Shown one piece after another: positions 1-64,000 of a stretch of DNA of 64,000 bases. The stretch comes from Fusobacterium varium. Its GTDB lineage: Bacteria; Fusobacteriota; Fusobacteriia; Fusobacteriales; Fusobacteriaceae. The position numbers and the translations under genes are program-made. The notes under the pieces are model-generated. The model did no database searches. It had not been told where the DNA came from and worked only from the letters and a program-made list of their open reading frames with translations. How positions within the stretch are numbered: the stretch's first letter is position 1; each line of letters opens with the position of its first letter. The stretch is from the NCBI GenBank assembly GCA_002356455.1, contig AP017968.1, positions 2,852,001-2,916,000 on the forward strand. The letters run 5' to 3'.

Positions 1-1
1 A

Positions 2-94
2 GATTTTTTCAGTGTAATGGGATTCCCTATTAGTAAATTTGTTGAAAAAATTTCTCATTTAGGTATAGAACTAAAAGATATAGAAAACATATAA
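2..94 (+). CDS. maf: C-terminal end of a Maf-family nucleotide pyrophosphatase (partial)
   Basis: Only the last 30 codons are inside the window, reading DFFSVMGFPISKFVEKISHL and ending in ENI before a TAA stop. The pattern F-x-x-V-M-G-F-P-I-S, a few residues from the C terminus, matches the end of Maf septum-formation-inhibitor-like proteins, which hydrolyse non-canonical or modified nucleoside triphosphates in the cytoplasm. The stop lies 31 bases before mreB on the same strand, and maf next to mreB is a familiar arrangement. The call rests on a short tail plus this context, so the family is likely but not certain. Confidence 0.65.
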   Translation, partial: DFFSVMGFPISKFVEKISHLGIELKDIENI

Positions 95-125
95 TAAAAA
101 ACATAAATACATTTAGAGGTGAAGA

Positions 126-1172
126 ATGAAGAGATATTTTAACAAATTTTTAGGTTTTTTTTCTGAAGATTTAGGAATTGACTTAGGAACATCTAATACA
201 TTAATATGTGTAAAAGATAAGGGGATTATTTTAAACGAACCCTCTGTAGTTGCTATAAATACAAGAACAAAAGATATATTTGAAGTTGGTGAAAGAGCTA
301 AACTTATGATAGGTAGAACTCCAAACAACCTTGATACAATAAGACCTTTAAAAAATGGAGTTATTGCTGATTATGAAATAACAGAAAAAATGCTTAGTTC
401 TTTTTATAAAAGAGTAAGCCACAATAGATTTTTTTCAAGTCCAAGAGTTATTATTTGTGTTCCTGCTGGAGTTACTCAAGTTGAAAAAAGAGCAGTTATA
501 GAAGTAACTAGAGAGGCGGGAGCTAGAGAGGCATATCTTGTTGAAGAACCTATGGCTGCTGCAATTGGTATAGGATTAAATATTTTTGAACCTGAAGGAA
601 ATATGATTGTAGATATTGGTGGAGGTACATCTGAATTAGCTGTTATATCTTTGGGAGGAGTTGTTAAAACTTCATCTTTTAGAGTAGCAGGAGATAGATT
701 TGATACTACAATAATAGAATACATCAGACAAAAACACAATCTTTTAATTGGAGAAAAAACTGCTGAAGATATTAAAAAGCAAATAGGAGCTGTTGTTGAA
801 CTTGAAGAGGATATTTCAATTGATATCAGTGGTAGAAATGCTCTTAATGGACTTCCTAAAGATATAAAAATATATTCTTCTGAAATAGTAGAAGCTTTAA
901 GTGAATTATTACAGCAAATAATAGAAGAAATAAAAGTTATTCTTGAGAAAACACCTCCTGAATTATCTTCTGATATAAAAAGAAGAGGAATCTATATCAC
1001 TGGTGGTGGAGCACTTCTTAGAGGTATAGATAAAAAGATTTCTGAAAGTCTCAACCTAAATGTAACTATTTCTGAAGATCCATTAAATGCTGTTATAAAT
1101 GGTATTCAAATACTTTTAAAGAATTTCCATATTTATAATAAAGTTTTAATTTCTCCAGAAACTGACTATTGA
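126..1172 (+). CDS. mreB: Rod-shape-determining actin homolog MreB
   Basis: The 348-residue protein is the bacterial actin that polymerises under the inner membrane and guides lateral peptidoglycan synthesis. It shows the actin-fold ATP-binding signatures: phosphate-1 motif DLGTSNT at residues 19-25, phosphate-2 motif IVDIGGGTSELAV near 160-172, and adenosine motif YITGGGALLRGI near 289-300. Length is normal for MreB. The first residues (KRYFNKFLGFF) are basic and aromatic, consistent with a membrane-associating N terminus. An AGAGGTGA ribosome site precedes the ATG. It lies between maf and a secreted protein gene. No mreC/mreD follows, so those would have to be elsewhere. Confidence 0.95.
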   Translation: MKRYFNKFLGFFSEDLGIDLGTSNTLICVKDKGIILNEPSVVAINTRTKDIFEVGERAKLMIGRTPNNLDTIRPLKNGVIADYEITEKMLSSFYKRVSHNRFFSSPRVIICVPAGVTQVEKRAVIEVTREAGAREAYLVEEPMAAAIGIGLNIFEPEGNMIVDIGGGTSELAVISLGGVVKTSSFRVAGDRFDTTIIEYIRQKHNLLIGEKTAEDIKKQIGAVVELEEDISIDISGRNALNGLPKDIKIYSSEIVEALSELLQQIIEEIKVILEKTPPELSSDIKRRGIYITGGGALLRGIDKKISESLNLNVTISEDPLNAVINGIQILLKNFHIYNKVLISPETDY

Positions 1173-1194
1173 TTTTAGAGAAAGAAGGGGTTAT

Positions 1195-2820
1195 ATGAAA
1201 AGATTTATTTTAATTTTTCTTATGATACATACCTTTTCATATAGTAACTATCTCATTAGTAATAGTGAGATAGTTCTTTTTTATGATAAAAATTTTAATA
1301 GTGTCCACTTCATAAAAGGAGATGTTTTTAATCCTATAGATATCTCTAAAATAGAAGGAAAAATAATTATTGATGGAAATGAAATAATATCTATCAATCG
1401 TTTTTTTAATAGAACTGAAATGGTTCCCGGGACTAATATTTTAAAACTTTACTATTCCATCAATGGACAGAATATAGATGTGACTATTATTCCGTCTATG
1501 CTGGAAAGAGAAAAGCTGTATGTAATAGTAGATTTAAAAAATTTAATAACTGATAAAAAAATAGGTTTTGCTTTCCATATATTCCCTCAACAGGACAATG
1601 GAAATATAGAATTTATACGAGATTCAAATTCTTACGTTTATGGAAAACACATATTTTTCAAATCAGAAAATTATGGTGGACAAGCATTCATTGGAAGAGA
1701 TGACGTAATTGAAAACTTTGTTTTGGAACAAGTTACAGGTAAAACTAAAAAATATCAAGATGATAATTTATATTATATCATCAGTAATGTAGATAAAGAT
1801 GAGCCTATTCTTTTTACATTCAAGTTTTTTGAAAATTTTAAAAATAATAACCTTATAAAAAGTAATGATGTTACAGCTGATGAATTCAATTACTGGCTTG
1901 GGCTTAAATCTGAACAGAAAAATTTTAAAAATCAAGAAAGTGTCAATACCCAGTTAAGAATGCTGGATATTATAACTTCAAGAGCTGTTATTCCTGATTC
2001 TATTTCTTACAATAACAGCAAAGAAAATCTTACTAATAAAATGAAGCTTTATTATATATCCAGCTTATTTAAAAATGATTTTGATGCAAGAAAGATGTTT
2101 GTTGATATCAATATAAGAAAAACTGAAACTGAAAGTGCTGCTTATTACACTTATCTTTTCAGATATTTAAATGACCAAAATAAAATGTTTGACAGTAACT
2201 TCTTTAACTGGAAAATTAAACCTGAAGTTCTTTCTATGGTTGACTCTATTGAAAATAATGGAGAAATATTTGATGGAAGAGATAATATTTATAATTATTA
2301 TACACAATATAAACTTTTAGAAATAATATCACAATTAGATGAATTTAAAGAAGATATGAAATGGATTGAAGAAAGAAAAAATCTTCTTCATCAGTTTATA
2401 ATAAAAAACTATACTTTTGAAGATGGAATAAAGACTAGAAGAGCAGATGGAAAAAGTAGTTATAAAAATGTAGCTTATTTGGACATACTTCCAAAAAATA
2501 ATCAGAAAAAAATACTGTTATCTGATTATCAAAAATACTATAATGAAAAATCAGGTGTTCTGACTGATAAAAATAAAGATGTTGTAGACATAGAATATAA
2601 CTTAAATTTCATTATAAAACTATATGAAAATGGATTTAAAGAAATAGCTGACAAGCTTCTTTTTAATCTTGAGACTATAATAGAAAAAAATAATTCGTAT
2701 ATAGTTCCTAAAATCTATTTAGATAAAAGTAATTCTGCTGGAATATATGGAGAACTTCTTTATTTATATTTAACAGCTGTCCAATATAGGGAGAATAACA
2801 ATAATGAGCATACAAAATAA
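1195..2820 (+). CDS. Secreted protein of unknown function in the mreB-scpB operon
   Basis: I do not recognise this 541-residue protein. It begins with a short signal peptide (MKRFILIFLMIHTFSYS, likely cleaved after residue 17), so it is exported to the periplasm or beyond. The first ~230 residues look beta-rich. The remainder is probably alpha-helical, with aromatic and charged repeats and stretches such as MFDSNFFNWKIKPEVL and YYTYLFRYLNDQNK, and an (alpha/alpha)-toroid fold of the glycoside-hydrolase type is conceivable. No catalytic motif can be assigned. An AGAAGGGG ribosome site precedes the ATG. Its 3' end overlaps scpB by 17 bases, so the genes are co-transcribed. Its place beside mreB suggests, without proving, an envelope role. 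Confidence 0.75.
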   Translation: MKRFILIFLMIHTFSYSNYLISNSEIVLFYDKNFNSVHFIKGDVFNPIDISKIEGKIIIDGNEIISINRFFNRTEMVPGTNILKLYYSINGQNIDVTIIPSMLEREKLYVIVDLKNLITDKKIGFAFHIFPQQDNGNIEFIRDSNSYVYGKHIFFKSENYGGQAFIGRDDVIENFVLEQVTGKTKKYQDDNLYYIISNVDKDEPILFTFKFFENFKNNNLIKSNDVTADEFNYWLGLKSEQKNFKNQESVNTQLRMLDIITSRAVIPDSISYNNSKENLTNKMKLYYISSLFKNDFDARKMFVDINIRKTETESAAYYTYLFRYLNDQNKMFDSNFFNWKIKPEVLSMVDSIENNGEIFDGRDNIYNYYTQYKLLEIISQLDEFKEDMKWIEERKNLLHQFIIKNYTFEDGIKTRRADGKSSYKNVAYLDILPKNNQKKILLSDYQKYYNEKSGVLTDKNKDVVDIEYNLNFIIKLYENGFKEIADKLLFNLETIIEKNNSYIVPKIYLDKSNSAGIYGELLYLYLTAVQYRENNNNEHTK

Positions 2821-3340
2821 AATAGAAGCTATCCTTCTCTTAGGAGGAGATGAAATAAAAATAAAAGATCTTTGTAAGTTTTTTTCTCTTTCTATTGAAG
2901 AAATCATGAAAATACTGGAAGATTTAAAATTAGAACGAAAAAATAGTGGTATCAATATCGAATTCAGTGGTGAGTTTGTATATTTAGTAACCAATCCTCT
3001 TTATGGTGAATTTATCAATCAATATTTTGAACATGAATCCAAACCTAAAAAACTTTCAGGTGCTGCTCTTGAAACTCTTTCCATAATAGCTTACAGGCAG
3101 CCTATTACTAAAAGTGAAGTAGAATCTATAAGAGGAGTTTCTGTAGATAGAATAATTCAAAACCTTGAAGAAAAAAAATTCGTCAGAGTATGTGGAAAAA
3201 AAGAAGGTATTGGAAGAGCCAATTTATATGAAATAACAGATAAGTTTTTAGGATATATTGGAATAAGTTCTATAAATGAACTTCCTAATTACTTAGAAGT
3301 AAAGGGGAGACCAGAAAATGGAGGAAATGAGGATAAATAA
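2804..3340 (+). CDS. scpB: Segregation and condensation protein B
   Basis: The 178-residue protein is the winged-helix kleisin-associated subunit of the SMC-ScpA-ScpB condensin, which organises the nucleoid for segregation. The N-terminal winged helix starts IEAILLLGGDEIKIKDL. The hallmark second winged helix (AALETLSIIAYRQPITKSEV, then IRGVSVDRII) occupies about residues 85-120, followed by GRANLYEITDKFL. The length is typical. The ATG lies inside the preceding gene and the 3' end overlaps the next gene by 23 bases, implying translational coupling. scpA is not in the window. Confidence 0.92.
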   Translation: MSIQNKIEAILLLGGDEIKIKDLCKFFSLSIEEIMKILEDLKLERKNSGINIEFSGEFVYLVTNPLYGEFINQYFEHESKPKKLSGAALETLSIIAYRQPITKSEVESIRGVSVDRIIQNLEEKKFVRVCGKKEGIGRANLYEITDKFLGYIGISSINELPNYLEVKGRPENGGNEDK

Positions 3341-4028
3341 ATATCTAGCTTCTCTTGGAATTGCTTCAAGAAGAGAAGTGGATAAAATGATAGAAGAAGG
3401 AGCTATAAAAATAAATGGAGAAAAGGCTACTCCAGGTATTAAAGTCAGTGACAAAGATGAAATTTATATAAGAGGCAAGAAAATAGAAAAATATACTGAG
3501 AAAAAAGTCTATTATATTCTTAATAAACCTTTGGAAGTATTAAGTTCATCAAAAGATGACAGAGGAAGAAAAACTGTAGTTGACCTCATCAACTGTAAAG
3601 AAAGGATATTTCCTATTGGAAGATTAGACTATAATACTTCAGGTCTTATTATACTTACTAATGATGGAGAGCTTTTTAATAAAATAATTCATCCAAAAGC
3701 AGAAATATTTAAAGAATATTATGCTAAAGTTTTTGGAGAAATAAAAGAAAATAATGTTGAGCTCCTTAGAAAAGGAATTGAACTGGATGATGGAATTACT
3801 CTTCCTGCCAATGTTAGAGTATTAAGAAGAGAAAAAGGAAAAACTGAACTTTTAGTTGCTATAAGAGAAGGAAGAAATCGGCAGGTAAGAAGAATGCTGG
3901 ACAAAATAAACCATCCTGTGATAACTCTGAGAAGAGAAAAAATAGGAAATCTTTCTCTTGGTAATCTAAAATTAGGAGAATACAGAGAACTTACAAATGA
4001 AGAAATAAATTATTTATATTCATTATAA
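3318..4028 (+). CDS. rluB: Pseudouridine synthase, RsuA/RluB family
   Basis: The 236-residue protein has an N-terminal S4 RNA-binding domain (about residues 4-50, RINKYLASLGIASRREVDKM) followed by the RsuA/RluB catalytic domain. The catalytic aspartate is in GRLDYNTSGLII near residue 100, and GRNRQVRRMLDKI is the usual RNA-contacting segment. The family isomerises specific uridines of rRNA, and RluB acts on 23S rRNA. The choice between the RluB, RluE and RsuA specificities is inferred. GGGGAG eight bases upstream supports the ATG used, and a second ATG three codons on is possible. An scpB-rluB pair is common in bacteria. Confidence 0.88.
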   Translation: MEEMRINKYLASLGIASRREVDKMIEEGAIKINGEKATPGIKVSDKDEIYIRGKKIEKYTEKKVYYILNKPLEVLSSSKDDRGRKTVVDLINCKERIFPIGRLDYNTSGLIILTNDGELFNKIIHPKAEIFKEYYAKVFGEIKENNVELLRKGIELDDGITLPANVRVLRREKGKTELLVAIREGRNRQVRRMLDKINHPVITLRREKIGNLSLGNLKLGEYRELTNEEINYLYSL

Positions 4029-4052
4029 AATTTAAATTTTGAGGAGGAAAAT

Positions 4053-4343
4053 ATGGCTTTGACTAGAGAAGAAGTTCTAAATGTGGCTAAACTTGCTAGA
4101 CTTAAATTCGCCCCTGAAGAAATAGAGAAATTTCAGGTAGAGCTGAATGATATACTAGGATATATTGATATGCTGGATGAAATAAATACTGATGAGGTAA
4201 AACCTCTTATCCAGGTCAACAACACAGTTAATAATTTAAGAGAAGATGAAGTGAGAGAATCATTATCAATGGAAAAAGCTCTTTCTAATGCTCCTGATTC
4301 TGGAGATGGAGCTATAGTGGTTCCAAAAGTTGTTGGTGAATAA
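4053..4343 (+). CDS. gatC: Asp-tRNA(Asn)/Glu-tRNA(Gln) amidotransferase subunit C
   Basis: The 96-residue protein is the small wrapping subunit of GatCAB, which holds GatA and GatB together. It has the characteristic start LTREEVLNVAKLARLKFAPEE and the middle motif LNDILGYIDMLDEINTDEVKP, with LREDEVRESL after it. A strong GGAGG precedes it. It is the first gene of gatCAB, 24 bases after the pseudouridine synthase gene and 24 bases before gatA, probably one operon. Confidence 0.95.
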   Translation: MALTREEVLNVAKLARLKFAPEEIEKFQVELNDILGYIDMLDEINTDEVKPLIQVNNTVNNLREDEVRESLSMEKALSNAPDSGDGAIVVPKVVGE

Positions 4344-4367
4344 TAAAATACAAGGAGGATTTTCTAA

Positions 4368-5825
4368 ATGGAAAATTTTTATAAATTATCTGCTGTTGAG
4401 ATAAAAGAAAAAATCTCAAAAGGTGAGATAAAATCTGAAGATGTTGTAAAAGAAATATTTGAAAGAATAGAAAAAATTGATGGAAATATAGGAAGCTTTG
4501 TTTATCTTAGAAAAGAAAAAGCTTTAGAAGAAGCAAGAAGAGTCGATGAGAAAGTAAAAAATGGTGAAAAACTTGGTATTTTAGCTGGAATACCTGTTTC
4601 TATAAAAGATAATATGGTTTCTGAAGGAGATATAAGTACTTCTTGTTCTAAAATACTTGAAGGATATACTGGAATATATGATGCCACTGCTGTAAAAAAA
4701 TTAAAAGAAGCAGATGCAATCATTATTGGTATAACTAATATGGATGAATTTGCTATGGGAAGTACCACAAAAACTTCTTGTTATAAAAAAACAAAAAACC
4801 CTTGGGATACTGAAAGAGTTCCAGGTGGAAGCAGTGGAGGAGCTGCAGCTTCAATAGCTGCTCAAGAAGCCTTTATTTCTCTTGGGTCAGATACTGGTGG
4901 AAGTATCAGGCAGCCAGCTTCTTTTTGTGGAGTAGTTGGAATGAAACCTACTTATGGAAGAGTTTCAAGATATGGACTTATGGCATTTGCTTCATCATTG
5001 GATCAAATAGGTCCTATAGCTAAAACTGTGGCTGATATAGCTCTTTGTCTGAATGCCATTGCTGGTGAAGATGATTATGATGCTACTGTATCTAAAAAAG
5101 AAGTTCCTGACTATACAAAATTTTTAGGAAAAGATATCAAAGGAATGAAAATTGGTGTTCCTAAAGAATATTTTATTGATGGAATAAAAGCAGATGTAAA
5201 AAAAGTAATAGATGAAGCTCTTGCAAAATTTAAAGAACTTGGTGCTGAAATAATTAAAATATCTCTTCCTCATACTAAATATGCTGTTCCTACTTACTAT
5301 GTACTTGCTCCAGCTGAAGCAAGTTCAAATCTTGCAAGATTTGATGGAGTGAGATATGGATATAGAAGCAAGGATATTAAAAATATAGATGATCTATACA
5401 TTAATTCAAGAACAGAAGGTTTTGGAGATGAAGTTAAAAGAAGAATAATGATTGGAACTTATGTATTAAGTGCTGGTTTTTATGATGCTTACTTCAAAAA
5501 AGCTCAAAAAGTTAGAAAGCTTATTAAAGATGATTTTGATAAGGCTTTTGAAAATGTAGATATTATATTCACTCCAGTATCTCCAAGTACAGCTTTTAAA
5601 TTAGATGATATAAAAACTCCTATTGAATTATATCTTGAAGATATATTCACAATTTCTGCCAACTTAGCAGGTATTCCTGGTATTTCCATACCAGCTGGAC
5701 TTGCTGATGGACTGCCTGTTGGTATACAGCTTCTTGGAAAACCTTTCTGTGAGGGAGAACTTATACAAGCTGGAGATGCATTTGAAAAAATTAGAGGAGA
5801 ATGGAAACTTCCTATATTGGATTAG
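4368..5825 (+). CDS. gatA: Glutamyl-tRNA(Gln)/aspartyl-tRNA(Asn) amidotransferase subunit A
   Basis: The 485-residue amidase-signature protein frees ammonia from glutamine for amidation of mischarged Glu-tRNA(Gln) or Asp-tRNA(Asn). The catalytic triad is visible: Lys80 in SIKDNM, cis-Ser155 in PGGSSGGAAA, and nucleophile Ser179 in GSDTGGSIRQP. Length and spacing match GatA. It sits between gatC and gatB with AAGGAGG upstream. Presence of GatCAB implies indirect Gln-tRNA and/or Asn-tRNA formation in this organism. Confidence 0.96.
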   Translation: MENFYKLSAVEIKEKISKGEIKSEDVVKEIFERIEKIDGNIGSFVYLRKEKALEEARRVDEKVKNGEKLGILAGIPVSIKDNMVSEGDISTSCSKILEGYTGIYDATAVKKLKEADAIIIGITNMDEFAMGSTTKTSCYKKTKNPWDTERVPGGSSGGAAASIAAQEAFISLGSDTGGSIRQPASFCGVVGMKPTYGRVSRYGLMAFASSLDQIGPIAKTVADIALCLNAIAGEDDYDATVSKKEVPDYTKFLGKDIKGMKIGVPKEYFIDGIKADVKKVIDEALAKFKELGAEIIKISLPHTKYAVPTYYVLAPAEASSNLARFDGVRYGYRSKDIKNIDDLYINSRTEGFGDEVKRRIMIGTYVLSAGFYDAYFKKAQKVRKLIKDDFDKAFENVDIIFTPVSPSTAFKLDDIKTPIELYLEDIFTISANLAGIPGISIPAGLADGLPVGIQLLGKPFCEGELIQAGDAFEKIRGEWKLPILD

Positions 5826-5855
5826 GAAGCTTCTATTTTAGAAGGAGAGATAAAT

Positions 5856-7301
5856 ATGTTGAGAGAATGGGAATCAGTAATAGGATTGGAGGTTCACCTT
5901 CAATTAAAAACTGGAACAAAAGTTTGGTGTGGTTGTAGTGCTGACTATGATAATGCTGACTCTAATACACATACTTGTCCTATTTGTTTAGGACATCCTG
6001 GAGCTCTTCCTAAACTTAATAAGAAAGTTGTGGAATATGCTGTAAAAGCGGGACTTGCACTTAACTGCAAAATAAATAATGAGAGTGGATTTGATAGAAA
6101 AAATTATTTTTACCCTGATACTCCGAAAAACTATCAAATAACTCAATTTGATAAATCCTATGCTGAAAAAGGATTTTTAGAATTTAAACTTAATTCTGGA
6201 AGAATGGTAAAAGTTGGTATTACTAAAATTCAAATAGAAGAAGATGCCGCAAAATCTATTCATGCTGAGCATGAATCTCTTATAAACTTTAACAGAGCTT
6301 CTATACCATTGATAGAAATAATTTCTGATCCTGATATGAGAACTTCAGAAGAAGCCTATGAATACCTTAATACTTTAAAAAGTATTATTAAATATACTGG
6401 TATCAGTGATGTATCTATGGAACTTGGTTCTTTAAGATGTGATGCTAATATTTCTGTTATGGAAAAAGGTTCAAAAGTATTTGGAACTAGAGTAGAAGTT
6501 AAAAACCTTAACTCATTTAAAGCTGTTGCCAGAGCAATAGATTATGAAATAGGCAGACAAATAGAAACAATTGAAAATGGTGGAATAATAAATCAAGAAA
6601 CTAGACTATGGGATGAAGAAGCTCAAACTACAAGAATAATGAGAAGTAAAGAAGAGGCTATGGACTATAGATATTTTCCAGAACCTGATCTTTTAAAACT
6701 TGTTATTACAGATGAAGAAATAGAAAGTATAAAAGAAATAATGCCAGAATCTAAAGCAGATAAATTATCAAGATTTATTTCTGATTATGCTATTCCTGAA
6801 TATGATGCTAATATTCTTTGTGAAGACATTGAATTAGCTGACTATTTTGAAGCTGTAGTAAAAACTTCAAATAATCCTAAATTAAGTTCTAACTGGATTA
6901 TGACTGAAGTTATGAGAAATCTAAAAGAAAAAAATATAACAATTGATATGTTTGCTATATCTCCAGAACATTTAGGAGAAATAATTGCTCTTATAGAAAA
7001 AAATGTTATATCTACAAAAATAGCTAAAGAACTTTTTGAAATAAAGCTTACTGACAACAGAACTCCTGAAACTATAGTAAAAGAAAAAGGAATGGTTCAA
7101 GTAGCTGATACTGGTGCTATTGAAGCTATGATAGATGAAGTTATTAATACTAATCCTAAAATGGTAGAAGACTATAAAAATTCTGATGAAGGAAGAAAAC
7201 CAAGAGTCATAAAAGGACTTATTGGTCAAGTAATGAAGCTTTCTAAAGGAAAAGCCAACCCTAATATGGTTACAGAATTAATGACTAAAAAATTAAATTA
7301 A
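5856..7301 (+). CDS. gatB: Asp/Glu-tRNA amidotransferase subunit B
   Basis: The 481-residue protein is the tRNA-binding kinase/transamidase subunit of GatCAB. It phosphorylates the tRNA-bound glutamate or aspartate and amidates it with ammonia from GatA. It shows GLEVHLQLKT at the N terminus, zinc-binding cysteines (CGCSADYDN then CPICLGHPGALP), and DYRYFPEPDL in the catalytic cradle. The C-terminal part carries the Yqey-like tail with GLIGQVMKLSKGKANP. An AGAAGGAGA site precedes the ATG. It is the last gene of the operon, followed by a long hairpin. Confidence 0.96.
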   Translation: MLREWESVIGLEVHLQLKTGTKVWCGCSADYDNADSNTHTCPICLGHPGALPKLNKKVVEYAVKAGLALNCKINNESGFDRKNYFYPDTPKNYQITQFDKSYAEKGFLEFKLNSGRMVKVGITKIQIEEDAAKSIHAEHESLINFNRASIPLIEIISDPDMRTSEEAYEYLNTLKSIIKYTGISDVSMELGSLRCDANISVMEKGSKVFGTRVEVKNLNSFKAVARAIDYEIGRQIETIENGGIINQETRLWDEEAQTTRIMRSKEEAMDYRYFPEPDLLKLVITDEEIESIKEIMPESKADKLSRFISDYAIPEYDANILCEDIELADYFEAVVKTSNNPKLSSNWIMTEVMRNLKEKNITIDMFAISPEHLGEIIALIEKNVISTKIAKELFEIKLTDNRTPETIVKEKGMVQVADTGAIEAMIDEVINTNPKMVEDYKNSDEGRKPRVIKGLIGQVMKLSKGKANPNMVTELMTKKLN

Positions 7302-7305
7302 ATCT

Positions 7306-7440
7306 AAATAAAGAAAGTGATGAATTAAAAAGTTAAATTAAATTTTAGAATTTTAAAAACTAGAAAAATTTATATAAATCTTTCCAGTATAAAAATTCTA
7401 AAACTATATTTCTGCTTATAAATCACTTTCTTTTTTATTT
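7306..7440 (+). terminator. Long nested hairpin after gatB (terminator-like)
   Basis: Three tiers of inverted repeats fold together. The outer arms AAAGAAAGTGAT (7310-7321) and ATCACTTTCTTT (7422-7433) are followed by a T-run. The middle arms are TTTTAGAATTTT (7343-7354) and AAAATTCTAAAA (7392-7403). An inner arm near 7360-7387 pairs with G-U wobbles. The T-run after the outer arm fits termination of the gat operon, but a span of about 130 bases is unusually large, so a structured RNA or a small MITE-like element is possible. Confidence 0.6.
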
Positions 7441-7453
7441 AAAAAGGATTCTT

Positions 7454-7482
7454 TTGATTTAATTAGAATAAGATATATATAG
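7454..7482 (+). promoter_or_regulatory. Candidate promoter of rubrerythrin gene
   Basis: TTGATT at 7454-7459 is followed after 16-18 bases by TATATA or TATAGA, an acceptable sigma70 promoter about 45 bases before the rbr start codon. No operator was recognised. The call is by eye only. Confidence 0.45.
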
Positions 7483-7525
7483 AAATTAAAAGAGTTTGTA
7501 ATTATATTATGGAGGTGTTTTTAAT

Positions 7526-8101
7526 ATGTCTATTAGAGGTACAGAAACTGAGAAAAATCTATTAAAATCTTTCGCTGGAGAGTCTCAAGCTAGAATGAGA
7601 TATACTTATTTCGCAGAAAAAGCAAGAGAAGAAGGATTTGAACAAATTGCTAATATTTTTATAGAAACTGCTGAGAATGAAAAAGAACATGCAAGAAGAT
7701 TCTTCAGTTTCCTTGAAGGGGGAGAAGGTCTTGAAATACAGGCTGCTTATCCTGCCGGATATGTTGGAACTACTTTAGAAAACTTAAAAATGGCTGCTGC
7801 TGGAGAGCATGAAGAACATTCAGAACTTTATCCACACTTTGCAGAAGTTGCTGAAAAAGAAGGTTTTAAAGTTATTGCTGGTGTATTCAGGCTTATTTCT
7901 AAAGTTGAAATTGAACATGAAAAAAGATATTTGAAACTTTTAGAAAATATGGAAACTGACCATGTATTTAAAAAAGATGGAACTAACAGATGGAAATGTA
8001 TCTTATGTGGATATGTGCATGAAGGACCTGAAGCTCCTGCTAAATGTCCAGTTTGCCTAAATCCAAAAGCATTTTTTGAAATAAAAGAAACTAATTATTA
8101 A
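7526..8101 (+). CDS. rbr: Rubrerythrin (NADH peroxidase-type diiron protein)
   Basis: The 191-residue cytoplasmic protein reduces hydrogen peroxide in anaerobes. The ferritin-like four-helix domain (residues ~1-140) carries diiron ligands in ESQARMRYTYFAEKA, ETAENEKEHARRF and KVEIEHEKRY. The C-terminal rubredoxin domain has two CxxC pairs (CILC and CPVC), separated by 12 residues that include the GYVHEG stretch. The layout and length are canonical. A GGAGGTG site precedes the ATG. It is a monocistronic unit with its own promoter and a terminator shared with the convergent MATE gene. Confidence 0.96.
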   Translation: MSIRGTETEKNLLKSFAGESQARMRYTYFAEKAREEGFEQIANIFIETAENEKEHARRFFSFLEGGEGLEIQAAYPAGYVGTTLENLKMAAAGEHEEHSELYPHFAEVAEKEGFKVIAGVFRLISKVEIEHEKRYLKLLENMETDHVFKKDGTNRWKCILCGYVHEGPEAPAKCPVCLNPKAFFEIKETNY

Positions 8102-8112
8102 TAATTTTAAGA

Positions 8113-8147
8113 AAGAGAGCAGCCTTTTTAGGCTACCCTCTTTTTTA
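8113..8147. terminator. Bidirectional terminator between rbr and MATE gene
   Basis: The stem AGAGAGCAGCC / GGCTACCCTCT (one bulged mismatch) is followed by TTTTTT on the plus strand and by an A/T-rich run on the minus strand. It lies between two convergent genes. Confidence 0.75.
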
Positions 8148-8149
8148 TT

Positions 8150-9502
8150 TTACTCTTTTACTATTACAGCTCTCATCCATTTTTTAGATAAAAAGAATAT
8201 TACTCCCATTAATACCCCAAATGTAGAAGCCAAAGGTGCTCCTAAGCCAAGTCCATACAAACCTTTATTTAAAAATACGCCTAAAAAGTAACAGGCTGGT
8301 ATTCTTATGAACAATGATGCTGAAGCACTATTAATGAAAGAAAACTTAGTATGCCCTGCCCCTATAAATAGCCCATTCAGACAAAATACAAATGGAACAA
8401 GAAGATAGTCATAACTTATTGCACTTAAATACTCTACTCCACATCTTATCATTTCTTTGTCTTCTCCAAACATGTTTAAACACTCTTCTGGAAAAATTCT
8501 CATAATTAAAAATATTACAAAGGAAATTCCAAGAGAAAATATTATTCCCGTTTTTAAAGTCTGTACTGCTCTTCTTATTTGCTTTGCTCCAATATTTTGT
8601 GCACTCATAGCTGAAACAGAAGCACTTACAGCAACAGTGGGAAGTATTGCAAAACTATTCAATTTACTGACTGCACCTACAGCAGCAGAAGCAGATACTC
8701 CAAAAGTATTAGCTAAAGCTGTTAGAAATAGAAATGACACACTTACAATAGCATTTTGAGCTGACGTAGGTATTCCTATTTTTAAAAGCAAATCAAATCT
8801 GTCTTTATAAAATTTAAATGATCTTAATTTAAAATCAAATATAAATCCATTCTTTTTCAAATAGATTACACATAAAATCATACTTATAGCTTGAGAAACA
8901 ACAGTTGCTATAGCTGCTCCCCCTGCTCCCATGCCATACTTAGCCACAAGAAGCAGATCCAGCCCAACGTTTACTATACATGCAACAGCAACAAAATATA
9001 ATGGATTTTTACTATCCCCCATTCCTCTCATAACAGCACTAAGAGCATTATAACCAAATATAAAAACAGTTCCAAGGGTTGTTACAAAAAAATATGCTCT
9101 TGTTTCTGAAAAAGCTTCTGCTGGTGTCTGAATCAATCTTAACAATGGATCCATAGTAAATATCATTAAAGCAGTTATAACAACTGCCACTATTAATAAT
9201 GTAGTAAATAAGGTACTTATTGTTTCCTTCATGGCCTTCCTATTTCCTATTCCCAAATATTGAGCTACAAGAACTGTTCCTCCTACAGTAAACCCCATTA
9301 CCATATTTGTTATCATAAACTGTACCTGTGAACCATTAGCAACTCCTGACATACTTGTAGTAGCTGCATATCTACCTACTATCACCATATCTGCAACACT
9401 ATACAATGTCTGTATCAAATTAGATATGAGAAATGGTATAGAAAATTTTATTAATTGTTTTACAACATTTCCCTTTGAAAGATCATTTTCAAATTTTTTC
9501 AT
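8150..9502 (-). CDS. MATE family multidrug/drug-metabolite efflux transporter
   Basis: The 450-residue inner-membrane protein has about 12 hydrophobic segments and the MATE signature at the N terminus (FSIPFLISNLIQTLYSVADMVIVGRY), with the second-half repeat IGIPTSAQNAIVSVSFLFLT. MATE proteins export cationic drugs or metabolites by H+ or Na+ antiport. The substrate cannot be told from the sequence. It is a single gene. The ribosome site GGGGAG lies in the gap before the ATG. An alternative annotation as a NorM/DinF-type pump would be the same superfamily. Confidence 0.9.
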   Translation of the reverse strand: MKKFENDLSKGNVVKQLIKFSIPFLISNLIQTLYSVADMVIVGRYAATTSMSGVANGSQVQFMITNMVMGFTVGGTVLVAQYLGIGNRKAMKETISTLFTTLLIVAVVITALMIFTMDPLLRLIQTPAEAFSETRAYFFVTTLGTVFIFGYNALSAVMRGMGDSKNPLYFVAVACIVNVGLDLLLVAKYGMGAGGAAIATVVSQAISMILCVIYLKKNGFIFDFKLRSFKFYKDRFDLLLKIGIPTSAQNAIVSVSFLFLTALANTFGVSASAAVGAVSKLNSFAILPTVAVSASVSAMSAQNIGAKQIRRAVQTLKTGIIFSLGISFVIFLIMRIFPEECLNMFGEDKEMIRCGVEYLSAISYDYLLVPFVFCLNGLFIGAGHTKFSFINSASASLFIRIPACYFLGVFLNKGLYGLGLGAPLASTFGVLMGVIFFLSKKWMRAVIVKE

Positions 9503-9594
9503 TTACTCTCCCCTCAATATAAAATTTATCATATCCTTTTCATTTTACACTACTTTTTCTGGAAATAAAAGCATTTATTCTTCATCAATTCAAT

Positions 9595-9682
9595 AAAAAA
9601 GAATGATCTATAAACAAAATATAAATTTAAAATTTCTTATTAAAAATTTTAAAATTTAATTCATTTTTTAATCATTCTTTTA
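9595..9682 (-). terminator. Long terminator after the DUF711 gene
   Basis: On the minus strand AAAAGAATGAT (9682-9671 side) pairs with ATCATTCTTTT (9607-9595 side), which is followed by a T-run. The 60-base loop contains a second AT-rich inverted repeat (AAATTTTAAAATTT type). It lies 22 bases after the stop codon of the DUF711 gene. It has the same two-tier style as other terminators in this window. Confidence 0.55.
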
Positions 9683-9703
9683 TGTTATTTTATTAAAATT
9701 CAA

Positions 9704-11062
9704 TTAATTTTTAAAGCTATGTATAGGAGCAGGAATTCTTCCTCCTCTTTTGATAAAATTTTCACAGCTGAATTTATTTACAGCCATAATAGGAGCATAT
9801 CCTAATAATCCTCCAAATTCTACCATATCTCCTACTTCTTTGCCTATTACAGGAATAAGCCTTGCAGCAGTAGTTTTATTATTTATCATTCCAATAGCAG
9901 CTTCATCAGCTATGATTCCAGAAATAGTTGCTGCTGTAGTACTTCCTGGAATAGCCACCATGTCTAATCCAACAGAACATACACAAGTCATAGCTTCTAA
10001 TTTTTCAAGAGTCAAAGCTCCAACTTTTGCTGCTTCTATCATTGCATGATCTTCACTTACAGGGATAAAAGCTCCACTTAATCCCCCTACATATGAAGAG
10101 GCCATTACTCCACCTTTTTTTACATTATCATTTAATATAGCCAGTGCTGCTGTAGTTCCTGGAGCCCCTGCATGTTCAAGTCCCATCTCTTGAAATATTT
10201 CAGCAATACTATCTCCAACAGCTGGAGTAGGAGCTAGTGAAAGATCTATTATTCCAAAAGGAACATTTAATCTTTTTGATGCTTCCTGTGCAACTATCTG
10301 CCCGACTCTTGTTATCTTAAATGCAGTTTTCTTTACCACTTCACAAAGTGTTTCAAAATCAGCATCTCTCACTTCCATCAATGCTCTTTTCACAACTCCT
10401 GGTCCGCTTACTCCTACATTAATAACACAATCAGCTTCTCCAACTCCATGAAATGCTCCTGCCATAAATGGATTATCTTCTACTGCATTACAGAAAACAA
10501 CTAGTTTAGCACATCCTATACTATCTCTGTCTTTTGTTAGTTCAGCAGTTTCTATTATTATCTCTCCCATTTTTTTTACAGCATTCATATTTAATCCATT
10601 TCTTGAAGTTCCTATGTTTACTGATGAACATACTCTTTCTGTAACAGCTAAAGCTTCTGGAATAGAATCTATCAGTATTCTATCTGAAGGTGTGCATCCT
10701 TTCTGTACAAGAGCAGAAAATCCTCCTATAAAATTTACTCCACATTCCTGTGCTGCTCTGTCAAGAGTTTTAGCAATGCTTACATATGAATCTGTTTTAC
10801 ATCCTGCAGCTGCGATAGCAATAGGTGTAACTGATATTCTTTTATTAACTACTGGCACTCCAAATTGTTTTGCAATTTCATCTCCAACTTTTACCAAGTC
10901 TTTTGCATATGCAGTTATTTTTTTATATATATTTTCATTAAATTTATTAATATCTGGATCAGCACAATCTATAAGACTTATACCCATAGTGATAGTACGG
11001 ACATCTAGATTAGCTTCTGCTATCATCCTGTTTGTTTCCTGTATCTCTACTCTGGAAATCAT
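9704..11062 (-). CDS. PFL family protein (DUF711 / UPF0210)
   Basis: The 452-residue protein belongs to the UPF0210/DUF711 family, distantly related in fold to glycyl-radical enzymes but without the glycyl-radical motif. It shows [16 protein letters not shown] at the N terminus, the glycine-rich centre [19 protein letters not shown], and [20 protein letters not shown] toward the C terminus. No enzymatic reaction is established for the family. The gene follows the ACT-domain gene by 31 bases, an arrangement conserved in many Firmicutes and Fusobacteria, which suggests the ACT protein regulates or partners it. Confidence 0.88.
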
Positions 11063-11093
11063 GACATTCCTCCTTTAATTTTCAGCTGATTGA

Positions 11094-11363
11094 TTAAATA
11101 CGATGCATACAATTGAAGATATCTTCATGCTGCATTGAAATTATAACTCCCAATACTTTTCCTATTTGTCTAAGTTCTTCCCCTATAATTTCCATAGGTT
11201 TTGATGGAGCAGTGATATCCACTATCATCATCATATTAAAATAACCATCAACTATTGTTTGTGAAATATCAAGGATATTTACATTGGCATCTGATAAGTA
11301 TGTACATACTTTAGCTATGATTCCAACTTTGTCTGTTCCTAAGACAGTAATAATACACTTCAT
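11094..11363 (-). CDS. ACT domain protein (UPF0237)
   Basis: The 89-residue protein is a single ACT domain: beta strand KCIITVLGTDKVGIIAKV with the DKVGI ligand-site motif, helix VCTYLSDANVNILDIS, and strand FNMMMIVDI. Free-standing ACT domains usually bind amino acids and modulate a partner. It is the first gene of a two-gene operon with the DUF711 protein. GGAGGT lies upstream of the ATG. The ligand is unknown. Confidence 0.9.
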   Translation of the reverse strand: MKCIITVLGTDKVGIIAKVCTYLSDANVNILDISQTIVDGYFNMMMIVDITAPSKPMEIIGEELRQIGKVLGVIISMQHEDIFNCMHRI

Positions 11364-11521
11364 TTTTTACCTCCTGAATTTTTTATTTATATAAATTTTT
11401 AATAATACAAAATAATCCTAAAATATTTTATAATTATACCAAAAAATCTATCTTTTTACAATGATAAAAGAAAAATTTATTTGTTTATATCTTTATTTTA
11501 AAAAATATTTTTTAAATCAAA

Positions 11522-11944
11522 TCATTCATATTTTTTATATATACCTAATTCACGTTTTTTCTCTGAAACTTTTGCTAAAAGAGTTCCTTCAATTATATTT
11601 CTATATCCTTGTTTTTCAATTATACTCTTTATATAATCTATATGTGGACATCTCTCATAGTGATGATTATCAGTTACCATGCAGGAAGCCAAATGAATAA
11701 CTACTTCATCTTTTTTAATAATATTTTCTTCTTTTAACTTTCTTGATAAATGTCCCAAAAGACTTGAAATTTCTTTGCCGCAGCATCCACCACATTCAAA
11801 CATCATATATTGTATATTCTGTTCTTTAGAATAGATACTAAATGCTCTGTCTCTTTTATAAAAGGAATCCATACAATAAAATCCGCTGCATCTTCTTTTA
11901 GCTATCTCACATTGTATTATTACTATTAACTTTGTATTATCCAT
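11522..11944 (-). CDS. CGGC domain-containing protein
   Basis: The 140-residue protein carries the CGGC motif (ECGGCCGKEISSLLGHL near residue 51) that names a putative metal-binding family. Other cysteines are at the N terminus (IIQCEIAKRRCSGFYC) and in the HLASCMVTDNHHYERCPH segment, where Cys and His are spaced like a metal site. The family is found mainly in anaerobes and has no established reaction. The gene stands alone, with GAGGAGG before the ATG. A function in redox or metal handling is inference only. Confidence 0.8.
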   Translation of the reverse strand: MDNTKLIVIIQCEIAKRRCSGFYCMDSFYKRDRAFSIYSKEQNIQYMMFECGGCCGKEISSLLGHLSRKLKEENIIKKDEVVIHLASCMVTDNHHYERCPHIDYIKSIIEKQGYRNIIEGTLLAKVSEKKRELGIYKKYE

Positions 11945-12045
11945 TTTTCCTCCTCATACATTTAATTTCTTTGTTAAAATAATAGTAGTCCAGAAAAACT
12001 TTTTTGTCAATTTTTTCAACCTAATTGTAACACAACTGTCACAAT

Positions 12046-12150
12046 ATCTTGGTATATTAATAATATAAAATCTTTCCCCAAGATGTTTTATAATATAGAT
12101 TTATGAAGACAGGATAATTTGAAAAATGAGTTCAAATTATCCTGTTTTTC
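12046..12150 (+). ncRNA. Candidate small RNA or orphan terminator upstream of the DUF4438 gene
   Basis: A strong hairpin with 15-base arms, ACAGGATAATTTGAA (12109-12123) pairing with its complement at 12131-12145 and followed by TTTTT, ends no known plus-strand gene. The gene to the left is on the other strand and the gene to the right begins at 12221. The upstream stretch contains TATATT (12053-12058), a small inverted repeat ATCTTGG / CCAAGAT and a CCCC tract. A short transcript of about 80 bases ending at this hairpin would explain it. No well-spaced -35 box was found, so the RNA is only a suggestion. Confidence 0.35.
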
Positions 12151-12220
12151 TTTACTAAAATTGAAAAATGTATTAAAATATCAATAGTCAGTAATCATTA
12201 AAATATTTAGGAGGAAAGAA

Positions 12221-13087
12221 ATGATTAAAACAAACAAAGAATTTTTAGTTATGCAATCAGTAGGAGGAAAAGTACACAGCCCTACTATAGCTTCTCCTTA
12301 CAGAATTTCCAGAGATGGAGACCCTATGATTTTACCAGCTACTGGTGGTATTTCTTACAATGTAAAAGTTGGAGATTCATGTATGACATGGGTAGGAGAT
12401 CATGTTGAACCAGGAGTAAGTGTCAAAAATGATAATGTTAATGAAAATAATGCTCTTATGGTCCTTGGATGCATTGGAAATACAGCAAAAGTAATGACAG
12501 GAGATGCTAAAGGAGCTACTGGTTTTGTTACTGGTGGTCATGGTGGAATTGAACATACTCTTGTATATTTCGATGAAGAAACTTTAGAAAAATTAAATAT
12601 TGATGATAAAATACTTGTAAAAGCTTTTGGACAAGGGTTAAAAATAGAAGGTTTTGATGATGTTGTATGTATGAATATTGATCCTGCTCTTTTAGAAAAA
12701 ATGAAAATAAAAATAACTAAAGATGGATGCTTAGAAGTTCCTGTAGCTACAGAAATTCCTCCTTATCTGATGGGGTCAGGAGTAGGAAGTGCTACTGCCT
12801 TTTCTGGAGATTATGATATTATGACAGGAGATAAAGAAGCAAATGAAAAATATGGTATTAATGAACTGAGATTTGGAGATATTGTTTTGCTTCAAGACTG
12901 CAACAATTGCTTTGGAAGAGATTATCTAAAGGGGTCAGTTACTATTGGAGTAGTTGTTCACAGTGATTGTATAAAAGCTGGACATGGCCCTGGAGTCACT
13001 GCTATCATGAGCTGTCCTGTTTCAAAAATCAGAGGAAGAAAAGATAAAAATGCTAATATAGCATATTACCTAGGAATTACAAAGTAA
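12221..13087 (+). CDS. DUF4438 domain-containing protein
   Basis: The 288-residue protein matches the DUF4438 family (Thermotoga TM1086-like), known mainly from structural genomics. Visible conserved stretches include VGDHVEPGVSV, MVLGCIGNTAKV, GHGGIEHTLVYF and the C-terminal ADCIKAGHGPGV-type motif (here HSDCIKAGHGPG) rich in His, Asp and Cys. The catalytic activity is unknown. A strong AGGAGG precedes the ATG. It is a single transcription unit with its own terminator. Confidence 0.82.
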   Translation: MIKTNKEFLVMQSVGGKVHSPTIASPYRISRDGDPMILPATGGISYNVKVGDSCMTWVGDHVEPGVSVKNDNVNENNALMVLGCIGNTAKVMTGDAKGATGFVTGGHGGIEHTLVYFDEETLEKLNIDDKILVKAFGQGLKIEGFDDVVCMNIDPALLEKMKIKITKDGCLEVPVATEIPPYLMGSGVGSATAFSGDYDIMTGDKEANEKYGINELRFGDIVLLQDCNNCFGRDYLKGSVTIGVVVHSDCIKAGHGPGVTAIMSCPVSKIRGRKDKNANIAYYLGITK

Positions 13088-13155
13088 ATTAAGATATATC
13101 AAAAATTGTAATTAGATTTAATATATCTAAAAATTATAAATGAATTTAAAATATT

Positions 13156-13188
13156 AAGATGGATGACAAAAACTCATCCATCTTTTTT
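13156..13188 (+). terminator. Terminator of the DUF4438 gene
   Basis: A perfect stem AAGATGGATGA / TCATCCATCTT with a seven-base loop and a following T6 run is a textbook intrinsic terminator, 69 bases after the stop codon. Confidence 0.9.
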
Positions 13189-13200
13189 ACAAAAAACTTG

Positions 13201-13229
13201 TTGCATAAGTTTTAAAAAGATGGTATATT
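13201..13229 (+). promoter_or_regulatory. Promoter of the MarR gene
   Basis: TTGCAT (13201-13206), a 17-base spacer and TATATT (13224-13229) form a near-consensus sigma70 promoter. The palindromic operator begins five bases after the -10 box, where a bound repressor would block initiation. Confidence 0.8.
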
Positions 13230-13233
13230 AGTT

Positions 13234-13251
13234 TATGTGGTTAAACACATA
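13234..13251. promoter_or_regulatory. MarR operator, copy 1
   Basis: TATGTGGTTAAACACATA has perfect 6-base arms (TATGTG/CACATA) around GTTAAA. The identical 18-mer recurs at 13729-13746, in front of the next gene. The repetition and its position at the start site argue that this is the binding site of the adjacent MarR protein. Confidence 0.8.
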
Positions 13252-13268
13252 TTTTCAAAGGAGGATAT

Positions 13269-13703
13269 ATGGAAGACTATAATTTACAAAAATCATTGGG
13301 ATTTAAGCTGGAACTTGCCTCTCGTCTTACAACTGGAAATTTCAGTAAAAAATTAAAAGAAGATAAGTTCCCTATTACTCCTGAACAATGGGGAGTTATC
13401 AATTTTCTTCTCCATGAAGATGGACTTACTCAAAATCAAATATCAAAACTAGTTGGAAAAGATCATACTTGTGTATCAAGACTTATAGAAAATCTTATTA
13501 AGAAAAATATTGTAAAAAAAATACCTGATGCAGATGATAAAAGAATCAATCTCATATATCTCACTGAAGAAGGGAAAAAAATACAGAACAATGTTGTTCT
13601 CACTGTAAAAGAAAACCTGTATAAAGTTTTTGCTAATGTTACAGATGAAGAGAAAATTATATTTTCAAAAGTATTAGATAAAATAATAAAAAATTTGGAG
13701 TAA
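13269..13703 (+). CDS. MarR family transcriptional regulator
   Basis: The 144-residue protein has the winged-helix layout of MarR: LTQNQISKLVGKDHTCVSRLIENLIKKNIVKKIPDADDKRINLIYLTEEG covers the recognition helix and the wing with its DxR motif. Dimerisation helices lie at both ends. Its own promoter contains a perfect palindrome that recurs before the downstream gene. It is therefore probably an autorepressor that also controls the secreted protein and the flavoprotein downstream. The inducer is unknown; MarR proteins usually respond to phenolics, oxidants or thiols. GGAGG precedes the ATG. Confidence 0.9.
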   Translation: MEDYNLQKSLGFKLELASRLTTGNFSKKLKEDKFPITPEQWGVINFLLHEDGLTQNQISKLVGKDHTCVSRLIENLIKKNIVKKIPDADDKRINLIYLTEEGKKIQNNVVLTVKENLYKVFANVTDEEKIIFSKVLDKIIKNLE

Positions 13704-13728
13704 AGATATTCTAAATTTTTTATTTAAA

Positions 13729-13746
13729 TATGTGGTTAAACACATA
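13729..13746. promoter_or_regulatory. MarR operator, copy 2
   Basis: This is an exact copy of the 18-base palindrome TATGTGGTTAAACACATA, placed 22 bases before the start codon of the following gene, where it would block initiation or early transcription. It links the marR gene to the secreted protein and flavoprotein genes. Confidence 0.78.
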
Positions 13747-13767
13747 AAATAAATGGGAGGATTTATA

Positions 13768-14670
13768 ATGAAACAAATCAAATCTTTAAAATTTATGCTT
13801 CTGATATTTCTGTTTATTTTTGCAATTTCAGCTATAGGAAAAACTCCAGCAGGTGAACAGCAATTAAAAAGAAGCTATCTTATTCTCAATCTAACTGACC
13901 TCAATGATCTGCCTAAGGCTAACAGATGGCTGTTTAAAGATCATGCCTCTGACACAGTAAATATCAATGGACCTATCTTGGCTGGGTATTCTACCTATAG
14001 AGCTCTTCCTTTGCCTGAAGGAGCTGATCTTTATGGTGCATATAATTGGAGAATGACTGAACACTATTGGAGAGAAGATCCTTTTTCTATGGAAGATGAA
14101 TTAAATCAAGGAACAGCTATGAGTGAAGTATGGGTAGAGGGATACAATGAAATGATAGGAAACCCTGTAAATTCTGAAAAGAGAGCTGACTGGGAAGAAC
14201 AGGAAAATAAAAATGCTCACCCTGCTGCCTTTATTTTTGTAAACAGAAGAATAGACAACGACTTCAAAGGATATGGGCTCACAAGTGCTGATGGACCATT
14301 TTTTAGATTTGTAGCAGCTATCAAATATCCTGACAATGTTTCAGAAAAAGATGGAGAAGAATGGTTTATTAATTCTTTTATCCCTTCTATAATCAAACAG
14401 GATGATCTTCTGAGATGCTTTTCATATAAGGCTATTTCCCCTAAAACTTCCCCTTTTATAAGAGTAGTAGAATTCTGGTATAGGGATTCAAATACTTGGA
14501 AGAAAAATTGGGTAGATAATATGCCCGATACTGAAAAACCAAAATGGGCTGAAAAAAATCAACAGTTCCCTTATTTGAAGCCATATAAAGATATTGTGAG
14601 TATATTTTTAGAAGAGCATGCAGAAAGAGATTTTTTGAGAGATGGAACCGAGTACCATTTTACAAATTAA
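13768..14670 (+). CDS. Secreted protein with two related EthD/Dabb-like halves
   Basis: The 300-residue protein starts at the ATG after GGGAGG; an upstream in-frame ATG lies inside the ribosome site. It has a signal peptide (MKQIKSLKFMLLIFLFIFAISAIG). The mature part contains two similar halves: RMTEHYWRED in the first and RVVEFWYRDS in the second, each followed by Trp- and Asp-rich segments. This looks like a tandem dimeric alpha-beta barrel (EthD-like), but the reaction is not known. It is controlled with the MarR gene and lies 39 bases before a flavoprotein gene, so an oxidoreductive detoxification role is possible. Confidence 0.65.
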   Translation: MKQIKSLKFMLLIFLFIFAISAIGKTPAGEQQLKRSYLILNLTDLNDLPKANRWLFKDHASDTVNINGPILAGYSTYRALPLPEGADLYGAYNWRMTEHYWREDPFSMEDELNQGTAMSEVWVEGYNEMIGNPVNSEKRADWEEQENKNAHPAAFIFVNRRIDNDFKGYGLTSADGPFFRFVAAIKYPDNVSEKDGEEWFINSFIPSIIKQDDLLRCFSYKAISPKTSPFIRVVEFWYRDSNTWKKNWVDNMPDTEKPKWAEKNQQFPYLKPYKDIVSIFLEEHAERDFLRDGTEYHFTN

Positions 14671-14709
14671 TTAAAAAAGTAGAAGTAATAGTAATTTAAG
14701 GAGGAACAA

Positions 14710-15645
14710 ATGAAAATATTAGGAATATCAGCAGGAACTAGAAATGGAAATAATGACTCCATGTGTAAAGAAGCTTTAATGGGCGCTAAAGAAATGGGAG
14801 CTGAAATTGAATTTATCAGACTTCTTGATCTTGATATAAAATATTGTACTGGATGTATAGCTTGTGTCAAAAGTCTAATGAGTGGTAAAGGTGGGCAATG
14901 CATATTAAAAGATGATTTTGAATGGCTGAGAGATAAAATGATGGATGCAGATGGAATTATCTTTTCTGTCCCTATTTTCGAAAAAGGAGCTGCTGCAATT
15001 TTCCGTTCACTGACAGATCGTTTTGGACCTAGAATGGATAGAGGAAATAATTTGGCTGCTACTGAGATAGCAAAGCAAACTAATCGAAAAGTTCCTGATC
15101 AAAGAGTTTTTAAAGAAAAAGTTATTTCATATATAGCTCTTGGAGGATCTGACTGGACTACAAGAATACAGTGTGATTTTGAAATGCTTTCTTTAATCCC
15201 TATGTGGAAAACTATAAATAATGAAGTTTTTTCATGGTCAAAAAATGTAATCATGGAAGATGAAAAAGTGGCTAAAATACATCAAATAGGAATTGATTTA
15301 GCTAAAGCTGCTGTTGATATGAAAAATGCTCAATATCTGGGAGATAAAGGAGTATGTCCTCACTGTCATAGCAGAAACTTCTACCTAAATGATGATTCTA
15401 CTAAAGCTATATGCTGCCTATGCGGAATAGTTGGGGAAATAAAAATAAAAGATGGAAAAGTAAAATTTGAATTTCCTCATGAACAATTAGAGCATGCACA
15501 TAATTCTATGCCAGGTAAATTTATTCATATGAACGATATTAAGAATAATGAAGGAGCATTGATAGAAACTAAAAAAACGGAAGCATATAAAGAACGTCTA
15601 AATAAATACAAAGAATTTATTCAGCCAGCTTTTCCTATAAAATAA
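14710..15645 (+). CDS. Flavodoxin-fold NAD(P)H-dependent oxidoreductase with zinc ribbon
   Basis: The 311-residue protein begins with the FMN-binding flavodoxin-like fold of NADPH-dependent FMN reductases (MKILGISAGTRNGNNDSMCKEAL, then the cysteine-bearing CTGCIACVKS loop as in iron-sulfur flavoproteins, and DGIIFSVPIFEKGAAA). A C-terminal extension holds CPHC and CCLC pairs about 20 residues apart, a likely zinc or Fe-S ribbon. The family reduces quinones, nitro compounds or disulfides; the substrate is unknown here. The context, downstream of a MarR operator and a secreted EthD-like protein, suggests an inducible stress or detoxification operon. Confidence 0.78.
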   Translation: MKILGISAGTRNGNNDSMCKEALMGAKEMGAEIEFIRLLDLDIKYCTGCIACVKSLMSGKGGQCILKDDFEWLRDKMMDADGIIFSVPIFEKGAAAIFRSLTDRFGPRMDRGNNLAATEIAKQTNRKVPDQRVFKEKVISYIALGGSDWTTRIQCDFEMLSLIPMWKTINNEVFSWSKNVIMEDEKVAKIHQIGIDLAKAAVDMKNAQYLGDKGVCPHCHSRNFYLNDDSTKAICCLCGIVGEIKIKDGKVKFEFPHEQLEHAHNSMPGKFIHMNDIKNNEGALIETKKTEAYKERLNKYKEFIQPAFPIK

Positions 15646-15688
15646 TTTTAAAATATTTTTATTATACTAAATATTTAAATATCAAAAA

Positions 15689-17459
15689 GGGGCTGTTGCA
15701 AATTTAAAACAGCCCAATTATCAAAAAAGCTGACTTGAAGTTTTCTTCTTGTCAGCTTTTTCTTTTTAAATAAAAAAAGGTATAAAATACTAAAAAATTT
15801 TTCAAATTTCTAATATAATATACCTATGCAAAAACCAATTAATAATAACATTTTTTTTCAATTAAATCAACCCAAACTTTTTAACTTTTTACAATATGAA
15901 ATTTCTGATGATGATCCTGTAAGAAAACTTAGCTCAATATTGGAGGGATTAGATTTTAGTAGTTTAATGCAAGCATTTTCTTACAAAACAAAGGTACATC
16001 CTATCAGAATGTTTTCTATCATTGTTTATGCCTATTCGCGCAATTTAACTTCTACTAGAGATATAGAAATGGCTTGCCATGAAAATATTAAATTTAGGTT
16101 TCTTTTACAAGATTCTAAAATTCCTGATCACTCTACTATTTCTAGATTCTTAGTAAAAACTGAAGATATTCTTCCAGATCTATTTGAACAATTCGTTGAA
16201 AAAATTTTTGAAATGGAAAATATTTCCACTGAAACAATATATATTGATGGCACTAAAATTGAAGCATATGCTAATAAATATACATTTGTTTGGAAAAAAT
16301 CTATTGAAAAATATAGAACTAGATTAGATGAAAAAATTCTTGAATTAATTTCAAATTTTAATGATGATTTCAACTTACAATATGACAACTTCCTTGAAAT
16401 ATATTCATATCTTTCTAATTTGAATTTTCAAATAGTCAAAGGTAGAGGAAAGAGAAAATCTAAAGAGCAAAAGTATTTAGAATTATGCGCAGAATACTTA
16501 GAAAAGTATCAAAAATATTCTAATCATTTTAAAAATCTTAATGGTAGAAATAGCTATTCAAAAACTGATATAGATGCTACTTTTATGAGAATGAAAGATG
16601 ACCATATGAGAAATGGTCAATTAAAACCTGGATATAATCTGCAAATAGGAGTGATTAGTGAATATATTTCTTCATATGAAATTTTTTCTAACCCTTCTGA
16701 TTCTAAAACTTTGATTCCATTTTTAGAGAAAATTTCATCTCAAAATTTAGAAATTAAAAATATTGTAGCTGATGCAGGATATGAAAGCATTTCAAATTAT
16801 GAATATTTGGAAAAAATGGACTATACTTCATACATAAAACCAATATATTTTGAAAAATCTAAAATCAGAAAGTTTAAAAATGATTTAAACAGAGTAGAAA
16901 ATTTAATATATAATCATTCTGAAAATAAACTATTTAGAAAAGATGGATTAGAATTAGAATTTCTATACTCTAACAAAAATAATACAGTTCAATATTTTTG
17001 GAATCCTGAAACTAACAAAAAAATTAAGTACAATGCGAGATTTAGAATTTTATCAAATAAATCAAAAGAGAATGTATCAAGCAATTATGGAAAACAATTA
17101 AGAATGAACAGAAGTATTCAAGTAGAAGGTGCTTTTGCAGTTTTGAAAGAAGATATGAAATTGCGAAAATTAAAAGTTCGAAGTAAAAAAAGTGTTTTAA
17201 GAGAAATATGTTTGTTTTGTATCGCTTACAACTTCAACAGATATCTAAGCAGAAATATAAATAATCGCTTAGGAACAACACTTCACTCATTAAAAGTAGC
17301 TTAGATAAATAAAAAATCATCTACTTCTTTTTTTGATACTTAAAAATAAATATAAAAATATAAATTAGCAGAAATCTATAAAATAGATTTCTATTTTTTT
17401 ATGTAAAATAAGAGAGGCTGCACAAATTAGTTTATCAATCACTAATTTGCAACAGCCCC
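15689..17459 (+). mobile_element. IS1182-like insertion sequence, copy 1
   Basis: The 1771-bp element is bounded by inverted GGGGCTGTTGCAAATT ends; AAA before and TTT after the ends are shared by both copies in this window and may belong to the repeat. Each end contains a subterminal hairpin. The left has GGGCTGTT/AACAGCCC and then AAAAGCTGAC/GTCAGCTTTT. The right has AAATTAGT/ACTAATTT. These probably insulate the transposase gene from outside transcription. No target duplication is evident. Copy 2, inverted and almost identical, is at 26513-28283. Confidence 0.93.
15826..17304 (+). CDS. IS1182-family DDE transposase (copy 1)
   Basis: The 492-residue protein is a full-length transposase. The N-terminal DUF772-type domain (FSYKTKVHPIRMFSIIVYAYSRN, DHSTISRF) is followed by the DDE catalytic core with IYIDGTKIEAYANKYTFVWKK, VADAGYES and the C-terminal EGAFAVLKEDMKLRKLKVR segment containing the last acidic residue. 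No frameshift or stop interrupts it, so it is probably active. It differs from copy 2 at four residues (I/T, D/N, A/V and E/K). The -10-like TATAAT at 15813-15818 lies just before the start codon. Confidence 0.95.
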   Translation: MQKPINNNIFFQLNQPKLFNFLQYEISDDDPVRKLSSILEGLDFSSLMQAFSYKTKVHPIRMFSIIVYAYSRNLTSTRDIEMACHENIKFRFLLQDSKIPDHSTISRFLVKTEDILPDLFEQFVEKIFEMENISTETIYIDGTKIEAYANKYTFVWKKSIEKYRTRLDEKILELISNFNDDFNLQYDNFLEIYSYLSNLNFQIVKGRGKRKSKEQKYLELCAEYLEKYQKYSNHFKNLNGRNSYSKTDIDATFMRMKDDHMRNGQLKPGYNLQIGVISEYISSYEIFSNPSDSKTLIPFLEKISSQNLEIKNIVADAGYESISNYEYLEKMDYTSYIKPIYFEKSKIRKFKNDLNRVENLIYNHSENKLFRKDGLELEFLYSNKNNTVQYFWNPETNKKIKYNARFRILSNKSKENVSSNYGKQLRMNRSIQVEGAFAVLKEDMKLRKLKVRSKKSVLREICLFCIAYNFNRYLSRNINNRLGTTLHSLKVA

Positions 17460-17480
17460 TTTTTACAATATCATTTTTTA

Positions 17481-18626
17481 TTATTTATTATGACTTTCTA
17501 ATATTTTAGCAAAAGCCTCTACACCTTTTAATAATACTTTTTCATCAAAATTGAAATGACAGTTGTGAAGTGGATGAGTGTATCCTTTCTCTTCATTTCT
17601 AGTTCCTAATAGGAAAAATATTCCTGGTACTTCCTGCTGATAGTAAGCAAAATCCTCTGATATTGTCAAAGCGTCCTGCTCTCTATAGTTCATATCTTTC
17701 ATAGTTTCTGTAAATTTTTTATAAAGCTCTTTATCATTTATTACTGGCGGATAAAGAATAACAAGATCCTCATCTATTTTTACGTTATAAGTAAGTTCTA
17801 TTCCTCTATGTATCTCTTTCATTCTTTTTATTATAAATTCTGAATCAGATTGTGCAAATGTTCTTGCAGTTCCCCAAAACTCAACTTTTTCAGGAATTAT
17901 ATTCTGAGCACTTCCTCCAGAGAATTTTCCTATTGTAATAACTCCAGGATCAAATGGAGAAAAATTTCTTGATATTATTGTCTGATAAGCATCTATTACC
18001 TTAGTAAAAGCAATAAGTGGATCTACAGCCTTATGAGGCATAGCTCCATGTCCACTTTTTCCAGTTATTCCCACACTTATCACAGTAGCTTGTGCAAAGA
18101 AAGGTCCTTCTTTACAAGCAACTACACCTTCTGGAAGTTCTGGAAACAAATGCATTCCATAGATAGCTTTTACATTATACTTTTTAAAAATACCTGTTTC
18201 TACAATATCTTTTGCTCTTCCTGGTGCTTCTTCAGCAGGCTGAAATATCAATAATACACTTTTCTCAAGTGGCTGTATTGTTGTAAGATACTTTGCAAAA
18301 GCTAGTAAAGTAGACATATGTCCATCATGCCCACAAGCATGCATTTTACCATTATTTTTAGAAACAAAATCTATTTCATTTTCTTCTTCAATATTTAAAG
18401 CATCAATATCACTACGAAAGGCTATACAATTTTCTTTGTCTTTTCCTTCAATATATATATATAACCCTGTTTCTACTATGTCATGCGGCTCAAGCCCAAT
18501 AGAAACAAGATAATTTTTCAAATATTCTTTAGTTTTAAATTCTTCTAAAGCAGTTTCTGGCATTTGATGTAGTGCTCTTCTATTTTTTATTATATCATCC
18601 AATAAAAAATCTAAATTAAGTTCCAT
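17481..18626 (-). CDS. M20 family metallopeptidase / amidohydrolase
   Basis: The 381-residue cytoplasmic enzyme belongs to the M20D amidohydrolases (hippurate hydrolase, N-acyl-amino-acid hydrolase, indole-acetyl hydrolase type). Metal ligands are in MHACGHDGHMSTLLAFAK and LIFQPAEEAPGRAKDIVETG, with MHLFPELPEG and GKSGHGAMPHKAVDPL in the dimerisation region. The ATG preceded by GGGGGA gives this start. A longer reading frame upstream has no ribosome site. The natural substrate is not predictable. It lies just inside IS copy 1. Confidence 0.88.
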   Translation of the reverse strand: MELNLDFLLDDIIKNRRALHQMPETALEEFKTKEYLKNYLVSIGLEPHDIVETGLYIYIEGKDKENCIAFRSDIDALNIEEENEIDFVSKNNGKMHACGHDGHMSTLLAFAKYLTTIQPLEKSVLLIFQPAEEAPGRAKDIVETGIFKKYNVKAIYGMHLFPELPEGVVACKEGPFFAQATVISVGITGKSGHGAMPHKAVDPLIAFTKVIDAYQTIISRNFSPFDPGVITIGKFSGGSAQNIIPEKVEFWGTARTFAQSDSEFIIKRMKEIHRGIELTYNVKIDEDLVILYPPVINDKELYKKFTETMKDMNYREQDALTISEDFAYYQQEVPGIFFLLGTRNEEKGYTHPLHNCHFNFDEKVLLKGVEAFAKILESHNK

Positions 18627-18857
18627 TATATATCCCCCTTTATTTATACAATTTTTAAGTATCTGACTACATATTAACATAAAAGCAGAAAAAATATAAT
18701 AAAAATATGAAAAAGAACTTTTATATTTTTCTACTTGCAACCCTCCTTTGACATTCTGTAATCAAATATTTTCATTAATTCTATCATAGAGTAATGGCTA
18801 AATATTTATCAATATGGTAAAATCATACTATAGGAAAAAATTATCTTGGAGGAAAAT

Positions 18858-19109
18858 ATGGAAGAAGCTGGAAAAAGTTTTATTAAGATATATGGTGCAT
18901 ACCTTGTTCCTTTAGCTGGATTTATATTCCTATTTGGAGCAATCTTTAATTGGAAATGGATAACTGACCCTGCTGGAGATAAATTATTTATGAGGTTTAT
19001 CTATAGAACATTTGGAGAAAAAGGCTACAGAATAACTATTGGAATATCTGGGGTTATTATTATCATTTGCAGTACCTTTCTTATAATAATGGATAAAAGA
19101 GGTTTTTAA
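18858..19109 (+). CDS. Imm17-like small membrane immunity protein
   Basis: The 83-residue protein has two membrane segments (AYLVPLAGFIFLFGAIFNW and GISGVIIIICSTFLIIMD) separated by a cytoplasmic-type loop WITDPAGDKLFMRFIYRTFGEKGYRI. This topology and the FNWKWITDP and FGEKGYRI stretches resemble the Imm17 family, predicted immunity proteins of polymorphic toxin systems. The start is the ATG after GGAGG. It is the first gene of a six-gene plus-strand group of immunity-type genes. No cognate toxin is visible nearby. Confidence 0.7.
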   Translation: MEEAGKSFIKIYGAYLVPLAGFIFLFGAIFNWKWITDPAGDKLFMRFIYRTFGEKGYRITIGISGVIIIICSTFLIIMDKRGF

Positions 19110-19166
19110 AACATAAATAAAAAATCACAACAAACAAATTATTTAACATAAAACAGGAGGAATAAA

Positions 19167-19670
19167 ATGGGAATGCTTGCACAATATATGGCTGTTGATA
19201 ATAAAATATTCAATGGTATATTAAAAATGAATAATGAAGAGATAATTGATAAAATAGAAGAATTATCTGAAAATGAGCAGTGTGATATCTGTGATATTGA
19301 TAAAATGTGGGATGGTCTTCATTTTCTTTTAACTGGAAGATCGGCTTCTAAACCAATAGAAAATAATAAATTAAGTGAAGCAGTTGTAGGAACAGGCATA
19401 TTTGATGAAAATGGGGATGATTTTCTAACTTATATCAAATCTGAAGAATTGACAGCTATAATAGGTGCAATGGAAAACATTGATATTAATGAGCTATTAG
19501 ATAAATATAATATGGATGACTTCAAAAATGCTAAAATATATCCTAATATTTGGAAAAAAGAAGATGAAAATGATATTCATGATGAACTTGTCTTTTGCTT
19601 TGAAAGCATGCTGGATTTCTATAAAAAATGCAATAAGAAAAATATGAATATTATAATAAGTATCTATTAA
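19167..19670 (+). CDS. YfbM-like protein (DUF1877)
   Basis: The 167-residue protein matches the DUF1877/YfbM family: N-terminal MGMLAQYMAVDNKIF, the central DIDKMWDGLHFLLTGRSA (family hallmark K-x-W-x-x-L-H-x-L-L-T-G) and GTGIFDENGDDFLTYIKSEEL. The family is frequent in polymorphic-toxin immunity loci and its biochemical role is not established. An AGGAGG site precedes the ATG. It is in the same operon-like row as Imm17 and the ankyrin protein. Confidence 0.85.
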   Translation: MGMLAQYMAVDNKIFNGILKMNNEEIIDKIEELSENEQCDICDIDKMWDGLHFLLTGRSASKPIENNKLSEAVVGTGIFDENGDDFLTYIKSEELTAIIGAMENIDINELLDKYNMDDFKNAKIYPNIWKKEDENDIHDELVFCFESMLDFYKKCNKKNMNIIISIY

Positions 19671-19685
19671 TAAGCAGGGGGAAAA

Positions 19686-20768
19686 ATGTATAGTATAGGA
19701 AATATTGGAAACTTTGAAACTATTCCAGAGCCTGCTGCTGCCATATATGAAAAAAATCTAAAAAAAATGCAGGAATTATATGAAAGAGGCTGGAATATAA
19801 ATGAAAAAATAAGTCTAGGAAAATATTCAAATATAACACCTTTAGAAATAGCTGTAATCACAAATAATTCTGCTCCTTTAAGATGGCTGTTGGAAAATGG
19901 CGCTTCTCTGGATGTAGGGAACTTTACCATCATAGAACAGGCTGCTCAGCATTGTAATGATAAGATTGTATCACTTTTGCTGAATCATAATGCTCTTGAC
20001 TTTTTACCAGAAAAGAAATACCCTGATATCTTTATTAGAATATCTTATGGAAAAAAATTTGAAAATATATCAATACTTGAAAAATATGGAATAACTGTAA
20101 AAAAATATGGTGGTCGTGCTTTAAGGTCAGCAGCTTCTGATGGCAATATGGAAGAAACAAAGATGTGGGCAGAAATGGGAGCTGATTTAAATTATCATGA
20201 GCCTGATATGGTATTTCCATATGCTTCTACTCCTGTTATTGAAGCTGCCAGAAGCGACCATACAGAAATTACGGAATACCTGATAAAGCAAGGAAGTGAT
20301 ATCACTATTACTGATAAATATGGCGATCGTCCATATTCTCTTGCCTCTAAAAATAAAAATCTTAAATTAATGGAATATTTAAAATCTCTGGAGCCTGCTG
20401 AATGGCATAATGAACAGGAAAAATTAAGGATGCTTAAAGGTTATAAACTTCCTGCTGATATGCTGGAATATCTAAAAAAAGAACCTGAAGAAATTAACTT
20501 TTCTGAAAAAGAATACTATCCAAAATATATCCGTTTCTACAAATTTATGGACTTACAAGAGATGAAATGGAAAAGAAAAAAACTTCTTTCTTTGGTAGAA
20601 GAAGTAGAAAATTATGAGATATTTATAGTTTGGTCTCCATCAGAAAAAGCCATCTGCTATATAGATTCTGAACATGAAATATTTGCAAAAGTATGTACAT
20701 GGAAGGAATTTATCAGTAATACTGAAAAATATATAACTGATATAATAGATGGAAAATACGATAATTAA
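19686..20768 (+). CDS. Ankyrin repeat protein
   Basis: The 360-residue protein consists of ankyrin-type helix-turn-helix units in its first ~235 residues (TPLEIAVITNNSAPLRWLLENGASL, RALRSAASDGNMEETKMWAEMGADL, TPVIEAARSDHTEITEYLIKQGSDI, then DRPYSLASKNKNLKLMEYL). A C-terminal ~120 residues of mixed fold follow, with YEIFIVWSPSEKAICYID. Ankyrin proteins bind other proteins. In this row of genes it could neutralise a toxin by direct binding, which is inference. GGGGGA precedes the ATG, 15 bases after the preceding gene. Confidence 0.85.
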   Translation: MYSIGNIGNFETIPEPAAAIYEKNLKKMQELYERGWNINEKISLGKYSNITPLEIAVITNNSAPLRWLLENGASLDVGNFTIIEQAAQHCNDKIVSLLLNHNALDFLPEKKYPDIFIRISYGKKFENISILEKYGITVKKYGGRALRSAASDGNMEETKMWAEMGADLNYHEPDMVFPYASTPVIEAARSDHTEITEYLIKQGSDITITDKYGDRPYSLASKNKNLKLMEYLKSLEPAEWHNEQEKLRMLKGYKLPADMLEYLKKEPEEINFSEKEYYPKYIRFYKFMDLQEMKWKRKKLLSLVEEVENYEIFIVWSPSEKAICYIDSEHEIFAKVCTWKEFISNTEKYITDIIDGKYDN

Positions 20769-20786
20769 GAATAATTGGAGGTATAA

Positions 20787-21263
20787 ATGAAAATAACATA
20801 TTTTAATGAATTTGATCCTCAAATTGATTATACAGATACTACTATCATTTTAGATGGCAAAGAGGTACAATTAGATTTAAATTGCGAAGAGGTTATTGGC
20901 TCTACAGGTTGGATTGATGAATATGAAAAATATACAGTTCAGTTAGAGAGAATAAAAAAAGATATTTTACAATATATAAACAATGATTTTATTGAAGATG
21001 GATTAACAAAGGAATGGATAACTTTTCACTTAGAAGAAATAGATGAGGAATATATTGATGCTCTCTTAAAAAATGCAGAACAATTTTTAAGTAAAGAAGA
21101 ACAGGCACTATCTCTATTAAAGCTTAGAAGAATTGGACTTTATCCAGAATATGAAGGATATGCTATATGGGATTTTGTCCTAGATGATGAGGTAAGTGAT
21201 GAAATACTTACCCTGCAAACTGATATTAATGGCAATATATTAAATATTGCATGGGAAAGTTAA
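20787..21263 (+). CDS. DUF2004-like protein, probable immunity protein
   Basis: The 158-residue acidic protein resembles the DUF2004 family, whose C-terminal part has the pattern LGFYP-(D/E)-x-(6)-F-D-(Y/F)-x-(L/I)-D (here RRIGLYPEYEGYAIWDFVLDDEVSDEIL) and ends with NGNILNIAWES. Such proteins occur as single genes in toxin-immunity clusters. No catalytic residues were recognised. GGAGGT precedes the ATG, 18 bases after the ankyrin gene. Confidence 0.65.
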   Translation: MKITYFNEFDPQIDYTDTTIILDGKEVQLDLNCEEVIGSTGWIDEYEKYTVQLERIKKDILQYINNDFIEDGLTKEWITFHLEEIDEEYIDALLKNAEQFLSKEEQALSLLKLRRIGLYPEYEGYAIWDFVLDDEVSDEILTLQTDINGNILNIAWES

Positions 21264-21282
21264 AAATTTTAAGGAGGAAATT

Positions 21283-22071
21283 ATGAGTTATGATTTAATG
21301 GTATTTGAATTTTCTAAAGCTCCTAAAACACAAGCTGAATTTTTGCAATGGTATGAAATGCAAACTGAATGGGAAGAAGAACATGATTATGAAGATCCTG
21401 AAATAACTTCTCCTGCTCTTAGAGAATGGTTTATGGAAATGATAAAAACTTTTCCTCAAATGAATGGACCTTTTGCTCTTGAAGATGATGAAATTGAAGA
21501 TGAATCATATCTTACTGATTACAGTATTGGAAAAGATATTATATATGCTGGTTTTGCTTGGTCTTTAGCAGATGAAGCTTATGATTTAGTAAGAGAACTT
21601 TCAGAAAAATATAGAGTTGGTTTTTTTGATGTTAGTGGTAATGGAGATATTATCTATCCTGATGGAATTATTTTTTCCCATAATGAAGAAGATATAGAGG
21701 AAGAATATGAATACAGCTATGATGAAACTACTCTTTATTCTCCTGTTAAAAAATTTGATAATAACTTTAAAATACTAGAAGAAATGTATAATGATAACTA
21801 TTATCCAAATTTCTTAGTTGATAAAATAGCAGAAGAAATAAATAAAGTAATTTTATTCTTAGAAAATGGAACTCATACATATGGAGAAATACAGAAAAAA
21901 TTTGATATGATGACTATTGCTATAAATGAACTGGAAGAAGAATTTGATGATAATGACAGTGAAATAGAAACTGTAGCAAGAGAAAGTATAGGAGCTGCTG
22001 TTGACTATATTCTTGAATGGTTTGGAATAGCTATAGATGTAGAGGAAGCTATAGGAGAAAGGGAATGGTAA
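21283..22071 (+). CDS. Immunity-type two-domain protein (MSYDLMVFE domain plus DUF5713-like)
   Basis: The 262-residue acidic protein appears to be a fusion. Residues 1-~145 match a common hypothetical family beginning SYDLMVFEFSKAPKTQAEFL, with TQTEWEEEHDYEDP-type and FAWSLADEAYDLVRELSEKY motifs. Residues ~165-262 match the DUF5713 pattern (LEEMYNDNYYPNFLVDKI, ELEEEFDDNDSEIETVARE). Both parts are usually separate proteins found near toxin-immunity genes. The start is the ATG preceded by AAGGAGG; a longer frame overlapping the previous gene has no such site. The function is not proven. Confidence 0.65.
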   Translation: MSYDLMVFEFSKAPKTQAEFLQWYEMQTEWEEEHDYEDPEITSPALREWFMEMIKTFPQMNGPFALEDDEIEDESYLTDYSIGKDIIYAGFAWSLADEAYDLVRELSEKYRVGFFDVSGNGDIIYPDGIIFSHNEEDIEEEYEYSYDETTLYSPVKKFDNNFKILEEMYNDNYYPNFLVDKIAEEINKVILFLENGTHTYGEIQKKFDMMTIAINELEEEFDDNDSEIETVARESIGAAVDYILEWFGIAIDVEEAIGEREW

Positions 22072-22077
22072 TAAATA

Positions 22078-22941
22078 ATGGAAAAAAGATTGAAAGATGA
22101 ATTTGAAAATCTATTAGAAAAAGCTGAGTATAGTAAAATAATAAAAAAAATAAAATCTCTTCCAAGTGATACTAGAGATTATGAAATCAACAGCTATATG
22201 GCTAGAGCATTCAGTGGAGAAGGAAAATTTGACAGTACATTGAAAGTATTGTTCTCTATTGAAAAAGATGGAATAGCTGATCCTTTATGGTATTATAGAG
22301 TAGGATTTGCTTATTATTCTCTTGAAGAATTTGAAAAAGCTCAAAAATATACAAAACAATCTTTGGAATTAGATCCTAATGACAGATGGACAATAATGCT
22401 TTTAAGAGTATTAAATAAAAAATTAAATATATATGAAAGTAAAAAAACTGGGAATGATCTTAAAGCTATAGATTTTAAAAAATCAGATGTATTTACTGCT
22501 GAAACTTTATTCAGCATCTGGAAAAATGATCTTACTGATCTATACATTGATACTGAAGAGGATTTTAAAATCGATTCTTTTCTTCCACAGATAAAGGACA
22601 AGTTAAAATGGATTGAAGATAATTCACAAACAATAGAAAAAGTGCTTATTGATGATGGAATGCTTGAATTAGCTGAAGATTGGGCTTCCAGTGCTGAAGA
22701 AGCAGAAGATGAAGAGCAGGAATGTTATGTTATGGAAGATGGAGAAAAAGTATTTTTTCCAATCTCTGAGAAAGATTTTACTGACAGTCTATATGTTGAA
22801 AGTATTACTATGAATATTGAAAACAATGAAATTTCTTTAGAAATATTTTTCTGCTGCAGTCCTGACTATTTTGCAGGACACTGCATAATAGTAGAAGTAG
22901 ATAGAGATGGAAATATTACAAGTCAAAGTTTGGCTGGATAA
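22078..22941 (+). CDS. TPR-repeat protein of the immunity-type gene row
   Basis: The 287-residue protein has an N-terminal TPR region (about residues 1-125, with DPLWYYRVGFAYYSLEEFEKAQKYTKQSLELDPND as a clear repeat) that should bind protein. The C-terminal part contains EDGEKVFFPISEKDF and ends in beta-rich ISLEIFFCCSPDYFAGHCIIVEVDRDGNI, a pattern seen in small immunity-like domains but not assigned. It starts six bases after the preceding stop and is the last gene of the row, before a convergent terminator. Confidence 0.75.
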   Translation: MEKRLKDEFENLLEKAEYSKIIKKIKSLPSDTRDYEINSYMARAFSGEGKFDSTLKVLFSIEKDGIADPLWYYRVGFAYYSLEEFEKAQKYTKQSLELDPNDRWTIMLLRVLNKKLNIYESKKTGNDLKAIDFKKSDVFTAETLFSIWKNDLTDLYIDTEEDFKIDSFLPQIKDKLKWIEDNSQTIEKVLIDDGMLELAEDWASSAEEAEDEEQECYVMEDGEKVFFPISEKDFTDSLYVESITMNIENNEISLEIFFCCSPDYFAGHCIIVEVDRDGNITSQSLAG

Positions 22942-22949
22942 TAAAAAAT

Positions 22950-23010
22950 AAAAAAGAGAGTTACCTATAAGTAAGATTCGCAATCTTCCCTAGGTACTCT
23001 CTTTTTTATT
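22950..23010. terminator. Bidirectional terminator between TPR gene and rtcB
   Basis: Outer arms AAAAAGAGAGT and ACTCTCTTTTT enclose an inner stem AAGATT-CGC-AATCTT. T-runs occur on both strands. It serves the convergent TPR and rtcB genes. Confidence 0.85.
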
Positions 23011-24220
23011 CACCAGCTTTAAAATTATATATAGGTATAATTCTTTTTATAATATCTACTGTATCCCCTATATTCTTTACAATATCCTCCATAGCTTTAT
23101 ATGCCATAGGACATTCATCTAAAGTATCTTTATTTACAGATGTAGTATATACTCCCACCATCTCTTCTTTAAAACTTTTTAAATTAAATACTTTTTTTGC
23201 TTTTGTACGACTCATTAATCTTCCAGCACCATGTGGAGCTGAATAGTTCCAATCTTCATTTCCTTTTCCTATACATATAAGACTTCCATCTCTCATATTT
23301 ATTGGTATTAAAAGTTTTTCTCCCTTTTTAGCTGACACTGCCCCTTTTCTTAATATCATCATATCAGTATCAATATAGTTATGTATTGTTGTGAATTCTT
23401 CTATTATTTCTGTTTCCACCCCTTTAATTATTTCATTCATCATAGCTTTTCTATTTAATACAGCAAATTTCTGTATCAGTTTCATATCATATATATAATC
23501 ATCAAAAAGTTCTTCTGATACATAAGCTAAAGCTGGTGGAATATCTGTTATTATCTGTTTTTTTATTTCTTTAATTGTTTTATTTATTTCTTTTTCTCTT
23601 CCTTCACTTTTTAATTGTTCTATAATTTTTTCAATATCTACATCACTTACTTTATTAAGAGCTTTATATCCCATCTTTTGATAATAATTAGCTACTTCCA
23701 ACCCTAAATGTCTGCTCCCTGAATGAACAGTTATATAGATATTTCCTTCTTCATCTTTACCAGCTTCAATAAAATGATTTCCACCACCTAAAGTTCCTAT
23801 GCTTCTTATAGCTCTATCCATTTTCACATGTCCTGTACATCTTAATTGATTCAGATCAATTTCATTTATTAATTCATGAGGAATTTTTCTTATATTATGA
23901 CCTGATGGTATTTTTTCATAGATAAGTTTATCTAATTTTTCTAAATCAATTTCCTTATCTGCTATCATAACTGTTTCCATTCCACAGCCTATATCCACTC
24001 CTACCAAGTTTGGTATCACTTTATCAGTTATAGTCATTGTAGTTCCAATAGTACATCCTGCACCTGAATGTACATCAGGCATAATACGTATTTTACTTCC
24101 ACTTATAAATTCCTGATTACATAATATTTTTACTTGTTCAACTGCTTCATTTTCTATCACATTTGTAAAAACTTTAGCAGTATTATATTTTCCAGTTATC
24201 TCATAAAATTTAGTTCTCAT
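23006..24220 (-). CDS. rtcB: RtcB family RNA 3'-phosphate ligase
   Basis: The 404-residue protein is RtcB, a Mn/GTP-dependent ligase joining 2',3'-cyclic phosphate or 3'-phosphate RNA ends to 5'-OH ends. It shows VDIGCGM with the metal-binding Cys, GTLGGGNHFIEAG, HSGSRHLG and the guanylylation histidine region SAPHGAGRLMSR. Length is in the range of shorter bacterial RtcB proteins. It is the downstream gene of a minus-strand set with two WYL regulators, suggesting inducible RNA repair. No rtcA gene is present. The start is the ATG after GGAGAA. Confidence 0.92.
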   Translation of the reverse strand: MRTKFYEITGKYNTAKVFTNVIENEAVEQVKILCNQEFISGSKIRIMPDVHSGAGCTIGTTMTITDKVIPNLVGVDIGCGMETVMIADKEIDLEKLDKLIYEKIPSGHNIRKIPHELINEIDLNQLRCTGHVKMDRAIRSIGTLGGGNHFIEAGKDEEGNIYITVHSGSRHLGLEVANYYQKMGYKALNKVSDVDIEKIIEQLKSEGREKEINKTIKEIKKQIITDIPPALAYVSEELFDDYIYDMKLIQKFAVLNRKAMMNEIIKGVETEIIEEFTTIHNYIDTDMMILRKGAVSAKKGEKLLIPINMRDGSLICIGKGNEDWNYSAPHGAGRLMSRTKAKKVFNLKSFKEEMVGVYTTSVNKDTLDECPMAYKAMEDIVKNIGDTVDIIKRIIPIYNFKAGE

Positions 24221-24264
24221 ATTTTCTCCTTTTATCCTGCAGGTATTTTATATCTTAATCATAC

Positions 24265-24286
24265 ATGATAACTTTTCCATTATCAT
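24265..24286. promoter_or_regulatory. Palindrome between the WYL genes and rtcB
   Basis: ATGATAA and TTATCAT arms (7 bases each) are separated by 8 bases in the 83-base gap before rtcB. The size and place fit an operator or a weak hairpin. No T-run follows on the minus strand, so it is not an obvious terminator. Confidence 0.35.
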
Positions 24287-24303
24287 TAAAAAAAATCTGC
24301 GAA

Positions 24304-25215
24304 CTAAAAAGTCCACAGTTTTTTTTGTTTTTTTAATCTTTCTTTTATTAATAAAATAAATCTTTTGGGATATGTTACTCTCAGCATTGGTCCAAATGAC
24401 AATACTCTTATAAGAACTTCTGTCTCATCAATTGCTTCATAATATATTTCCATTTTATATTTTTTTTCTTCAATCTTCTCTGTTATTTTTTTAAAATCTG
24501 AAAAATGAAGCATGGCTCTTTCCAAAGCATCTCTAGCATCTATTAAATCAACTATTATTTTTCGCTGTTCTACAGGTATTATTTCCTTTTCAATATCTTC
24601 ATATAATCCTGTTAATTCACACTCTATTATATTTGATATATTAAATATTTTCTCTTTTCCATCTTTTATCCCTAAAAAACGAAATTTATCATCTTTATAT
24701 GAATACTCTATTTTATTTGGAACTACTTCTATCTCTGTTATTCTTTTTCCTCTATTTAGAGATTTTATCATTAATTTCTTTTTTTCACTTATACCTTTTA
24801 GCAGCTTTCTAAAATTTTTTATATATTTTTCATCATTGTAATTATCTCCATTCTTCTTTATATCAAAATAATAAAAATCTTCTTCATGATATAGAGGTTT
24901 TATATTGAAAACCTTTGGAGATTCATCACAAAAAAGTTTAATTCTTTTGTCCATAAAAATAGATTGCAGCCATCTTTTTTCTAATTCTGTAAGATAAGAT
25001 TTTATTGGATTTTTTATCACTGTTTCCATATCTCTTGTTATAAGCTGCCATTTTTCTTCTTTTATAGATTGATATATTTGTATAAAACTCTCTGAAAAAG
25101 CTGTTTCCTTAATTATATCTATCACTTCTCTATCAGTTAATGTTCTTTTTAATAATTCATTTATGATTTTGGATATAGTTAGATAATATACGTTATTTAT
25201 TTCATTAAATATCAT
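24304..25215 (-). CDS. WYL domain-containing protein, probable regulator (downstream gene)
   Basis: The 303-residue protein has the arrangement of WYL regulators. The N-terminal third is helical (LTISKIINELLKRTLTDREVI). A WYL-type Sm-like barrel lies around residues 90-200 (KRIKLFCDESPKVFNIKPLYHEEDFYYFDI, KRITEIEVVPNKIEYSYKDDKFRFLGI), and the C terminus matches the WCX segment (IRVLSFGPMLRVTYPKRFILLIKERL). WYL proteins bind nucleic-acid or nucleotide ligands and often act in DNA-damage or RNA-stress responses. Its ATG overlaps the stop of the upstream WYL gene by four bases. The two probably work as a heteromeric pair for rtcB. No clear HTH was identified. Confidence 0.75.
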   Translation of the reverse strand: MIFNEINNVYYLTISKIINELLKRTLTDREVIDIIKETAFSESFIQIYQSIKEEKWQLITRDMETVIKNPIKSYLTELEKRWLQSIFMDKRIKLFCDESPKVFNIKPLYHEEDFYYFDIKKNGDNYNDEKYIKNFRKLLKGISEKKKLMIKSLNRGKRITEIEVVPNKIEYSYKDDKFRFLGIKDGKEKIFNISNIIECELTGLYEDIEKEIIPVEQRKIIVDLIDARDALERAMLHFSDFKKITEKIEEKKYKMEIYYEAIDETEVLIRVLSFGPMLRVTYPKRFILLIKERLKKQKKLWTF

Positions 25216-26444
25216 TTTTTCCCTCCATCATAAAATCTATAAACAGATTCAAAATCTCTATAAAACTTTCTGCATACATCTTCATTTGTAGATTCTAAAG
25301 AAATTATTCTTCCAATAAAAGTTCTTATCCAAGGAAGCATTTCTAAAGCATCATATACCTCTATTTTATATTCCCATTTATCATTAGACAACTGATTCAT
25401 TATTCCATGTCTTCCCTCATTTTTAAGCCTTTCTATTATATATTCTTCTTTTCTCCCAATATATAATACCATTTTTAATGTTTCTAATTTAAGTTTTTTA
25501 AAAGAAACACCCCATAAATACGGCAATTTATTTTCCATTTCACTTTTTAAGTTATCAAAAATTTTATCTTCTTCTAAAATTTTTATATTTTTTATTTTGT
25601 CAAGTCTATACATAAAAATAGAACCAGATTCTAAATATCCGGCAATGTATCTTCTTCCAGTTTGTACACTTATAAATATTTTCAATGGAAGTATTTTTTT
25701 CATGATACTTTTTTTATCCTTTTTTATAAAATATTCTAATTCTATTTTAGATTTTTTATTTAATGCTTCTAGTATCTTATATAAAATTTCACTTTCCATT
25801 GCATGAAATATGTAACTGTGTTTAAAAGTAAATTTCATATTTCTGATCTCAAATCTATCCATTATAAAACTTCCAATAACCCCTATTGGCGATATTTCAC
25901 TAAAGATAGATATTATATCTTTATAATTAAAAATATCTCTGTCTATATTCCAAAAATAATAATATATTTCTTTACCTCTTTTTTCACACGTTAATATTCC
26001 TTCTTTTACATATTCTGAAAGTTTAAGTCTTATTGTTGCTGTATCTAAAATATTAAGTTCTTTAAATTTAAAAAAATAATCATCATTTATTTTATCTGCT
26101 ATTTCTTTTAAAGTAAATTTTTCATTTCCAGATAAAATATCTAAAATTATAAAATGTAAAGTTATATCATTTTTAGTAAAAGACTTTGTTTTAAATACTT
26201 TATATAATGGATTTTCAGTTATTTTTCTGCTGTCTACTGAAAGAAATATATTTTTACCCTTCTCATTTTGATGAAATGCCATGTAACCAGATAAATAACT
26301 TTCTATACGTCTTTTATCATCATCATAGCTTCTAAGGCTTTTAGCAGCTAACTCTTCTCTGCTTTTGAAACCATAGATATAAAATTCTCTCATATAGTCT
26401 CTTATTTTATCAAATTTCTTTATTAATTCATTAAATTCAGCCAT
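25212..26444 (-). CDS. WYL domain transcriptional regulator (upstream gene)
   Basis: The 410-residue protein is a larger WYL regulator. An N-terminal helical region (residues 1-~75) is followed by a likely winged-helix segment (FTLKEIADKINDDYFFKFKELNILDTATIRLKLSEYVKEGIL). The WYL barrel is near residues 230-290 (SKIELEYFIKKDK, KIFISVQTGRRYIAGYLESG), and the C-terminal WCX part ends in LPWIRTFIGRIISLES. It is cotranscribed with the second WYL gene (4-base overlap) and rtcB. IS copy 2 sits 68 bases upstream of its start codon. Confidence 0.78.
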   Translation of the reverse strand: MAEFNELIKKFDKIRDYMREFYIYGFKSREELAAKSLRSYDDDKRRIESYLSGYMAFHQNEKGKNIFLSVDSRKITENPLYKVFKTKSFTKNDITLHFIILDILSGNEKFTLKEIADKINDDYFFKFKELNILDTATIRLKLSEYVKEGILTCEKRGKEIYYYFWNIDRDIFNYKDIISIFSEISPIGVIGSFIMDRFEIRNMKFTFKHSYIFHAMESEILYKILEALNKKSKIELEYFIKKDKKSIMKKILPLKIFISVQTGRRYIAGYLESGSIFMYRLDKIKNIKILEEDKIFDNLKSEMENKLPYLWGVSFKKLKLETLKMVLYIGRKEEYIIERLKNEGRHGIMNQLSNDKWEYKIEVYDALEMLPWIRTFIGRIISLESTNEDVCRKFYRDFESVYRFYDGGKK

Positions 26445-26481
26445 ATTTCTTCCTTTCAGTTGAGAGATTTTACTTAATTCT

Positions 26482-26510
26482 ATTTTATCATATTTTATTT
26501 TTTATATCAA
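26482..26510 (-). promoter_or_regulatory. Promoter of the WYL-rtcB operon abutting IS copy 2
   Basis: Minus-strand TTGATA (26510-26505), a 17-base spacer and TAAAAT (26487-26482) make a good sigma70 promoter. The -35 box begins within three bases of the IS end, so the insertion has just spared it or has supplied part of its upstream region. Confidence 0.6.
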
Positions 26511-26512
26511 AA

Positions 26513-28283
26513 GGGGCTGTTGCAAATTAGTGATTGATAAACTAATTTGTGCAGCCTCTCTTATTTTTCATAAAAAAATAGAAATCTATAAAATAGATTT
26601 CTGCTAATTTATATTTTTATATTTATTTTTAAGTATCAAAAAAAGAAGTAGATGATTTTTTATTTATCTAAGCTACTTTTAATGAGTGAAGTGTTGTTCC
26701 TAAGCGATTATTTATATTTCTGCTTAGATATCTGTTGAAGTTGTAAGCGATACAAAACAAACATATTTCTCTTAAAACACTTTTTTTACTTCGAACTTTT
26801 AATTTTCGCAATTTCATATCTTCTTTCAAAACTGCAAAAGCACCTTCTACTTGAATACTTCTGTTCATTCTTAATTGTTTTCCATAATTGCTTGATACAT
26901 TCTCTTTTGATTTATTTGATAAAATTCTAAATCTCGCATTGTACTTAATTTTTTTGTTAGTTTCAGGATTCCAAAAATATTGAACTGTATTATTTTTGTT
27001 AGAGTATAGAAATTCTAATTCTAATCCATCTTTTCTAAATAGCTTATTTTCAGAATGATTATATATTAAATTTTCTACTCTGTTTAAATCATTTTTAAAC
27101 TTTCTGATTTTAGATTTTTCAAAATATATTGGTTTTATATATGAAGTATAGTCCATTTTTTCCAAATATTCATAATTTGAAATACTTTCATATCCTGCAT
27201 CAGCTACAATATTTTTAATTTTTAAATTTTGAGATGAAATTTTCTCTAAAAATGGAATCAAAGTTTTAGAATCAGAAGGGTTAGAAAAAATTTCATATGA
27301 AGAAATATATTCACTAATCACTCCTATTTGCAGATTATATCCAGGTTTTAATTGACCATTTCTCATATGGTCATCTTTCATTCTCATAAAAGTAGCATCT
27401 ATATCAGTTTTTGAATAGCTATTTCTACCATTAAGATTTTTAAAATGATTAGAATATTTTTGATACTTTTCTAAGTATTCTGCGCATAATTCTAAATACT
27501 TTTGCTCTTTAGATTTTCTCTTTCCTCTACCTTTGACTATTTGAAAATTCAAATTAGAAAGATATGAATATATTTCAAGGAAGTTGTCATATTGTAAGTT
27601 GAAATCATCATTAAAATTTGAAATTAATTCAAGAATTTTTTCATCTAATCTAGTTCTATATTTCTCAATAGATTTTTTCCAAACAAATGTATATTTATTA
27701 GCATATGCTTCAATTTTAGTGCCATCAATATATATTGTTTCAGTGGAAATATTTTCCATTTCAAAAATTTTTTCAACGAATTGTTCAAATAGATCTGGAA
27801 GAATATCTTCAGTTTTTACTAAGAATCTAGAAATAGTAGAGTGATCAGGAATTTTAGAATCTTGTAAAAGAAACCTGAATTTAATATTTTCATGGCAAGC
27901 CATTTCTATATCTCTAGTAGAAGTTAAATTGCGCGAATAGGCATAAACAATGATAGAAAACATTCTGATAGGATGTACCTTTGTTTTGTAAGAAAATACT
28001 TGCATTAAACTACTAAAATCTAATCCCTCCAATATTGAGCTAAGTTTTCTTACAGGATCATTATCAGAAATTTCATATTGTAAAAAGTTAAAAAGTTTAG
28101 GTTGATTTAATTGAAAAAAAATGTTATTATTAGTTGGTTTTTGCATAGGTATATTATATTAGAAATTTGAAAAAATTTTTAGTATTTTATACCTTTTTTT
28201 ATTTAAAAAGAAAAAGCTGACAGGAAGAAAACTTCAAGTCAGCTTTTTTGATAATTGGGCTGTTTTAAATTTGCAACAGCCCC
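26513..28283 (-). mobile_element. IS1182-like insertion sequence, copy 2 (inverted)
   Basis: The element is also 1771 bp with the same GGGGCTGTTGCAAATT ends as copy 1, in the opposite orientation. Four residue changes in the transposase and at least two base changes in the flanking non-coding parts separate the copies, pointing to recent spread. Its right-hand end lies one base from the stop codon of the MerR gene and its left end lies three bases from the -35 box of the WYL-rtcB promoter. No target duplication is visible. Confidence 0.93.
26668..28146 (-). CDS. IS1182-family DDE transposase (copy 2)
   Basis: This 492-residue full-length transposase is the same protein as copy 1 except for Thr for Ile at residue 5, Asn for Asp in the SDxDP stretch, Val for Ala in LMQxFSYK and Lys for Glu in SSQNLxIKN. 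All catalytic segments (YIDGTKIEAY, VADAGYES, EGAFAVLKEDMK) are intact, so both copies can be expected to be functional and to act on each other's ends. Confidence 0.95.
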   Translation of the reverse strand: MQKPTNNNIFFQLNQPKLFNFLQYEISDNDPVRKLSSILEGLDFSSLMQVFSYKTKVHPIRMFSIIVYAYSRNLTSTRDIEMACHENIKFRFLLQDSKIPDHSTISRFLVKTEDILPDLFEQFVEKIFEMENISTETIYIDGTKIEAYANKYTFVWKKSIEKYRTRLDEKILELISNFNDDFNLQYDNFLEIYSYLSNLNFQIVKGRGKRKSKEQKYLELCAEYLEKYQKYSNHFKNLNGRNSYSKTDIDATFMRMKDDHMRNGQLKPGYNLQIGVISEYISSYEIFSNPSDSKTLIPFLEKISSQNLKIKNIVADAGYESISNYEYLEKMDYTSYIKPIYFEKSKIRKFKNDLNRVENLIYNHSENKLFRKDGLELEFLYSNKNNTVQYFWNPETNKKIKYNARFRILSNKSKENVSSNYGKQLRMNRSIQVEGAFAVLKEDMKLRKLKVRSKKSVLREICLFCIAYNFNRYLSRNINNRLGTTLHSLKVA

Positions 28284-28284
28284 T

Positions 28285-29145
28285 TTATTTTATTGGTATT
28301 TTTACTGCATACAGCAGCTCTTTAGGATCTTTTACAAATCCAGGTCCAGCCAGAAAATGTATGATAATATCTCCTTCGATTTCAAAATTATTATTCTTTA
28401 TCCATTTTAAAAGTTTTTCAACATATTCTCTTCTGTCCCTAAATCTATTTTTACAATAAAGACATGCATATTTACTTTTAGGCAGCACTATTTTCTTTTC
28501 AATATTCTTTACATCACGCATAAGAATAATTTTTTCCTCTTTAAAACTTCCATTTTCAATATTTTTTTGAGGAATTATCAAAGCATATATTCCTATTGGT
28601 AAGGTAGTATTATTCAAAGGTACATCTATTTTTTTTGTTGTTTCAGATAAATTACTGTTGCTTAATGAAACATCTAATTTTTTAAATGCTGCCTGAATTA
28701 TTTTTTTAGGATCTGTATCTAAAGATATATCTGTATATACAGCTTTTATTTCTTCAATTTCTTCTATAAAAAAAATGTCTATCTTCTCTTCAATTTCAAT
28801 TAACTGTTTTATTTGATCAGCATTTTGCACTAATTCTTTTTCTATTCTTTGAAGTCTTTTTATTTCCATTTTTGTTTCTTCTATTATTTTTGTTATTAAT
28901 TCTAAAGTGTGAGAATAATTAAGATTTTTCAAATGACTTTTTATGGAATCGTTGCTAAATCCTAGTTTTTTTAAATGTATTATTATTTTCAATACTGGTA
29001 TTTGAAAACCAGTATAATATCTATAATTATTTTTTTCATCTTTTAAAGCTGGAGAAAATATTCCTTCACTGTCATAATAACGCAATGTAGAGATAGGAAC
29101 TGCTGTAAGTTTTGATATTTCTCCAATTGTTAAATAATCTTCCAT
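28285..29145 (-). CDS. MerR family regulator with GyrI-like effector domain
   Basis: The 286-residue protein has the MerR winged helix (YLTIGEISKLTAVPISTLRYYDSEGIFSPA, residues 3-~75), a long dimerisation coiled coil (~80-125, KMEIKRLQRIEKELVQNADQIKQLI), and a C-terminal GyrI-like ligand-binding domain as in BmrR/BltR multidrug sensors. MerR proteins twist promoters with 19-base spacers; exactly such a promoter precedes this operon at 33315-33345. It is the last gene after the fusion protein and RND pump, so it probably autoregulates the export system in response to its substrate. The stop codon lies at the junction with IS copy 2. Confidence 0.88.
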   Translation of the reverse strand: MEDYLTIGEISKLTAVPISTLRYYDSEGIFSPALKDEKNNYRYYTGFQIPVLKIIIHLKKLGFSNDSIKSHLKNLNYSHTLELITKIIEETKMEIKRLQRIEKELVQNADQIKQLIEIEEKIDIFFIEEIEEIKAVYTDISLDTDPKKIIQAAFKKLDVSLSNSNLSETTKKIDVPLNNTTLPIGIYALIIPQKNIENGSFKEEKIILMRDVKNIEKKIVLPKSKYACLYCKNRFRDRREYVEKLLKWIKNNNFEIEGDIIIHFLAGPGFVKDPKELLYAVKIPIK

Positions 29146-29160
29146 ATCCTCTCCTCTTTT

Positions 29161-32100
29161 TTATGATTTTTTTAATAATTTTTTCCTAAATTTCTTCATT
29201 ATAAATATAAAATCATCTATTAAATAATAAAATACTGGTATTACTACCAAAGTCAAAAGCGTAGCTGTTGAAAGACCAAATACAACTACAAAAGACATTC
29301 CTTTATATATTTCAGATCCTTCTCCATTACTGAACATCAATGGAATCATTCCAAGAACAGTAGTGAGTGTAGTCATCAAAATTGGTCTTAACCTTGTCTT
29401 TCCAGCTGTAATTAGTGCTTTATTCATATTATCTCCAGCAGCTCTTCTTATATTAATAAAGTCTATTAATACAATAGCATTATTTACAACTATTCCTGCC
29501 AGCATAACAAATCCTACTGAAACCATAGCATCTATACTGAGTCCTGCTGCATATAAAGCATAAAATGCTCCTGTTGTAGAAAGGGGTATAGATAATATAA
29601 TAACAAATGGCATTATAAATGATTCAAACTGCCAAACAAGAATAAAGTAAATCAGAAATACTGCAATAGCAAATGTTGATTTTAGCTGAGCTCCCATCTC
29701 AGCCATATCAGCACTTTTTCCACCAGTTCCATAAGTTAATCCTTCTGGATATCCCATATCTTCCAGAGTAGCACTTACTCGTTTTTGAGCAGTTTCCAAA
29801 TCAAGCTCATCTTTCAAATTTGCATATATAACTATTTTCTTTTTCTTATCTTTCTTTTCTATTTTTGAAGGTCCCTCTTCAGCTCTAAATTCAGCAACAT
29901 CAGATATTCTAATGTTCCCTCCTTCAGGAAGAGTTATTCTTGAATCTAATATCAATCCTGTTGATTCTCTATATTTTTTCTGTAATTGAAGTGTTACATC
30001 TATTTCACTATTATCACTGTTAATCTTTATAGGAGTTCCACCTAATATCTGTGTCTGTATCATTGTTGCTATAGTTCTAGCATCTAGTCCATAATATTCA
30101 GCCTTTTCTCTGTCTATATAGAATTTTCCTTCTGGTTTTCCACCTTCAAATGATGAAGTTACATCATATATTCCATCTATTTCTTTTACTTTTTCTTTAA
30201 GTTCCTGAGATACTATTTGAAGCTGCGATTCATTATCAGAATAAAGCTCAAATTCTAAATCATATATTCCTCTTGTTCCAAATTTATACCCTGGAGTTAT
30301 TGTTAATTCTACATCTGGAAATTCTACAAAAGTTTTTCTGAGTTCTCTTATTATTTCTTGCAGCGACTCATCTCTTGAAGTTTTTAGCCCTGCATTTATA
30401 TTAAGAATAGTATGTGAACTATTCCCAGAAATTGTATAATCCTTTACAAAAGGTATCATAACTGCTTTTTCTTCAAGAATCTTTCCTATTCTATCAGCTT
30501 TATTTACATCTGCTCCTGATGGAAGTTTTGCAACTACAGCATATCTTCCTTCATCTACAGTTGGAATATATCTTCCACCTATTTTTGAGGCAACAAACAT
30601 TGAACCAGCGAACAAAACTGCAAGTATGCCTAATACTGCTCCCCTATGTCTTATAGCCCATTTTAATGCAGCAACATATATCTTTCTGAAGTTTATCATT
30701 ATTTTTCCTTCAGCATTCAAATCCTTTTTACTATCCATTACTTTACTTGCTATCATAGGTACAAATGTAAGTGATATTACCAATGAAGCCAATAATGAAT
30801 ATGATATTGCATAACACAAATTATTGAATTGCTCTTTTGCCAATCCCTCTTGAAAAACTAAAGGTAAAAACGCAGCAACAGTTGTCATTGTTGAAGCTAA
30901 TACAGGAAGTGCCATTTCCTCTGCTCCATCTTTTGCTGCCTGTAATTTTGTTTTTCCTAACTCAGTCATATGCCTAAATATATTATCTACAACGACTACT
31001 GAGTTATCCACAAGCATTCCTATCCCTAAAGACAATCCCATAAGGGATATCAAATTGATACTTATGCCTTGAATATTTAATAAAAAGAAAGTAAAAATTA
31101 TTGATATTGGAATAGCTACTGCTATTATCAAAGTAGCTGAAATACTCTTTAAGAAAACAAAAAGTATAACAGATGCTAAAATCAATCCTTGCATCCCACT
31201 TGTTTTTACATTAGCTATTGAATTCAATATTGTAACAGAAGAATCAAATTCATAATTTAATACAGTATTAATAGGAAGTGACCCCTTATTGCTTTCTATT
31301 ATTTTTTTAGTTTCATTAACAATTGCAACCGAATTTCCATCGTCTGTTTTTGAAACAATGACTACTATACTGTCTTTTCCATTTTTCCTATATATTGATG
31401 TTCTATCCTTTGGGGCAACCTGTATCTTTGCTATGTCCTTTAGTTTTAAAAGATGTCCATTTTTATTGCTTAAAACTATCTCTTTTATTTGATCAGCAGT
31501 TTCTATTTCTGCCTCTATTTTTATAAGATATTCTTTTTCTCCTTCTCTTAATATCCCACCTGGAATATTAACACTGGCTTTGTTCATTTTATTATATACA
31601 TCCATTATTCCCAGATTATAATTTTCTAGTTTATTTGGATCTACTTCCACAGATACTTCCTGTTCCTGTCCTCCAAAAACTTGTATTTGAGCTACTCCAG
31701 AAAGTCTTTCTAACATTGGTTTTAAATTATTTTCAGCATAACTTCTCATTTCCATTCTATCTCCACCTGCCATAGAAAATGTAATAGCAGGAACATCTGA
31801 CATAGAACTTTTTCTTATAGATGGCTCTTTCATATCATCTGGAAATTTATTTCTTATTTGATTTATTTCATTTTGTATAAGAGTTATCTTTGTTTCAACC
31901 TCAGTACCATATTTGAATTTTACAAATATAAGTGATTGCTCAGCAGAAGATTCAGAAGTATACTCAACTATCCCTTCCACATTTGGAAGAACATCTTCTA
32001 TTTTTCTTGTAATCATTTTATCTACATCTGATGGAGTAGCTCCATCCCATTTTATTCTTATTCTTACAGTAGGTTTATTTATATTAGGAAGCATTTCTAT

Positions 32101-32202
32101 AGGCATTTTTTTTAGACCAAGTATACCAAAAAAAATCATTGATATTATAAACATTGTAGCTGTAGCTGGTTTTCTTATTGAAAATTCTGAAATTGATTTC
32201 AT
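29161..32202 (-). CDS. RND family efflux permease (system 1)
   Basis: The 1013-residue inner-membrane pump belongs to the HAE1/AcrB group. It starts FSIRKPATATMFIISMIFFG (TM1), has the large periplasmic loop after TM1, the TM4 region GLSLGIGMLVDNSVVVVDNIFRHM with the proton-relay Asp pair, and the second-half repeat ending in MLAGIVVNNAIVLIDFINIRR and GKTRLRPILMTTLTTVLGMIPL. Twelve membrane segments are expected. It exports drugs, bile-type detergents or metabolites through a tripartite complex. It begins three bases after the fusion-protein gene and is followed by merR. No TolC gene is in this operon, so it may share the one of system 2. Confidence 0.95.
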   Translation of the reverse strand: MKSISEFSIRKPATATMFIISMIFFGILGLKKMPIEMLPNINKPTVRIRIKWDGATPSDVDKMITRKIEDVLPNVEGIVEYTSESSAEQSLIFVKFKYGTEVETKITLIQNEINQIRNKFPDDMKEPSIRKSSMSDVPAITFSMAGGDRMEMRSYAENNLKPMLERLSGVAQIQVFGGQEQEVSVEVDPNKLENYNLGIMDVYNKMNKASVNIPGGILREGEKEYLIKIEAEIETADQIKEIVLSNKNGHLLKLKDIAKIQVAPKDRTSIYRKNGKDSIVVIVSKTDDGNSVAIVNETKKIIESNKGSLPINTVLNYEFDSSVTILNSIANVKTSGMQGLILASVILFVFLKSISATLIIAVAIPISIIFTFFLLNIQGISINLISLMGLSLGIGMLVDNSVVVVDNIFRHMTELGKTKLQAAKDGAEEMALPVLASTMTTVAAFLPLVFQEGLAKEQFNNLCYAISYSLLASLVISLTFVPMIASKVMDSKKDLNAEGKIMINFRKIYVAALKWAIRHRGAVLGILAVLFAGSMFVASKIGGRYIPTVDEGRYAVVAKLPSGADVNKADRIGKILEEKAVMIPFVKDYTISGNSSHTILNINAGLKTSRDESLQEIIRELRKTFVEFPDVELTITPGYKFGTRGIYDLEFELYSDNESQLQIVSQELKEKVKEIDGIYDVTSSFEGGKPEGKFYIDREKAEYYGLDARTIATMIQTQILGGTPIKINSDNSEIDVTLQLQKKYRESTGLILDSRITLPEGGNIRISDVAEFRAEEGPSKIEKKDKKKKIVIYANLKDELDLETAQKRVSATLEDMGYPEGLTYGTGGKSADMAEMGAQLKSTFAIAVFLIYFILVWQFESFIMPFVIILSIPLSTTGAFYALYAAGLSIDAMVSVGFVMLAGIVVNNAIVLIDFINIRRAAGDNMNKALITAGKTRLRPILMTTLTTVLGMIPLMFSNGEGSEIYKGMSFVVVFGLSTATLLTLVVIPVFYYLIDDFIFIMKKFRKKLLKKS

Positions 32203-32205
32203 ATT

Positions 32206-33264
32206 CTAGTTCTCCTTTATTTTATCATTATTATTAAGAAGATACTGTCCCTCTACTACTACTCTATCCCCTGTCTGATAATCCGGAAACTCAATCATCT
32301 GCTCATCCCCTATTGTAATGTCAGGAGTAATTTTATAAATAACAGCAGTATTATTTCTTGAAATAACTATATATGAATAAAGGTCTTTTATCATTATTGC
32401 CTGTTTAGGAACAAACAGTCCTTTTATATACCCTTGCTGTAATTTTACTTTTGCATACAGCCCTTTTAAAAGTCTTTGATTTTCATTACTTATATTAATT
32501 TTAACTGAATATTTTTTTGTATTGCTATCTGAACTAAGGTTTATTTCAGTTATTGTTCCAATCAGCTTTTCTCCTAATTCTTCTACAATAACTTCTGCTC
32601 TACTTCCAACTTTTGTATATTCAGTATCTTTTCCAGAAACAGCTATAACTAATTCCATTTTACTATTATCAATAATGGTTAATATTTTTTGAGAAGCTGT
32701 TACTTTTTCAAATTCCTTAAGATTTAAATCTGTTATAGTTCCATTTATTTTAGCTGTCACTTTTAACCTTGAAAAATTATCTTTAGCTCTTATAAAATTA
32801 GCTTCAGCTATTTTTAAACTCCCCATACTTGTTTCAAACTTATTTTTAGAATTCAAAAATTCATCTTCTGAAACAAGTTCCTTAGCATATAATTTTTTAT
32901 ATTTTTCATATGAAATTTTATCAGTTGAATAACTTGATCTAGCTTTCAAAAGATTTCCTTCTGCTTCATAGTAACTCGCTTCTGTTGAAGCATCAGTAAG
33001 TTCAAGTATTACATCTCCTTTTTTTACTTTATCCCCATTTTTAAAATTTATCTTTTTTACATCCCCACCTGTAGGAGTGATAATTGTCACTTCATTAACA
33101 GGTTTTAATTCTCCATTATAATCTTTTACATATTCAAGATTTTGTTCATTTAATTCAATTGTTCTTGCTAATTTAACCACTTCTTTTTTTTCTGTTTGAG
33201 CTGTTTTATTATCACCACATGCAACTAAAGAAAAAAGAGAAATAATTAATAATAATTTTTTCAT
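32206..33264 (-). CDS. RND efflux periplasmic adaptor (membrane fusion lipoprotein, system 1)
   Basis: The 352-residue protein has a lipoprotein signal peptide (MKKLLLIISLFSLVAC, lipobox LVAC) that anchors it to the inner membrane. The lipoyl/biotinyl half (GGDVKKINFKNGDKVKKGDVILEL), an alpha-helical hairpin (~110-160), and the beta-barrel segment (VVPKQAIMIKD-like FVPKQAIMI) follow the HlyD/AcrA order. It links the RND pump to an outer-membrane channel. The start is the ATG preceded by CAGGGGGA. The reading frame extends 13 codons upstream without a ribosome site. Confidence 0.9.
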   Translation of the reverse strand: MKKLLLIISLFSLVACGDNKTAQTEKKEVVKLARTIELNEQNLEYVKDYNGELKPVNEVTIITPTGGDVKKINFKNGDKVKKGDVILELTDASTEASYYEAEGNLLKARSSYSTDKISYEKYKKLYAKELVSEDEFLNSKNKFETSMGSLKIAEANFIRAKDNFSRLKVTAKINGTITDLNLKEFEKVTASQKILTIIDNSKMELVIAVSGKDTEYTKVGSRAEVIVEELGEKLIGTITEINLSSDSNTKKYSVKINISNENQRLLKGLYAKVKLQQGYIKGLFVPKQAIMIKDLYSYIVISRNNTAVIYKITPDITIGDEQMIEFPDYQTGDRVVVEGQYLLNNNDKIKEN

Positions 33265-33314
33265 AGTTCCCCCTGTTTTGTATACAAAATTCATTGATTG
33301 CAAACCAAACCTAA

Positions 33315-33345
33315 TTTCTAAACTATAAAGTTACTTTAGGGTAAT
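33315..33345 (-). promoter_or_regulatory. MerR-type promoter with 19-base spacer before RND system 1
   Basis: On the minus strand ATTACC (33345-33340), a 19-base spacer and TAGAAA (33320-33315) surround a dyad, ACTATAAAGT facing ACTTTAGGGT. Such over-long spacers with central dyads are the hallmark of MerR-activated promoters. It lies about 50 bases before the fusion-protein start. A closely similar element occurs at 40347-40377. Confidence 0.72.
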
Positions 33346-33404
33346 GGTTTTGCTTATAAGTAAATATACACTAAAAAAGAAAAAAATGCAATTTATTCCT
33401 AAAT

Positions 33405-33456
33405 AAAAATAAGGATAACTTTTGTCCTTTTTGACATTTAAGTTATCCTTATTTTA
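33405..33456 (-). terminator. Terminator after RND system 2
   Basis: Arms AATAAGGATAACT (33408-33420) and its complement (33441-33453) surround a loop with a second, smaller pairing. The minus-strand T-run follows the 3' arm. It lies just after the stop of the PG0541-like gene and before the promoter of system 1. Confidence 0.8.
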
Positions 33457-33469
33457 TATTATTTTTTTA

Positions 33470-33859
33470 TTATTTTACTTTATGCTTTTCTTTTAATCTT
33501 TCTAAAAGTTCTTCATCAGGAACTATATCCTCATTTAAAAAATCTATTATAATTCTGTCTACTGGAATTACACCTGCTGTCATAACTATTCCATGTGGAA
33601 GCGACATTCTGAAAGTTTTCAAATTCTTCAGCATTTTATCCAGATTCTTCTCTGGAACAGTCAATATAAATGTACAGTCTGTTCCTGGCCAGACAAGAGT
33701 ATTTTTATGTTTTACCTTAGCATCCCATACACTTTCCACCTTTTTCTGTACTGTATAGTAATAGAATTTTATTTCATCAAAAAAATCTTCTAGTCTTGCC
33801 TTTTGTGATTCATTTATATTTACAAATATCATTTTATAATTGTAATGTCCATCTGTCAT
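33470..33859 (-). CDS. PG0541-family transporter-associated protein
   Basis: The 129-residue protein lacks a signal peptide or membrane segments. It resembles the PG0541 family, which is found almost only at the end of RND efflux operons, with a ferredoxin-like (nitrogen-regulatory-protein-like) fold suggested by the alternation of strands and helices (YKMIFVNINESQKARLEDFF, WPGTDCTFILTVPEKNLDKML). Its function is unknown and a regulatory role on the pump is plausible. It is the last gene of system 2, 18 bases after the pump gene, with GGAGGG before the ATG. Confidence 0.75.
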   Translation of the reverse strand: MTDGHYNYKMIFVNINESQKARLEDFFDEIKFYYYTVQKKVESVWDAKVKHKNTLVWPGTDCTFILTVPEKNLDKMLKNLKTFRMSLPHGIVMTAGVIPVDRIIIDFLNEDIVPDEELLERLKEKHKVK

Positions 33860-33877
33860 TGTAAATCCTCCCTCCTT

Positions 33878-36800
33878 TTAGTCTCTTCCACTTAATTTTT
33901 TAGGTAAAAGATCCATAATCTTATTATACACTTTTTTAAGAAATTTTAAAATAGCATTATTCATATCCTCAATTAATGTATAAAGGATTGGGATTACAAC
34001 CAATGTCAGAAGTGTTGAGAATGTCAATCCAAACATAACTGTTATGGCCATTCCTCTGTATATCTCTGATCCTTCTCCTATTCCCAGTGACAATGGAAGC
34101 ATTCCCAGTACTGTTGTCATTGTTGTCATTAGAATAGGTCTTAGTCTTGTTCTACATGATTCTATTACTGCTTCCTGTCTCTCGCTTCCTCTTTCTCTGG
34201 TCATCTTAATAAAGTCTATCAATACTATGGCATTGTTTACAACCACCCCTGCCAGAAGTATAATTCCTATCATAACCATAATGTCTACAGGCTGCCCAGT
34301 TACCAAAAGCCCCCATACTATTCCTACTAATGCAAGTGGTATTGATCCTATAATTATCACTGGTAGTACAAAGTTTTCAAACTGAGCTGCCAGTAATGCA
34401 TATATCAGGAATATTGATATTCCAAGTGCAAATCCTAACTGACTTGTTGCATCACTAAGGTTTTCTGAGTTTCCTCCCCATCTGTAATCAACTGATTTAG
34501 GTGGATTACTTGCATTATATGCCTCTACAAGTTTGTCCTGAATGGCTTTCATTCCAACCCCACCATCATTTGCAGATACTGTTACACTATATATTCTGTC
34601 TGTTTTATTTATCTCTGATGATCCTTCAGCCATTACTATATCTGCAACATCTGACAATTTTATAAATTTTCCGCTGTCTATTTTTATGTTAAGATTTTTT
34701 AAAGCATTAATATCATTTCTTTTATTTTTAGGCAGTCTTACCATAACATCTATTTCTTCTACTCCAGTTTTAACAGTTACTGTATCTCCTCTGTCTCCTC
34801 CTAATACTGAATAGTTAAGAGTTTGAGCAATTACTGAAGGATTGATTCCATAACTTTTTATTTTATCTCTGTTAAGAACTACTCTTGCTTCAATATTTCC
34901 CGGATCTAATGTTGATTTTATATCAACTGCTCCTGGATATTTCTTAATTTCTTCCAGAACTTTTGCTCCTACTTCCTTAATCTCATTAAGATTAGACCCA
35001 ACTATATCAAACTGAACATCTCTCTGCTGTGATCCCATTGCAAAATCCTCTGACAGATTTGTTCTTGTATCTGGTACCCTTTCAACAATTGGTCTTAATT
35101 TAGTAATAATGTCAAATACAGAAGTCTTTCTTGTATCCTTTTTACCTATATCAACGTTGATAGAAAAACTATCATTTTCAATAATTGTAAAATAACTTTG
35201 AGTATTAGGTTCATTTATAACTATATCTTCTATCTGTTTAGCTATTGCTTTTGATTTTTCCAAATCAAGCCCTTTTCCTAACTCTGCAACTATTGAATAT
35301 CTACCTTGGTCCTGTTTAGGCATAAATTCCATCTTTAAGAATCTTGGCACAGTTACCATTGAAAATATAAATATAAATACCGTTACTCCAACTGTTTTCC
35401 ATCTATGGTCTACAGCCCAGTTTATCAATTTTAAATAATTACTTTTTACTGTTCCAAATATTTTTCCTTCCTTTGTAATATCTGCCTTATTTGTAAGGAA
35501 TCTGCTTGCAAGCATTGGTATTAATGTAAGAGAAACTATTATTGCTGCAAGGTTTGAAAATATTATTGAATATGCTAAATCTCTAAATATTTCTCTTGCT
35601 ATTCCTGGAATAAATAATATAGGGATAAATACAACCATTGTTGTAAGAGCTGATGCTATAACTGACATGGCAACTTCTGTTGTTGCATTATCTGAAGCCT
35701 CCATTACTGGTGATTTCAGTTCCGTCATATGCCGATAAATATTATCCACAACAACCACGGAGTTATCTGTCAGCATTCCCACCCCTATCGATAATCCCAT
35801 CAATGAGATAAGGTTAAGTGATGTTCCATTCAGCGCAAGAAATGCAAATGTAAATATTACTGCTACTGGAAGTGCTGCTGATACCAGAAGTGTTGCTCTC
35901 ATATTTTTCAAAAACAGATATAGAACTATTGTTGCCAGTATAAGTCCCTGTACTGCTGTTCCACTAACATTTGAAATTGATTGATTAATATCAATTGATG
36001 TATCAAGCAATACATTATAAACTGTCTCTGGAGGCATAATAGATTCCAAACTTTCAAGTGCCTCAAGGGCTCTTTTATTAAGATCTATTGTACTTCCATC
36101 TGATGATTTTTCCACTACTACTGCTATTGATTCCTTTCCTGATAAATATGAAATATTAGTTGCATCTTCAGTAGTAAATACTACATCGGCTACATCTTTA
36201 ACTCTCAAAGTGTTTCCATTACTTTTTAAAATCATATCCTCAAAAGTATCTATATAGTTTAATTCTCCCATAAATCTTACTATTACATCTTTAGTCCCTG
36301 TACTGATAGTTCCCAATGGTACATTTAAACTTGATACTCTAATCATATCATACAATTCCATTGGTGAAAGATCATAAGCTGCAAGTTTGTCACTGTCTAT
36401 TTGTATTTGAAGTTGTTTATCTGGATTACCAAATACATTTACTTGTCCAATACCAGGCAGACTTTCAAACTTAGGTTTTAAATATTCTTCAACAAAACTA
36501 CTTAACTCTGTTTTATTTGGAGCACTCATCATTATTACCAGAGTCAGATTTCCTGCTCCAGCTTCTACTTTTTTTGCTATTGGTGTATCTGCTGCACTAG
36601 GCAGATCATTTGTTATTTTTGACAATTCTCTTTGTATCTCTGTTACTTTTTCATCTGCATTGATTCCATAATCAAATTTTACAACTATAGTTGATTGTCC
36701 ATAAGTTGATGTTGACTCTATTTTATCTATTCCCTCAACATTAGGAAGTATCTCTTCTATTTTTTTAGTAACCTGTGTTTCTATATCTTCTGCTACTGCT

Positions 36801-36958
36801 CCCTGCCATGTTGTTTTTACTGTAACAACTGGAATATTCATATTTGGTAAAAGCTCTGATTTCATAGAAAACATTGCCATTAATCCAATGAACATAACGG
36901 ATATCATAACCATTGTTGTAGCAACTGGCCTACGTATTGATAAACCTGCTAAAGTCAT
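33878..36958 (-). CDS. RND family efflux permease (system 2)
   Basis: The 1026-residue HAE1-type pump starts LSIRRPVATTMVMISVMFIG, has the TM4 relay GLSIGVGMLTDNSVVVVDNIYRHM, the second half IGIILLAGVVVNNAIVLIDF, and the loop CRTRLRPILMTTMTTVLGMLPL. A C-terminal tail rich in lysine is cytoplasmic. Length and 12-TM layout are normal. It is about a third identical by eye to system 1, so the two are distinct paralogs. It lies between its adaptor and the PG0541-like gene. Confidence 0.95.
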   Translation of the reverse strand: MTLAGLSIRRPVATTMVMISVMFIGLMAMFSMKSELLPNMNIPVVTVKTTWQGAVAEDIETQVTKKIEEILPNVEGIDKIESTSTYGQSTIVVKFDYGINADEKVTEIQRELSKITNDLPSAADTPIAKKVEAGAGNLTLVIMMSAPNKTELSSFVEEYLKPKFESLPGIGQVNVFGNPDKQLQIQIDSDKLAAYDLSPMELYDMIRVSSLNVPLGTISTGTKDVIVRFMGELNYIDTFEDMILKSNGNTLRVKDVADVVFTTEDATNISYLSGKESIAVVVEKSSDGSTIDLNKRALEALESLESIMPPETVYNVLLDTSIDINQSISNVSGTAVQGLILATIVLYLFLKNMRATLLVSAALPVAVIFTFAFLALNGTSLNLISLMGLSIGVGMLTDNSVVVVDNIYRHMTELKSPVMEASDNATTEVAMSVIASALTTMVVFIPILFIPGIAREIFRDLAYSIIFSNLAAIIVSLTLIPMLASRFLTNKADITKEGKIFGTVKSNYLKLINWAVDHRWKTVGVTVFIFIFSMVTVPRFLKMEFMPKQDQGRYSIVAELGKGLDLEKSKAIAKQIEDIVINEPNTQSYFTIIENDSFSINVDIGKKDTRKTSVFDIITKLRPIVERVPDTRTNLSEDFAMGSQQRDVQFDIVGSNLNEIKEVGAKVLEEIKKYPGAVDIKSTLDPGNIEARVVLNRDKIKSYGINPSVIAQTLNYSVLGGDRGDTVTVKTGVEEIDVMVRLPKNKRNDINALKNLNIKIDSGKFIKLSDVADIVMAEGSSEINKTDRIYSVTVSANDGGVGMKAIQDKLVEAYNASNPPKSVDYRWGGNSENLSDATSQLGFALGISIFLIYALLAAQFENFVLPVIIIGSIPLALVGIVWGLLVTGQPVDIMVMIGIILLAGVVVNNAIVLIDFIKMTRERGSERQEAVIESCRTRLRPILMTTMTTVLGMLPLSLGIGEGSEIYRGMAITVMFGLTFSTLLTLVVIPILYTLIEDMNNAILKFLKKVYNKIMDLLPKKLSGRD

Positions 36959-36993
36959 TTATTTATTCACCTCATTAATTTTGATTTAAAATA

Positions 36994-38064
36994 TTATTTT
37001 GCTTCTGTGTTTTCTTCTACTTCATTTCCTTCTTCCAGTCCGAATATACCTTTAACTACTATTCTGTCTCCTTCTTTTACACTGTCAGAAGAAATTTCAG
37101 TATATGGAAGATTTGTAGCTCCTGTTTTTACCTCTACTCTTTTTGCTACTCCATCTTCCACTTTAAATACATAGCTTAACAGGTTTCTTACAAATATTGC
37201 CTCATCTGAAACTGATAATACATTTATTTCTCCCACTGGAATAGTTACATAGGAATACATTCCATCTTTTATAGCTTTTTCAGGATTATCTACTGCAACC
37301 TTTACCATAAACTTTTTAGTTGATGAATCTGCAATTGGGTTTATCTCTGTTATCTTTCCAGTAAATTTCTTCCCTAATGCTCCTACTTCCACTTCTAATT
37401 CCTGTCCAACTTTTATCTGAGTAAGCCATTCTGCTGGGAATCCTACATAAGTTTCCATAGAACTATCATTTACTACTGTAAAAATAATATCACTTGCAGC
37501 TATTTCATTTCCTTCTTTTCCAAAAAGATTTCCAATAACACCATCTATTTCAGCTTTTCTGAATAATTTATTGTAATCACTTTTTGCATTCTCATAAGAT
37601 GCCTTCGCTGCCTCATAATTTCCTTTAGCTCCTACATAAGTATTTTCATATCCTACATATTCCAGATAAGATACCAGCTCTTTCTGATAAAGATTCTTAA
37701 ACTTATCATAGTTGCTCTTTGCAATATTAAGTGAAGACAGCGCAGATGTATAATTTGCTTTTGCTGTAAAATAACTTGATTCTGTCGCAGCATCTGAAAG
37801 CTCCATTACCAGCTCTCCTTTTTTTACAGTATCTCCATTTCTTTTTAATATTTTCTCTATTGTTCCACCTTTTTCAGTTTTATGGTTAACCTTGTTTTTA
37901 GGTTCCAATACAGCATCTGATTTGAATACCTGATTCATTTTTCTTGTTGCTGCAGGTTCTGTAATAACATACTTAACTTTCTTTTCTATAACCTCTTCTT
38001 CTTTCTTTCCACAACCTGCCATAACTAATATTAAAAGCAGTATCAAATAACCTGTTTTCTTCAT
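36994..38064 (-). CDS. RND efflux periplasmic adaptor lipoprotein (system 2)
   Basis: The 356-residue protein begins with a lipoprotein signal (MKKTGYLILLLILVMAGC, lipobox VMAGC), then the lipoyl-like half (GGTIEKILKRNGDTVKKGELVMEL), a helical hairpin (~80-140) and the beta-barrel (GKKFTGKITEINPIADSSTKKFMVKVAVD). The C terminus is acidic (EEGNEVEENTEAK). It couples the pump of system 2 to the TolC channel encoded upstream. GGAGGAATAG precedes the ATG. Confidence 0.92.
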   Translation of the reverse strand: MKKTGYLILLLILVMAGCGKKEEEVIEKKVKYVITEPAATRKMNQVFKSDAVLEPKNKVNHKTEKGGTIEKILKRNGDTVKKGELVMELSDAATESSYFTAKANYTSALSSLNIAKSNYDKFKNLYQKELVSYLEYVGYENTYVGAKGNYEAAKASYENAKSDYNKLFRKAEIDGVIGNLFGKEGNEIAASDIIFTVVNDSSMETYVGFPAEWLTQIKVGQELEVEVGALGKKFTGKITEINPIADSSTKKFMVKVAVDNPEKAIKDGMYSYVTIPVGEINVLSVSDEAIFVRNLLSYVFKVEDGVAKRVEVKTGATNLPYTEISSDSVKEGDRIVVKGIFGLEEGNEVEENTEAK

Positions 38065-38130
38065 TTCTATTCCTCCTAAAATCCCTGATAATTAATTTCA
38101 AATTTGATTTATCAATATGAATAAATTTAA

Positions 38131-38172
38131 AAAAGTTTTAAAAGATACTAAATTACCTTATAAAACTTTTTC
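38131..38172 (-). terminator. Internal terminator-like hairpin between tolC and adaptor gene
   Basis: On the minus strand AAAAAGTTTT and AAAACTTTTT pair across a 22-base loop and run into TTTTTT. It lies inside the 154-base gap between the TolC and adaptor genes. It probably reduces, rather than ends, transcription of the downstream pump genes. Confidence 0.5.
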
Positions 38173-38218
38173 GAAATTATAAGTAATTATTCAAGCAGAT
38201 AATTTATTATGTAATATA

Positions 38219-39490
38219 TTAAATAAGCAGTGATCTGTATTTTTCAAATGCATACAAATAATCTATCACTATCTGATTATATGCCACTGTTGCTTCTCTC
38301 ACCTGTGATTCAGATAATAAATAGTCTACTGTTGAAATCAATCCTGCATCATATCTTTCCTGATCCATTCTAAAGTTTTCTACTGCTGCTTCCATTGCTC
38401 TTTCTTTAGAATCTCTCTCTTTTTCCATTCTTATCAATTCTAAATAAGCATCAGTTACATTTATATCAATACTATCCTTAGATATCTTTTCTCTCAGCAT
38501 TTCCTGCTCTTTTCCTATTGCAGCTACTCTGTAGTTATCATAATTCTTTCCAAACTCAAATACATTCCATGTTACTTCCACTCCGCCTCTCCATTCAGCT
38601 TCATCTATTGTTGGATTGTATTTTGTTCTTTCTGATGTTCCATAACTTGCAAAAGCATTTACTTTAGGAAGCATATCTGCTCTTGACACTATTTTAGAAG
38701 CCTCTGCTGCCTCTACATAATTTTTAGCTACTAAAGCATTTATACTCTCATTCATAGCCTGATCTAAATCAGCTTTGAAATTTATATTTCTGCTCAAATA
38801 CATAGGAACTTCAAATTCTACAACTGTTACATCTTCATTTTTAGGAATTCCTGTTTTTATCTTAAGATTTTCTTTTTCAATAGTTATTCCATTTTGAGTT
38901 CCAATGATTTGTGACTCAACTTCTAAAAGAGAATACTCAGTTTTTAATAAATCTGTTTTAGTTATAAGTCTTAAGTCTAACTGAGCTTTCTGTTTATTAT
39001 ATCTAGCCTGAAGTTCTTTTTTAGAAGCCTCTAAAGCATCTAAATCCTTTTGGTATTTAACAATGTTGGAATAATTTTGAATAGTTCTAAGTCTTGTATC
39101 TCTTCTTTCTCCTAAATACAATAAGTTAGCTATACTTTTATATGCTTTGGCACCTTTTATTCCTCCTAAAACTGCTCCTCCCTGAAATAATGGCTGTGAT
39201 ATTGATATTGTCTGAGTATATCCGCCCTTTCTCTCTACTTGATCTTCCCAACCATGTTTATACATTTTACGTCCATATTCTCCTCTAGTATATGTTCCAT
39301 TGTATACAACACTTGGCAGAGCATCTTTAAATGCGATTCCCACTTTTAATTTTGATACTTCAACATCTTTCTCTGAAACTTTGATTTCCTTACTGTTCTC
39401 CAGTGACATTTGTATAGCTTGATCTAGAGTAATCTCTCTAGCAAACACTGAACTACTTAATATTAAAAGTAATCCTAATATCTTTTTCAT
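38219..39490 (-). CDS. TolC family outer-membrane efflux channel
   Basis: The 423-residue protein has a cleavable signal peptide (MKKILGLLLILSSSVFA) and the tandem outer-membrane-efflux-protein repeats: ITLDQAIQMSLENSKEIKVSEKD at the start of the first and YVEAAEASKIVSRADMLPKVNAFASYG in the second, each with long periplasmic helices and short beta strands. It forms a trimeric barrel plus tunnel. It is the second gene of the TetR-controlled operon, and may also serve system 1, which lacks its own channel. Confidence 0.9.
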   Translation of the reverse strand: MKKILGLLLILSSSVFAREITLDQAIQMSLENSKEIKVSEKDVEVSKLKVGIAFKDALPSVVYNGTYTRGEYGRKMYKHGWEDQVERKGGYTQTISISQPLFQGGAVLGGIKGAKAYKSIANLLYLGERRDTRLRTIQNYSNIVKYQKDLDALEASKKELQARYNKQKAQLDLRLITKTDLLKTEYSLLEVESQIIGTQNGITIEKENLKIKTGIPKNEDVTVVEFEVPMYLSRNINFKADLDQAMNESINALVAKNYVEAAEASKIVSRADMLPKVNAFASYGTSERTKYNPTIDEAEWRGGVEVTWNVFEFGKNYDNYRVAAIGKEQEMLREKISKDSIDINVTDAYLELIRMEKERDSKERAMEAAVENFRMDQERYDAGLISTVDYLLSESQVREATVAYNQIVIDYLYAFEKYRSLLI

Positions 39491-39534
39491 TGTTACCTCC
39501 TAAATATACATAAATTAATAATTAATTTTCAAAA

Positions 39535-40173
39535 TTATCTTAATATTTTTAAAATACAATTATTGATAAAATCTATTCCCTCCTCAAGTTTTTCATTATT
39601 CATTTTCTCTATTACTATATCAAAATCTTGAATAAATATATTTTCATTATTACTTCTATCCAGGAAAAAACTCACTATCTTAAATTCTCGTATTATAGCA
39701 CTAATAAGTTCTGAATATTTTTGAAAATCATCTTCTTTTGCTTTTAGTTCATTTTTAAATTTTATAAGTAATTTCTTTATGAAATCAATATTTATCTGTT
39801 CAATTCTTTTTAAAATTTCTCTTATTTCTGGACTTAAAGCTTCTATATTCTTTATTAAACTTATTAATACAAGTTCTCTTTTCATACTTTCATGGGAAAA
39901 TTTAAGTCTTACCAGAATAATATTCTTTAAAGTTTCTTCAAAAGAAAAGCTATTCTTAAGAATATCATCCTGCTTCTCCATCATTTCATCTATTTTCTTT
40001 TCCGCAATAGTCTGTAATAATAAATTTTTTGACTTAAAATAAGTATAAAAACTACCTTTAGCTATCCCCATTTCATTAGTTATATCTTCTACTGAAGTAT
40101 GTGAATAACCCTTTTTAAGTATGAGCTTTGTAGCAGCTTCCATTATCTGCTCTTTTTTTCCTATGACTGGCAT
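39535..40173 (-). CDS. TetR/AcrR family repressor of the RND operon
   Basis: The 212-residue protein has the TetR helix-turn-helix near residues 25-50 (TSVEDITNEMGIAKGSFYTYFKSKNLLLQTI) and a helical ligand-binding domain. Two inverted repeats in its own promoter (40196-40209 and 40229-40244) are the likely operators. It is the first gene of a five-gene operon (TetR, TolC, adaptor, pump, PG0541-like) and should be an autorepressor relieved by pump substrates. The ligand is unknown. The reading frame starts with ATG after a GGAGTA site. Confidence 0.9.
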   Translation of the reverse strand: MPVIGKKEQIMEAATKLILKKGYSHTSVEDITNEMGIAKGSFYTYFKSKNLLLQTIAEKKIDEMMEKQDDILKNSFSFEETLKNIILVRLKFSHESMKRELVLISLIKNIEALSPEIREILKRIEQINIDFIKKLLIKFKNELKAKEDDFQKYSELISAIIREFKIVSFFLDRSNNENIFIQDFDIVIEKMNNEKLEEGIDFINNCILKILR

Positions 40174-40195
40174 ACCCTACTCCTTATAATTTTTT

Positions 40196-40209
40196 TGACC
40201 AATAGGTCA
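40196..40209. promoter_or_regulatory. TetR operator 1
   Basis: TGACCAATAGGTCA is a perfect palindrome with 5-base arms around AATA. It covers the expected start site (about 40209) of the minus-strand promoter at 40216-40244. Confidence 0.75.
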
Positions 40210-40215
40210 TGGTAA

Positions 40216-40244
40216 ATTCTACACCTTATTGACTAATAAGTCAA
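40216..40244 (-). promoter_or_regulatory. Promoter of the TetR-RND operon
   Basis: Minus-strand TTGACT (40244-40239), 17-base spacer, TAGAAT (40221-40216): a near-consensus sigma70 promoter about 45 bases before the TetR start codon. The -35 box is part of the second operator. Confidence 0.82.
40229..40244. promoter_or_regulatory. TetR operator 2
   Basis: TTGACTAATAAGTCAA is a perfect palindrome with 6-base arms. It overlaps the -35 box. Its centre lies 34 bases from operator 1, about three helical turns, so two dimers could bind on the same face. Confidence 0.75.
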
Positions 40245-40264
40245 TCTTTTTTTATTATTTCAAA

Positions 40265-40352
40265 AAATAAAAAAATTAATGTTGTAAAATTTAGAAAACT
40301 AAGAATTTTAGATGAGTAGAGAAAATTGTTTTCTAAAACAACATTAATTTTA
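40265..40352 (-). terminator. Terminator of the two-component operon overlapping a MerR-type promoter
   Basis: Arms 40272-40299 and 40328-40352 share AAATTAATGTTGT and TTTAGAAAAC stretches, giving a long stem after the kinase gene with a T-rich tail on the minus strand. The -10 box of a MerR-type promoter lies in the upstream arm, so transcripts started there lack part of the stem. Confidence 0.65.
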
Positions 40353-40377
40353 AACTATAAAGCTACTTGAGGGTCAA
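40347..40377 (-). promoter_or_regulatory. Second MerR-type promoter, upstream of RND system 2
   Basis: On the minus strand TTGACC (40377-40372), a 19-base spacer, TAAAAT (40352-40347), with the dyad ACTATAAAGC facing ACTTGAGGGT. This repeats the sequence plan of the element at 33315-33345, with 18 of the 23 bases from AAACTATAAAG to GGGT being shared by eye. It would fire toward the TetR operon, 170 bases away. Confidence 0.68.
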
Positions 40378-40386
40378 GAACTTTTT

Positions 40387-41775
40387 TTAATTAAATTTTA
40401 TTGTAAATATAACATAATTTTTTTCTTTATCAAAAATAAGGCTATGCTCTAGATTTAAACTTGTTAATATATTTTTTACTATTGAAAGTCCTAACCCTGC
40501 TCCGCCATATTTTCTGTTTCTAGAGGAATCAAGTTTGTAAAATGGCCTGAATATATTTTTAAATTTTTCTTCTGGTATAAATGCCGAACTATTTGATATT
40601 TTTAAAATTTTATTTTTAAATTCTATCTCAATCTTTTTTCTGTCATCCACATAAGTAATTGCATTAGTAAAAAGATTGTTTAAAATTATAGATATGCGAT
40701 ATTTATCACTAAAAATTTCGCTTTCATCTATATTTATTGCCAATTCTATATTTTTTTTAATAAAATCAAGATTATATTTATTTAGTTTTTCATCTAATAA
40801 TTTTTTTAATTGAAACTCTTCATAACTTTCATCTGAAAAACTGAATTCATACTTTAAGTATGTATTTAAATTCTTAATAAGTTTATCAAGAAATATCCCT
40901 TCATTATATATAATAGAATATACATTGCTTTTTTCTTCGGCTGATACAATATCGTCTTGAAGGGCTTCTATATATCCATTAATTATGGCAATAGGTGTTT
41001 TTAGTTCATGCCCTATTGAACGCATAAAATCTTTTTCAAAATTTATTAATTTCTCTTTTTCTTTCAATTCTATTTTCATTTGTGAATTTAAATTATTTAA
41101 TTCATCTATATTATTTTTTAATTTTTCAGACATACCTTTCAAATTATTTCCAAGAGTTTCTAATTCATTATTATATTTAAAATCTATATTTGATGAAAAA
41201 TCTAATTTTGATATTTTAGATGATATTTTTTCTAAAGTCACAATTGGATCAGAAAAATATTTTGAGAAAATATATGCTAAAACAAAAAGTATTGGTACTA
41301 TAAAAGCTGATAAATCTAAATAAAATGATGACATCATTTTGGTTACAACATTTGGTACTATTGTTGGTGATATAATCACTAAAAATTCTGTATCTGATAT
41401 TTTCTTTATAAGAAGAAAATAGTTAAGAAAATCTGTCATACTTGTCAACCTTATTGTATAATCTCCAGTATGGATTTTCTCTAAATTAGCTTTAATTTCA
41501 GTTTTATTAAAATAGTTAAAAAGTTCACTTTCCTTTTCAGATTTTTGAAAATTTATATATGCAATTTTTATATCTTTATTCTTTTTGCTGTCTATTATTT
41601 TATCCAAAGGAATATCCTTAATTGAAATATCTTCAGATACTTTTATTAATTGTTCTTTAGTATTTTGAACGATATATTTATCCATGTATAAAAAATTAAA
41701 ATAATATATCACTATCAGTGGAAGGTAAGAAATCACAATAAAAGCAAAAAATATTTTATAAAAAATTTTTTTCAT
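40387..41775 (-). CDS. Sensor histidine kinase
   Basis: The 462-residue membrane kinase has two transmembrane segments (residues ~7-28 and ~150-170) around a ~120-residue periplasmic sensor, a HAMP region, a coiled coil (DELNNLNSQMKIELKEKEK), the H-box SIGHELKTPIAIINGY with the phospho-accepting His, N-box NNLFTNAITYV and G-box YGGAGLGLSIVKNI. The signal is unknown. It starts 16 bases after the response-regulator gene. It may sense envelope or drug stress given the neighbouring pump and porin genes, which is inference. Confidence 0.9.
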   Translation of the reverse strand: MKKIFYKIFFAFIVISYLPLIVIYYFNFLYMDKYIVQNTKEQLIKVSEDISIKDIPLDKIIDSKKNKDIKIAYINFQKSEKESELFNYFNKTEIKANLEKIHTGDYTIRLTSMTDFLNYFLLIKKISDTEFLVIISPTIVPNVVTKMMSSFYLDLSAFIVPILFVLAYIFSKYFSDPIVTLEKISSKISKLDFSSNIDFKYNNELETLGNNLKGMSEKLKNNIDELNNLNSQMKIELKEKEKLINFEKDFMRSIGHELKTPIAIINGYIEALQDDIVSAEEKSNVYSIIYNEGIFLDKLIKNLNTYLKYEFSFSDESYEEFQLKKLLDEKLNKYNLDFIKKNIELAINIDESEIFSDKYRISIILNNLFTNAITYVDDRKKIEIEFKNKILKISNSSAFIPEEKFKNIFRPFYKLDSSRNRKYGGAGLGLSIVKNILTSLNLEHSLIFDKEKNYVIFTIKFN

Positions 41776-41791
41776 TAACTTTCTGCTCCTC

Positions 41792-42454
41792 CTAATTTTT
41801 TATCTCAAATTTATAACCTATCCCTCTAACAGTTTTTATACATTCATCTCCCAGTTTTTTTCTTAAATTCTTTATATGTGTATCTATTGTTCTATCACTT
41901 CCAGGAAAATCATATCCCCATACCTCTGTAAGCATTTTATCTCTGCTGAGAGCAATTTTATGATTTTTTATAAGGTATATTAAAAGTTCATATTCTTTAG
42001 GTGCTAAAATAATTTCTTCTCCTTCTACTGTTACTGTATGAGATGTATCATTAATAGCTATTTTCCCTAATTCAATAATGTGATCTGTGTTATTACTTGT
42101 ATTTTTTATAAGAGTTTTTATTCTTGCTAAAAGTATTTTATTATTAAAAGGTTTTGTAATATATTCATCTGTTCCTATTTCAAAACCAAACAATTCATCT
42201 TCATCATCATCTCTTGCAGATAATATCATAACAGGAACTGAGCTGTATTTTTTTATTTCTCTTAAAACACTCCATCCATCTTTTTTAGGTAACATTATAT
42301 CAAGTATTACTAAATCAAACGGCTTTTCATAAAAAAGTTTTATTGCCACTTCTCCATCTTCAGCCTCTGTCACATCGTAACCTTCCTTTAGAAGATATAA
42401 TTTCAAAATATTTCTTATCTCCATTTCATCTTCTACTATTAAAATTTTTTTCAT
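41792..42454 (-). CDS. OmpR/PhoB family response regulator
   Basis: The 220-residue protein has a receiver domain (KKILIVEDEMEIRNILKLYL; phospho-accepting Asp in LVILDIMLPKKDG; Lys in ITKPFNN) and a C-terminal winged helix of the OmpR type (APKEYELLIYLIKNHKIALSRDKMLTEVWGYDFPGSDRTIDTHIKNLRKKLG). It is the partner of the kinase downstream. The targets are not shown; the porin genes upstream and pump genes downstream are candidates. Confidence 0.93.
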   Translation of the reverse strand: MKKILIVEDEMEIRNILKLYLLKEGYDVTEAEDGEVAIKLFYEKPFDLVILDIMLPKKDGWSVLREIKKYSSVPVMILSARDDDEDELFGFEIGTDEYITKPFNNKILLARIKTLIKNTSNNTDHIIELGKIAINDTSHTVTVEGEEIILAPKEYELLIYLIKNHKIALSRDKMLTEVWGYDFPGSDRTIDTHIKNLRKKLGDECIKTVRGIGYKFEIKN

Positions 42455-42502
42455 ATATTTATTGTCCTCCCATTTTTTATCCTTACTTTTTAAATATATA
42501 AG

Positions 42503-42541
42503 AAAAAAGAGTTAACCAAAATAAAAGCTTTGGCTAACTCC
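42503..42541 (-). terminator. Terminator of porin gene 1
   Basis: On the minus strand GAGTTAGCCA and TGGTTAACTC pair (one mismatch) across a loop, followed by TTTTTTC. It lies about 60 bases after the porin stop and before the response-regulator start, so the two-component genes use their own promoter. Confidence 0.8.
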
Positions 42542-42599
42542 CCTTTATAATGTTGGTTAGTTAAGAATGTCCTAAGTTGTAAAGTAATAACCTAACTTA

Positions 42600-43676
42600 C
42601 TAGAATGAAGCTCTAAATCCTGCAAATACAGTTGGCTGCCATCTCCAGTCTTTAGCATCGCTTTTAGCAGTGATTGCCCAGTTTCTATATTCTGCTCCAG
42701 CTGCTGCATATACTTTAAAGCTTGGAGTTGCTTGATAATTTACTTGAACATATGGTAATGCATATAATTCATAATCTTGTTTTTGATCTAATGCACCATA
42801 TTTTTTGTATTGAGACCAGCTATAATCATCATATCCACCTTCGAAGTTGAAATCAACTGTTACATCTCCATTAGTGTATAGATTAGTTGTATTGTAGATA
42901 TAAGCCTCTACATCAATTGTAAAGTTTTTATCTTTTATTTTGTTTCCTCTGTCAAATACTTGATCTCTTCCATAGAAGTGTTGAGTATTGTACATATTGA
43001 ACTCAAAAGAGAATCCCCATGGTAATTCGAAGTAAGTATATAAATCTGCTCCTACTTGATTATCATAATTATCTCCTTGATTAGCAGCATCTGCATTCCA
43101 TTGATATCTGTATTTTGGTGCAACAACGAAATTAGTAGTTTTTATAAAATCATTGTTGAACATATACTCAGCAAAATTAAATCTTGCTTGATATTCTAAT
43201 TCTTGATGCTTATCTGTATCTTCTCTGTCTCTATAGTGGATTCTTGATGTAAAGTTAACATTAGAATCTCCTACATTTCCATGATTATAGAAATATCTTA
43301 ATCTTGTGTCAGTACCTGATTTTCCAAGTCTGTCAGAAGAATCATTTCCATAATTTCTGATTCTGTATTCGAAAGATTGATTTTCAGTCATGTTGATTTT
43401 TCCCATTAACTGAGTTCTTCCATATTTTGTAGCTCCTGCCCAGTCATTTTCAGCAGAAGTTTGGTTTTCAGTTTCTCCATACCATCTGTATTGTAAATCT
43501 ACATATCCATTTGGTCTGAATCCTACTGGTGCTCTGTCTCTGTAGACAATAACTTCTTTTTCAACGATTTGTACTGGTGCTTCTGTTACTACAACTGGAG
43601 CAGGTACAACTTCTTTAGCTTGTGCCATTGCTGCAACTGTTAAAAATGCACCAACTAATAATAAAGATTTTTTCAT
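42600..43676 (-). CDS. FomA-like major outer-membrane porin (paralog 1)
   Basis: The 358-residue protein has a signal peptide (MKKSLLLVGAFLTVAAMAQA), a short proline/valine-rich linker with EKEVIVYRDRAP, and a beta-barrel with alternating strands (GYVDLQYRWYGE, NFTSRIHYRDREDT) ending in the C-terminal Phe (FAGFRASF) required for outer-membrane assembly. This is the FomA fusobacterial porin type, a voltage-dependent general channel, adhesin and antigen. It is about 60% identical by eye to paralog 2; the signal, linker and C terminus are nearly the same. AGGGGGT precedes the ATG. Confidence 0.92.
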   Translation of the reverse strand: MKKSLLLVGAFLTVAAMAQAKEVVPAPVVVTEAPVQIVEKEVIVYRDRAPVGFRPNGYVDLQYRWYGETENQTSAENDWAGATKYGRTQLMGKINMTENQSFEYRIRNYGNDSSDRLGKSGTDTRLRYFYNHGNVGDSNVNFTSRIHYRDREDTDKHQELEYQARFNFAEYMFNNDFIKTTNFVVAPKYRYQWNADAANQGDNYDNQVGADLYTYFELPWGFSFEFNMYNTQHFYGRDQVFDRGNKIKDKNFTIDVEAYIYNTTNLYTNGDVTVDFNFEGGYDDYSWSQYKKYGALDQKQDYELYALPYVQVNYQATPSFKVYAAAGAEYRNWAITAKSDAKDWRWQPTVFAGFRASF

Positions 43677-43805
43677 AAAAAATACCCCCTATTTTCTATA
43701 TTTTAAATTATATATACCGAAATATATAATAATTCACATTAAAGATGACAATTTACCTAATCTGGGAAACTGGTAAATCATCACCTTATTCTTGGGAAGA
43801 GCAAT

Positions 43806-43834
43806 AATATATAAAAGATTAGCAACTTTTACAA
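43806..43834 (-). promoter_or_regulatory. Promoter of porin gene 1
   Basis: Minus-strand TTGTAA (43834-43829), 17-base spacer, TATATT (43811-43806). The resulting leader of about 120 bases contains TTTCCCAG (43762-43769), shared with the leader of paralog 2. The spacer contains GTTGCTAAT, also shared. Confidence 0.65.
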
Positions 43835-43902
43835 TATTTCTCTTATACAAAGAATATAATATAGAAAAGTGAAGAAAATATGTTTTATTAGTGTGCATCA
43901 AC

Positions 43903-43931
43903 AGAAAAAACTCTTTTATTAAAAAGAGTTC
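43903..43931 (-). terminator. Terminator of porin gene 2
   Basis: On the minus strand AACTCTTTTT and AAAAGAGTT pair with a short loop and are followed by TTTTTTC, 35 bases after the stop codon of the second porin. Confidence 0.82.
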
Positions 43932-43965
43932 TTCCTTTTATATAAAATATTTAGACTTTTATAGT

Positions 43966-45072
43966 TTAAAAAGTAGTCTTAAATCCTACAACAGCTGTTG
44001 GTTGCCATCTCCAGTCTTTAGCACTTTTTTGATTTATATTTGCCCAGTTTCTATATTCAGCTCCTAAAGAAGCGTATACATTAAAGTTAGGACTAACTTT
44101 ATATGTTGTTATAATTTGTGGATAAGCATATAATTCATAAGTGTTATCATTGTAAGTATAATTAGCAGGATCTTTTAAATCTCCTTTTTCATTTATAGCT
44201 GTTCTTAATACTTTCTCTGAATTCCAGTTATATGGATCATATCCACCTTCAAAGTAGAAATCTATATCGACTTTATCATTTGTATATAAATTAGTTGTAT
44301 TGTATAAATAAGCTTCCATTGTTAATCCAGTATTATTTTTTACTGTACTATGGTCATTAGTATATTGACGTTGCCCATAGAAATACTGGTCTCCATACAA
44401 ATTAAATTCAAATGAAAATCCAAATGGAAATTGATGCATTGTAAATAAATCTATTCCTAATCTATTTTGATAATCATCACTGTTAGATGCCCAGTAATAT
44501 TTATATTTAGGAGCGATTGTAAATTCTGTAGTTTTTACAAAATCATTATTAAATAAATAATCTGCAAAATTGAACCTTGCTTGATATTCTAATGATTGCG
44601 CATCATTTTCAGCTTCTTTTCTGTATTCTATTCTAGATGTTAAATTTACATTAGAATCTCCCAAATTTCCATGGTTATAGAAATATCTTAATCTTGTTTG
44701 AGTTCCATCTTCTCCTTTTTGTTTTTCGTTAGAAGAAGAGTTCCAGTCATTATATGATCTGATTCTATATTCTAAAGCTTGGTTCTCAGTCATATTAATT
44801 TTTCCCATTAACTGTGTTCTTCCATAATTGTTATTTACACCATTATTCTTGTAATTAAGTTCTTCAGCTTCTCCATAATATCTATATTGTAAATCAACAT
44901 ATCCATTTGGTCTGAATCCTTGTGGTTCTCTGTCTCTGTAGACAATAACTTCTTTTTCTACAACTTGTACTGGTGCTTCTTCTACAACTACTGGTGCAGG
45001 AACTATTTCTTTTGCCTGTGCCATTGCTGCAACTGTTAAAAATGCACCAACTAATAATAAAGATTTTTTCAT
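43966..45072 (-). CDS. FomA-like major outer-membrane porin (paralog 2)
   Basis: The 368-residue protein has the same signal peptide as paralog 1, the linker EKEVIVYRDREP, a FomA-type barrel (YGRTQLMGKINMTENQALEYRIRSYN, RLRYFYNHGNLGDSNVNLTSRIEYR), and the C-terminal VVGFKTTF. Differences concentrate in loops such as LNYKNNGVNNN and NEKGDLKDPANYTYNDN, consistent with surface-exposed antigenic loops. It has its own promoter, leader and terminator. The upstream intergenic gap of 668 bases is unusually large. Confidence 0.92.
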   Translation of the reverse strand: MKKSLLLVGAFLTVAAMAQAKEIVPAPVVVEEAPVQVVEKEVIVYRDREPQGFRPNGYVDLQYRYYGEAEELNYKNNGVNNNYGRTQLMGKINMTENQALEYRIRSYNDWNSSSNEKQKGEDGTQTRLRYFYNHGNLGDSNVNLTSRIEYRKEAENDAQSLEYQARFNFADYLFNNDFVKTTEFTIAPKYKYYWASNSDDYQNRLGIDLFTMHQFPFGFSFEFNLYGDQYFYGQRQYTNDHSTVKNNTGLTMEAYLYNTTNLYTNDKVDIDFYFEGGYDPYNWNSEKVLRTAINEKGDLKDPANYTYNDNTYELYAYPQIITTYKVSPNFNVYASLGAEYRNWANINQKSAKDWRWQPTAVVGFKTTF

Positions 45073-45167
45073 AAAAATACCCCCTAGTATTTATTATTAT
45101 AAAGTATAAGAGTATAACAACCTGGGAAATTGTTATATTCTTATAACTTTAATTTAAGAGAAAAATA

Positions 45168-45195
45168 ATCATAAGATAATTAGCAACTCTTATAA
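45168..45195 (-). promoter_or_regulatory. Promoter of porin gene 2
   Basis: Minus-strand TTATAA (45195-45190), 16-base spacer with GTTGCTAAT, TATGAT (45173-45168). The spacer element and the leader motif TTTCCCAG (45122-45129) match those of porin 1. Confidence 0.6.
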
Positions 45196-45409
45196 TTTCT
45201 TGTTTTCTACACTATTAATATAATAAATCTTGATGAAATCTATGTGAAAATGTCAAGAAATATGTCACCGCACTCTTTTATTCTTTATTTCAATATTTTT
45301 ATTCATATTATATATGTGTATAAACGTATTAAATTCAAAATATGTGTCTATAAAATTTTTACTTTTCCATAAAAACCATGTATATTTTTTTTGTATTATT
45401 GTCACAATT

Positions 45410-45438
45410 TTGACATAAATAGTTTTAAGGTTTATAGA
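45410..45438 (+). promoter_or_regulatory. Orphan consensus promoter
   Basis: TTGACA (45410-45415), a 17-base spacer and TATAGA (45433-45438) form a strong sigma70 promoter on the plus strand. No plus-strand gene follows; the next gene is convergent at 45741. It may drive a small RNA or be fortuitous. Confidence 0.4.
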
Positions 45439-45642
45439 TTATAAACTTATATTTTACACCAATAAAAAATTATTGTTAATATTTATTTCTTTATTTTAAT
45501 TTTTAGAACAAAAAATTATTTTTATGCTCATTTTAAAAAAATAATTAAAATAATTTTAAGACTGAAAATATTTATTTTATTAAAAATATTTATTTTAATA
45601 GATTTTTCAATATAAACTCAAAATTAAAATTTTTTATAAAAA

Positions 45643-45704
45643 AACTTCATCTATAAATAAACAGTTTTTTTATTCCTTTAAACTGTCTACTATAAATGAA
45701 GTCT
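45643..45704 (-). terminator. Two-tier terminator of the M20 peptidase gene
   Basis: ACTTCAT (outer) and AAACAGTTT / AAACTGT (inner) repeats pair with each other, and on the minus strand the 3' arm AGATGAAGT runs into TTTTTTT. It lies 37 bases after the stop codon. Confidence 0.75.
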
Positions 45705-45740
45705 ACATATTTTTTATTCAGTTTATTTTTATTAAATATT

Positions 45741-46916
45741 TTAAATTACTTCTGGTAATGATAAAATTGAAGCTACAATTAGTTTTGTTCTTTCACTAAA
45801 TGAACTTATTACAGCTCTTTCTCTTATTGTATGATTTTCATAGCCCTGCACTCCCATTGCACAAATAGTTGGTATTCCTAAAGCTACTGTGTACGCAGCA
45901 TCAGATCCTCCACCTAAAAAACATGGATATGGTATTCCTAAATCTAATTTTTCTGAATTTTCTTTTACTATTTCAAATAATTTTTTATTTTTTTCAGTTT
46001 CATCCATAGAGTCAAAAATTAATATTTCTTTTAACTCAGATTTAGTTCCTTTTACATATGATTTTTTTGTTACTCTATCTAAAAACTCTCTTATTTCTTT
46101 TATGTCTGAAGCTTTTCTATATCTTACATCTATAGTCAAAACACAATTTTCTGGAATACTTCCTACATTAGTTCCTCCATTAATTATTCCTACATTATAA
46201 TGGGTATTATTGTAATCATTTTCTTCTTCTATTCTAAGGATTTTATAGGCAGCCTCTTTGATTGCACTTATACCATTTTCAGGTTCATTTCCTGCATGAG
46301 CCCCCTTTCCTTGAATTATAATTTGAAATCTTGCTGCTCCTTTTCTCCCCACTACTATTCTTCCATCTGTAAAACCTGTTTCACAATCTATAGCTGTTTT
46401 AAATCCTTTTGCTTCTTCCAAAAAGAATTCTTTTCCTTTTCCATTAGTAGGTTGATGTCCTACTTCCTCATCTCCTGAATACGCAAGTTTTATAAATTTA
46501 TCATATCCAATATGATTTAAAACTCTTGCAACAAAAGCACCTATTACAACCCCACCTTTACAATCAAGAACTCCAGGTCCATAAACCATATCATTCTCCT
46601 CATCTACTTTTATTACTTCTTCTCCAAAGCTTCCTTTTTTGTGAACAGTATCTAAATGTCCTATTATAATTGTTTCAAGCTCCTTACTTCCATTATCAAA
46701 ATAAGCAGTTATACTATTTCCTCCACTTCCATAATCAAATACCTGTGTTTTCATTCCAAAACTTTTAAGATTTTTTTCTAAAAATTCAACTGCTTCATTT
46801 ACTCCTTCTCTATCAGAAGATTGACTTTCTATTCTACATAAATCAAACCATAATTTTCTCATTACTTTTTCTTCTTTTTCAATAAATTCAAAAGCATTTT
46901 TTAATTTATTTTCCAT
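45741..46916 (-). CDS. M20 family metallopeptidase (carboxypeptidase G2-like)
   Basis: The 391-residue enzyme has the M20A/CPG2 metal ligands: GHLDTVHKKGSFGEE, PGVLDCKGG, and GDEEVGHQP with the catalytic Glu, plus GGGSDAAYTV near the C terminus. It hydrolyses peptide or acylamino bonds; the substrate is unknown. The start chosen is the ATG that lies seven bases after GGGGGA; an in-frame ATG two codons upstream abuts that site. It is a single gene between the porins and the GNAT gene. Confidence 0.85.
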   Translation of the reverse strand: MENKLKNAFEFIEKEEKVMRKLWFDLCRIESQSSDREGVNEAVEFLEKNLKSFGMKTQVFDYGSGGNSITAYFDNGSKELETIIIGHLDTVHKKGSFGEEVIKVDEENDMVYGPGVLDCKGGVVIGAFVARVLNHIGYDKFIKLAYSGDEEVGHQPTNGKGKEFFLEEAKGFKTAIDCETGFTDGRIVVGRKGAARFQIIIQGKGAHAGNEPENGISAIKEAAYKILRIEEENDYNNTHYNVGIINGGTNVGSIPENCVLTIDVRYRKASDIKEIREFLDRVTKKSYVKGTKSELKEILIFDSMDETEKNKKLFEIVKENSEKLDLGIPYPCFLGGGSDAAYTVALGIPTICAMGVQGYENHTIRERAVISSFSERTKLIVASILSLPEVI

Positions 46917-46992
46917 CCTCATTCCCCCTAATCTGTTTTAAATAATAATTATTTAATATAATACTCCATTTTTTTGATATGTAAAGAATTTT

Positions 46993-47514
46993 TTAATTTT
47001 TTTTCTCAAAAATATATGATGGATGATATAATCCTGTTGGTGAATAATAACTATCTTCTAAATAAGTGAATCCCAATTTTTTTATAAGATGTGCTGAGCC
47101 TACATTTTTAGGATTATGACCTGCAAAAATAGTGGAAGCTCCTAAAACATTAAATGCATATTCTATTATCTTTTTGCATCCTTCCAAGGCAATTCCTTTT
47201 CCCCAATATTCTTTTTTTATATGTATTCCCATTTCCAGTATATTTTTTTCAATATTATATGGTCTTAATCCACAGCATCCTACAAATACTTCATTTTCTT
47301 TTAAATATAATGGAAAATATTGTATTTCATATTTTTCATAATTTTCTATTTCTTTTTTCAGCCTATTTTTTATCTCTTCCTCATTCATTTTTCCAGAAGC
47401 AGTTATTAATTTAGTTACTTCTGAATCTCCCCAAAGTTCATATGCATATTTCAAATCATTTTCTTCCCATGTACTAAAAAATAATCTGTCAGTTTCAATA
47501 ACTTTCTTTTTCAT
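46993..47514 (-). CDS. GNAT family N-acetyltransferase (RimJ/RimL type)
   Basis: The 173-residue protein begins VIETDRLFFSTWEENDL, typical of RimJ/RimL-like acetyltransferases. It carries the acetyl-CoA motif KKEYWGKGIALEGCKKIIEYAF and the motif B region IFAGHNPKNVGSAHLIKKLGF. It transfers acetyl to an amine, perhaps a ribosomal N terminus or a small amine. The substrate is not predictable. GAGGTG precedes the ATG. Confidence 0.88.
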   Translation of the reverse strand: MKKKVIETDRLFFSTWEENDLKYAYELWGDSEVTKLITASGKMNEEEIKNRLKKEIENYEKYEIQYFPLYLKENEVFVGCCGLRPYNIEKNILEMGIHIKKEYWGKGIALEGCKKIIEYAFNVLGASTIFAGHNPKNVGSAHLIKKLGFTYLEDSYYSPTGLYHPSYIFEKKN

Positions 47515-47575
47515 TTTTTCACCTCTAGAAAAATATTAATTTTCTTATTATATAATTTATTTTTTTAATTTACAA

Positions 47576-47601
47576 CAAAAAGAGGAGGGCAAGCCTCCTC
47601 A
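47576..47601 (-). terminator. Terminator of the antiporter-hdcA operon
   Basis: A perfect stem of GAGGAGGC and GCCTCCTC-type arms with a two- to four-base loop, followed on the minus strand by TTTTTG, lies about 40 bases after the hdcA stop codon. Confidence 0.85.
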
Positions 47602-47639
47602 ATATAATTATACTTTTTAGATTTTATATTATTTTTCAA

Positions 47640-48569
47640 TTATTTATTACAACAAGAGTTTTTTCTTTTTTCTGCAAGTGAATCAAATTTCATATCTTTT
47701 AGCCATTCTGTCAATGTCATTTCATTCAAAGAATTAAATCCATTTGTTGGTACAGCATTTCTTGCAAGGCTTACATATGGAGCACATGTTAAAGATGTTC
47801 CAATTTCTCCCGGTTTCATTATAGTATAAGCAAATCCTACATAAGTTCTTTCAAATAATACATCTGAATCTTGTCCACAGCTTACTACTGACCAGGCAAC
47901 TGATTTTCTGTGTTCTTCCAAAAATTCTTTTAATTCTTCTGCATTGTCATTTTTAGTCCATAATCCAGCATCTTCTATAAATAAATCTGCACAGTTATCT
48001 CTGTCAGCAGAAAGTGATAAAGCTATGAAACACCATACTCCATAAGCTTCTCCTTCTTTTAATGGTCTGTCTTCTTTAGGTCTGTATGCAGTAACTCCTT
48101 TATTTGCACAGATAGTATGTGCTCCTGGAACAAGTGTAAATCTTCTTTCTTTTTCAACACCAAAAAGTTCCATTCCTGCTTCTAATAATGGTTTTGCATC
48201 ATATACAGGCAATTTAGATCCATCAAATTGTACAGCTTCTAAAACTGGTTGAATTTTTTTAGCTGCAACATCATCATGAGCTGCTAAATCATGCCCCCAT
48301 ACTTGTCCTGCTATTCCACAGAAAGATGAGGCAGTAAGCATATTTATTTGTCCTACATAGGCATCATTTATTTCAGCTCTGTCATAAGATACTATACCAT
48401 CTAATAAAAAGTCATCAGTCTTTTCTACAGTTCCTACAGATACTTTTAATACAGAAATATATCCATTTCCTTGAGCTCCAGGAGCTCCATATCCATCACA
48501 ATAATTTTCATAAGGACTTATTGCAGTCTTATCAATTCTTGGTGCACGTACTTTAGTTTCTTTTTCCAT
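47640..48569 (-). CDS. hdcA: Pyruvoyl-dependent histidine decarboxylase proenzyme
   Basis: The 309-residue protein matches the Lactobacillus 30a/Clostridium type histidine decarboxylase. The proenzyme self-cleaves between Ser81 and Ser82 in TASSFCG, turning Ser82 into the pyruvoyl group that catalyses histidine to histamine plus CO2. Position and surrounding residues (DGIVSYDRAE, YVGQINMLTASSF, ANKGVTAYRPKED, GVWCFIALSLSAD) agree with the known enzyme. The following residue Cys84 replaces Ser in the Lactobacillus motif. It is downstream of an antiporter gene in one operon. A separate maturation gene (hdcB) was not seen. Decarboxylation consumes protons and would aid acid tolerance. Confidence 0.9.
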   Translation of the reverse strand: MEKETKVRAPRIDKTAISPYENYCDGYGAPGAQGNGYISVLKVSVGTVEKTDDFLLDGIVSYDRAEINDAYVGQINMLTASSFCGIAGQVWGHDLAAHDDVAAKKIQPVLEAVQFDGSKLPVYDAKPLLEAGMELFGVEKERRFTLVPGAHTICANKGVTAYRPKEDRPLKEGEAYGVWCFIALSLSADRDNCADLFIEDAGLWTKNDNAEELKEFLEEHRKSVAWSVVSCGQDSDVLFERTYVGFAYTIMKPGEIGTSLTCAPYVSLARNAVPTNGFNSLNEMTLTEWLKDMKFDSLAEKRKNSCCNK

Positions 48570-48608
48570 TGTAAAACCTCCGAATTTTAATTTGATTTAA
48601 TCTATGCT

Positions 48609-50093
48609 CTAAAGACTGACTCTTTTAGTAATTAATAGGAATAAAGCTATTATTGCTATTATTGTCAACCCTATTGCCAATATTTTTTCTACATTAGTAA
48701 AACTACTTTCATTTGGTGCTTTATTTTCTTTACGAGCTTTATCAAAAACTAATATTCCAATGGCAAATAGAATACTAGCCATTACTAAATATTTTAATCC
48801 AGCAGCATAAATAAGCCATGCTCCATAAATACTTCCCAAAACTCCAGTAATAAGTGCAGTTTTTTCTTTTATATTTGTACCTTTAGGAAATTGCCCTTTT
48901 GCACACATTTTCCATAAATAAAGAGTTGAAGCTATATATGCAGGAAGTATCATAACCCCTGTAATACTTAACATTACATTCCATGCATTACTAGCAAAAT
49001 ATACAAATATCATAGTTATTTGCATACCTATACTTGATACTAAAAGTGAGAAAGATGGAGTTCCATTTTTATTTACTTTAGCAAAAATTTTAGGAAAAGT
49101 TCCATCTTTAGCACAAGCATATGGAAGTTCAGCTAAAAGCATTGTCCAAACAAGCCATGAACTTAATAATGCAATTATTACTCCTGCATTCATAAACCAG
49201 CTACCCCATTTTCCAACTATATCTGCAAGTATAGAGGCAGAAGATGGTGGTGCCAATACTGATAATTCACCTTGAGATAAAGTTCCAAATGGAAGCATTG
49301 AAATAGCTACATATGATAACCAGCATAATAAAAATCCTATTAATGTAGCTTTACTTACTGCTGCTTGACTTTCAGCTCTGTCTGAAATAACAACTGCTCC
49401 TTCTATCCCAATAAAAGACCATAATGTTACAAGCATTGTACTTTTTATTTGTCCTCCTAAATTTCCTAAATCTACATCATGAAGAGATTTTATTGTTTCA
49501 TCTCCCCAGAAATTAGTATGGAACATAGAGATTTTAAATACAAATAAAGTTACTAAAATAAAGACTGCAATAGGAACTAATTTTGCTATTGTTCCAATAG
49601 TATTAATACTAGTTGCCTGACGTACACCCGCCATTATCATAAAATACATTAACCATATTAAAATAGAACCTCCAATTACTGATGGAAGATTATTTCCTCC
49701 TTTAAAATGTGGTGGAAAGAAATAATTTAAAGAATCCATAAGTAAAATTGCATAACCTACATTGGCAAATATAGCTGAAAGCCAATATCCCCATGCCATC
49801 AAAAATCCTACAAATTTACCAAATCCCAATCTTGCATAACTATATATCCCAGACTTAGCATCTGGAACAACTGTTGATAGTACTCTAAAAGTATTAGTTA
49901 AAAAATACATTCCTATACCTGTTATTATCCAAGCAACCCCAACAGCCCCCGCTGATGCTGATTGTGCCATATTTTGCGGAAGATTATAAACACCTCCTCC
50001 AATCATAGCACTAATAACAAGACCTGCAAGTGCAATAACACCTAGTTTTTTAGTATTAGTAGTATTTGATGTACTACTATTTTCAGTACTCAT
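48609..50093 (-). CDS. APC family amino acid antiporter, probable histidine/histamine exchanger
   Basis: The 494-residue membrane protein has 12 or 13 predicted helices and the basic amino-acid/polyamine antiporter (APA) signature GLVISAMIGGGVYNLPQNMAQSASAG and SIYSYARLGFGKFVGF-like SGIYSYARLGFGKFVGFLMAWGYW. Its place 39 bases before hdcA suggests histidine-in/histamine-out exchange. The arginine decarboxylase gene, divergently transcribed, lacks an adjacent antiporter of its own, so this protein might also exchange arginine and agmatine. Function as ArcD-, LysP- or HdcP-like cannot be separated by eye. GGAGGAG precedes the ATG. Confidence 0.82.
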   Translation of the reverse strand: MSTENSSTSNTTNTKKLGVIALAGLVISAMIGGGVYNLPQNMAQSASAGAVGVAWIITGIGMYFLTNTFRVLSTVVPDAKSGIYSYARLGFGKFVGFLMAWGYWLSAIFANVGYAILLMDSLNYFFPPHFKGGNNLPSVIGGSILIWLMYFMIMAGVRQATSINTIGTIAKLVPIAVFILVTLFVFKISMFHTNFWGDETIKSLHDVDLGNLGGQIKSTMLVTLWSFIGIEGAVVISDRAESQAAVSKATLIGFLLCWLSYVAISMLPFGTLSQGELSVLAPPSSASILADIVGKWGSWFMNAGVIIALLSSWLVWTMLLAELPYACAKDGTFPKIFAKVNKNGTPSFSLLVSSIGMQITMIFVYFASNAWNVMLSITGVMILPAYIASTLYLWKMCAKGQFPKGTNIKEKTALITGVLGSIYGAWLIYAAGLKYLVMASILFAIGILVFDKARKENKAPNESSFTNVEKILAIGLTIIAIIALFLLITKRVSL

Positions 50094-50313
50094 ATAACTC
50101 CTCCTTTAAATTTTCTTTTTAAAACTTTTATTGTTACCAATTGTTTCTAAAATGGGTATTCTAAAAATTTTATTTTTTCCTTTTTTAATTTTTTTTATTT
50201 TTTTTAAAAGGAAATCTTTTTTTTATGTGTATGACTATGACATGAGAAGTTTATGAGAAAAAATTTAAAATATCACATGAACTCGATTTTGAAAATATAT
50301 AAGGAGGATTAAA

Positions 50314-52572
50314 ATGAAAAGTTTAGAAGGTCAAAAATATACTACTGTTGTTATTCAAAACAGCTTTTTAAACGGAGATTCACCTGTAACTAAAAGAATT
50401 GCTCTTTTAAAAAATGATTTAAGAGAAAGAGGAATTGAAGTAATAGAAGTGAAAAACTTCAAAGAAGCAGCTGAAGAGGCAGCTATTAATAAATCAATAG
50501 ACTGTTTGCTTGTAGATTGGGATATCAATAAAAAATCTATTGAAAAAGAAAATGAATTTGTTAATTTAATTACTGTATTACATGAAAGACAAGAAGGAGT
50601 TCCAGTATTTTTATTAGCTGAAAAAACTGATACTACATCATCTCTTGATGAATGTACATTAAATTCAATTGATGAATATATATGGATATTAGAAAATGAT
50701 ATTGATTTTATAGGTGAACGTATTTCTGAAGAAATAAAACAATATAGAGATGGACTTTTACCACCATTAGCTAAAGCTGTATTCAACTACAATAAAGTTG
50801 CTGAATACTCTTGGGCAGCCCCAGGACACCAAGGTGGAGTTGGATTTTTAAAAACTGCTATTGGTAAAAAATTCTTTGACTATTATGGAGAAAATCTTTT
50901 TAGAACAGATACAGGAATTGAAAGAACAAGTCTAGGTTCTCTACTTGACCATACTGGTGCTTTCTTAGAATCAGAAAAAAATATAGCAAGAATATTTGGA
51001 GCAGATAGAAGTTACAGTGTATTAGTTGGTACATCAGGTTCTAACAGAACTGTTTTCCAAGCATGTCTTACTGATGAAGATACTGCTCTTATTGACAGAA
51101 ACTGTCACAAATCTATTGAACAAGGACTTATCCTTACAGGAGCAAAACCAGTATACATGACTCCTACAAGAAATAGATATGGAATAATCGGACCTATTCT
51201 TCCAGATCAAATGAAAAAAGTAACTGAAGTAAAACCTAAATATGTTGTAGTTACTAACTGTACTTATGATGGTGTTTGTTACAATGCTGCAAAAGCTGAA
51301 GACATATTCCAAGGTAATGCAGATTATATCCACTTTGATGAGGCTTGGTATGGATATGCAAGATTCAATGAAGTGTATAAAAATCACTTTGCTATGAGAG
51401 GAAATCCAAAAGATTACAAGAATAAATCTACAGTTTTTGCAACTCATTCAACTCATAAATTATTAAATGCTTTATCACAAGCTTCATTTATTCATGTAAG
51501 AAATGGTAATAATCCTATTGATGAAGACAGATTCAATCAATCATACATGATGCATGCCACAACTTCTCCACTATATGCAATAGCTGTATCAAATGATATT
51601 GGTGCTGCAATGATGGATGGAAATTCTGGTAAATCATTAATAAAAGAAGTAGTTAAAGAAGCTGTTGAATTCCGTCAAGAAATTGGAAAATTATATAAAG
51701 AATTCACTGCTAAAAATGACTGGTTCTTCAAACCTTGGAATGCTGAAAAAGTAACTGATCCTAAAACTAAAAAAGAATATAACTTTGAAGAAGCACCTAT
51801 GGAACTTCTTACTACAGAACAAGACTGTTGGATAATGCATCCAGAAGATAAATGGCATGGATTCGCTAATCTTCCAGAAAACTGGGCAATGTTAGACCCT
51901 ATCAAAGTTAGTATCCTTGCTCCAGGAATGGGTGATGATGGAGAACTTCTTGAAAAAGGTGTTCCTGCTGCTTTAGTTTCTGCTTATTTAGCAAAATATG
52001 GAATCGTTCCTACAAGAACAACAGATTTCCAAGTTATGTTTCTATTCTCAATGGGTATCACAGAAGGAAAATGGAGCACACTTGTAAATGTACTTCTTTC
52101 ATTCAAAAAACATTATGACAATAACACTTTATTAAAAGATGTACTTCCTGAACTAGTTGCTGCTCATCCTGAACATTATGGAGAAATGGGATTCCATGAT
52201 TTAGGAGATGAAATGTTTGCTTATCTAAAAGCTAATAACCCAGGAAAAGTTTTAAATGAAGCATATTCAACTCTTCCTAAATCTGAAATGTTGCCAAGAG
52301 AAGCTTACAACAAAATTGTAAGTAAAGAAGTTGAATTGGTTCCAGCTGATAAATTAGTAGGAAGAGTAACAGCCAACTCTGTTATCCCTTATCCACCTGG
52401 TATCCCAATGCTTATGTCAGGAGAAAACTTTGGAGATGAAAACAGTCCTCAAATTAAATATCTAAAAGCATTATCTCTATGGGATAAAGCATTCCCAGGA
52501 TTTGAACATGAAACTGAAGGTACTCATGTAATTGATGGAGTTTATCATGTTCTTTGTGTAAAAGAAAAATAA
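50314..52572 (+). CDS. adiA: Arginine decarboxylase, AdiA type (PLP, biodegradative)
   Basis: The 752-residue protein closely follows E. coli AdiA, nearly residue for residue over long stretches (EYSWAAPGHQGGVGF, ENLFRTDTGIERTSLGSLLDHTGAF, FATHSTHKLLNALSQASFIHV with PLP Lys382, ANSVIPYPPGIPMLMSGENFG). It converts arginine to agmatine, consuming a proton. The N-terminal wing domain (1-~145) mediates the decameric assembly known for this family. It is transcribed divergently from the antiporter and hdcA. Substrate choice (arginine rather than lysine or ornithine) is an inference from the AdiA-like match. AAGGAGG precedes the ATG. Confidence 0.9.
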   Translation: MKSLEGQKYTTVVIQNSFLNGDSPVTKRIALLKNDLRERGIEVIEVKNFKEAAEEAAINKSIDCLLVDWDINKKSIEKENEFVNLITVLHERQEGVPVFLLAEKTDTTSSLDECTLNSIDEYIWILENDIDFIGERISEEIKQYRDGLLPPLAKAVFNYNKVAEYSWAAPGHQGGVGFLKTAIGKKFFDYYGENLFRTDTGIERTSLGSLLDHTGAFLESEKNIARIFGADRSYSVLVGTSGSNRTVFQACLTDEDTALIDRNCHKSIEQGLILTGAKPVYMTPTRNRYGIIGPILPDQMKKVTEVKPKYVVVTNCTYDGVCYNAAKAEDIFQGNADYIHFDEAWYGYARFNEVYKNHFAMRGNPKDYKNKSTVFATHSTHKLLNALSQASFIHVRNGNNPIDEDRFNQSYMMHATTSPLYAIAVSNDIGAAMMDGNSGKSLIKEVVKEAVEFRQEIGKLYKEFTAKNDWFFKPWNAEKVTDPKTKKEYNFEEAPMELLTTEQDCWIMHPEDKWHGFANLPENWAMLDPIKVSILAPGMGDDGELLEKGVPAALVSAYLAKYGIVPTRTTDFQVMFLFSMGITEGKWSTLVNVLLSFKKHYDNNTLLKDVLPELVAAHPEHYGEMGFHDLGDEMFAYLKANNPGKVLNEAYSTLPKSEMLPREAYNKIVSKEVELVPADKLVGRVTANSVIPYPPGIPMLMSGENFGDENSPQIKYLKALSLWDKAFPGFEHETEGTHVIDGVYHVLCVKEK

Positions 52573-52616
52573 TAAAATTTGAATTCTCATTTTTAAAATA
52601 AAATAAGCAAAAAATT

Positions 52617-52667
52617 AAAGTACATCTAAAAATATTATATTACTAATATTTCAGATGTACTTTTTTA
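52617..52667. terminator. Bidirectional terminator between adiA and the DMT gene
   Basis: Arms AAGTACATCT (52618-52627) and AGATGTACTT enclose a second stem AAATATTA/TAATATTT. T6 follows on the plus strand. It serves two convergent genes. Confidence 0.82.
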
Positions 52668-52668
52668 T

Positions 52669-53559
52669 TTAAATTCTATTAATTTTATCTTTTTTATAAT
52701 TAATCATAAGAGAAAATACTACAAGAAACATTGCAGATATTTGAATCATTGTGACCTTTTCTCCCAATATTAAAAATGCTAATCCTATGGAATATATTGG
52801 AATTAAGTTAGTATACATAGCTGCTTTTACTGCTCCTATCTTTTTTATCCCTTTCTGCTGCAGTATAAAAGCCAACAATGATGAAAATACTCCCATATAT
52901 AATAATGACATTATCGCTTTCAAAGACACCTCATTTATTTTATACATATTTCTTTCCATATACAGTGCTGGGGACAAAATCAAAGCTGTAAAAATAAATA
53001 AAAAAGTTAATATTTTGCTGGGGGAATATTTCTTCAAAACTTTTTTTGAACCTATTATATATATACTATTTGATACTACTGCACCTAATATTATTAAATC
53101 TCCCAGATTTAATTTAATTGATAATAACAAAGAAATTTTTCCATTAGTTAATAAAAGTAATATTCCGCTTATAGAAAGTATCATTGATAAAATATTTTTT
53201 ATATTTATTTTCTCTTTAAAAAACAGTATGCTTATTATATATACTATTACAGGAGTTGTACTGGATATTATTGCAGTATTGACAGAAGATGTCATCCCTA
53301 TTCCCTTGAAAAATAATACACCATTCAAAACTATTCCTACAAATGACAGCATCAGAATATATAATATATCCTCACTGGCTATATGAAATTCTTTCTCTTT
53401 AATATAATGTATTATTCCCATTCCAATACCTGCCAACAAATATCTAATTAAAGTCAATGTCATTGGAGGCATTTCTGCTGAACAAAATTTACCTACTATC
53501 AATCCCAAAGCCCAGAAAAATGTTGCTGCAAGCAGATAAAAATTTTCTTTCTCTATCAT
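52669..53559 (-). CDS. DMT superfamily (EamA) transporter
   Basis: The 296-residue protein has about ten hydrophobic segments in two EamA-like repeats (FFWALGLIVGKFCSAEMPPMTLTLIRYLLAGIG and LGDLIILGAVVSNSIYIIGSK), the layout of drug/metabolite exporters such as YdcZ/RhaT-type proteins. Amino acids or metabolites are typical substrates, the actual one is unknown. It is the last gene of the malY operon, 53 bases after the APC permease gene. Confidence 0.85.
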   Translation of the reverse strand: MIEKENFYLLAATFFWALGLIVGKFCSAEMPPMTLTLIRYLLAGIGMGIIHYIKEKEFHIASEDILYILMLSFVGIVLNGVLFFKGIGMTSSVNTAIISSTTPVIVYIISILFFKEKINIKNILSMILSISGILLLLTNGKISLLLSIKLNLGDLIILGAVVSNSIYIIGSKKVLKKYSPSKILTFLFIFTALILSPALYMERNMYKINEVSLKAIMSLLYMGVFSSLLAFILQQKGIKKIGAVKAAMYTNLIPIYSIGLAFLILGEKVTMIQISAMFLVVFSLMINYKKDKINRI

Positions 53560-53612
53560 TTTTACCTCTTTAATTATTTTTTTAAATAATTTTGAAAACT
53601 TTAAGTCTTATT

Positions 53613-54965
53613 TTATTGTTCTTCGTAACTGATTTCCATTTCTACTTTTCCACTTTTTTCACGGAAGTATCCAAATAACAGAGCAATTACGCACACTAAT
53701 AAATTAACTCCCATTTTTGACCATGTCATAGTACGAAGACTCATATATGCTCCAAATATACTTGCCAAAGTTCCAAGTATTGTCCAGAACCATAATACCC
53801 CTGTAGTTGTATGCCAACGTGATTTGTTCCATTCATTAGGAATAACTTGCGGCAGACGAAATACGAATACTGCAAGGAGTACATCCATTACATTAGATGC
53901 GAACACCGCTGTTCCTGAAATAGTGTTCATATTAAAGCTAAATATTAATGGGAGTAATCCAACTAAATAAAAGAATAGTATTAAATTATGAGGAGTTTTA
54001 TATTTAGAGTTTATAGCTCCTAATTTTTTAGGAAGCCATCCATCTATACAACCTTGAAGCAATGGCTTTGTGCACCAACCCATTTGAGCATTCAAAGTAG
54101 TTAGAAGTGCAAACATTGCTCCTCCAATTAAGAAAAATACATATAATGGTCCTGGTAAAATTTTAGAAGCCACCAGAGATAATGGCTGCCCCATAACATC
54201 TCCTATAGGAAGTATTCCAGTTGCAACTATTGCCATAAATGCATAAAATATAGCTACAACTGCTGTAGAAACAATTATAACAAATGGCATATCTTTAGTT
54301 GGATCTTTTGCTTCAGCAGAGAAGTTAATAATATTTTGAGCTCCTCCACAAGCAAATGTCAGTATAGCTGCTGCACTGCAAAATCCTAATGGTCCATCTG
54401 TAAACATTCCTTCTGGTTTCATATATTCTACATAATCAACTTTAAATATTCCAAATGCAGTAAAAATAGCTAATGCCGCCATTAAACATACAACCAAGAG
54501 CTGCTGTACTCTTGCTGCATTTTTAACTCCAACAAGATTAACCAATGTTACTATTGTCAAAACTACTATTGCTACAATTTGAATATTTATTCCATGGACC
54601 GCTTGTCCAAAATACTGTCCAATTGACAAGGCATACATGGATAAAGAAATATTACTTAAAATATGAATGATTAAATAAGCCCCAGCAAGTACATTAGTAG
54701 ATAGCAAAGCAATATATGTATAACTACCCCCACGCATACGCACAGAACCCAATACAAAAAGTCTTGGAGCTAATTTCAGTAATGTAAGAACAGCTGCTAT
54801 AGCAAATGCAAAACTTGCAGAACGACCAGTCAATCCTATAGCTTGTGGTAAAAGTGAAAAAATTCCAGCCCCTATAATCTGCCCCACAGCAATAGCAAAG
54901 AAATCCTTTTTCCCTAAAACTCTATCTAAATCTTTTGTGCTGCTAATAGTATTTGAATTACTCAT
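53613..54965 (-). CDS. APC family amino acid permease
   Basis: The 450-residue inner-membrane protein has 12 hydrophobic segments. The APC consensus FFAIAVGQIIGAGIFSLLPQAIGLTGRSA is in the first helix pair, and FACGGAQNIINFSAEAKDPTKDMP covers the helix 6 region. The start is the ATG with GAGGGG six bases upstream. A longer frame has six extra codons without a ribosome site. Directly downstream of malY, it probably imports the sulfur amino acid substrate, which is inference. Confidence 0.85.
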   Translation of the reverse strand: MSNSNTISSTKDLDRVLGKKDFFAIAVGQIIGAGIFSLLPQAIGLTGRSASFAFAIAAVLTLLKLAPRLFVLGSVRMRGGSYTYIALLSTNVLAGAYLIIHILSNISLSMYALSIGQYFGQAVHGINIQIVAIVVLTIVTLVNLVGVKNAARVQQLLVVCLMAALAIFTAFGIFKVDYVEYMKPEGMFTDGPLGFCSAAAILTFACGGAQNIINFSAEAKDPTKDMPFVIIVSTAVVAIFYAFMAIVATGILPIGDVMGQPLSLVASKILPGPLYVFFLIGGAMFALLTTLNAQMGWCTKPLLQGCIDGWLPKKLGAINSKYKTPHNLILFFYLVGLLPLIFSFNMNTISGTAVFASNVMDVLLAVFVFRLPQVIPNEWNKSRWHTTTGVLWFWTILGTLASIFGAYMSLRTMTWSKMGVNLLVCVIALLFGYFREKSGKVEMEISYEEQ

Positions 54966-54990
54966 CTTAATCCCCTCTTTCAAATCTTAG

Positions 54991-56181
54991 TTATTTAGCC
55001 ATAGCAGAAACTAACCCATCAACTGCTTTTTCTACCCATTCTGGAGTTGTTGCCAAATTTAATCTGATAAATCCTTTTCCCCCTATTCCAAACCAATCAC
55101 CATAATCAACAGCTAAACGAGCTTTATTTTGAACAAAATCTTTCATTCCATCTTCACCAGCTTTTCCTGTATAAGCACTTAAATCCAACCATGCAAGATA
55201 AGTACCTTCTAATGGACTCAATTTAGCTTCTGGTAATTCTTTTGCTAAACGAACCTTTATATAATTATAATTATCTCTAATAATCTCTATAACTGTATCA
55301 AGCCATTCTCTTCCATGGGTATATGCAGCTTCTACAGCATAATATCCCAGCATATTTCCTGTATCTTCATGAAGAGTAACTATCAAATCATCAAATTTTT
55401 TACGAAGTTCTTCTCCTGGAATAATAACAAAAGAATTTTTCATTCCAGCTAAATTGAATGTTTTTGAAGCGGCTGTTAAAACAATCATAATATCAGCATA
55501 TTTTCCTTTTGATACTATTGCAGAAGGGATATGAGGATGGTCACCTATAATTAGATCATGATGTATTTCATCACTTATAACTTTAACATTATGTTTTTTA
55601 CAAATAGCAAAAAGTTTATCTAATTCTTCTTCCTTCCAAACACGTCCAACTGGATTATGAGGACTGCATAAAATATATAATTTAACATTATTCTCAACTA
55701 TTTTTCTTTCAAAATCATCAAAATCTACTGTATAAACTCCATTTGTGTTTATTAATTCACTGTATACCAGTTTTCTTCCAACATCTTCTATTGCATGATG
55801 GAATGGATAATACACTGGCATATTTATAATAATAGCATCATCTTTTTGTGTAAGCATATTAACACACCAGAAAATACCAGTTACAACTCCAGGAGTAAAA
55901 CGAATCCAATCTTTTTTAACTTCCCAGTTATGATATTTCTTTTCCCACTGAATAAAAGATTCATAATATTCATCTTTTGTAAGTGAATATCCAAATATTC
56001 CAAAATCAATTTTTTTACGAAGTGCTTCTATTACTTCTTTTGGAGCTTTGAAATCCATATCTGCAACCCACATTGATATTAGTTCTGAATCTCCATATTT
56101 CTTCTCTAAAATATCCCATTTTGAACAGTTGGTATTATGACGATCAGGACAATTCTCCTTTAAAAATTTTTCTTTGTTCAT
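54991..56181 (-). CDS. MalY/PatB family cystathionine beta-lyase
   Basis: The 396-residue PLP enzyme belongs to the MalY/PatB class I aminotransferase-like lyases, which cleave C-S bonds of cystathionine or cysteine, giving pyruvate, ammonia and a thiol or H2S. It shows MWVADMDFKAPKEV, the ligand-binding SPHNPVGRVWKEEE, ISDEIHHDLI and the PLP lysine in TAASKTFNLAGMKNS. The C-terminal ends with IRLNLATTPEWVEKA. It is the first gene of an operon with an amino acid permease and a DMT exporter, and faces a MarR gene. Fusobacteria produce much H2S by such enzymes. An aminotransferase role is also possible. Confidence 0.87.
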   Translation of the reverse strand: MNKEKFLKENCPDRHNTNCSKWDILEKKYGDSELISMWVADMDFKAPKEVIEALRKKIDFGIFGYSLTKDEYYESFIQWEKKYHNWEVKKDWIRFTPGVVTGIFWCVNMLTQKDDAIIINMPVYYPFHHAIEDVGRKLVYSELINTNGVYTVDFDDFERKIVENNVKLYILCSPHNPVGRVWKEEELDKLFAICKKHNVKVISDEIHHDLIIGDHPHIPSAIVSKGKYADIMIVLTAASKTFNLAGMKNSFVIIPGEELRKKFDDLIVTLHEDTGNMLGYYAVEAAYTHGREWLDTVIEIIRDNYNYIKVRLAKELPEAKLSPLEGTYLAWLDLSAYTGKAGEDGMKDFVQNKARLAVDYGDWFGIGGKGFIRLNLATTPEWVEKAVDGLVSAMAK

Positions 56182-56206
56182 AGTATATCCTCCTTTATAA
56201 AATATG

Positions 56207-56221
56207 GTTTAAGTATTAAAC
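56207..56221. promoter_or_regulatory. Palindrome GTTTAA-N3-TTAAAC near the malY start
   Basis: GTTTAAGTATTAAAC is a perfect palindrome with 6-base arms, about 25 bases before the malY start codon. Similar copies at 56314-56328 (ATTTAA-TGA-TTAAAT) and 56410-56424 (GTTTAA-TTA-TTAAAA) lie in the same divergent region. They may be binding sites for the facing MarR regulator. The AT-rich background weakens the case. Confidence 0.45.
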
Positions 56222-56313
56222 TATTTATAATTTGATTATAGTATAATATTTTATAAAAATCAAATATTTTCTTTGCTTCATAAATATTTATTTTAAATAT
56301 TAACCTTATAATT

Positions 56314-56328
56314 ATTTAATGATTAAAT
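56314..56328. promoter_or_regulatory. Second palindrome of the TTTAA-N3-TTAAA series
   Basis: ATTTAATGATTAAAT is a perfect 15-base palindrome in the middle of the divergent malY/marR region. See the copies at 56207 and 56410. Confidence 0.35.
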
Positions 56329-56450
56329 TATTTTTATTGTTTTAAATCATAGACAAACATTTTTTTTTATTATATACTAAGGTGTAATAATCTTTATTTC
56401 AAATAAATAGTTTAATTATTAAAATATTCGATATTTTAAGGAAAGGATAG

Positions 56451-56951
56451 ATGAACTTGAAGAAGAAAAAAGAACCAAGTGCTGAACTTTTTCATATGAT
56501 GAAAGAAAGAATTAATCATATTTATAACTTTGTAAAATTATACAATGATTATACTAATACTCCTCATACTTATGGAACTGAGGATAAGATAAATATGTTG
56601 GGAATACATATTCTTACTGATATTGAGGAAAATCCTAAAATCACTGTTACAGAATTAGCTTCTAAATGGTACAGAACTAAAGGTGGGATTTCCCAAATTA
56701 TTAAAATGCTGGAGGAAAATGGATATATTTTTAAAGAGAAAGGTGAAACTAATAAAAAAATCTTTCATCTATATCCAACTCCAAAAGGTGCAGAATTAAG
56801 TCTTGCTCACAAAATGTATGATTTAAAAAATTTAAATCATACTATTGAATATCTTCTTGAACATTGTACTGAAGAAGAAATCTATGCTTTTCATAAAGTA
56901 ATTGATTGCTATATTAAAATATTGAGCAATAACCAAACTCAAGGTAAATAA
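56451..56951 (+). CDS. MarR family transcriptional regulator facing the malY operon
   Basis: The 166-residue protein has the MarR winged helix (PKITVTELASKWYRTKGGISQIIKMLEENGYIFKEKGETNKKIFHLYPTPKGAELS), with long flanking helices for dimerisation. It is transcribed divergently from malY. It probably controls the malY/permease/DMT operon by binding the palindromes between the two genes. The ligand is unknown; cysteine or sulfide would be a reasonable guess. AGGAAAGGA precedes the ATG. Confidence 0.85.
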   Translation: MNLKKKKEPSAELFHMMKERINHIYNFVKLYNDYTNTPHTYGTEDKINMLGIHILTDIEENPKITVTELASKWYRTKGGISQIIKMLEENGYIFKEKGETNKKIFHLYPTPKGAELSLAHKMYDLKNLNHTIEYLLEHCTEEEIYAFHKVIDCYIKILSNNQTQGK

Positions 56952-56969
56952 TTATTTTTTAAAAGCAAA

Positions 56970-56991
56970 GAGGTCGAAATTAATCGACCTC
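56970..56991. repeat. 22-base hairpin, left copy
   Basis: GAGGTCGA and TCGACCTC pair around AATTAA just after the MarR gene. An identical 22-mer occurs at 61921-61942. The left copy probably terminates the marR transcript weakly, since no T-run follows (only TATTGG). Confidence 0.75.
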
Positions 56992-57260
56992 TATTGGAGC
57001 AGACAAAAGAAAAATAATAGAATAAAAGGGATAAAAAACTTAATAAGACTAAATTCATGTAAGTAGAATTTAAACTTTTCAATTAAATGTTGTGCAAAGC
57101 TTATACTAGCTTGGAATTAAATTCACATAAATAAAAAAAATATTTTAGTAAAAAAATATCATCCATGAGGGAAATTCACCTTGTGGGTGATTTTTTGTTT
57201 TGGCAGATGATTTTTTATAAGAAGACAGTTTTAATATCAAAATAAGCTTCAGACTTTTTT

Positions 57261-57412
57261 ATGGAAAAATTTACCAATGAACAAAAAATCAATGACGAGA
57301 ATACCATTCCTGATAAAACCGTTCCCGAATTTTTAGAGCCATCAGAAGATAGTTTTTATTAGAAGATAATAAAAGAATAGAAGATATAAATAATACACAC
57401 ACAGGGGCATAA
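57261..57412 (+). pseudogene. Frame-shifted remnant, possibly of a phage tail-associated protein
   Basis: A frame starting MEKFTNEQKINDENTIPDKT runs 33 codons to a TAG. One base back, the neighbouring frame continues as LEDNKRIEDINNTHTGA before TAA. The charged C-terminal pattern with NNTHTGA, and the following one-membrane-helix protein, suggest prophage tail/holin-region remnants. No ribosome site lies before the ATG. This is a weak inference from composition and joinable frames. Confidence 0.3.
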
Positions 57413-57478
57413 CAGAAACTTAATCAGGGAAAAGGCTGTGGCAGAAGCTGCAGTCTTTTTTTACTCAAAAATAAAAAA

Positions 57479-57724
57479 ATGAACAGTAATACAGAACTGT
57501 TTTTCAAGATAATAGCTACAACAGGAACTTTTTTATTGGCATATCACAAGTATATACTTTCACTGTTTGATAAAAAACTGGACAAGAGAGATTGTGAAAA
57601 AGAAAGACTGTATGCAGAGAAATTCAGAATAGAAAATATAAAAACACTAACTGATGGAATAAAAAGAATAGAGGAGAGAATGACAAGAATAGAAAAAGAA
57701 TTGATGAAACAATACAAGAATTAA
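57479..57724 (+). CDS. Small holin-like membrane protein (hypothetical)
   Basis: The 81-residue protein has one membrane segment (LFFKIIATTGTFLLAYHKYIL) followed by a charged coiled coil (IENIKTLTDGIKRIEERMTRIEKELMKQY). This is the shape of small phage holin-like or hemolysin XhlA-type proteins, but no family can be claimed. No clear Shine-Dalgarno sequence precedes the ATG. It lies after a hairpin and a broken frame. It may be a phage remnant or unexpressed. Confidence 0.45.
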   Translation: MNSNTELFFKIIATTGTFLLAYHKYILSLFDKKLDKRDCEKERLYAEKFRIENIKTLTDGIKRIEERMTRIEKELMKQYKN

Positions 57725-57767
57725 TTTACTAAGTAAAATACTCTTTAATGCTATAAAAATAATAAAA

Positions 57768-57793
57768 GTTCTCTTTAATGTATAAAGGCGAAC
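57768..57793 (+). repeat. Left inverted repeat (crossover-like site)
   Basis: Arms GTTCTCTTTA and AAAGGCGAAC flank the core ATGTAT. The arms are themselves near-palindromic (8 of 10), as for recombinase monomer sites. A partial third copy (CTCTTTAATG then CTATAAA) lies at 57741-57757. Confidence 0.75.
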
Positions 57794-57816
57794 TTTTACA
57801 TGTTTTAACTTTATCA

Positions 57817-57845
57817 ATTATAATCTCTAAAATTGATAAAGTCAA
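57817..57845 (-). promoter_or_regulatory. Consensus sigma70 promoter inside the invertible segment (OFF orientation)
   Basis: On the minus strand TTGACT (57845-57840), 17-base spacer, TATAAT (57822-57817). A dyad ACTTTATCAATT / AATTGATAAAGT (57808-57819 and 57831-57842) overlaps it and could be an operator. In this orientation transcription would start near 57810 and run leftward, antisense to the holin-like gene. Confidence 0.8.
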
Positions 57846-57918
57846 GATAAAAATATTTTTAGAGAAAACATCCTTAAAAAATGACCCTCTGTAAATAAAG
57901 TAATTACGACTATTTTAT

Positions 57919-57944
57919 GTTCGCTTTTATACATATAAGAGAAC
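57919..57944 (-). repeat. Right inverted repeat (crossover-like site)
   Basis: Read on the minus strand, arms GTTCTCTTAT and AAAAGCGAAC flank the core ATGTAT, matching the left repeat at 23 of 26 bases in inverted orientation. It lies 88 bases before the autotransporter start codon. Confidence 0.75.
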
Positions 57945-58032
57945 AATTATTTATTTTGCTGAATTTGAGATTATTATAAATGTAAAAAAAGTTGAATTTG
58001 AAGTAAAAAATATCAAAGGGGGAGAGGAAAAT

Positions 58033-61000
58033 ATGATTAAAGAAATGGAGAAAGCTTTAAAAAGATATCTAAAGGGAAAGAATAGAATAACAATGGGAGT
58101 GGTAGTAGCTTTTTTACTGGGAAGCAGTTTTGCATTTGGAGATGTTACGATAAAATATGATACTGCAGCTTCAACTCTTATTGTACAAGATGATTTAGGA
58201 ACTAATATAGGAACAGTAACAAAAAATCCTGCTGGTGAATTTACCTGGACATTACCAGAAGGAGCAAATATAACTGAAACTGTAAAAATAGATGATACAG
58301 TAAATACAAATAATATTAAAGTAAATATAGTGAACAGTGGAACTATAAGCAGTTCTGGAACTACAGGTAAATCAGGAAATGGATTATTTTCTTATTCTGA
58401 TACTTCAAGTAGTATAATAGGAAATATAACAAATAGTGGAAATATAAGTGGAAACAGTACTGGAGGAGATAGTTCAGGAAATGGAATTTATGCCTGCTCA
58501 GATTCATATATTTCCATTTCAAGTAGTATAATAGGAAATATAACAAATAGTGGAATAATTAGTGGTAGTACTACTGGTAGTAGAAACGATTCAGGAAATG
58601 GAATTTATTCTTCTTCTGTGAATGGAGATAGTACAATAGGAGATATAACAAATAGTGGAATAATTAGCGGAAATGGTTCTAGTAGTACTAGCGGAAATGG
58701 AATTTATTCTAGTTCTTATCGTTTTGATTCTTACCTAGAGAGTAAAATAGATAACATAACAAATAATGGAATAATTAGTGGAAATGACAGTGATGGATAT
58801 GATTCAGGAAATGGAATTTATTCTTATTCTTCTACTACTAATGGTTCTACAAAGAGTAAAATAGACAATATAACGAATTATGGAATAATTAGTGGAAATA
58901 ATAGTAGTAGTGCTGGACATGGAATTTATCTTCGTTCTATTTCTGGTCCGGCAATAATAGAATCAATTTCAAATTATGGTGTTATAATGGGAAATGGCAA
59001 GGGAATATATGTTGATGGAGATTCTAGGTCTAGTTCTAGTTCGGGAATTACTAACTACAATAACTATGGACTTATAATAGGAAGGACACCAGTTAAAATT
59101 GAAGGTGGAATAGAAATTACTAATCCTGAAGGACAGGGAATGGCTGTAACTCTTGATGGAAGTGGAAATATAACTTCTATTGCTTTAGGAACTGGAGGAA
59201 GTACAGGAATATATTCTATAGTGAATACTCAATTAAGAGATAATTTAGGAAGCGCAGTATCATCTGGTGCAGTAGATTCATATGATGTATATACAAGCGA
59301 CCAAAGTATTTCAGATACTATTATCAATGGTGCTGGTGTAAATAGTGGAACAGTGACAATAGAAGCAGATAAGAATTTTTCACTTAATGGCGGAATTATT
59401 AATGCCTATAAAACTGCTGTTACAGTTAAAGATGGAGCTTCATTTACTGGTACAGATGTAACAATCAATGGTGGGGGCTTAGATAAAACTACTCCTGTTA
59501 TTTCTGGAGATTCAGGAGCTAATACAGTAAATATATCTGGAAATTCTTTTATCAATGGAAAAGTTGATTTAGAAGATGGAGATGATACTTTATCTATTGG
59601 AAATTCCACTCAAATCAATGGAGATATAGATGGTGGAACAGGAACTGATACTCTTTATTTTGGTTCAGCTATTGCCAGAGCAGTGGGAAATGATAATATA
59701 AATCTTTTCCATAAAATATCAAATGTGGAAGAAATAAATATAAATCAAAAAGTAACTGCATTTGAAACTTCTGAAATTACAGGAGCAGATAAGATTAATA
59801 TTGGTAAAAATGGGGAGCTTGTATTAAGAATAGATGGAACAAATAGTAATAAACATGCACTTTCCAATGGAAATAGTAGTGGAACAATAGATTCAGATGG
59901 TGGAAAACTTCTTCTTGCGCTTAATGGAGTATCTGATGGAAGTACAATAGATATGGGAATGAATCTTGGAGATGGAATATATGGAGTGGAAAATCCAGAC
60001 ATAGAATATAGAGATTTATTTACTTTAGATACAACTTCATATTTACATTCTATTAGAAAAACTCCTGGTTCTTCAACAATAACAGTTGAAACTAAATCTA
60101 CACTTCCACTGTCACCAACAACACCTGAATATACAAATTATGGGAAATTAAATAAAATATATCAAAGTATGAGGGTTGTAGATGGTGTAAAAGAATTTAA
60201 TGTAGATACTGATGAAAAATTCTCATCTTTTATGGGATACTTAAATGATATCTATGCAGGAAATCCATACTCATATTCTTCTGAACTATCAAGAAAATCA
60301 ATGGGAATGTTCAGAGATATAGCTACTGAAAATTCATTTAAAGCAGATACAGGAAAATGGATGATATACGGCGGACTTACTCATATAGATGGAGGAACTA
60401 AAGATACATACTATGGAAAAGGATACTATACTTATGATATAGGAAGTTCTGATATAGATTCTGATACAAAAATCACAGGAGCATATATGCTTGGAGAGTA
60501 TGGAGTATCTGATGACTTTAAAGCTGGAGTGGCAGTTGGAGGAAACAAGTTTAAATCTGACTTGTCTAATGGCTCAAAAGTTGATGGAGATGCGCTGTAT
60601 ATTGGAGGATATGCTAAGAAGTATCTTGGAAATCTAAAAGTAACAGCAGGAGCAGGATTCCAGTATGGAGATTATGATGCAGACAGAACAGCAGCAGGAA
60701 GAGAAATTACAGAAACAAGAAGCTATTCTTCAAGCTACAATGATTTGACTTATGATATTTATCTGAATGGAAGATATTCACTTAATATTGGAGATAATCT
60801 ATACTTAGAACCTTATGGAACACTGTCATATACATATGTAAAACAGGATGGAGCAGATGAGGGAAATAAAACTTTAGCAATAGAAACAGATTCACAATCA
60901 TTTGACTACACAGTTGGAAAAATGGGAATAGATCTTAAAAAAGTGATACCACATGAAAAAGGAAAGAGTACATTATCAGTTGGAGCAAGCTATACAAAAA

Positions 61001-61251
61001 TACTTGATGGAGCAGATGAGGAATATATCACAGGAAGATTTAAAGGTGGAAGCGACTTTGATATATTAGTTGCCCACAAGAATGAACATAGCTTAGGATT
61101 GAATGCTAAATATGCACTTGAACTGGAAAATGGAATCTTGTTTGATGTAAAAGGAAGCTATGCAATAGAAAGAGATTCACATAATCAATCTGGAAAGAAT
61201 AAAACTGGAGGTGAATGGATAGTTGGAACAGGACTGGGTTATAAGTTCTAA
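58033..61251 (+). CDS. Type Va autotransporter with repeat-rich passenger
   Basis: The 1072-residue protein has the long fusobacterial autotransporter signal (MIKEMEKALKRYLKGKNRIT then a hydrophobic core, cleavage near residue 36). The passenger (about 37-770) includes at least six repeats of about 35-38 residues with the NITNSGIISGN...SGNGIYSSS pattern (58330-59000), a beta-helix design, then a less repetitive part with GGNTDT-type turns. A C-terminal ~300-residue autotransporter barrel (from about WMIYGGLTHIDGG) ends with GTGLGYKF. It is a surface protein, perhaps an adhesin; the ligand is unknown. GGGGGAGAGG precedes the ATG. Its promoter seems to be invertible and OFF in this assembly. 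Confidence 0.93.
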   Translation: MIKEMEKALKRYLKGKNRITMGVVVAFLLGSSFAFGDVTIKYDTAASTLIVQDDLGTNIGTVTKNPAGEFTWTLPEGANITETVKIDDTVNTNNIKVNIVNSGTISSSGTTGKSGNGLFSYSDTSSSIIGNITNSGNISGNSTGGDSSGNGIYACSDSYISISSSIIGNITNSGIISGSTTGSRNDSGNGIYSSSVNGDSTIGDITNSGIISGNGSSSTSGNGIYSSSYRFDSYLESKIDNITNNGIISGNDSDGYDSGNGIYSYSSTTNGSTKSKIDNITNYGIISGNNSSSAGHGIYLRSISGPAIIESISNYGVIMGNGKGIYVDGDSRSSSSSGITNYNNYGLIIGRTPVKIEGGIEITNPEGQGMAVTLDGSGNITSIALGTGGSTGIYSIVNTQLRDNLGSAVSSGAVDSYDVYTSDQSISDTIINGAGVNSGTVTIEADKNFSLNGGIINAYKTAVTVKDGASFTGTDVTINGGGLDKTTPVISGDSGANTVNISGNSFINGKVDLEDGDDTLSIGNSTQINGDIDGGTGTDTLYFGSAIARAVGNDNINLFHKISNVEEININQKVTAFETSEITGADKINIGKNGELVLRIDGTNSNKHALSNGNSSGTIDSDGGKLLLALNGVSDGSTIDMGMNLGDGIYGVENPDIEYRDLFTLDTTSYLHSIRKTPGSSTITVETKSTLPLSPTTPEYTNYGKLNKIYQSMRVVDGVKEFNVDTDEKFSSFMGYLNDIYAGNPYSYSSELSRKSMGMFRDIATENSFKADTGKWMIYGGLTHIDGGTKDTYYGKGYYTYDIGSSDIDSDTKITGAYMLGEYGVSDDFKAGVAVGGNKFKSDLSNGSKVDGDALYIGGYAKKYLGNLKVTAGAGFQYGDYDADRTAAGREITETRSYSSSYNDLTYDIYLNGRYSLNIGDNLYLEPYGTLSYTYVKQDGADEGNKTLAIETDSQSFDYTVGKMGIDLKKVIPHEKGKSTLSVGASYTKILDGADEEYITGRFKGGSDFDILVAHKNEHSLGLNAKYALELENGILFDVKGSYAIERDSHNQSGKNKTGGEWIVGTGLGYKF

Positions 61252-61263
61252 AGATTAAAAAGT

Positions 61264-61294
61264 GAAAGGCTGGCTGATAAATAGCCAGCCTTTT
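61264..61294 (+). terminator. Terminator after the autotransporter
   Basis: AAAGGCTGGCT and AGCCAGCCTTTT pair across GATAAAT, 13 bases after the stop codon. The GC-rich stem is strong, the T-run short. It separates the autotransporter from the two HU-like genes, at least partly. Confidence 0.85.
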
Positions 61295-61327
61295 AACAAA
61301 TAATCATGATATTTTAAGGGGGAAGTT

Positions 61328-61621
61328 ATGACAGAAGGGGAATTTATAAGATTCTATAAAAAGAGAAATGGACTAAAGAATCAGCAGGAAGTAAAAGAAA
61401 AGATAGACTTATTCTGGAATACACTGCTAAAAGTTCTGAATGAAGGTGAAAAGATAACCTTTAAAAATTGGGGAACATTTGAAGAAAAAGAGGTAAAACC
61501 AAGAAAAATAATGATAACTAAAATAAATAAATCTGGTTATACAAAATCTAAAAAGAAGATAAGATTCAGAGCAGGAGCGGGCTTGCAGGATATAGTAAAT
61601 GGAGCTGGTACTGATGAATAA
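61328..61621 (+). CDS. HU/IHF family DNA-binding protein (divergent, 1)
   Basis: The 97-residue protein fits the HU fold: N-terminal helix-turn-helix (EFIRFYKKRNGLKNQQEVKEKIDLFWNTLLKVLNEGEKITFKNWGTFEEKEVKPRK) followed by the beta arm and RAGAGLQDIVNGAG C terminus. It is diverged from housekeeping HU: the usual arm Pro and RNPQTGE are replaced by IMITKINKSGYTKSKKK. It is translated from AAGGGGGA and overlaps the second HU-like gene by 8 bases. It may organise the local DNA or assist site-specific recombination, which is speculative. Confidence 0.82.
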   Translation: MTEGEFIRFYKKRNGLKNQQEVKEKIDLFWNTLLKVLNEGEKITFKNWGTFEEKEVKPRKIMITKINKSGYTKSKKKIRFRAGAGLQDIVNGAGTDE

Positions 61622-61886
61622 GAGAGAATTAGCAAAAGTATACAGTGAAACAAGTAAAGGGGAAATATCAGCAAGAAAAGCGCTGAAAGAAATAGAAGTA
61701 TTTCTTGAAACAATGCAGGAGGCTTTGCAGAAAAGTCATTCATTAATATTTATAAATATAGGAATATTTGAAGTGAAGGAAAGAAAACCAAGAGTAATAG
61801 TCAATCCAGTAACTAAAGAACCTATGAAGATTTATCCAAGAAAAACAGTGAAATTCAGAGAATCTAAAAAAATAAACAAAGGATAA
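61614..61886 (+). CDS. HU/IHF family DNA-binding protein (divergent, 2)
   Basis: The 90-residue protein matches the HU core: NKRELAKVYSETSKGEISARKALKEIEVFLETMQEALQKSHSLIFINIGIFEVKERKPRVIVNPVTKEPMKIYPRKTVKFRESKKI, with the arm (VTKEPMKIYP) closer to normal HU than in its neighbour. The start ATG lies nine bases after GGAG and overlaps the stop of the first HU-like gene. Two tandem HU-like proteins suggest a heterodimer. The gene ends before the right 22-base hairpin. Confidence 0.85.
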   Translation: MNKRELAKVYSETSKGEISARKALKEIEVFLETMQEALQKSHSLIFINIGIFEVKERKPRVIVNPVTKEPMKIYPRKTVKFRESKKINKG

Positions 61887-61920
61887 ATATTTTAATTAAT
61901 TGAAAAGATAAAAAAAGGAA

Positions 61921-61942
61921 GAGGTCGAAATTAATCGACCTC
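61921..61942. repeat. 22-base hairpin, right copy
   Basis: It is the same 22-mer as at 56970-56991 (GAGGTCGA and TCGACCTC pairing around AATTAA). A T-run follows on the plus strand and A-rich sequence precedes it. It acts here as a bidirectional terminator between the HU-like genes and the convergent CAT-like gene. Confidence 0.78.
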
Positions 61943-61944
61943 TT

Positions 61945-62598
61945 TTATATATTCATCCATATTTCTACATCTAAAATTATTTCCTGAATATCATTTATTA
62001 GTTTACATGTATGATATCCATCAGCTACTGCATGAGTAGCAAATACAGAAAATGGAAGTAATACTTTTTTATCTTTTTCATAATATTTACCAAATACAGT
62101 TACAGGAAAAAGCATATTTGACTCACTGTAAGTATCATTGCTGTATCCTGTAAAACTTAACCATGGAATAGATGAAACTGGAGAAAAGTTATCAGGTCGT
62201 TCAGGTTTGCTTTTTATTCCTTTTATATCTTTATATTTTTCCATATCATTTACTATGTTGGAATAAAAAACCGAAAAATCTTCTGAATATTCACTCCATA
62301 TATCTGAAAAAGTCTTGTCATCTTCATGAAAAATGGTATAAGAGGGATTGCAATAATCCCAATAACCTAAATTTCCATCTTTGTCATAGCTCATTCTAAA
62401 TTCTCTATTTCTATTTATTCCTCTCATAACTGCATAAATAATTGTAGGATAGAATTTTAATTTCCTTTCTTTCACTAATTTTAAAAGTTTTGTTATATCC
62501 ATATCAACATTAAGATTATATTTGGATTTTATAAAATTTATATAATAGTAATAATATTCTTTTCTTTCCCAAGTTTCCATATCTATCTTGTGAAACAT
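61945..62598 (-). CDS. Chloramphenicol acetyltransferase-like (CatA type) protein
   Basis: The 217-residue protein begins FHKIDMETWERKEYYYYY, the standard CatA start, and has the catalytic His in THAVADGYHTCKLI (residues ~188-201; classical CAT reads HHAVCDGYH). PVTVFGKYYEKDKKVLLPFS precedes it. CatA proteins transfer acetyl from acetyl-CoA to chloramphenicol. The CAT chromosomal relatives in anaerobes may have other acceptors, so activity is not assured. It lies in one unit with the AlkD-like gene, 17 bases after it. Confidence 0.88.
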   Translation of the reverse strand: MFHKIDMETWERKEYYYYYINFIKSKYNLNVDMDITKLLKLVKERKLKFYPTIIYAVMRGINRNREFRMSYDKDGNLGYWDYCNPSYTIFHEDDKTFSDIWSEYSEDFSVFYSNIVNDMEKYKDIKGIKSKPERPDNFSPVSSIPWLSFTGYSNDTYSESNMLFPVTVFGKYYEKDKKVLLPFSVFATHAVADGYHTCKLINDIQEIILDVEIWMNI

Positions 62599-62615
62599 AC
62601 TGCTGCCTCCTAAAT

Positions 62616-63329
62616 CTATTTCTTTAGACTCTTTACCAATTCTTTATCTTCTTCACTCACTCTGAATGATTCTCTTATTTTTTGGATAGCTTTATTTTGC
62701 GTCCATTTATCCAAAGAGTTATCTTTTAAGTATTTTAATGTTTCATCTCTGAATTTTATAAACAATGTTGAAATAAGCCATGCCTGCCCCATTTGTACAT
62801 AATATTCTTTATTTTCTACTCTTGAACATATTTCAAATATTTCATCTATATACTCTTTTTCTATATAATAAGACATAAGGGTTATAAGCCCAAATCTTAT
62901 TTTCCATTGGTCTTTAGATTCTGCCATATTTTTAACCATTGGATAAAAATATTCTTTCTCTTTTTTTATTATTTTCAGATTACCAATAAAACTGTCACAC
63001 ACTCCCCAATTATCTATTTCATCAGTATATTTTTCTATATACTCTTTTATTATCTCTTTATCTGCTTTAGCAAAACCTATGACTTGTCCTCTTAAAGTAG
63101 TTTCTTCATAATATTTTCCTTTCTTTTGAGCAAGAAAACCTTCCCAATCTCCTTTGGCTATTTTCTTAGCTATATCTTTCACCACTGGACTTCTTAAACC
63201 AATAACTTCAACCTCTGCTCCAATTATTTTATTATGAAATTCTCTGTATTGTTTGTCCTGCATTTCTTTTAATTCGCCAATAAACTCTTTATAATTTTCT
63301 TTATTCCATTTCATTGATGTATAATCCAT
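62616..63329 (-). CDS. DNA alkylation repair protein (AlkD/AlkC-like)
   Basis: The 237-residue protein is an all-helical HEAT-like repeat protein of the AlkD family, glycosylases that remove N3- or N7-alkylated purines from DNA. Visible are VEVIGLRSPVVKDIAKKI, WDNWGVCDSF-type (here EIDNWGVCDSFIGNL), and MAESKDQWKIRFGLITLMSYY, the typical WxxCD and WxR stretches that line the DNA-binding groove. GGGAGGA precedes the ATG. It is upstream of the CAT-like gene. Confidence 0.87.
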   Translation of the reverse strand: MDYTSMKWNKENYKEFIGELKEMQDKQYREFHNKIIGAEVEVIGLRSPVVKDIAKKIAKGDWEGFLAQKKGKYYEETTLRGQVIGFAKADKEIIKEYIEKYTDEIDNWGVCDSFIGNLKIIKKEKEYFYPMVKNMAESKDQWKIRFGLITLMSYYIEKEYIDEIFEICSRVENKEYYVQMGQAWLISTLFIKFRDETLKYLKDNSLDKWTQNKAIQKIRESFRVSEEDKELVKSLKK

Positions 63330-63405
63330 TTTTATCCTCCCTGCTCATATTTTATGTTCTCACTTATATATATACCTTAATATTTAAAAAAAATCAAAAT
63401 ATCTC

Positions 63406-63434
63406 TTGCTAAAAATGATATTTTGGGGTAATAA
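63406..63434 (+). promoter_or_regulatory. Candidate promoter of pepD
   Basis: TTGCTA (63406-63411), a 17-base spacer and TAATAA (63429-63434) lie about 35 bases before the start codon. The AlkD-like gene is divergent. Confidence 0.5.
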
Positions 63435-63469
63435 TTACATAAGACTTTGAAAGTACAGGAGGAGTAAAA

Positions 63470-64000
63470 ATGAATTATGTTTTAAATGAATATCTGTCAC
63501 ACCAAAAATATTTTGAGGATATTTCCAGAATTCCTCATGGTTCACACAATGAAAAAGAATTAAGTGACTATCTTGTAAAATTTGCTGAGAACTTAGGATT
63601 AAAAGTAAAACAAGACAAATTGTATAATGTCATAATCTATAAACCTGCAAGTGAAGGCTATGAGAATCATCCTGCAATTATCCTTCAATCTCACATAGAC
63701 ATGGTTTGTGAAAAAAATGGAGACTGTGATTTTGATTTTGAAAAAGATTCTTTAAAATTATACATAGAAGATGGCTTTGTAAGAGCAAAGGGAACTACTC
63801 TAGGAGCTGATGACGGAGTTGGGGCTGCTTTGACAATGGCTGTTCTTGCTGATAAAACTTTAAAACATCCTGCTCTTGAATGTGTTTTTACAGTATGTGA
63901 AGAAGTTGGTCTTATAGGTGCTCAGGCTCTTGATAAAAATGATTTTACTTCAAAAAGACTCATTAACTTAGATAACAGCAGTTCATTAAGTACTTATGTT
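63470..64000 (+). CDS. pepD: Aminoacyl-histidine dipeptidase (PepD-like), 5' part
   Basis: The first 177 codons are in the window and the gene runs off the right edge. The protein is an M20C dipeptidase: metal ligands in LQSHIDMVCEKN, TTLGADDGVGAALTM and CEEVGLIGA match PepD (Xaa-His dipeptidase), which is about 480 residues in full. It cleaves dipeptides in the cytoplasm, fitting a peptide-fermenting organism. GGAGGAG precedes the ATG. The product name is secure at family level; exact specificity is not. Confidence 0.9.
   Translation, partial: MNYVLNEYLSHQKYFEDISRIPHGSHNEKELSDYLVKFAENLGLKVKQDKLYNVIIYKPASEGYENHPAIILQSHIDMVCEKNGDCDFDFEKDSLKLYIEDGFVRAKGTTLGADDGVGAALTMAVLADKTLKHPALECVFTVCEEVGLIGAQALDKNDFTSKRLINLDNSSSLSTYV

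Follow-up and report, generated by a model that had tools for sequence, protein, structure and literature searches.

The marR, chi and flr genes of Fusobacterium varium probably constitute a small MarR-repressed cassette for the modification of plant flavonoids, in which the binding of MarR, the inducer and the enzyme activities are predicted. They are located in a stretch of 64,000 nucleotides (the window) and encode a MarR-family regulator, a homologue of bacterial chalcone isomerase (CHI), and a homologue of flavone reductase (FLR). The families of these genes, the two operator sites beside them, the conservation of the sites, and the restriction of the sites to the marR-bearing genomes of the genus were recognized from sequence, and repression, export of the chi product, and a physiological role in flavonoid handling would complete the scheme.

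The gene order of the locus is a DUF4438 gene (12221-13087, identified by Pfam scan, upstream of marR), a hairpin, a putative promoter, operator 1, marR, a second hairpin, operator 2, chi, flr, and a gene for an IS1182 transposase behind flr (15826-17304; NCBIfam, 1.8e-90). The hairpin between the DUF4438 gene and marR (13156..13184, 11 pairs) was terminator-like on the minus strand in the scan, with only four T after it on the plus strand, and the RNA fold of positions 13150-13195 (+) gave -14.1 kcal/mol (z -6.2). The putative marR promoter (13201..13229, +) was picked out by eye as TTGCAT (13201-13206) and TATATT (13224-13229) separated by 17 nt; it is absent from the list of the consensus scan, and its first hexamer scores only 3/6. 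Operator 1 (13234-13251, +) begins 4 nt past TATATT, at the likely transcription start of marR. The marR gene (13269..13703, +) is preceded by a ribosome site, GGAGG, at 13260-13264 and encodes a protein of 144 aa that exceeded the Pfam cut-offs for MarR_2 (44.5 bits against 27, E 1.8e-11) and MarR (29.2 against 24.6). An inverted-repeat operator at its own promoter is a trait of this family, and both the regulator and the operator upstream of it were found as the original prediction had described them.

A second, A+T-rich hairpin with 18-nt arms (13685..13724, +; -14.2 kcal/mol, z -6.6) spans the marR stop codon, and operator 2 (13729-13746, +) follows directly. This hairpin is missing from the list of the terminator scan, which requires three G-C pairs, and its counterpart in genome G018 is weaker (-9.5 kcal/mol, z -3.6). 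Since the stop-codon hairpin stands just before operator 2, two transcription units look likely, and this suggests that marR and chi-flr are separate units with one operator each. The chi gene (13768..14670, +; 300 aa, PF18232) was assigned the start that suits its ribosome site, with an in-frame ATG also present at 13753, and flr (14710..15645, +; 311 aa) encodes an FMN_red domain and a C-terminal part with a weak zinc-ribbon match. For chi-flr, no convincing pair of promoter hexamers kept between the clades was found by eye; a promoter-like site of the scan at 13723-13750 (9/12) straddles operator 2, and the region contains 27 promoter-like sites, about equal to the shuffle mean of 24.9.

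The transposase gene directly behind flr lies within an element (15684-17464) of which an apparently near-identical copy is found at 26509-28286. Elsewhere in the window, repeated blocks apparently paired about 1.4 kb apart (e.g., 42637/44003, 43501/44897 and 43621/45017) were noted at 42254-45549 and look like a duplicated gene stretch, and short exact repeats clustered at 58404-58899 perhaps mark a repetitive coding region.

Both operators consist of the same 18-mer, TATGTGGTTAAACACATA. The original prediction had described it as a palindrome occurring at these two sites; the two copies are indeed exact, but the sequence is only a near-palindrome, with eight of its nine pairs matching and one mismatched. 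The half-sites read TATGTG, and the centres of TGTG and CACA lie 10 bp from each other, a spacing of one helical turn that a winged-helix dimer would presumably require. The original argument that chance would not produce an exact 18-base repeat did not withstand simulation: exact 18-mer repeat pairs occurred with a mean of 1.4 and a maximum of 4 in 40 first-order Markov simulations of the window (29% GC), and an exact repeat of this length is by itself not rare at such a composition. Only 23 18-mers of the window, both operators included, are as palindromic as this one, so that chance would hardly yield a repeat that is palindromic as well and stands at two gene starts, and the case for the operators holds because of palindromy, placement before two genes and conservation, not because of exact repetition alone. 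Although repeats of this kind do arise by chance in an AT-rich window, it is extremely improbable that the pair is accidental, or the product of a recent duplication of a promoter stretch, and has no regulatory role, given that it is near-palindromic, precedes two gene starts, and has been kept in two diverged clades despite changed flanks.

When the genome (4,122,841 bases in 3 contigs) was searched with up to two mismatches, the 18-mer was found at these two places only, and the reversed-pattern control gave 1 match. With up to three mismatches in the window, it was again found at two places only (4 matches, as each place matches on both strands), against 0.13 matches expected in shuffled sequence. 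These results agree with the small regulon of the original prediction, and the occurrence of the 18-mer at many unrelated loci, named there as contrary evidence, was looked for genome-wide and was not seen. A degenerate pattern, TAWGTGKTTAAACACATW, was derived from the sites themselves, and its zero-mismatch hits are therefore not independent. Allowing up to two mismatches, this pattern matched two extra places in G000 (73780 and 1463304, each with two mismatches), which were rejected as further regulon members because the reversed-pattern control gave an equal number (2 forward, 2 reverse). As far as the sequence tells, the regulon appears to be confined to the two sites at this locus.

The pairing of the regulator with its sites is conserved within the genus. 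Orthologues of marR were found in five further genomes of the genus (69-99% identity), and paired sites flank marR in all six marR-bearing genomes, exactly two in each and within one mismatch of the degenerate pattern; operator 1 is kept with small changes in 6/6 of them, and operator 2 is likewise conserved in the genus. No site within one mismatch was detected in the other six of the 12 genus genomes, which also lack this marR. At the level of the phylum, marR was detected at E <= 1e-15 in seven of 98 genomes, namely the six cassette genomes and one carrying a relative of 33% identity. The cassette genomes form two clades, between which MarR is 69-70% and CHI 77% identical, and the sites persist while the flanks differ. 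In G000, G025 and G026, the cassette sits behind the DUF4438 gene; beyond flr follows what we take to be an amidohydrolase-like gene in G026 (in G000 beyond the IS element) and a different gene in G025. In G018, G020 and G021, we take the neighbours of the cassette to be MATE-like or regulator genes on one side and a methionine-type ABC transporter on the other. The amidohydrolase-like gene of G026 stands next to flr without an IS element between them. Since the sites are kept in different chromosomal settings, the operators travel with the genes.

The regulon is thus well supported by comparative evidence, with MarR as the protein predicted to bind the sites. We consider it very unlikely that the 18-mers are instead bound by another regulator, with marR merely one of its targets, or that MarR acts as an activator. 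Such readings draw on the ambiguous placement of operator 2 relative to a chi promoter; however, six genus genomes carry both this MarR and the paired sites, the other six carry neither, and operator 1 overlaps the likely start site of marR, as repression needs.

As originally predicted, operator 2 precedes a pair of genes for a secreted protein and a flavoprotein, secretion being read from a predicted export signal, but these names proved too generic. The flavoprotein, which had been taken for a flavin reductase, matched PF03358 (E 2.6e-16), with PF08271 at 19.1 bits and below the cut-off of 29. It aligned end to end with one solved protein, PDB 7d38 (E 1.2e-137), the flavone reductase of Flavonifractor plautii (PDB 7d38-7d3b; PMC7862272). 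Identity to this enzyme is 63% over 307 residues (aligned 1-309), and both identity and coverage reach the values of at least 30% and 80%, relative to the F. plautii FLR, that are applied to FLRs in PMC7862272. Of the 19 FMN, apigenin and tail positions named in the available parts of PMC7862272, every one of the five Fusobacterium rows retains the same 14, including G106, W149, H271 and I275, whose mutation cut FLR activity in the same study. The differing positions are Met10, Ser14, Val144, Thr279 and Thr305. Thr279, for which substrate activation through water has been proposed (PMC7862272), is replaced by Glu281 in 5/5 Fusobacterium rows, and because of this replacement the protein is named an FLR homologue only, with a predicted activity. 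All of 11 further FLRs were reported to be active (PMC7862272), and a second FLR homologue of F. plautii was reported not to reduce apigenin (PMC8398226); homology therefore does not assure FLR activity. The F. plautii enzyme is also described as unable to use NAD(P)H directly and as having been discovered through its chi partner (PMC7862272). The two systems share, besides sequence identity and the kept positions, the C-terminal part with a conserved Pro307 and the chi neighbour, and they differ in the fusobacterial host, in the MarR gene with its paired operators, and in that no phloretin hydrolase was found in the Fusobacterium genome.

The product of chi, originally described as EthD-like, was found to be a homologue of bacterial CHI. 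It exceeded the cut-off for PF18232 (Chalcone_N; 49.4 bits against 25, E 6.5e-13), and a search against solved-structure sequences gave, at E values up to 1, CHI entries only (four distinct sequences, all from Eubacterium ramulus; best 2e-29). The AlphaFold model of the protein had a mean pLDDT of 79.4, with a low-confidence lid at residues 133-140, and contained two ferredoxin-like domains as in CHI. The model matched CHI with a Foldseek E of 2.6e-22 and a VIA Z of 28.1 (rmsd 2.9 over 253 residues; next entry Z 13.5), although the alignment used by the predictor contained classical CHIs, so that the fold match is supporting rather than independent. The EthD fold is a related one (2ftr, Z 8.7 over 95 residues).

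Because the partner genes of the regulator are CHI and FLR homologues, they point to flavonoids rather than to quinones, nitroaromatics or oxidants, and the electrophile or quinone inducer of the original prediction was not supported. Phenolics, quinones or oxidants are the signals of many MarR proteins. The same circuit might on this ground be induced by a quinone, nitroaromatic or oxidant that both enzymes detoxify, and FLR shares the fold of WrbA, a stress oxidoreductase (PMC7862272). We regard this as unlikely, since the homology of the flavoprotein to FLR extends over the full length and includes most of the named substrate-contact residues and the C-terminal part, and since its partner is a CHI homologue in a pairing that is also present in F. 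plautii and in 19 further listed loci.

Residues of the E. ramulus CHI that are kept in the Fusobacterium protein comprise the catalytic His33 (His59 here), its helper Asp36, Tyr48 (Tyr74), Thr71, His73, Trp75 and Glu91, with residue roles as given in the available parts of PMC8361940 and PMC9694015. Seven of 21 pocket positions are equal to those of the E. ramulus enzyme and the other 14 differ. Eight positions that are invariant in 14 classical rows are changed (I12, V14, S37, F41, F50, Q69, Q101 and F135), and all five Fusobacterium-Alkalibaculum rows carry the replacements Gln69->Arg, Phe41->Asn, Phe50->Thr and Gln101->Asn. In the A-ring residue set Gln69/Thr71/Gln101, only Thr is kept, with Arg95 and Asn127 in place of the Gln residues; the A-ring positions are also reported as not conserved in branches 1-2 of the CHI tree (PMC8361940). 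As both A-ring Gln residues are replaced, the protein is named a CHI homologue and not a CHI, with a predicted activity. Its identity to 14 classical CHIs is 25-32% in the alignment, and that to the E. ramulus CHI is about 23-26% in structure alignments. The Fusobacterium CHI-like proteins and that of Alkalibaculum form their own clade apart from the 14 classical CHIs (support 100/100). The alignment comprised 15 of 20 CHIs from outside the genus, with those of L041, L050, L051, L065 and L069 omitted, and four of the six Fusobacterium CHIs; L050, L065 and L069 have doubtful N-terminal extensions. Within the family, CHI was found in six of 61 genomes, all of them in the genus of the window (6/12 there).

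Compared with the E. ramulus CHI (PDB 3zph and 4d06; PMC9694015, PMC8361940), the Fusobacterium protein thus shares PF18232, the two-domain fold and seven residues, and differs in its separate clade, the changed pocket, a shorter lid stretch, and an N-terminal export signal. It is possible, if clearly less probable than our preferred reading, that the circuit is right and the CHI-like protein is something other than a chalcone isomerase, namely an exported relative that acts on a different substrate or serves in binding, comparable to the low-similarity 'branch B' CHI-like proteins reported to have no CHI activity (data not shown there; PMC8361940). The depth of the clade, the 14 differing pocket positions, the export signal and the low confidence of the lid in the model all speak for this alternative. 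Against it, the catalytic His and Tyr are kept, the former being read as a clear sign of CHI activity (PMC8361940), the fold match to CHI stands well above the next entry (in a model fed with classical CHIs), and chi adjoins flr in five of the six cassette genomes.

The export signal was predicted at about residues 1-24 of the chi product; basic residues there are followed by a hydrophobic core that stops short of the conserved QLKRSYLIL. The best mean hydropathy over 13 residues was 2.81-3.44 in 4/4 Fusobacterium rows versus 0.22-1.08 in 15/15 others, and an N-terminal signal is visible by eye in all six Fusobacterium genomes. Since the CHI reading frame of Alkalibaculum starts at MKRSYL, the signal appears to have been added to the domain. 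From the N-terminal hydropathy, we infer that the CHI-like protein is exported. The change of the A-ring Gln pair to Arg and Asn and of two pocket Phe residues to Asn and Thr gives rise to a further idea, which we offer tentatively and consider unlikely: the Fusobacterium CHI-like enzymes would be a new, exported class that acts outside the inner membrane on substrates that enter poorly (e.g., flavanone or chalcone 7-O-glycosides), its product would cross the membrane and induce MarR, and FLR would work inside on the aglycone side. If true, the flavonoid pathway would be MarR-sensed and divided between two compartments, in contrast to that of clostridia, whose compared CHIs carry no export signal.

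At E <= 1e-60, FLR was detected in nine of 98 phylum genomes, including five of the six cassette genomes; these counts exclude short N-terminal matches, and the loci with such matches (L097-L116) were unused. In G021, marR, chi and both operators are kept, another gene replaces flr, and no full FLR is present elsewhere in the genome. CHI homologues were located near flr in 20 of 60 FLR loci from outside the genus (L037-L096, from the listed 80 of 166 relatives), F. plautii included. In a tree of 55 FLR ORFs from these 60 listed loci (E below 1e-60 after the ORF filter), a topology holding the five Fusobacterium FLRs together was rejected (p-AU 0.0205, for a group tested after the tree had been seen). 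The flr genes of the two clades lie apart in the trees and may have been replaced or gained separately.

A plasmid origin of the cassette was considered and rejected: no plasmid record holds it, and the DNA query matched one Clostridioides difficile record by way of flr. The CHI protein query matched three distant plasmid records, the same C. difficile one included. On this 163-kb C. difficile plasmid (NZ_CP149720.1, 65228-67819), about 0.9 kb separates a homologue of FLR (887 bases aligned at 69% DNA identity) from one of CHI (31%); flr-chi can therefore be plasmid-borne elsewhere. A Fusobacteriaceae MAG (G044; L156 and L157) encodes a pair of FLR homologues that share 65% and 54% identity with the one in the window, and it gave no CHI or MarR match. 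A gene for a DUF1097 protein stands beside flr in Clostridium and Lachnoclostridium (L041:4318-4908, L047:4317-4907 and L094:4250-4783). In a Holophagaceae genome (L061:4039-4926 and L083:3911-4798), a 295-aa protein with an EthD domain is encoded directly upstream of flr, where chi might be expected, and is possibly a CHI-like replacement.

Outside the genus, no MarR of this kind was found near flr in 2,631 reading frames of the 60 listed FLR loci, using a profile of five Fusobacterium MarRs that picks up an unrelated MarR at E 3.8e-9. These loci accordingly lend no support to MarR being a general partner of flr. Among 20 hand-picked ORFs neighbouring flr, Pfam identified TetR in four (L038, L040, L048 and L056) and LysR in five (L039, L050, L055, L059 and L068), and it seems that the flavone-reductase module has come under different regulators in different lineages. 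In two Clostridium species (L040:2290-5384 and L046:2841-5936), a TetR-sized gene, a gene for a protein of 479-483 aa and flr stand in a row, an arrangement suggestive of a flavonoid sensor plus a transporter. LmrA/QdoR (YxaF-like) of Bacillus subtilis are TetR-family repressors that are lifted by flavonoids, and an LmrA/YxaF-like TetR gene is located upstream of flr in Clostridium psychrophilum (L040). The targets of LmrA/QdoR differ from chi-flr, and their family is TetR, not MarR.

To place the cassette in a pathway, genes for later steps were sought. Phloretin hydrolase (PF18089) was detected in none of the 12 genus genomes and in none of 14 control genomes, and the same search was positive in all three comparison genomes (L051, F. 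plautii; L068, E. ramulus; and L039). The enoate reductase/Fcr family (PF00724) was found in 11 of the 12 genus genomes, and also in 13 of the 14 controls, as it is a broad family. As phloretin hydrolase was not found, the pathway is most likely truncated, with the cassette performing only the first steps. Apigenin inhibited all but two isolates of a test community, and FLR aided its carrier (PMC7862272); tolerance is therefore a reasonable role.

In the MarR-repressed flavonoid cassette that we favour, a MarR dimer would occupy both near-palindromes when no flavonoid is present and repress its own promoter as well as that of chi-flr. The inducer, be it a flavone, flavonol, flavanone or derived phenolic, would bind MarR and free the DNA, so that both units are switched on. 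FLR would then reduce the C2=C3 bond of flavones or flavonols in the cytoplasm. Outside the inner membrane, the flavanone or flavanonol so formed, or a related compound, would be opened or rearranged by the exported CHI-like enzyme. Such a truncated pathway may serve tolerance or electron disposal, with its products left to other organisms.

The enzymes themselves are homologues of known kinds and have already been noted in Fusobacterium MAGs: CHI-like genes with <40% identity in F. mortiferum and FLR-like genes in Fusobacterium are reported in PMC8398226, as far as its available parts show, and are probably the same genes as those described here. In the available parts of PMC7862272, PMC8361940, PMC9694015, PMC8398226, PMC11170127, PMC12940152 and PMC6152273, neither a regulator or operator of flr-chi nor an exported CHI is described; the MarR gene in PMC6152273 is a stress observation in Enterococcus. 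In the main text of PMC8398226, the terms 'regulator', 'signal peptide' and 'neighbo' occur 0 times, and its relevant section treats enzymes only. No published account of flr gene switching in a gut bacterium was found in the open-access literature, surveyed mostly at the level of listings. Thus, the control by MarR through twin operators and the CHI-like protein with its predicted export and altered pocket look new.

Flavone reduction is the entry step of flavonoid breakdown by gut bacteria. The cassette offers a regulon of two sites and two units together with a candidate MarR flavonoid sensor, and it places an export signal on an enzyme class that is otherwise without one in the 15 other members compared. 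Fusobacteria are usually regarded as amino-acid fermenters, and with this cassette they would join the organisms that answer dietary flavonoids.

Follow-up and report, generated by a model that had tools for sequence, protein, structure and literature searches.

A 177-base element (positions 57768–57944) ahead of a surface-protein (autotransporter) gene of Fusobacterium varium is very probably one of a set of promoter switches that are spread over the genome and inverted in trans by a catalytic-domain-only tyrosine recombinase, and was assembled in what would be its OFF orientation. The element lies in a 64,000-nucleotide stretch of contig AP017968.1 (C1:2852001–2916000), here called the window. 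An earlier note on the window had proposed an invertible promoter captured OFF. This proposal is supported by a genome-wide family of inverted site pairs with pair-matched cores, and by an inverted paralogue whose promoter faces its autotransporter gene. The same note described a switch of a single autotransporter. The switch itself is supported, but the element is one of 31, and the operon that it appears to control continues into two HU/IHF-like genes.

According to the proposed mechanism, a trans-acting tyrosine recombinase of 198 amino acids would bind the two 26-bp sites of the element. Strand exchange in their matched 6-bp core would then invert the 125-base segment between them. With the promoter directed away from it, as in the assembly, the operon would be OFF. 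In the inverted state, transcription would start at about position 57902 and pass through the right site into the autotransporter gene and the two HU/IHF-like genes.

Putative recombination sites, segment, and promoter of the element

The left putative recombination site (57768–57793, plus strand, GTTCTCTTTAATGTATAAAGGCGAAC) is composed of the outer half GTTCTCTTTA, the core ATGTAT (57778–57783), and the inner half AAAGGCGAAC. The right site is inverted (57919–57944, minus strand). It reads GTTCGCTTTTATACATATAAGAGAAC on the plus strand, where its core, ATACAT, occupies positions 57929–57934. The reverse complement of the right site, GTTCTCTTATATGTATAAAAGCGAAC, is identical to the left site at 23 of 26 positions, and the cores are identical. 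Re-reading of the sequence confirmed the repeats, their ATGTAT core, and the 125 bases between them exactly as the earlier note had given them. The predicted invertible segment enclosed by the sites spans positions 57794–57918, and close paralogues from the same genome align across it in the same orientation.

The minus strand of the segment contains the promoter TTGACT-N17-TATAAT (57817–57845) at the place where it had been claimed, with the −35 hexamer at 57845–57840 and the −10 hexamer at 57822–57817. As assembled, it points away from the autotransporter gene. The −35 hexamer (AGTCAAGA on the plus strand) is invariant across an alignment of 14 paralogues, and the promoter recurs at the same offset in most segments of the site family. 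The arrangement of inverted repeats around a promoter-bearing segment upstream of a gene is that of an invertible promoter. The segment also contains a promoter-like sequence on the plus strand, TTTACA-N18-TATAAT (57795–57824), which matches at 11 of 12 positions, shares an overlapping −10 with the minus-strand promoter, and is not conserved in the paralogues. Between positions 57945 and 58033, where the earlier note had seen no fitting plus-strand promoter, a search for promoter-like sites on that strand likewise found none.

An open reading frame of 81 amino acids is positioned upstream of the switch (57479–57724, plus strand), and a membrane segment and a coiled coil can be recognized in it by eye. 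It is the best-conserved stretch in the three related Fusobacterium genomes that were compared with the window genome (G001, G002, and G007; 3.30, 3.54, and 3.84 Mb). Its product has no match in Pfam or PHROGs, and no match above the cut-off in NCBIfam. The OFF-facing promoter would read antisense to this frame.

Genome-wide site family and its candidate recombinase

A search of the window genome with the site pattern gave 52 matches on each strand, as opposed to none for a reversed-pattern control. The matches form 31 inverted pairs in the window genome and 99 over the four genomes (31, 24, 18, and 26); these counts are lower bounds, with sites that have changed arms (for example GGGCGC) detected only as partners. 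Among seven other congeners, six contain no site and one contains a single match. A generic finder of inverted pairs, applied upstream of 18 giant (RadD-like) autotransporters, returned one already-known pair and otherwise only low-complexity hits. Collections of genome contigs and viral contigs contain no matches to a 20-base site pattern, and a scan of the genome contigs for the autotransporter gave no confirmed relatives; near records may be absent from these collections, and the two results say little about distribution.

Positions 11–16 of the sites are identical within the pair in 97 of the 99 pairs. The within-pair mismatches at these six positions are 0, 0, 2, 2, 0, and 0 of 99, whereas the rates of difference between sites are.20,.02,.58,.42,.00, and.39. 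Arm positions 5–7 and 20 differ within pairs in 30–55% of cases. In the window genome the cores match in 31 of 31 pairs, compared with a permutation mean of 8.7 and maximum of 17, and core identity was not required when pairs were selected. The core variants include ATGTAT, ATACAT, ATATAA, ATCTAT, ATATAC, GTGTAT, and ATGGAT, among others. The crossover region of a site-specific recombinase must match between partner sites; a width of six bases fits tyrosine recombinases, and two bases are characteristic of serine invertases. Because the core is matched within pairs and varied between pairs, and the arms are unmatched, it is interpreted as a 6-bp tyrosine-type crossover and not as a 2-bp serine core. 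As judged from their sequences, the sites are organized as inversion sites of a tyrosine recombinase, with inverted half-sites around a crossover of 6–8 bp that is identical between partners.

One of the two core-mismatched pairs, L188 (G001:C1:1564473–1564649), has the cores ATACAT and ATCTAT and is flanked by one element with each of these cores. It is apparently a hybrid of its neighbours and is predicted to be unable to invert by itself. A class of ten pairs with lengths of 186–199 bases (L095, L197, L221, L232, L177, L185, L200, L226, L230, and L231) is positioned upstream of outer-membrane proteins or autotransporters. No strong sigma-70-like promoter was found in the segments of these ten elements.

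The recombinase had been expected to be encoded elsewhere, and candidate tyrosine recombinases are present elsewhere in the genome, which encodes 13 proteins with a PF00589 domain. The best candidate, referred to as type B, is a catalytic-domain-only tyrosine recombinase of 198 amino acids. It is encoded in two identical copies in the window genome (C1:3156432 and C1:3237238) and in one copy in each of G001, G002, and G007. Type B matches the Pfam profile PF00589 with E = 1.1e-21, and all 10 sequences compared share the catalytic residues R44, H146, R149, H172, and Y181 (type B numbering). By sequence, the candidate thus combines the R-H-x-x-R-H-Y residues with membership in the Phage_integrase family. 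The second chromosomal enzyme of 198 amino acids, type A, is present in the window genome, G002, and G007, and is reduced to fragments with stops in G001. Type B is the best single candidate because it is intact in all four site-bearing genomes; the assignment is made by co-occurrence and catalytic residues. Of the 61 genomes searched, the four with sites were the only ones to yield close orthologues of the 198-amino-acid recombinase (at least 70%); one query of this search consisted of the first 60 residues, and close and distant homologues were still separated. The phage collection contains only distant relatives, with less than 60% identity. Other recombinases of the window genome include type A, plasmid relatives, and other integrases.

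The candidate is similar in size to FimB and FimE, which have about 200 amino acids, and it is meant to work like them, but it is not filed as a member of their family. With the NCBIfam tyrosine-type DNA invertase model NF007370 the candidates reach 14.2 and 14.1 bits, far short of its cut-off of 221. The region of approximately 5 kb that carries the type B gene is present twice in the window genome (L088, C1:3154600–3159640, and L168, C1:3235000–3240446), and a switch, at 3160572, lies about 1 kb from one of the two regions. Two more recombinases of FimB/FimE size are encoded beside an autotransporter on plasmid C2 (L166, 14357–17202), for which no sites of the family motif are listed.

Orientation of the promoters and competing explanations

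The segment of the element at 958543 in G007 is reversed relative to ten paralogues, to which it is 62–73% identical when reverse-complemented and 39–53% identical as is. The outer left half-site, the flanks, and the start of the gene keep their orientation, and the promoter faces the autotransporter. This paralogue constitutes the evidence for the inverted orientation to date, and the window locus is represented by a single assembly.

Orientations were tallied over the four genomes for the 79 elements that combine a strong promoter with a target. Of the 53 strong-promoter elements linked to an autotransporter or a large ORF, 52 have the promoter facing away from the gene, and the exception is in G007. 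Elements with cores not ending in TATAA have 68 promoters facing away and none facing toward the target. In elements with xTATAA cores, three face away and eight of 11 face toward (L072, L096, L212, L216, L224, L198, L202, and L179); some of these elements are orthologues, and the number of independent toward loci is nearer five. Many xTATAA-core sites contain a −10-like TATAAT, which could complicate the promoter calls. The phase distribution is not random. The pattern suggests selection, a core-linked bias in direction, or the use of different enzymes for different cores.

The prevalence of one orientation could also have arisen if an element that once inverted were now fixed, with recombination stopped or negligible and the orientation of the paralogues inherited from an ancestral cassette. 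A single orientation is shared by almost every autotransporter-linked copy, among them the close paralogues with alignments that span the segment; a ratio of 52 to one could mean that inversion is rare or lost; and orthologous xTATAA elements keep the same orientation between genomes. Fixation is nevertheless unlikely, as the cores still match in almost every pair despite the divergence between pairs, which is expected if the pairs keep recombining. Furthermore, all four genomes have intact recombinase genes, and the copy at 958543 in G007 is inverted. It is very unlikely that the present orientation is the expressed one, with the plus-strand promoter-like sequence driving the autotransporter gene and the minus-strand promoter being incidental. 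The plus-strand sequence faces the gene and fits the consensus well, but its −35 decays in the paralogues, whereas the minus-strand TTGACT is retained without change in the alignment of paralogues and is kept across families.

Sites of 26 bp with dyad arms also suit serine invertases such as Mpi or Hin, since hix-type sites have the same length, and two small serine recombinases are encoded on plasmid C3. Inversion of the segment by an enzyme of this class is highly improbable, however, given that the pair-matched core is six bases wide and not two. No small serine invertase was found in the three site-bearing relatives, each of which has only one PF00239 protein, with a length of 456–504 amino acids. 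The features of a Mpi- or Hin-like system, a small serine recombinase that occurs together with the sites and a 2-bp core, are thus not seen in these sequences. The dyad symmetry of each site, and the abundance and linkage of HU/IHF genes, would also be compatible with a promoter that is fixed and flanked by paired binding sites for a nucleoid protein or transcription factor. This explanation is barely credible, because it predicts neither the exact within-pair match of a variable centre flanked by unmatched arms nor an inverted copy.

Predicted switched operons and relation to known inversion systems

Promoter inversion by the tyrosine recombinase would place an operon of three genes under the control of the window element. 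A ribosome-binding-site-like sequence, AAAGGGGGAGAGG (58015–58027, plus strand), can be read ahead of the start of the autotransporter gene. This gene is the first of the operon (58033–61251, plus strand) and encodes 1072 amino acids, with a PF03797 match at residues 800–1035 (E = 4.3e-29). The second gene (61328–61621, plus strand) starts 76 bases past the autotransporter stop and encodes an HU/IHF-family protein of 97 amino acids (PF00216, E = 2.7e-11). It is overlapped by the gene of a second HU/IHF-family protein (61599–61886, plus strand; PF00216, E = 8.4e-18), which has 95 amino acids when counted from the first ATG and a likely start at 61614. The second protein matches HU/IHF chains in the PDB, with a best E of 8.4e-9. 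The two proteins score 44.0 and 64.9 bits, above the curated PF00216 cut-off of 22.4 bits, and belong to the HU/IHF family. They are not classical IHF alpha or beta subunits, as they reach at most 43 bits against equivalog cut-offs of at least 111.

Eight cassettes of the window genome, a set that leaves out the distant cassette at 1744702, have HU pairs 82–100%, barrels 85–99%, and passengers 11–70% identical to those of the window. The pooled dN/dS values of the HU genes are 0.41 and 0.32. The genes look to be kept under purifying selection, and gene conversion is also possible. In eight of the 17 autotransporter-linked elements of the window genome, the examined DNA shows no HU pair shortly after the gene, and some of these eight have HU remnants or lie at the edge of the examined DNA. 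The four switch genomes contain 58, 48, 55, and 56 copies of PF00216. Six of the seven other congeners contain four copies and G003 contains 15; no inverted pairs were found at four HU loci of G003. For 33 of the 53 chromosomal HU genes of the window genome, a switch of the same sense lies no more than 6.2 kb upstream. The random expectation is 2.5, with a maximum of 10 in 2000 trials. DNA inversion probably allows the cell to switch many of its surface proteins on and off, frequently along with a pair of DNA-bending, HU/IHF-like proteins from the switched operon.

The IHF of E. coli is a housekeeping protein encoded elsewhere than its fimS switch, whereas here pairs of HU/IHF-like genes lie inside the switched operons. 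Nucleoid proteins, including IHF, assist the fimS switch (PMC6083910), and it can be hypothesized by analogy that the HU pairs feed back on switching. A broader reading, which is possible but doubtful, is that HU/IHF pairs encoded by the switches act on the switches. A large library of surface-protein cassettes, every one under an invertible promoter of its own and in many cases with its own pair of DNA-bending proteins, would be held mostly OFF. The direction of the recombinase would depend on the core class, and inversion would be subject to feedback from the HU pairs of ON operons; as a result, only a few of the autotransporters would appear on any one cell. The controlling HU proteins would come from the xTATAA elements, the majority of which are in the ON orientation toward HU-only operons.

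Known systems of other bacteria already include an invertible promoter that controls an autotransporter gene, as well as multi-locus invertases. Like the system described here, ipuS of uropathogenic E. coli CFT073 combines an invertible promoter element, tyrosine recombinases, and an operon with an autotransporter, UpaE (PMC6083910). Several recombinases act on ipuS. It is a single element of 260 bp with 7-bp repeats and two of its recombinase genes adjacent (PMC6083910), whereas here about 31 elements with 26-bp sites would be served by a distal enzyme. The ipuS operon includes a LuxR-type regulator (PMC6083910) in place of the HU/IHF-like genes. The Mpi regulon of Bacteroides fragilis resembles the present family in that one trans-acting enzyme serves many surface-gene promoters throughout the genome, in 13 invertible regions (PMC4747536). 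The earlier note had called the tyrosine recombinases Mpi-like. Tyrosine invertases such as Tsr19 do occur in B. fragilis, but Mpi itself is a serine recombinase (PMC4747536), whereas here both the width of the core, 6 bp, and the candidate enzymes indicate a tyrosine recombinase, with mainly autotransporters as targets. Tsr19 (BF2766), a tyrosine recombinase, inverts surface-gene promoters both nearby and at distant loci; it acts on two promoters, compared with about 31 here, and belongs to a different phylum, and the available part of the source mentions no HU pairs for it (PMC4747536).

The lineage, the embedded HU pairs, and the core-dependent orientation bias look new. No description of such switches in Fusobacterium was found in the open-access literature, and the Science 2019 inverton survey may already list some. 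F. varium Fv113-g1, the strain to which the window belongs and an isolate from a patient with ulcerative colitis, has 44 autotransporters, and the main text of its description does not mention inversion, recombinases, or promoters (PMC5720691). If the proposed switching is correct, keeping most autotransporters OFF would explain the upkeep of so many related surface proteins, and neither genome content nor bulk expression would be informative about the surface proteins shown by an individual cell. The HU/IHF pairs in switched operons and the tie between core and orientation may be used as a direct test of how multi-locus inversion sets its direction.

The switches also precede targets other than autotransporters. 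These include HU-only operons and, as judged by eye, likely genes for a sugar transferase, a heptosyltransferase, an MBOAT protein, a Wzz-like protein, outer-membrane proteins, and a GGDEF protein. Some switches follow a conserved row of small genes (L078, 3816–5388) that includes a match to a DnaC-like helicase loader and a weak excisionase-like match. The window retains only the 81-amino-acid frame from this row. The row suggests a mobile element as the origin, or as the vehicle, of the cassettes.
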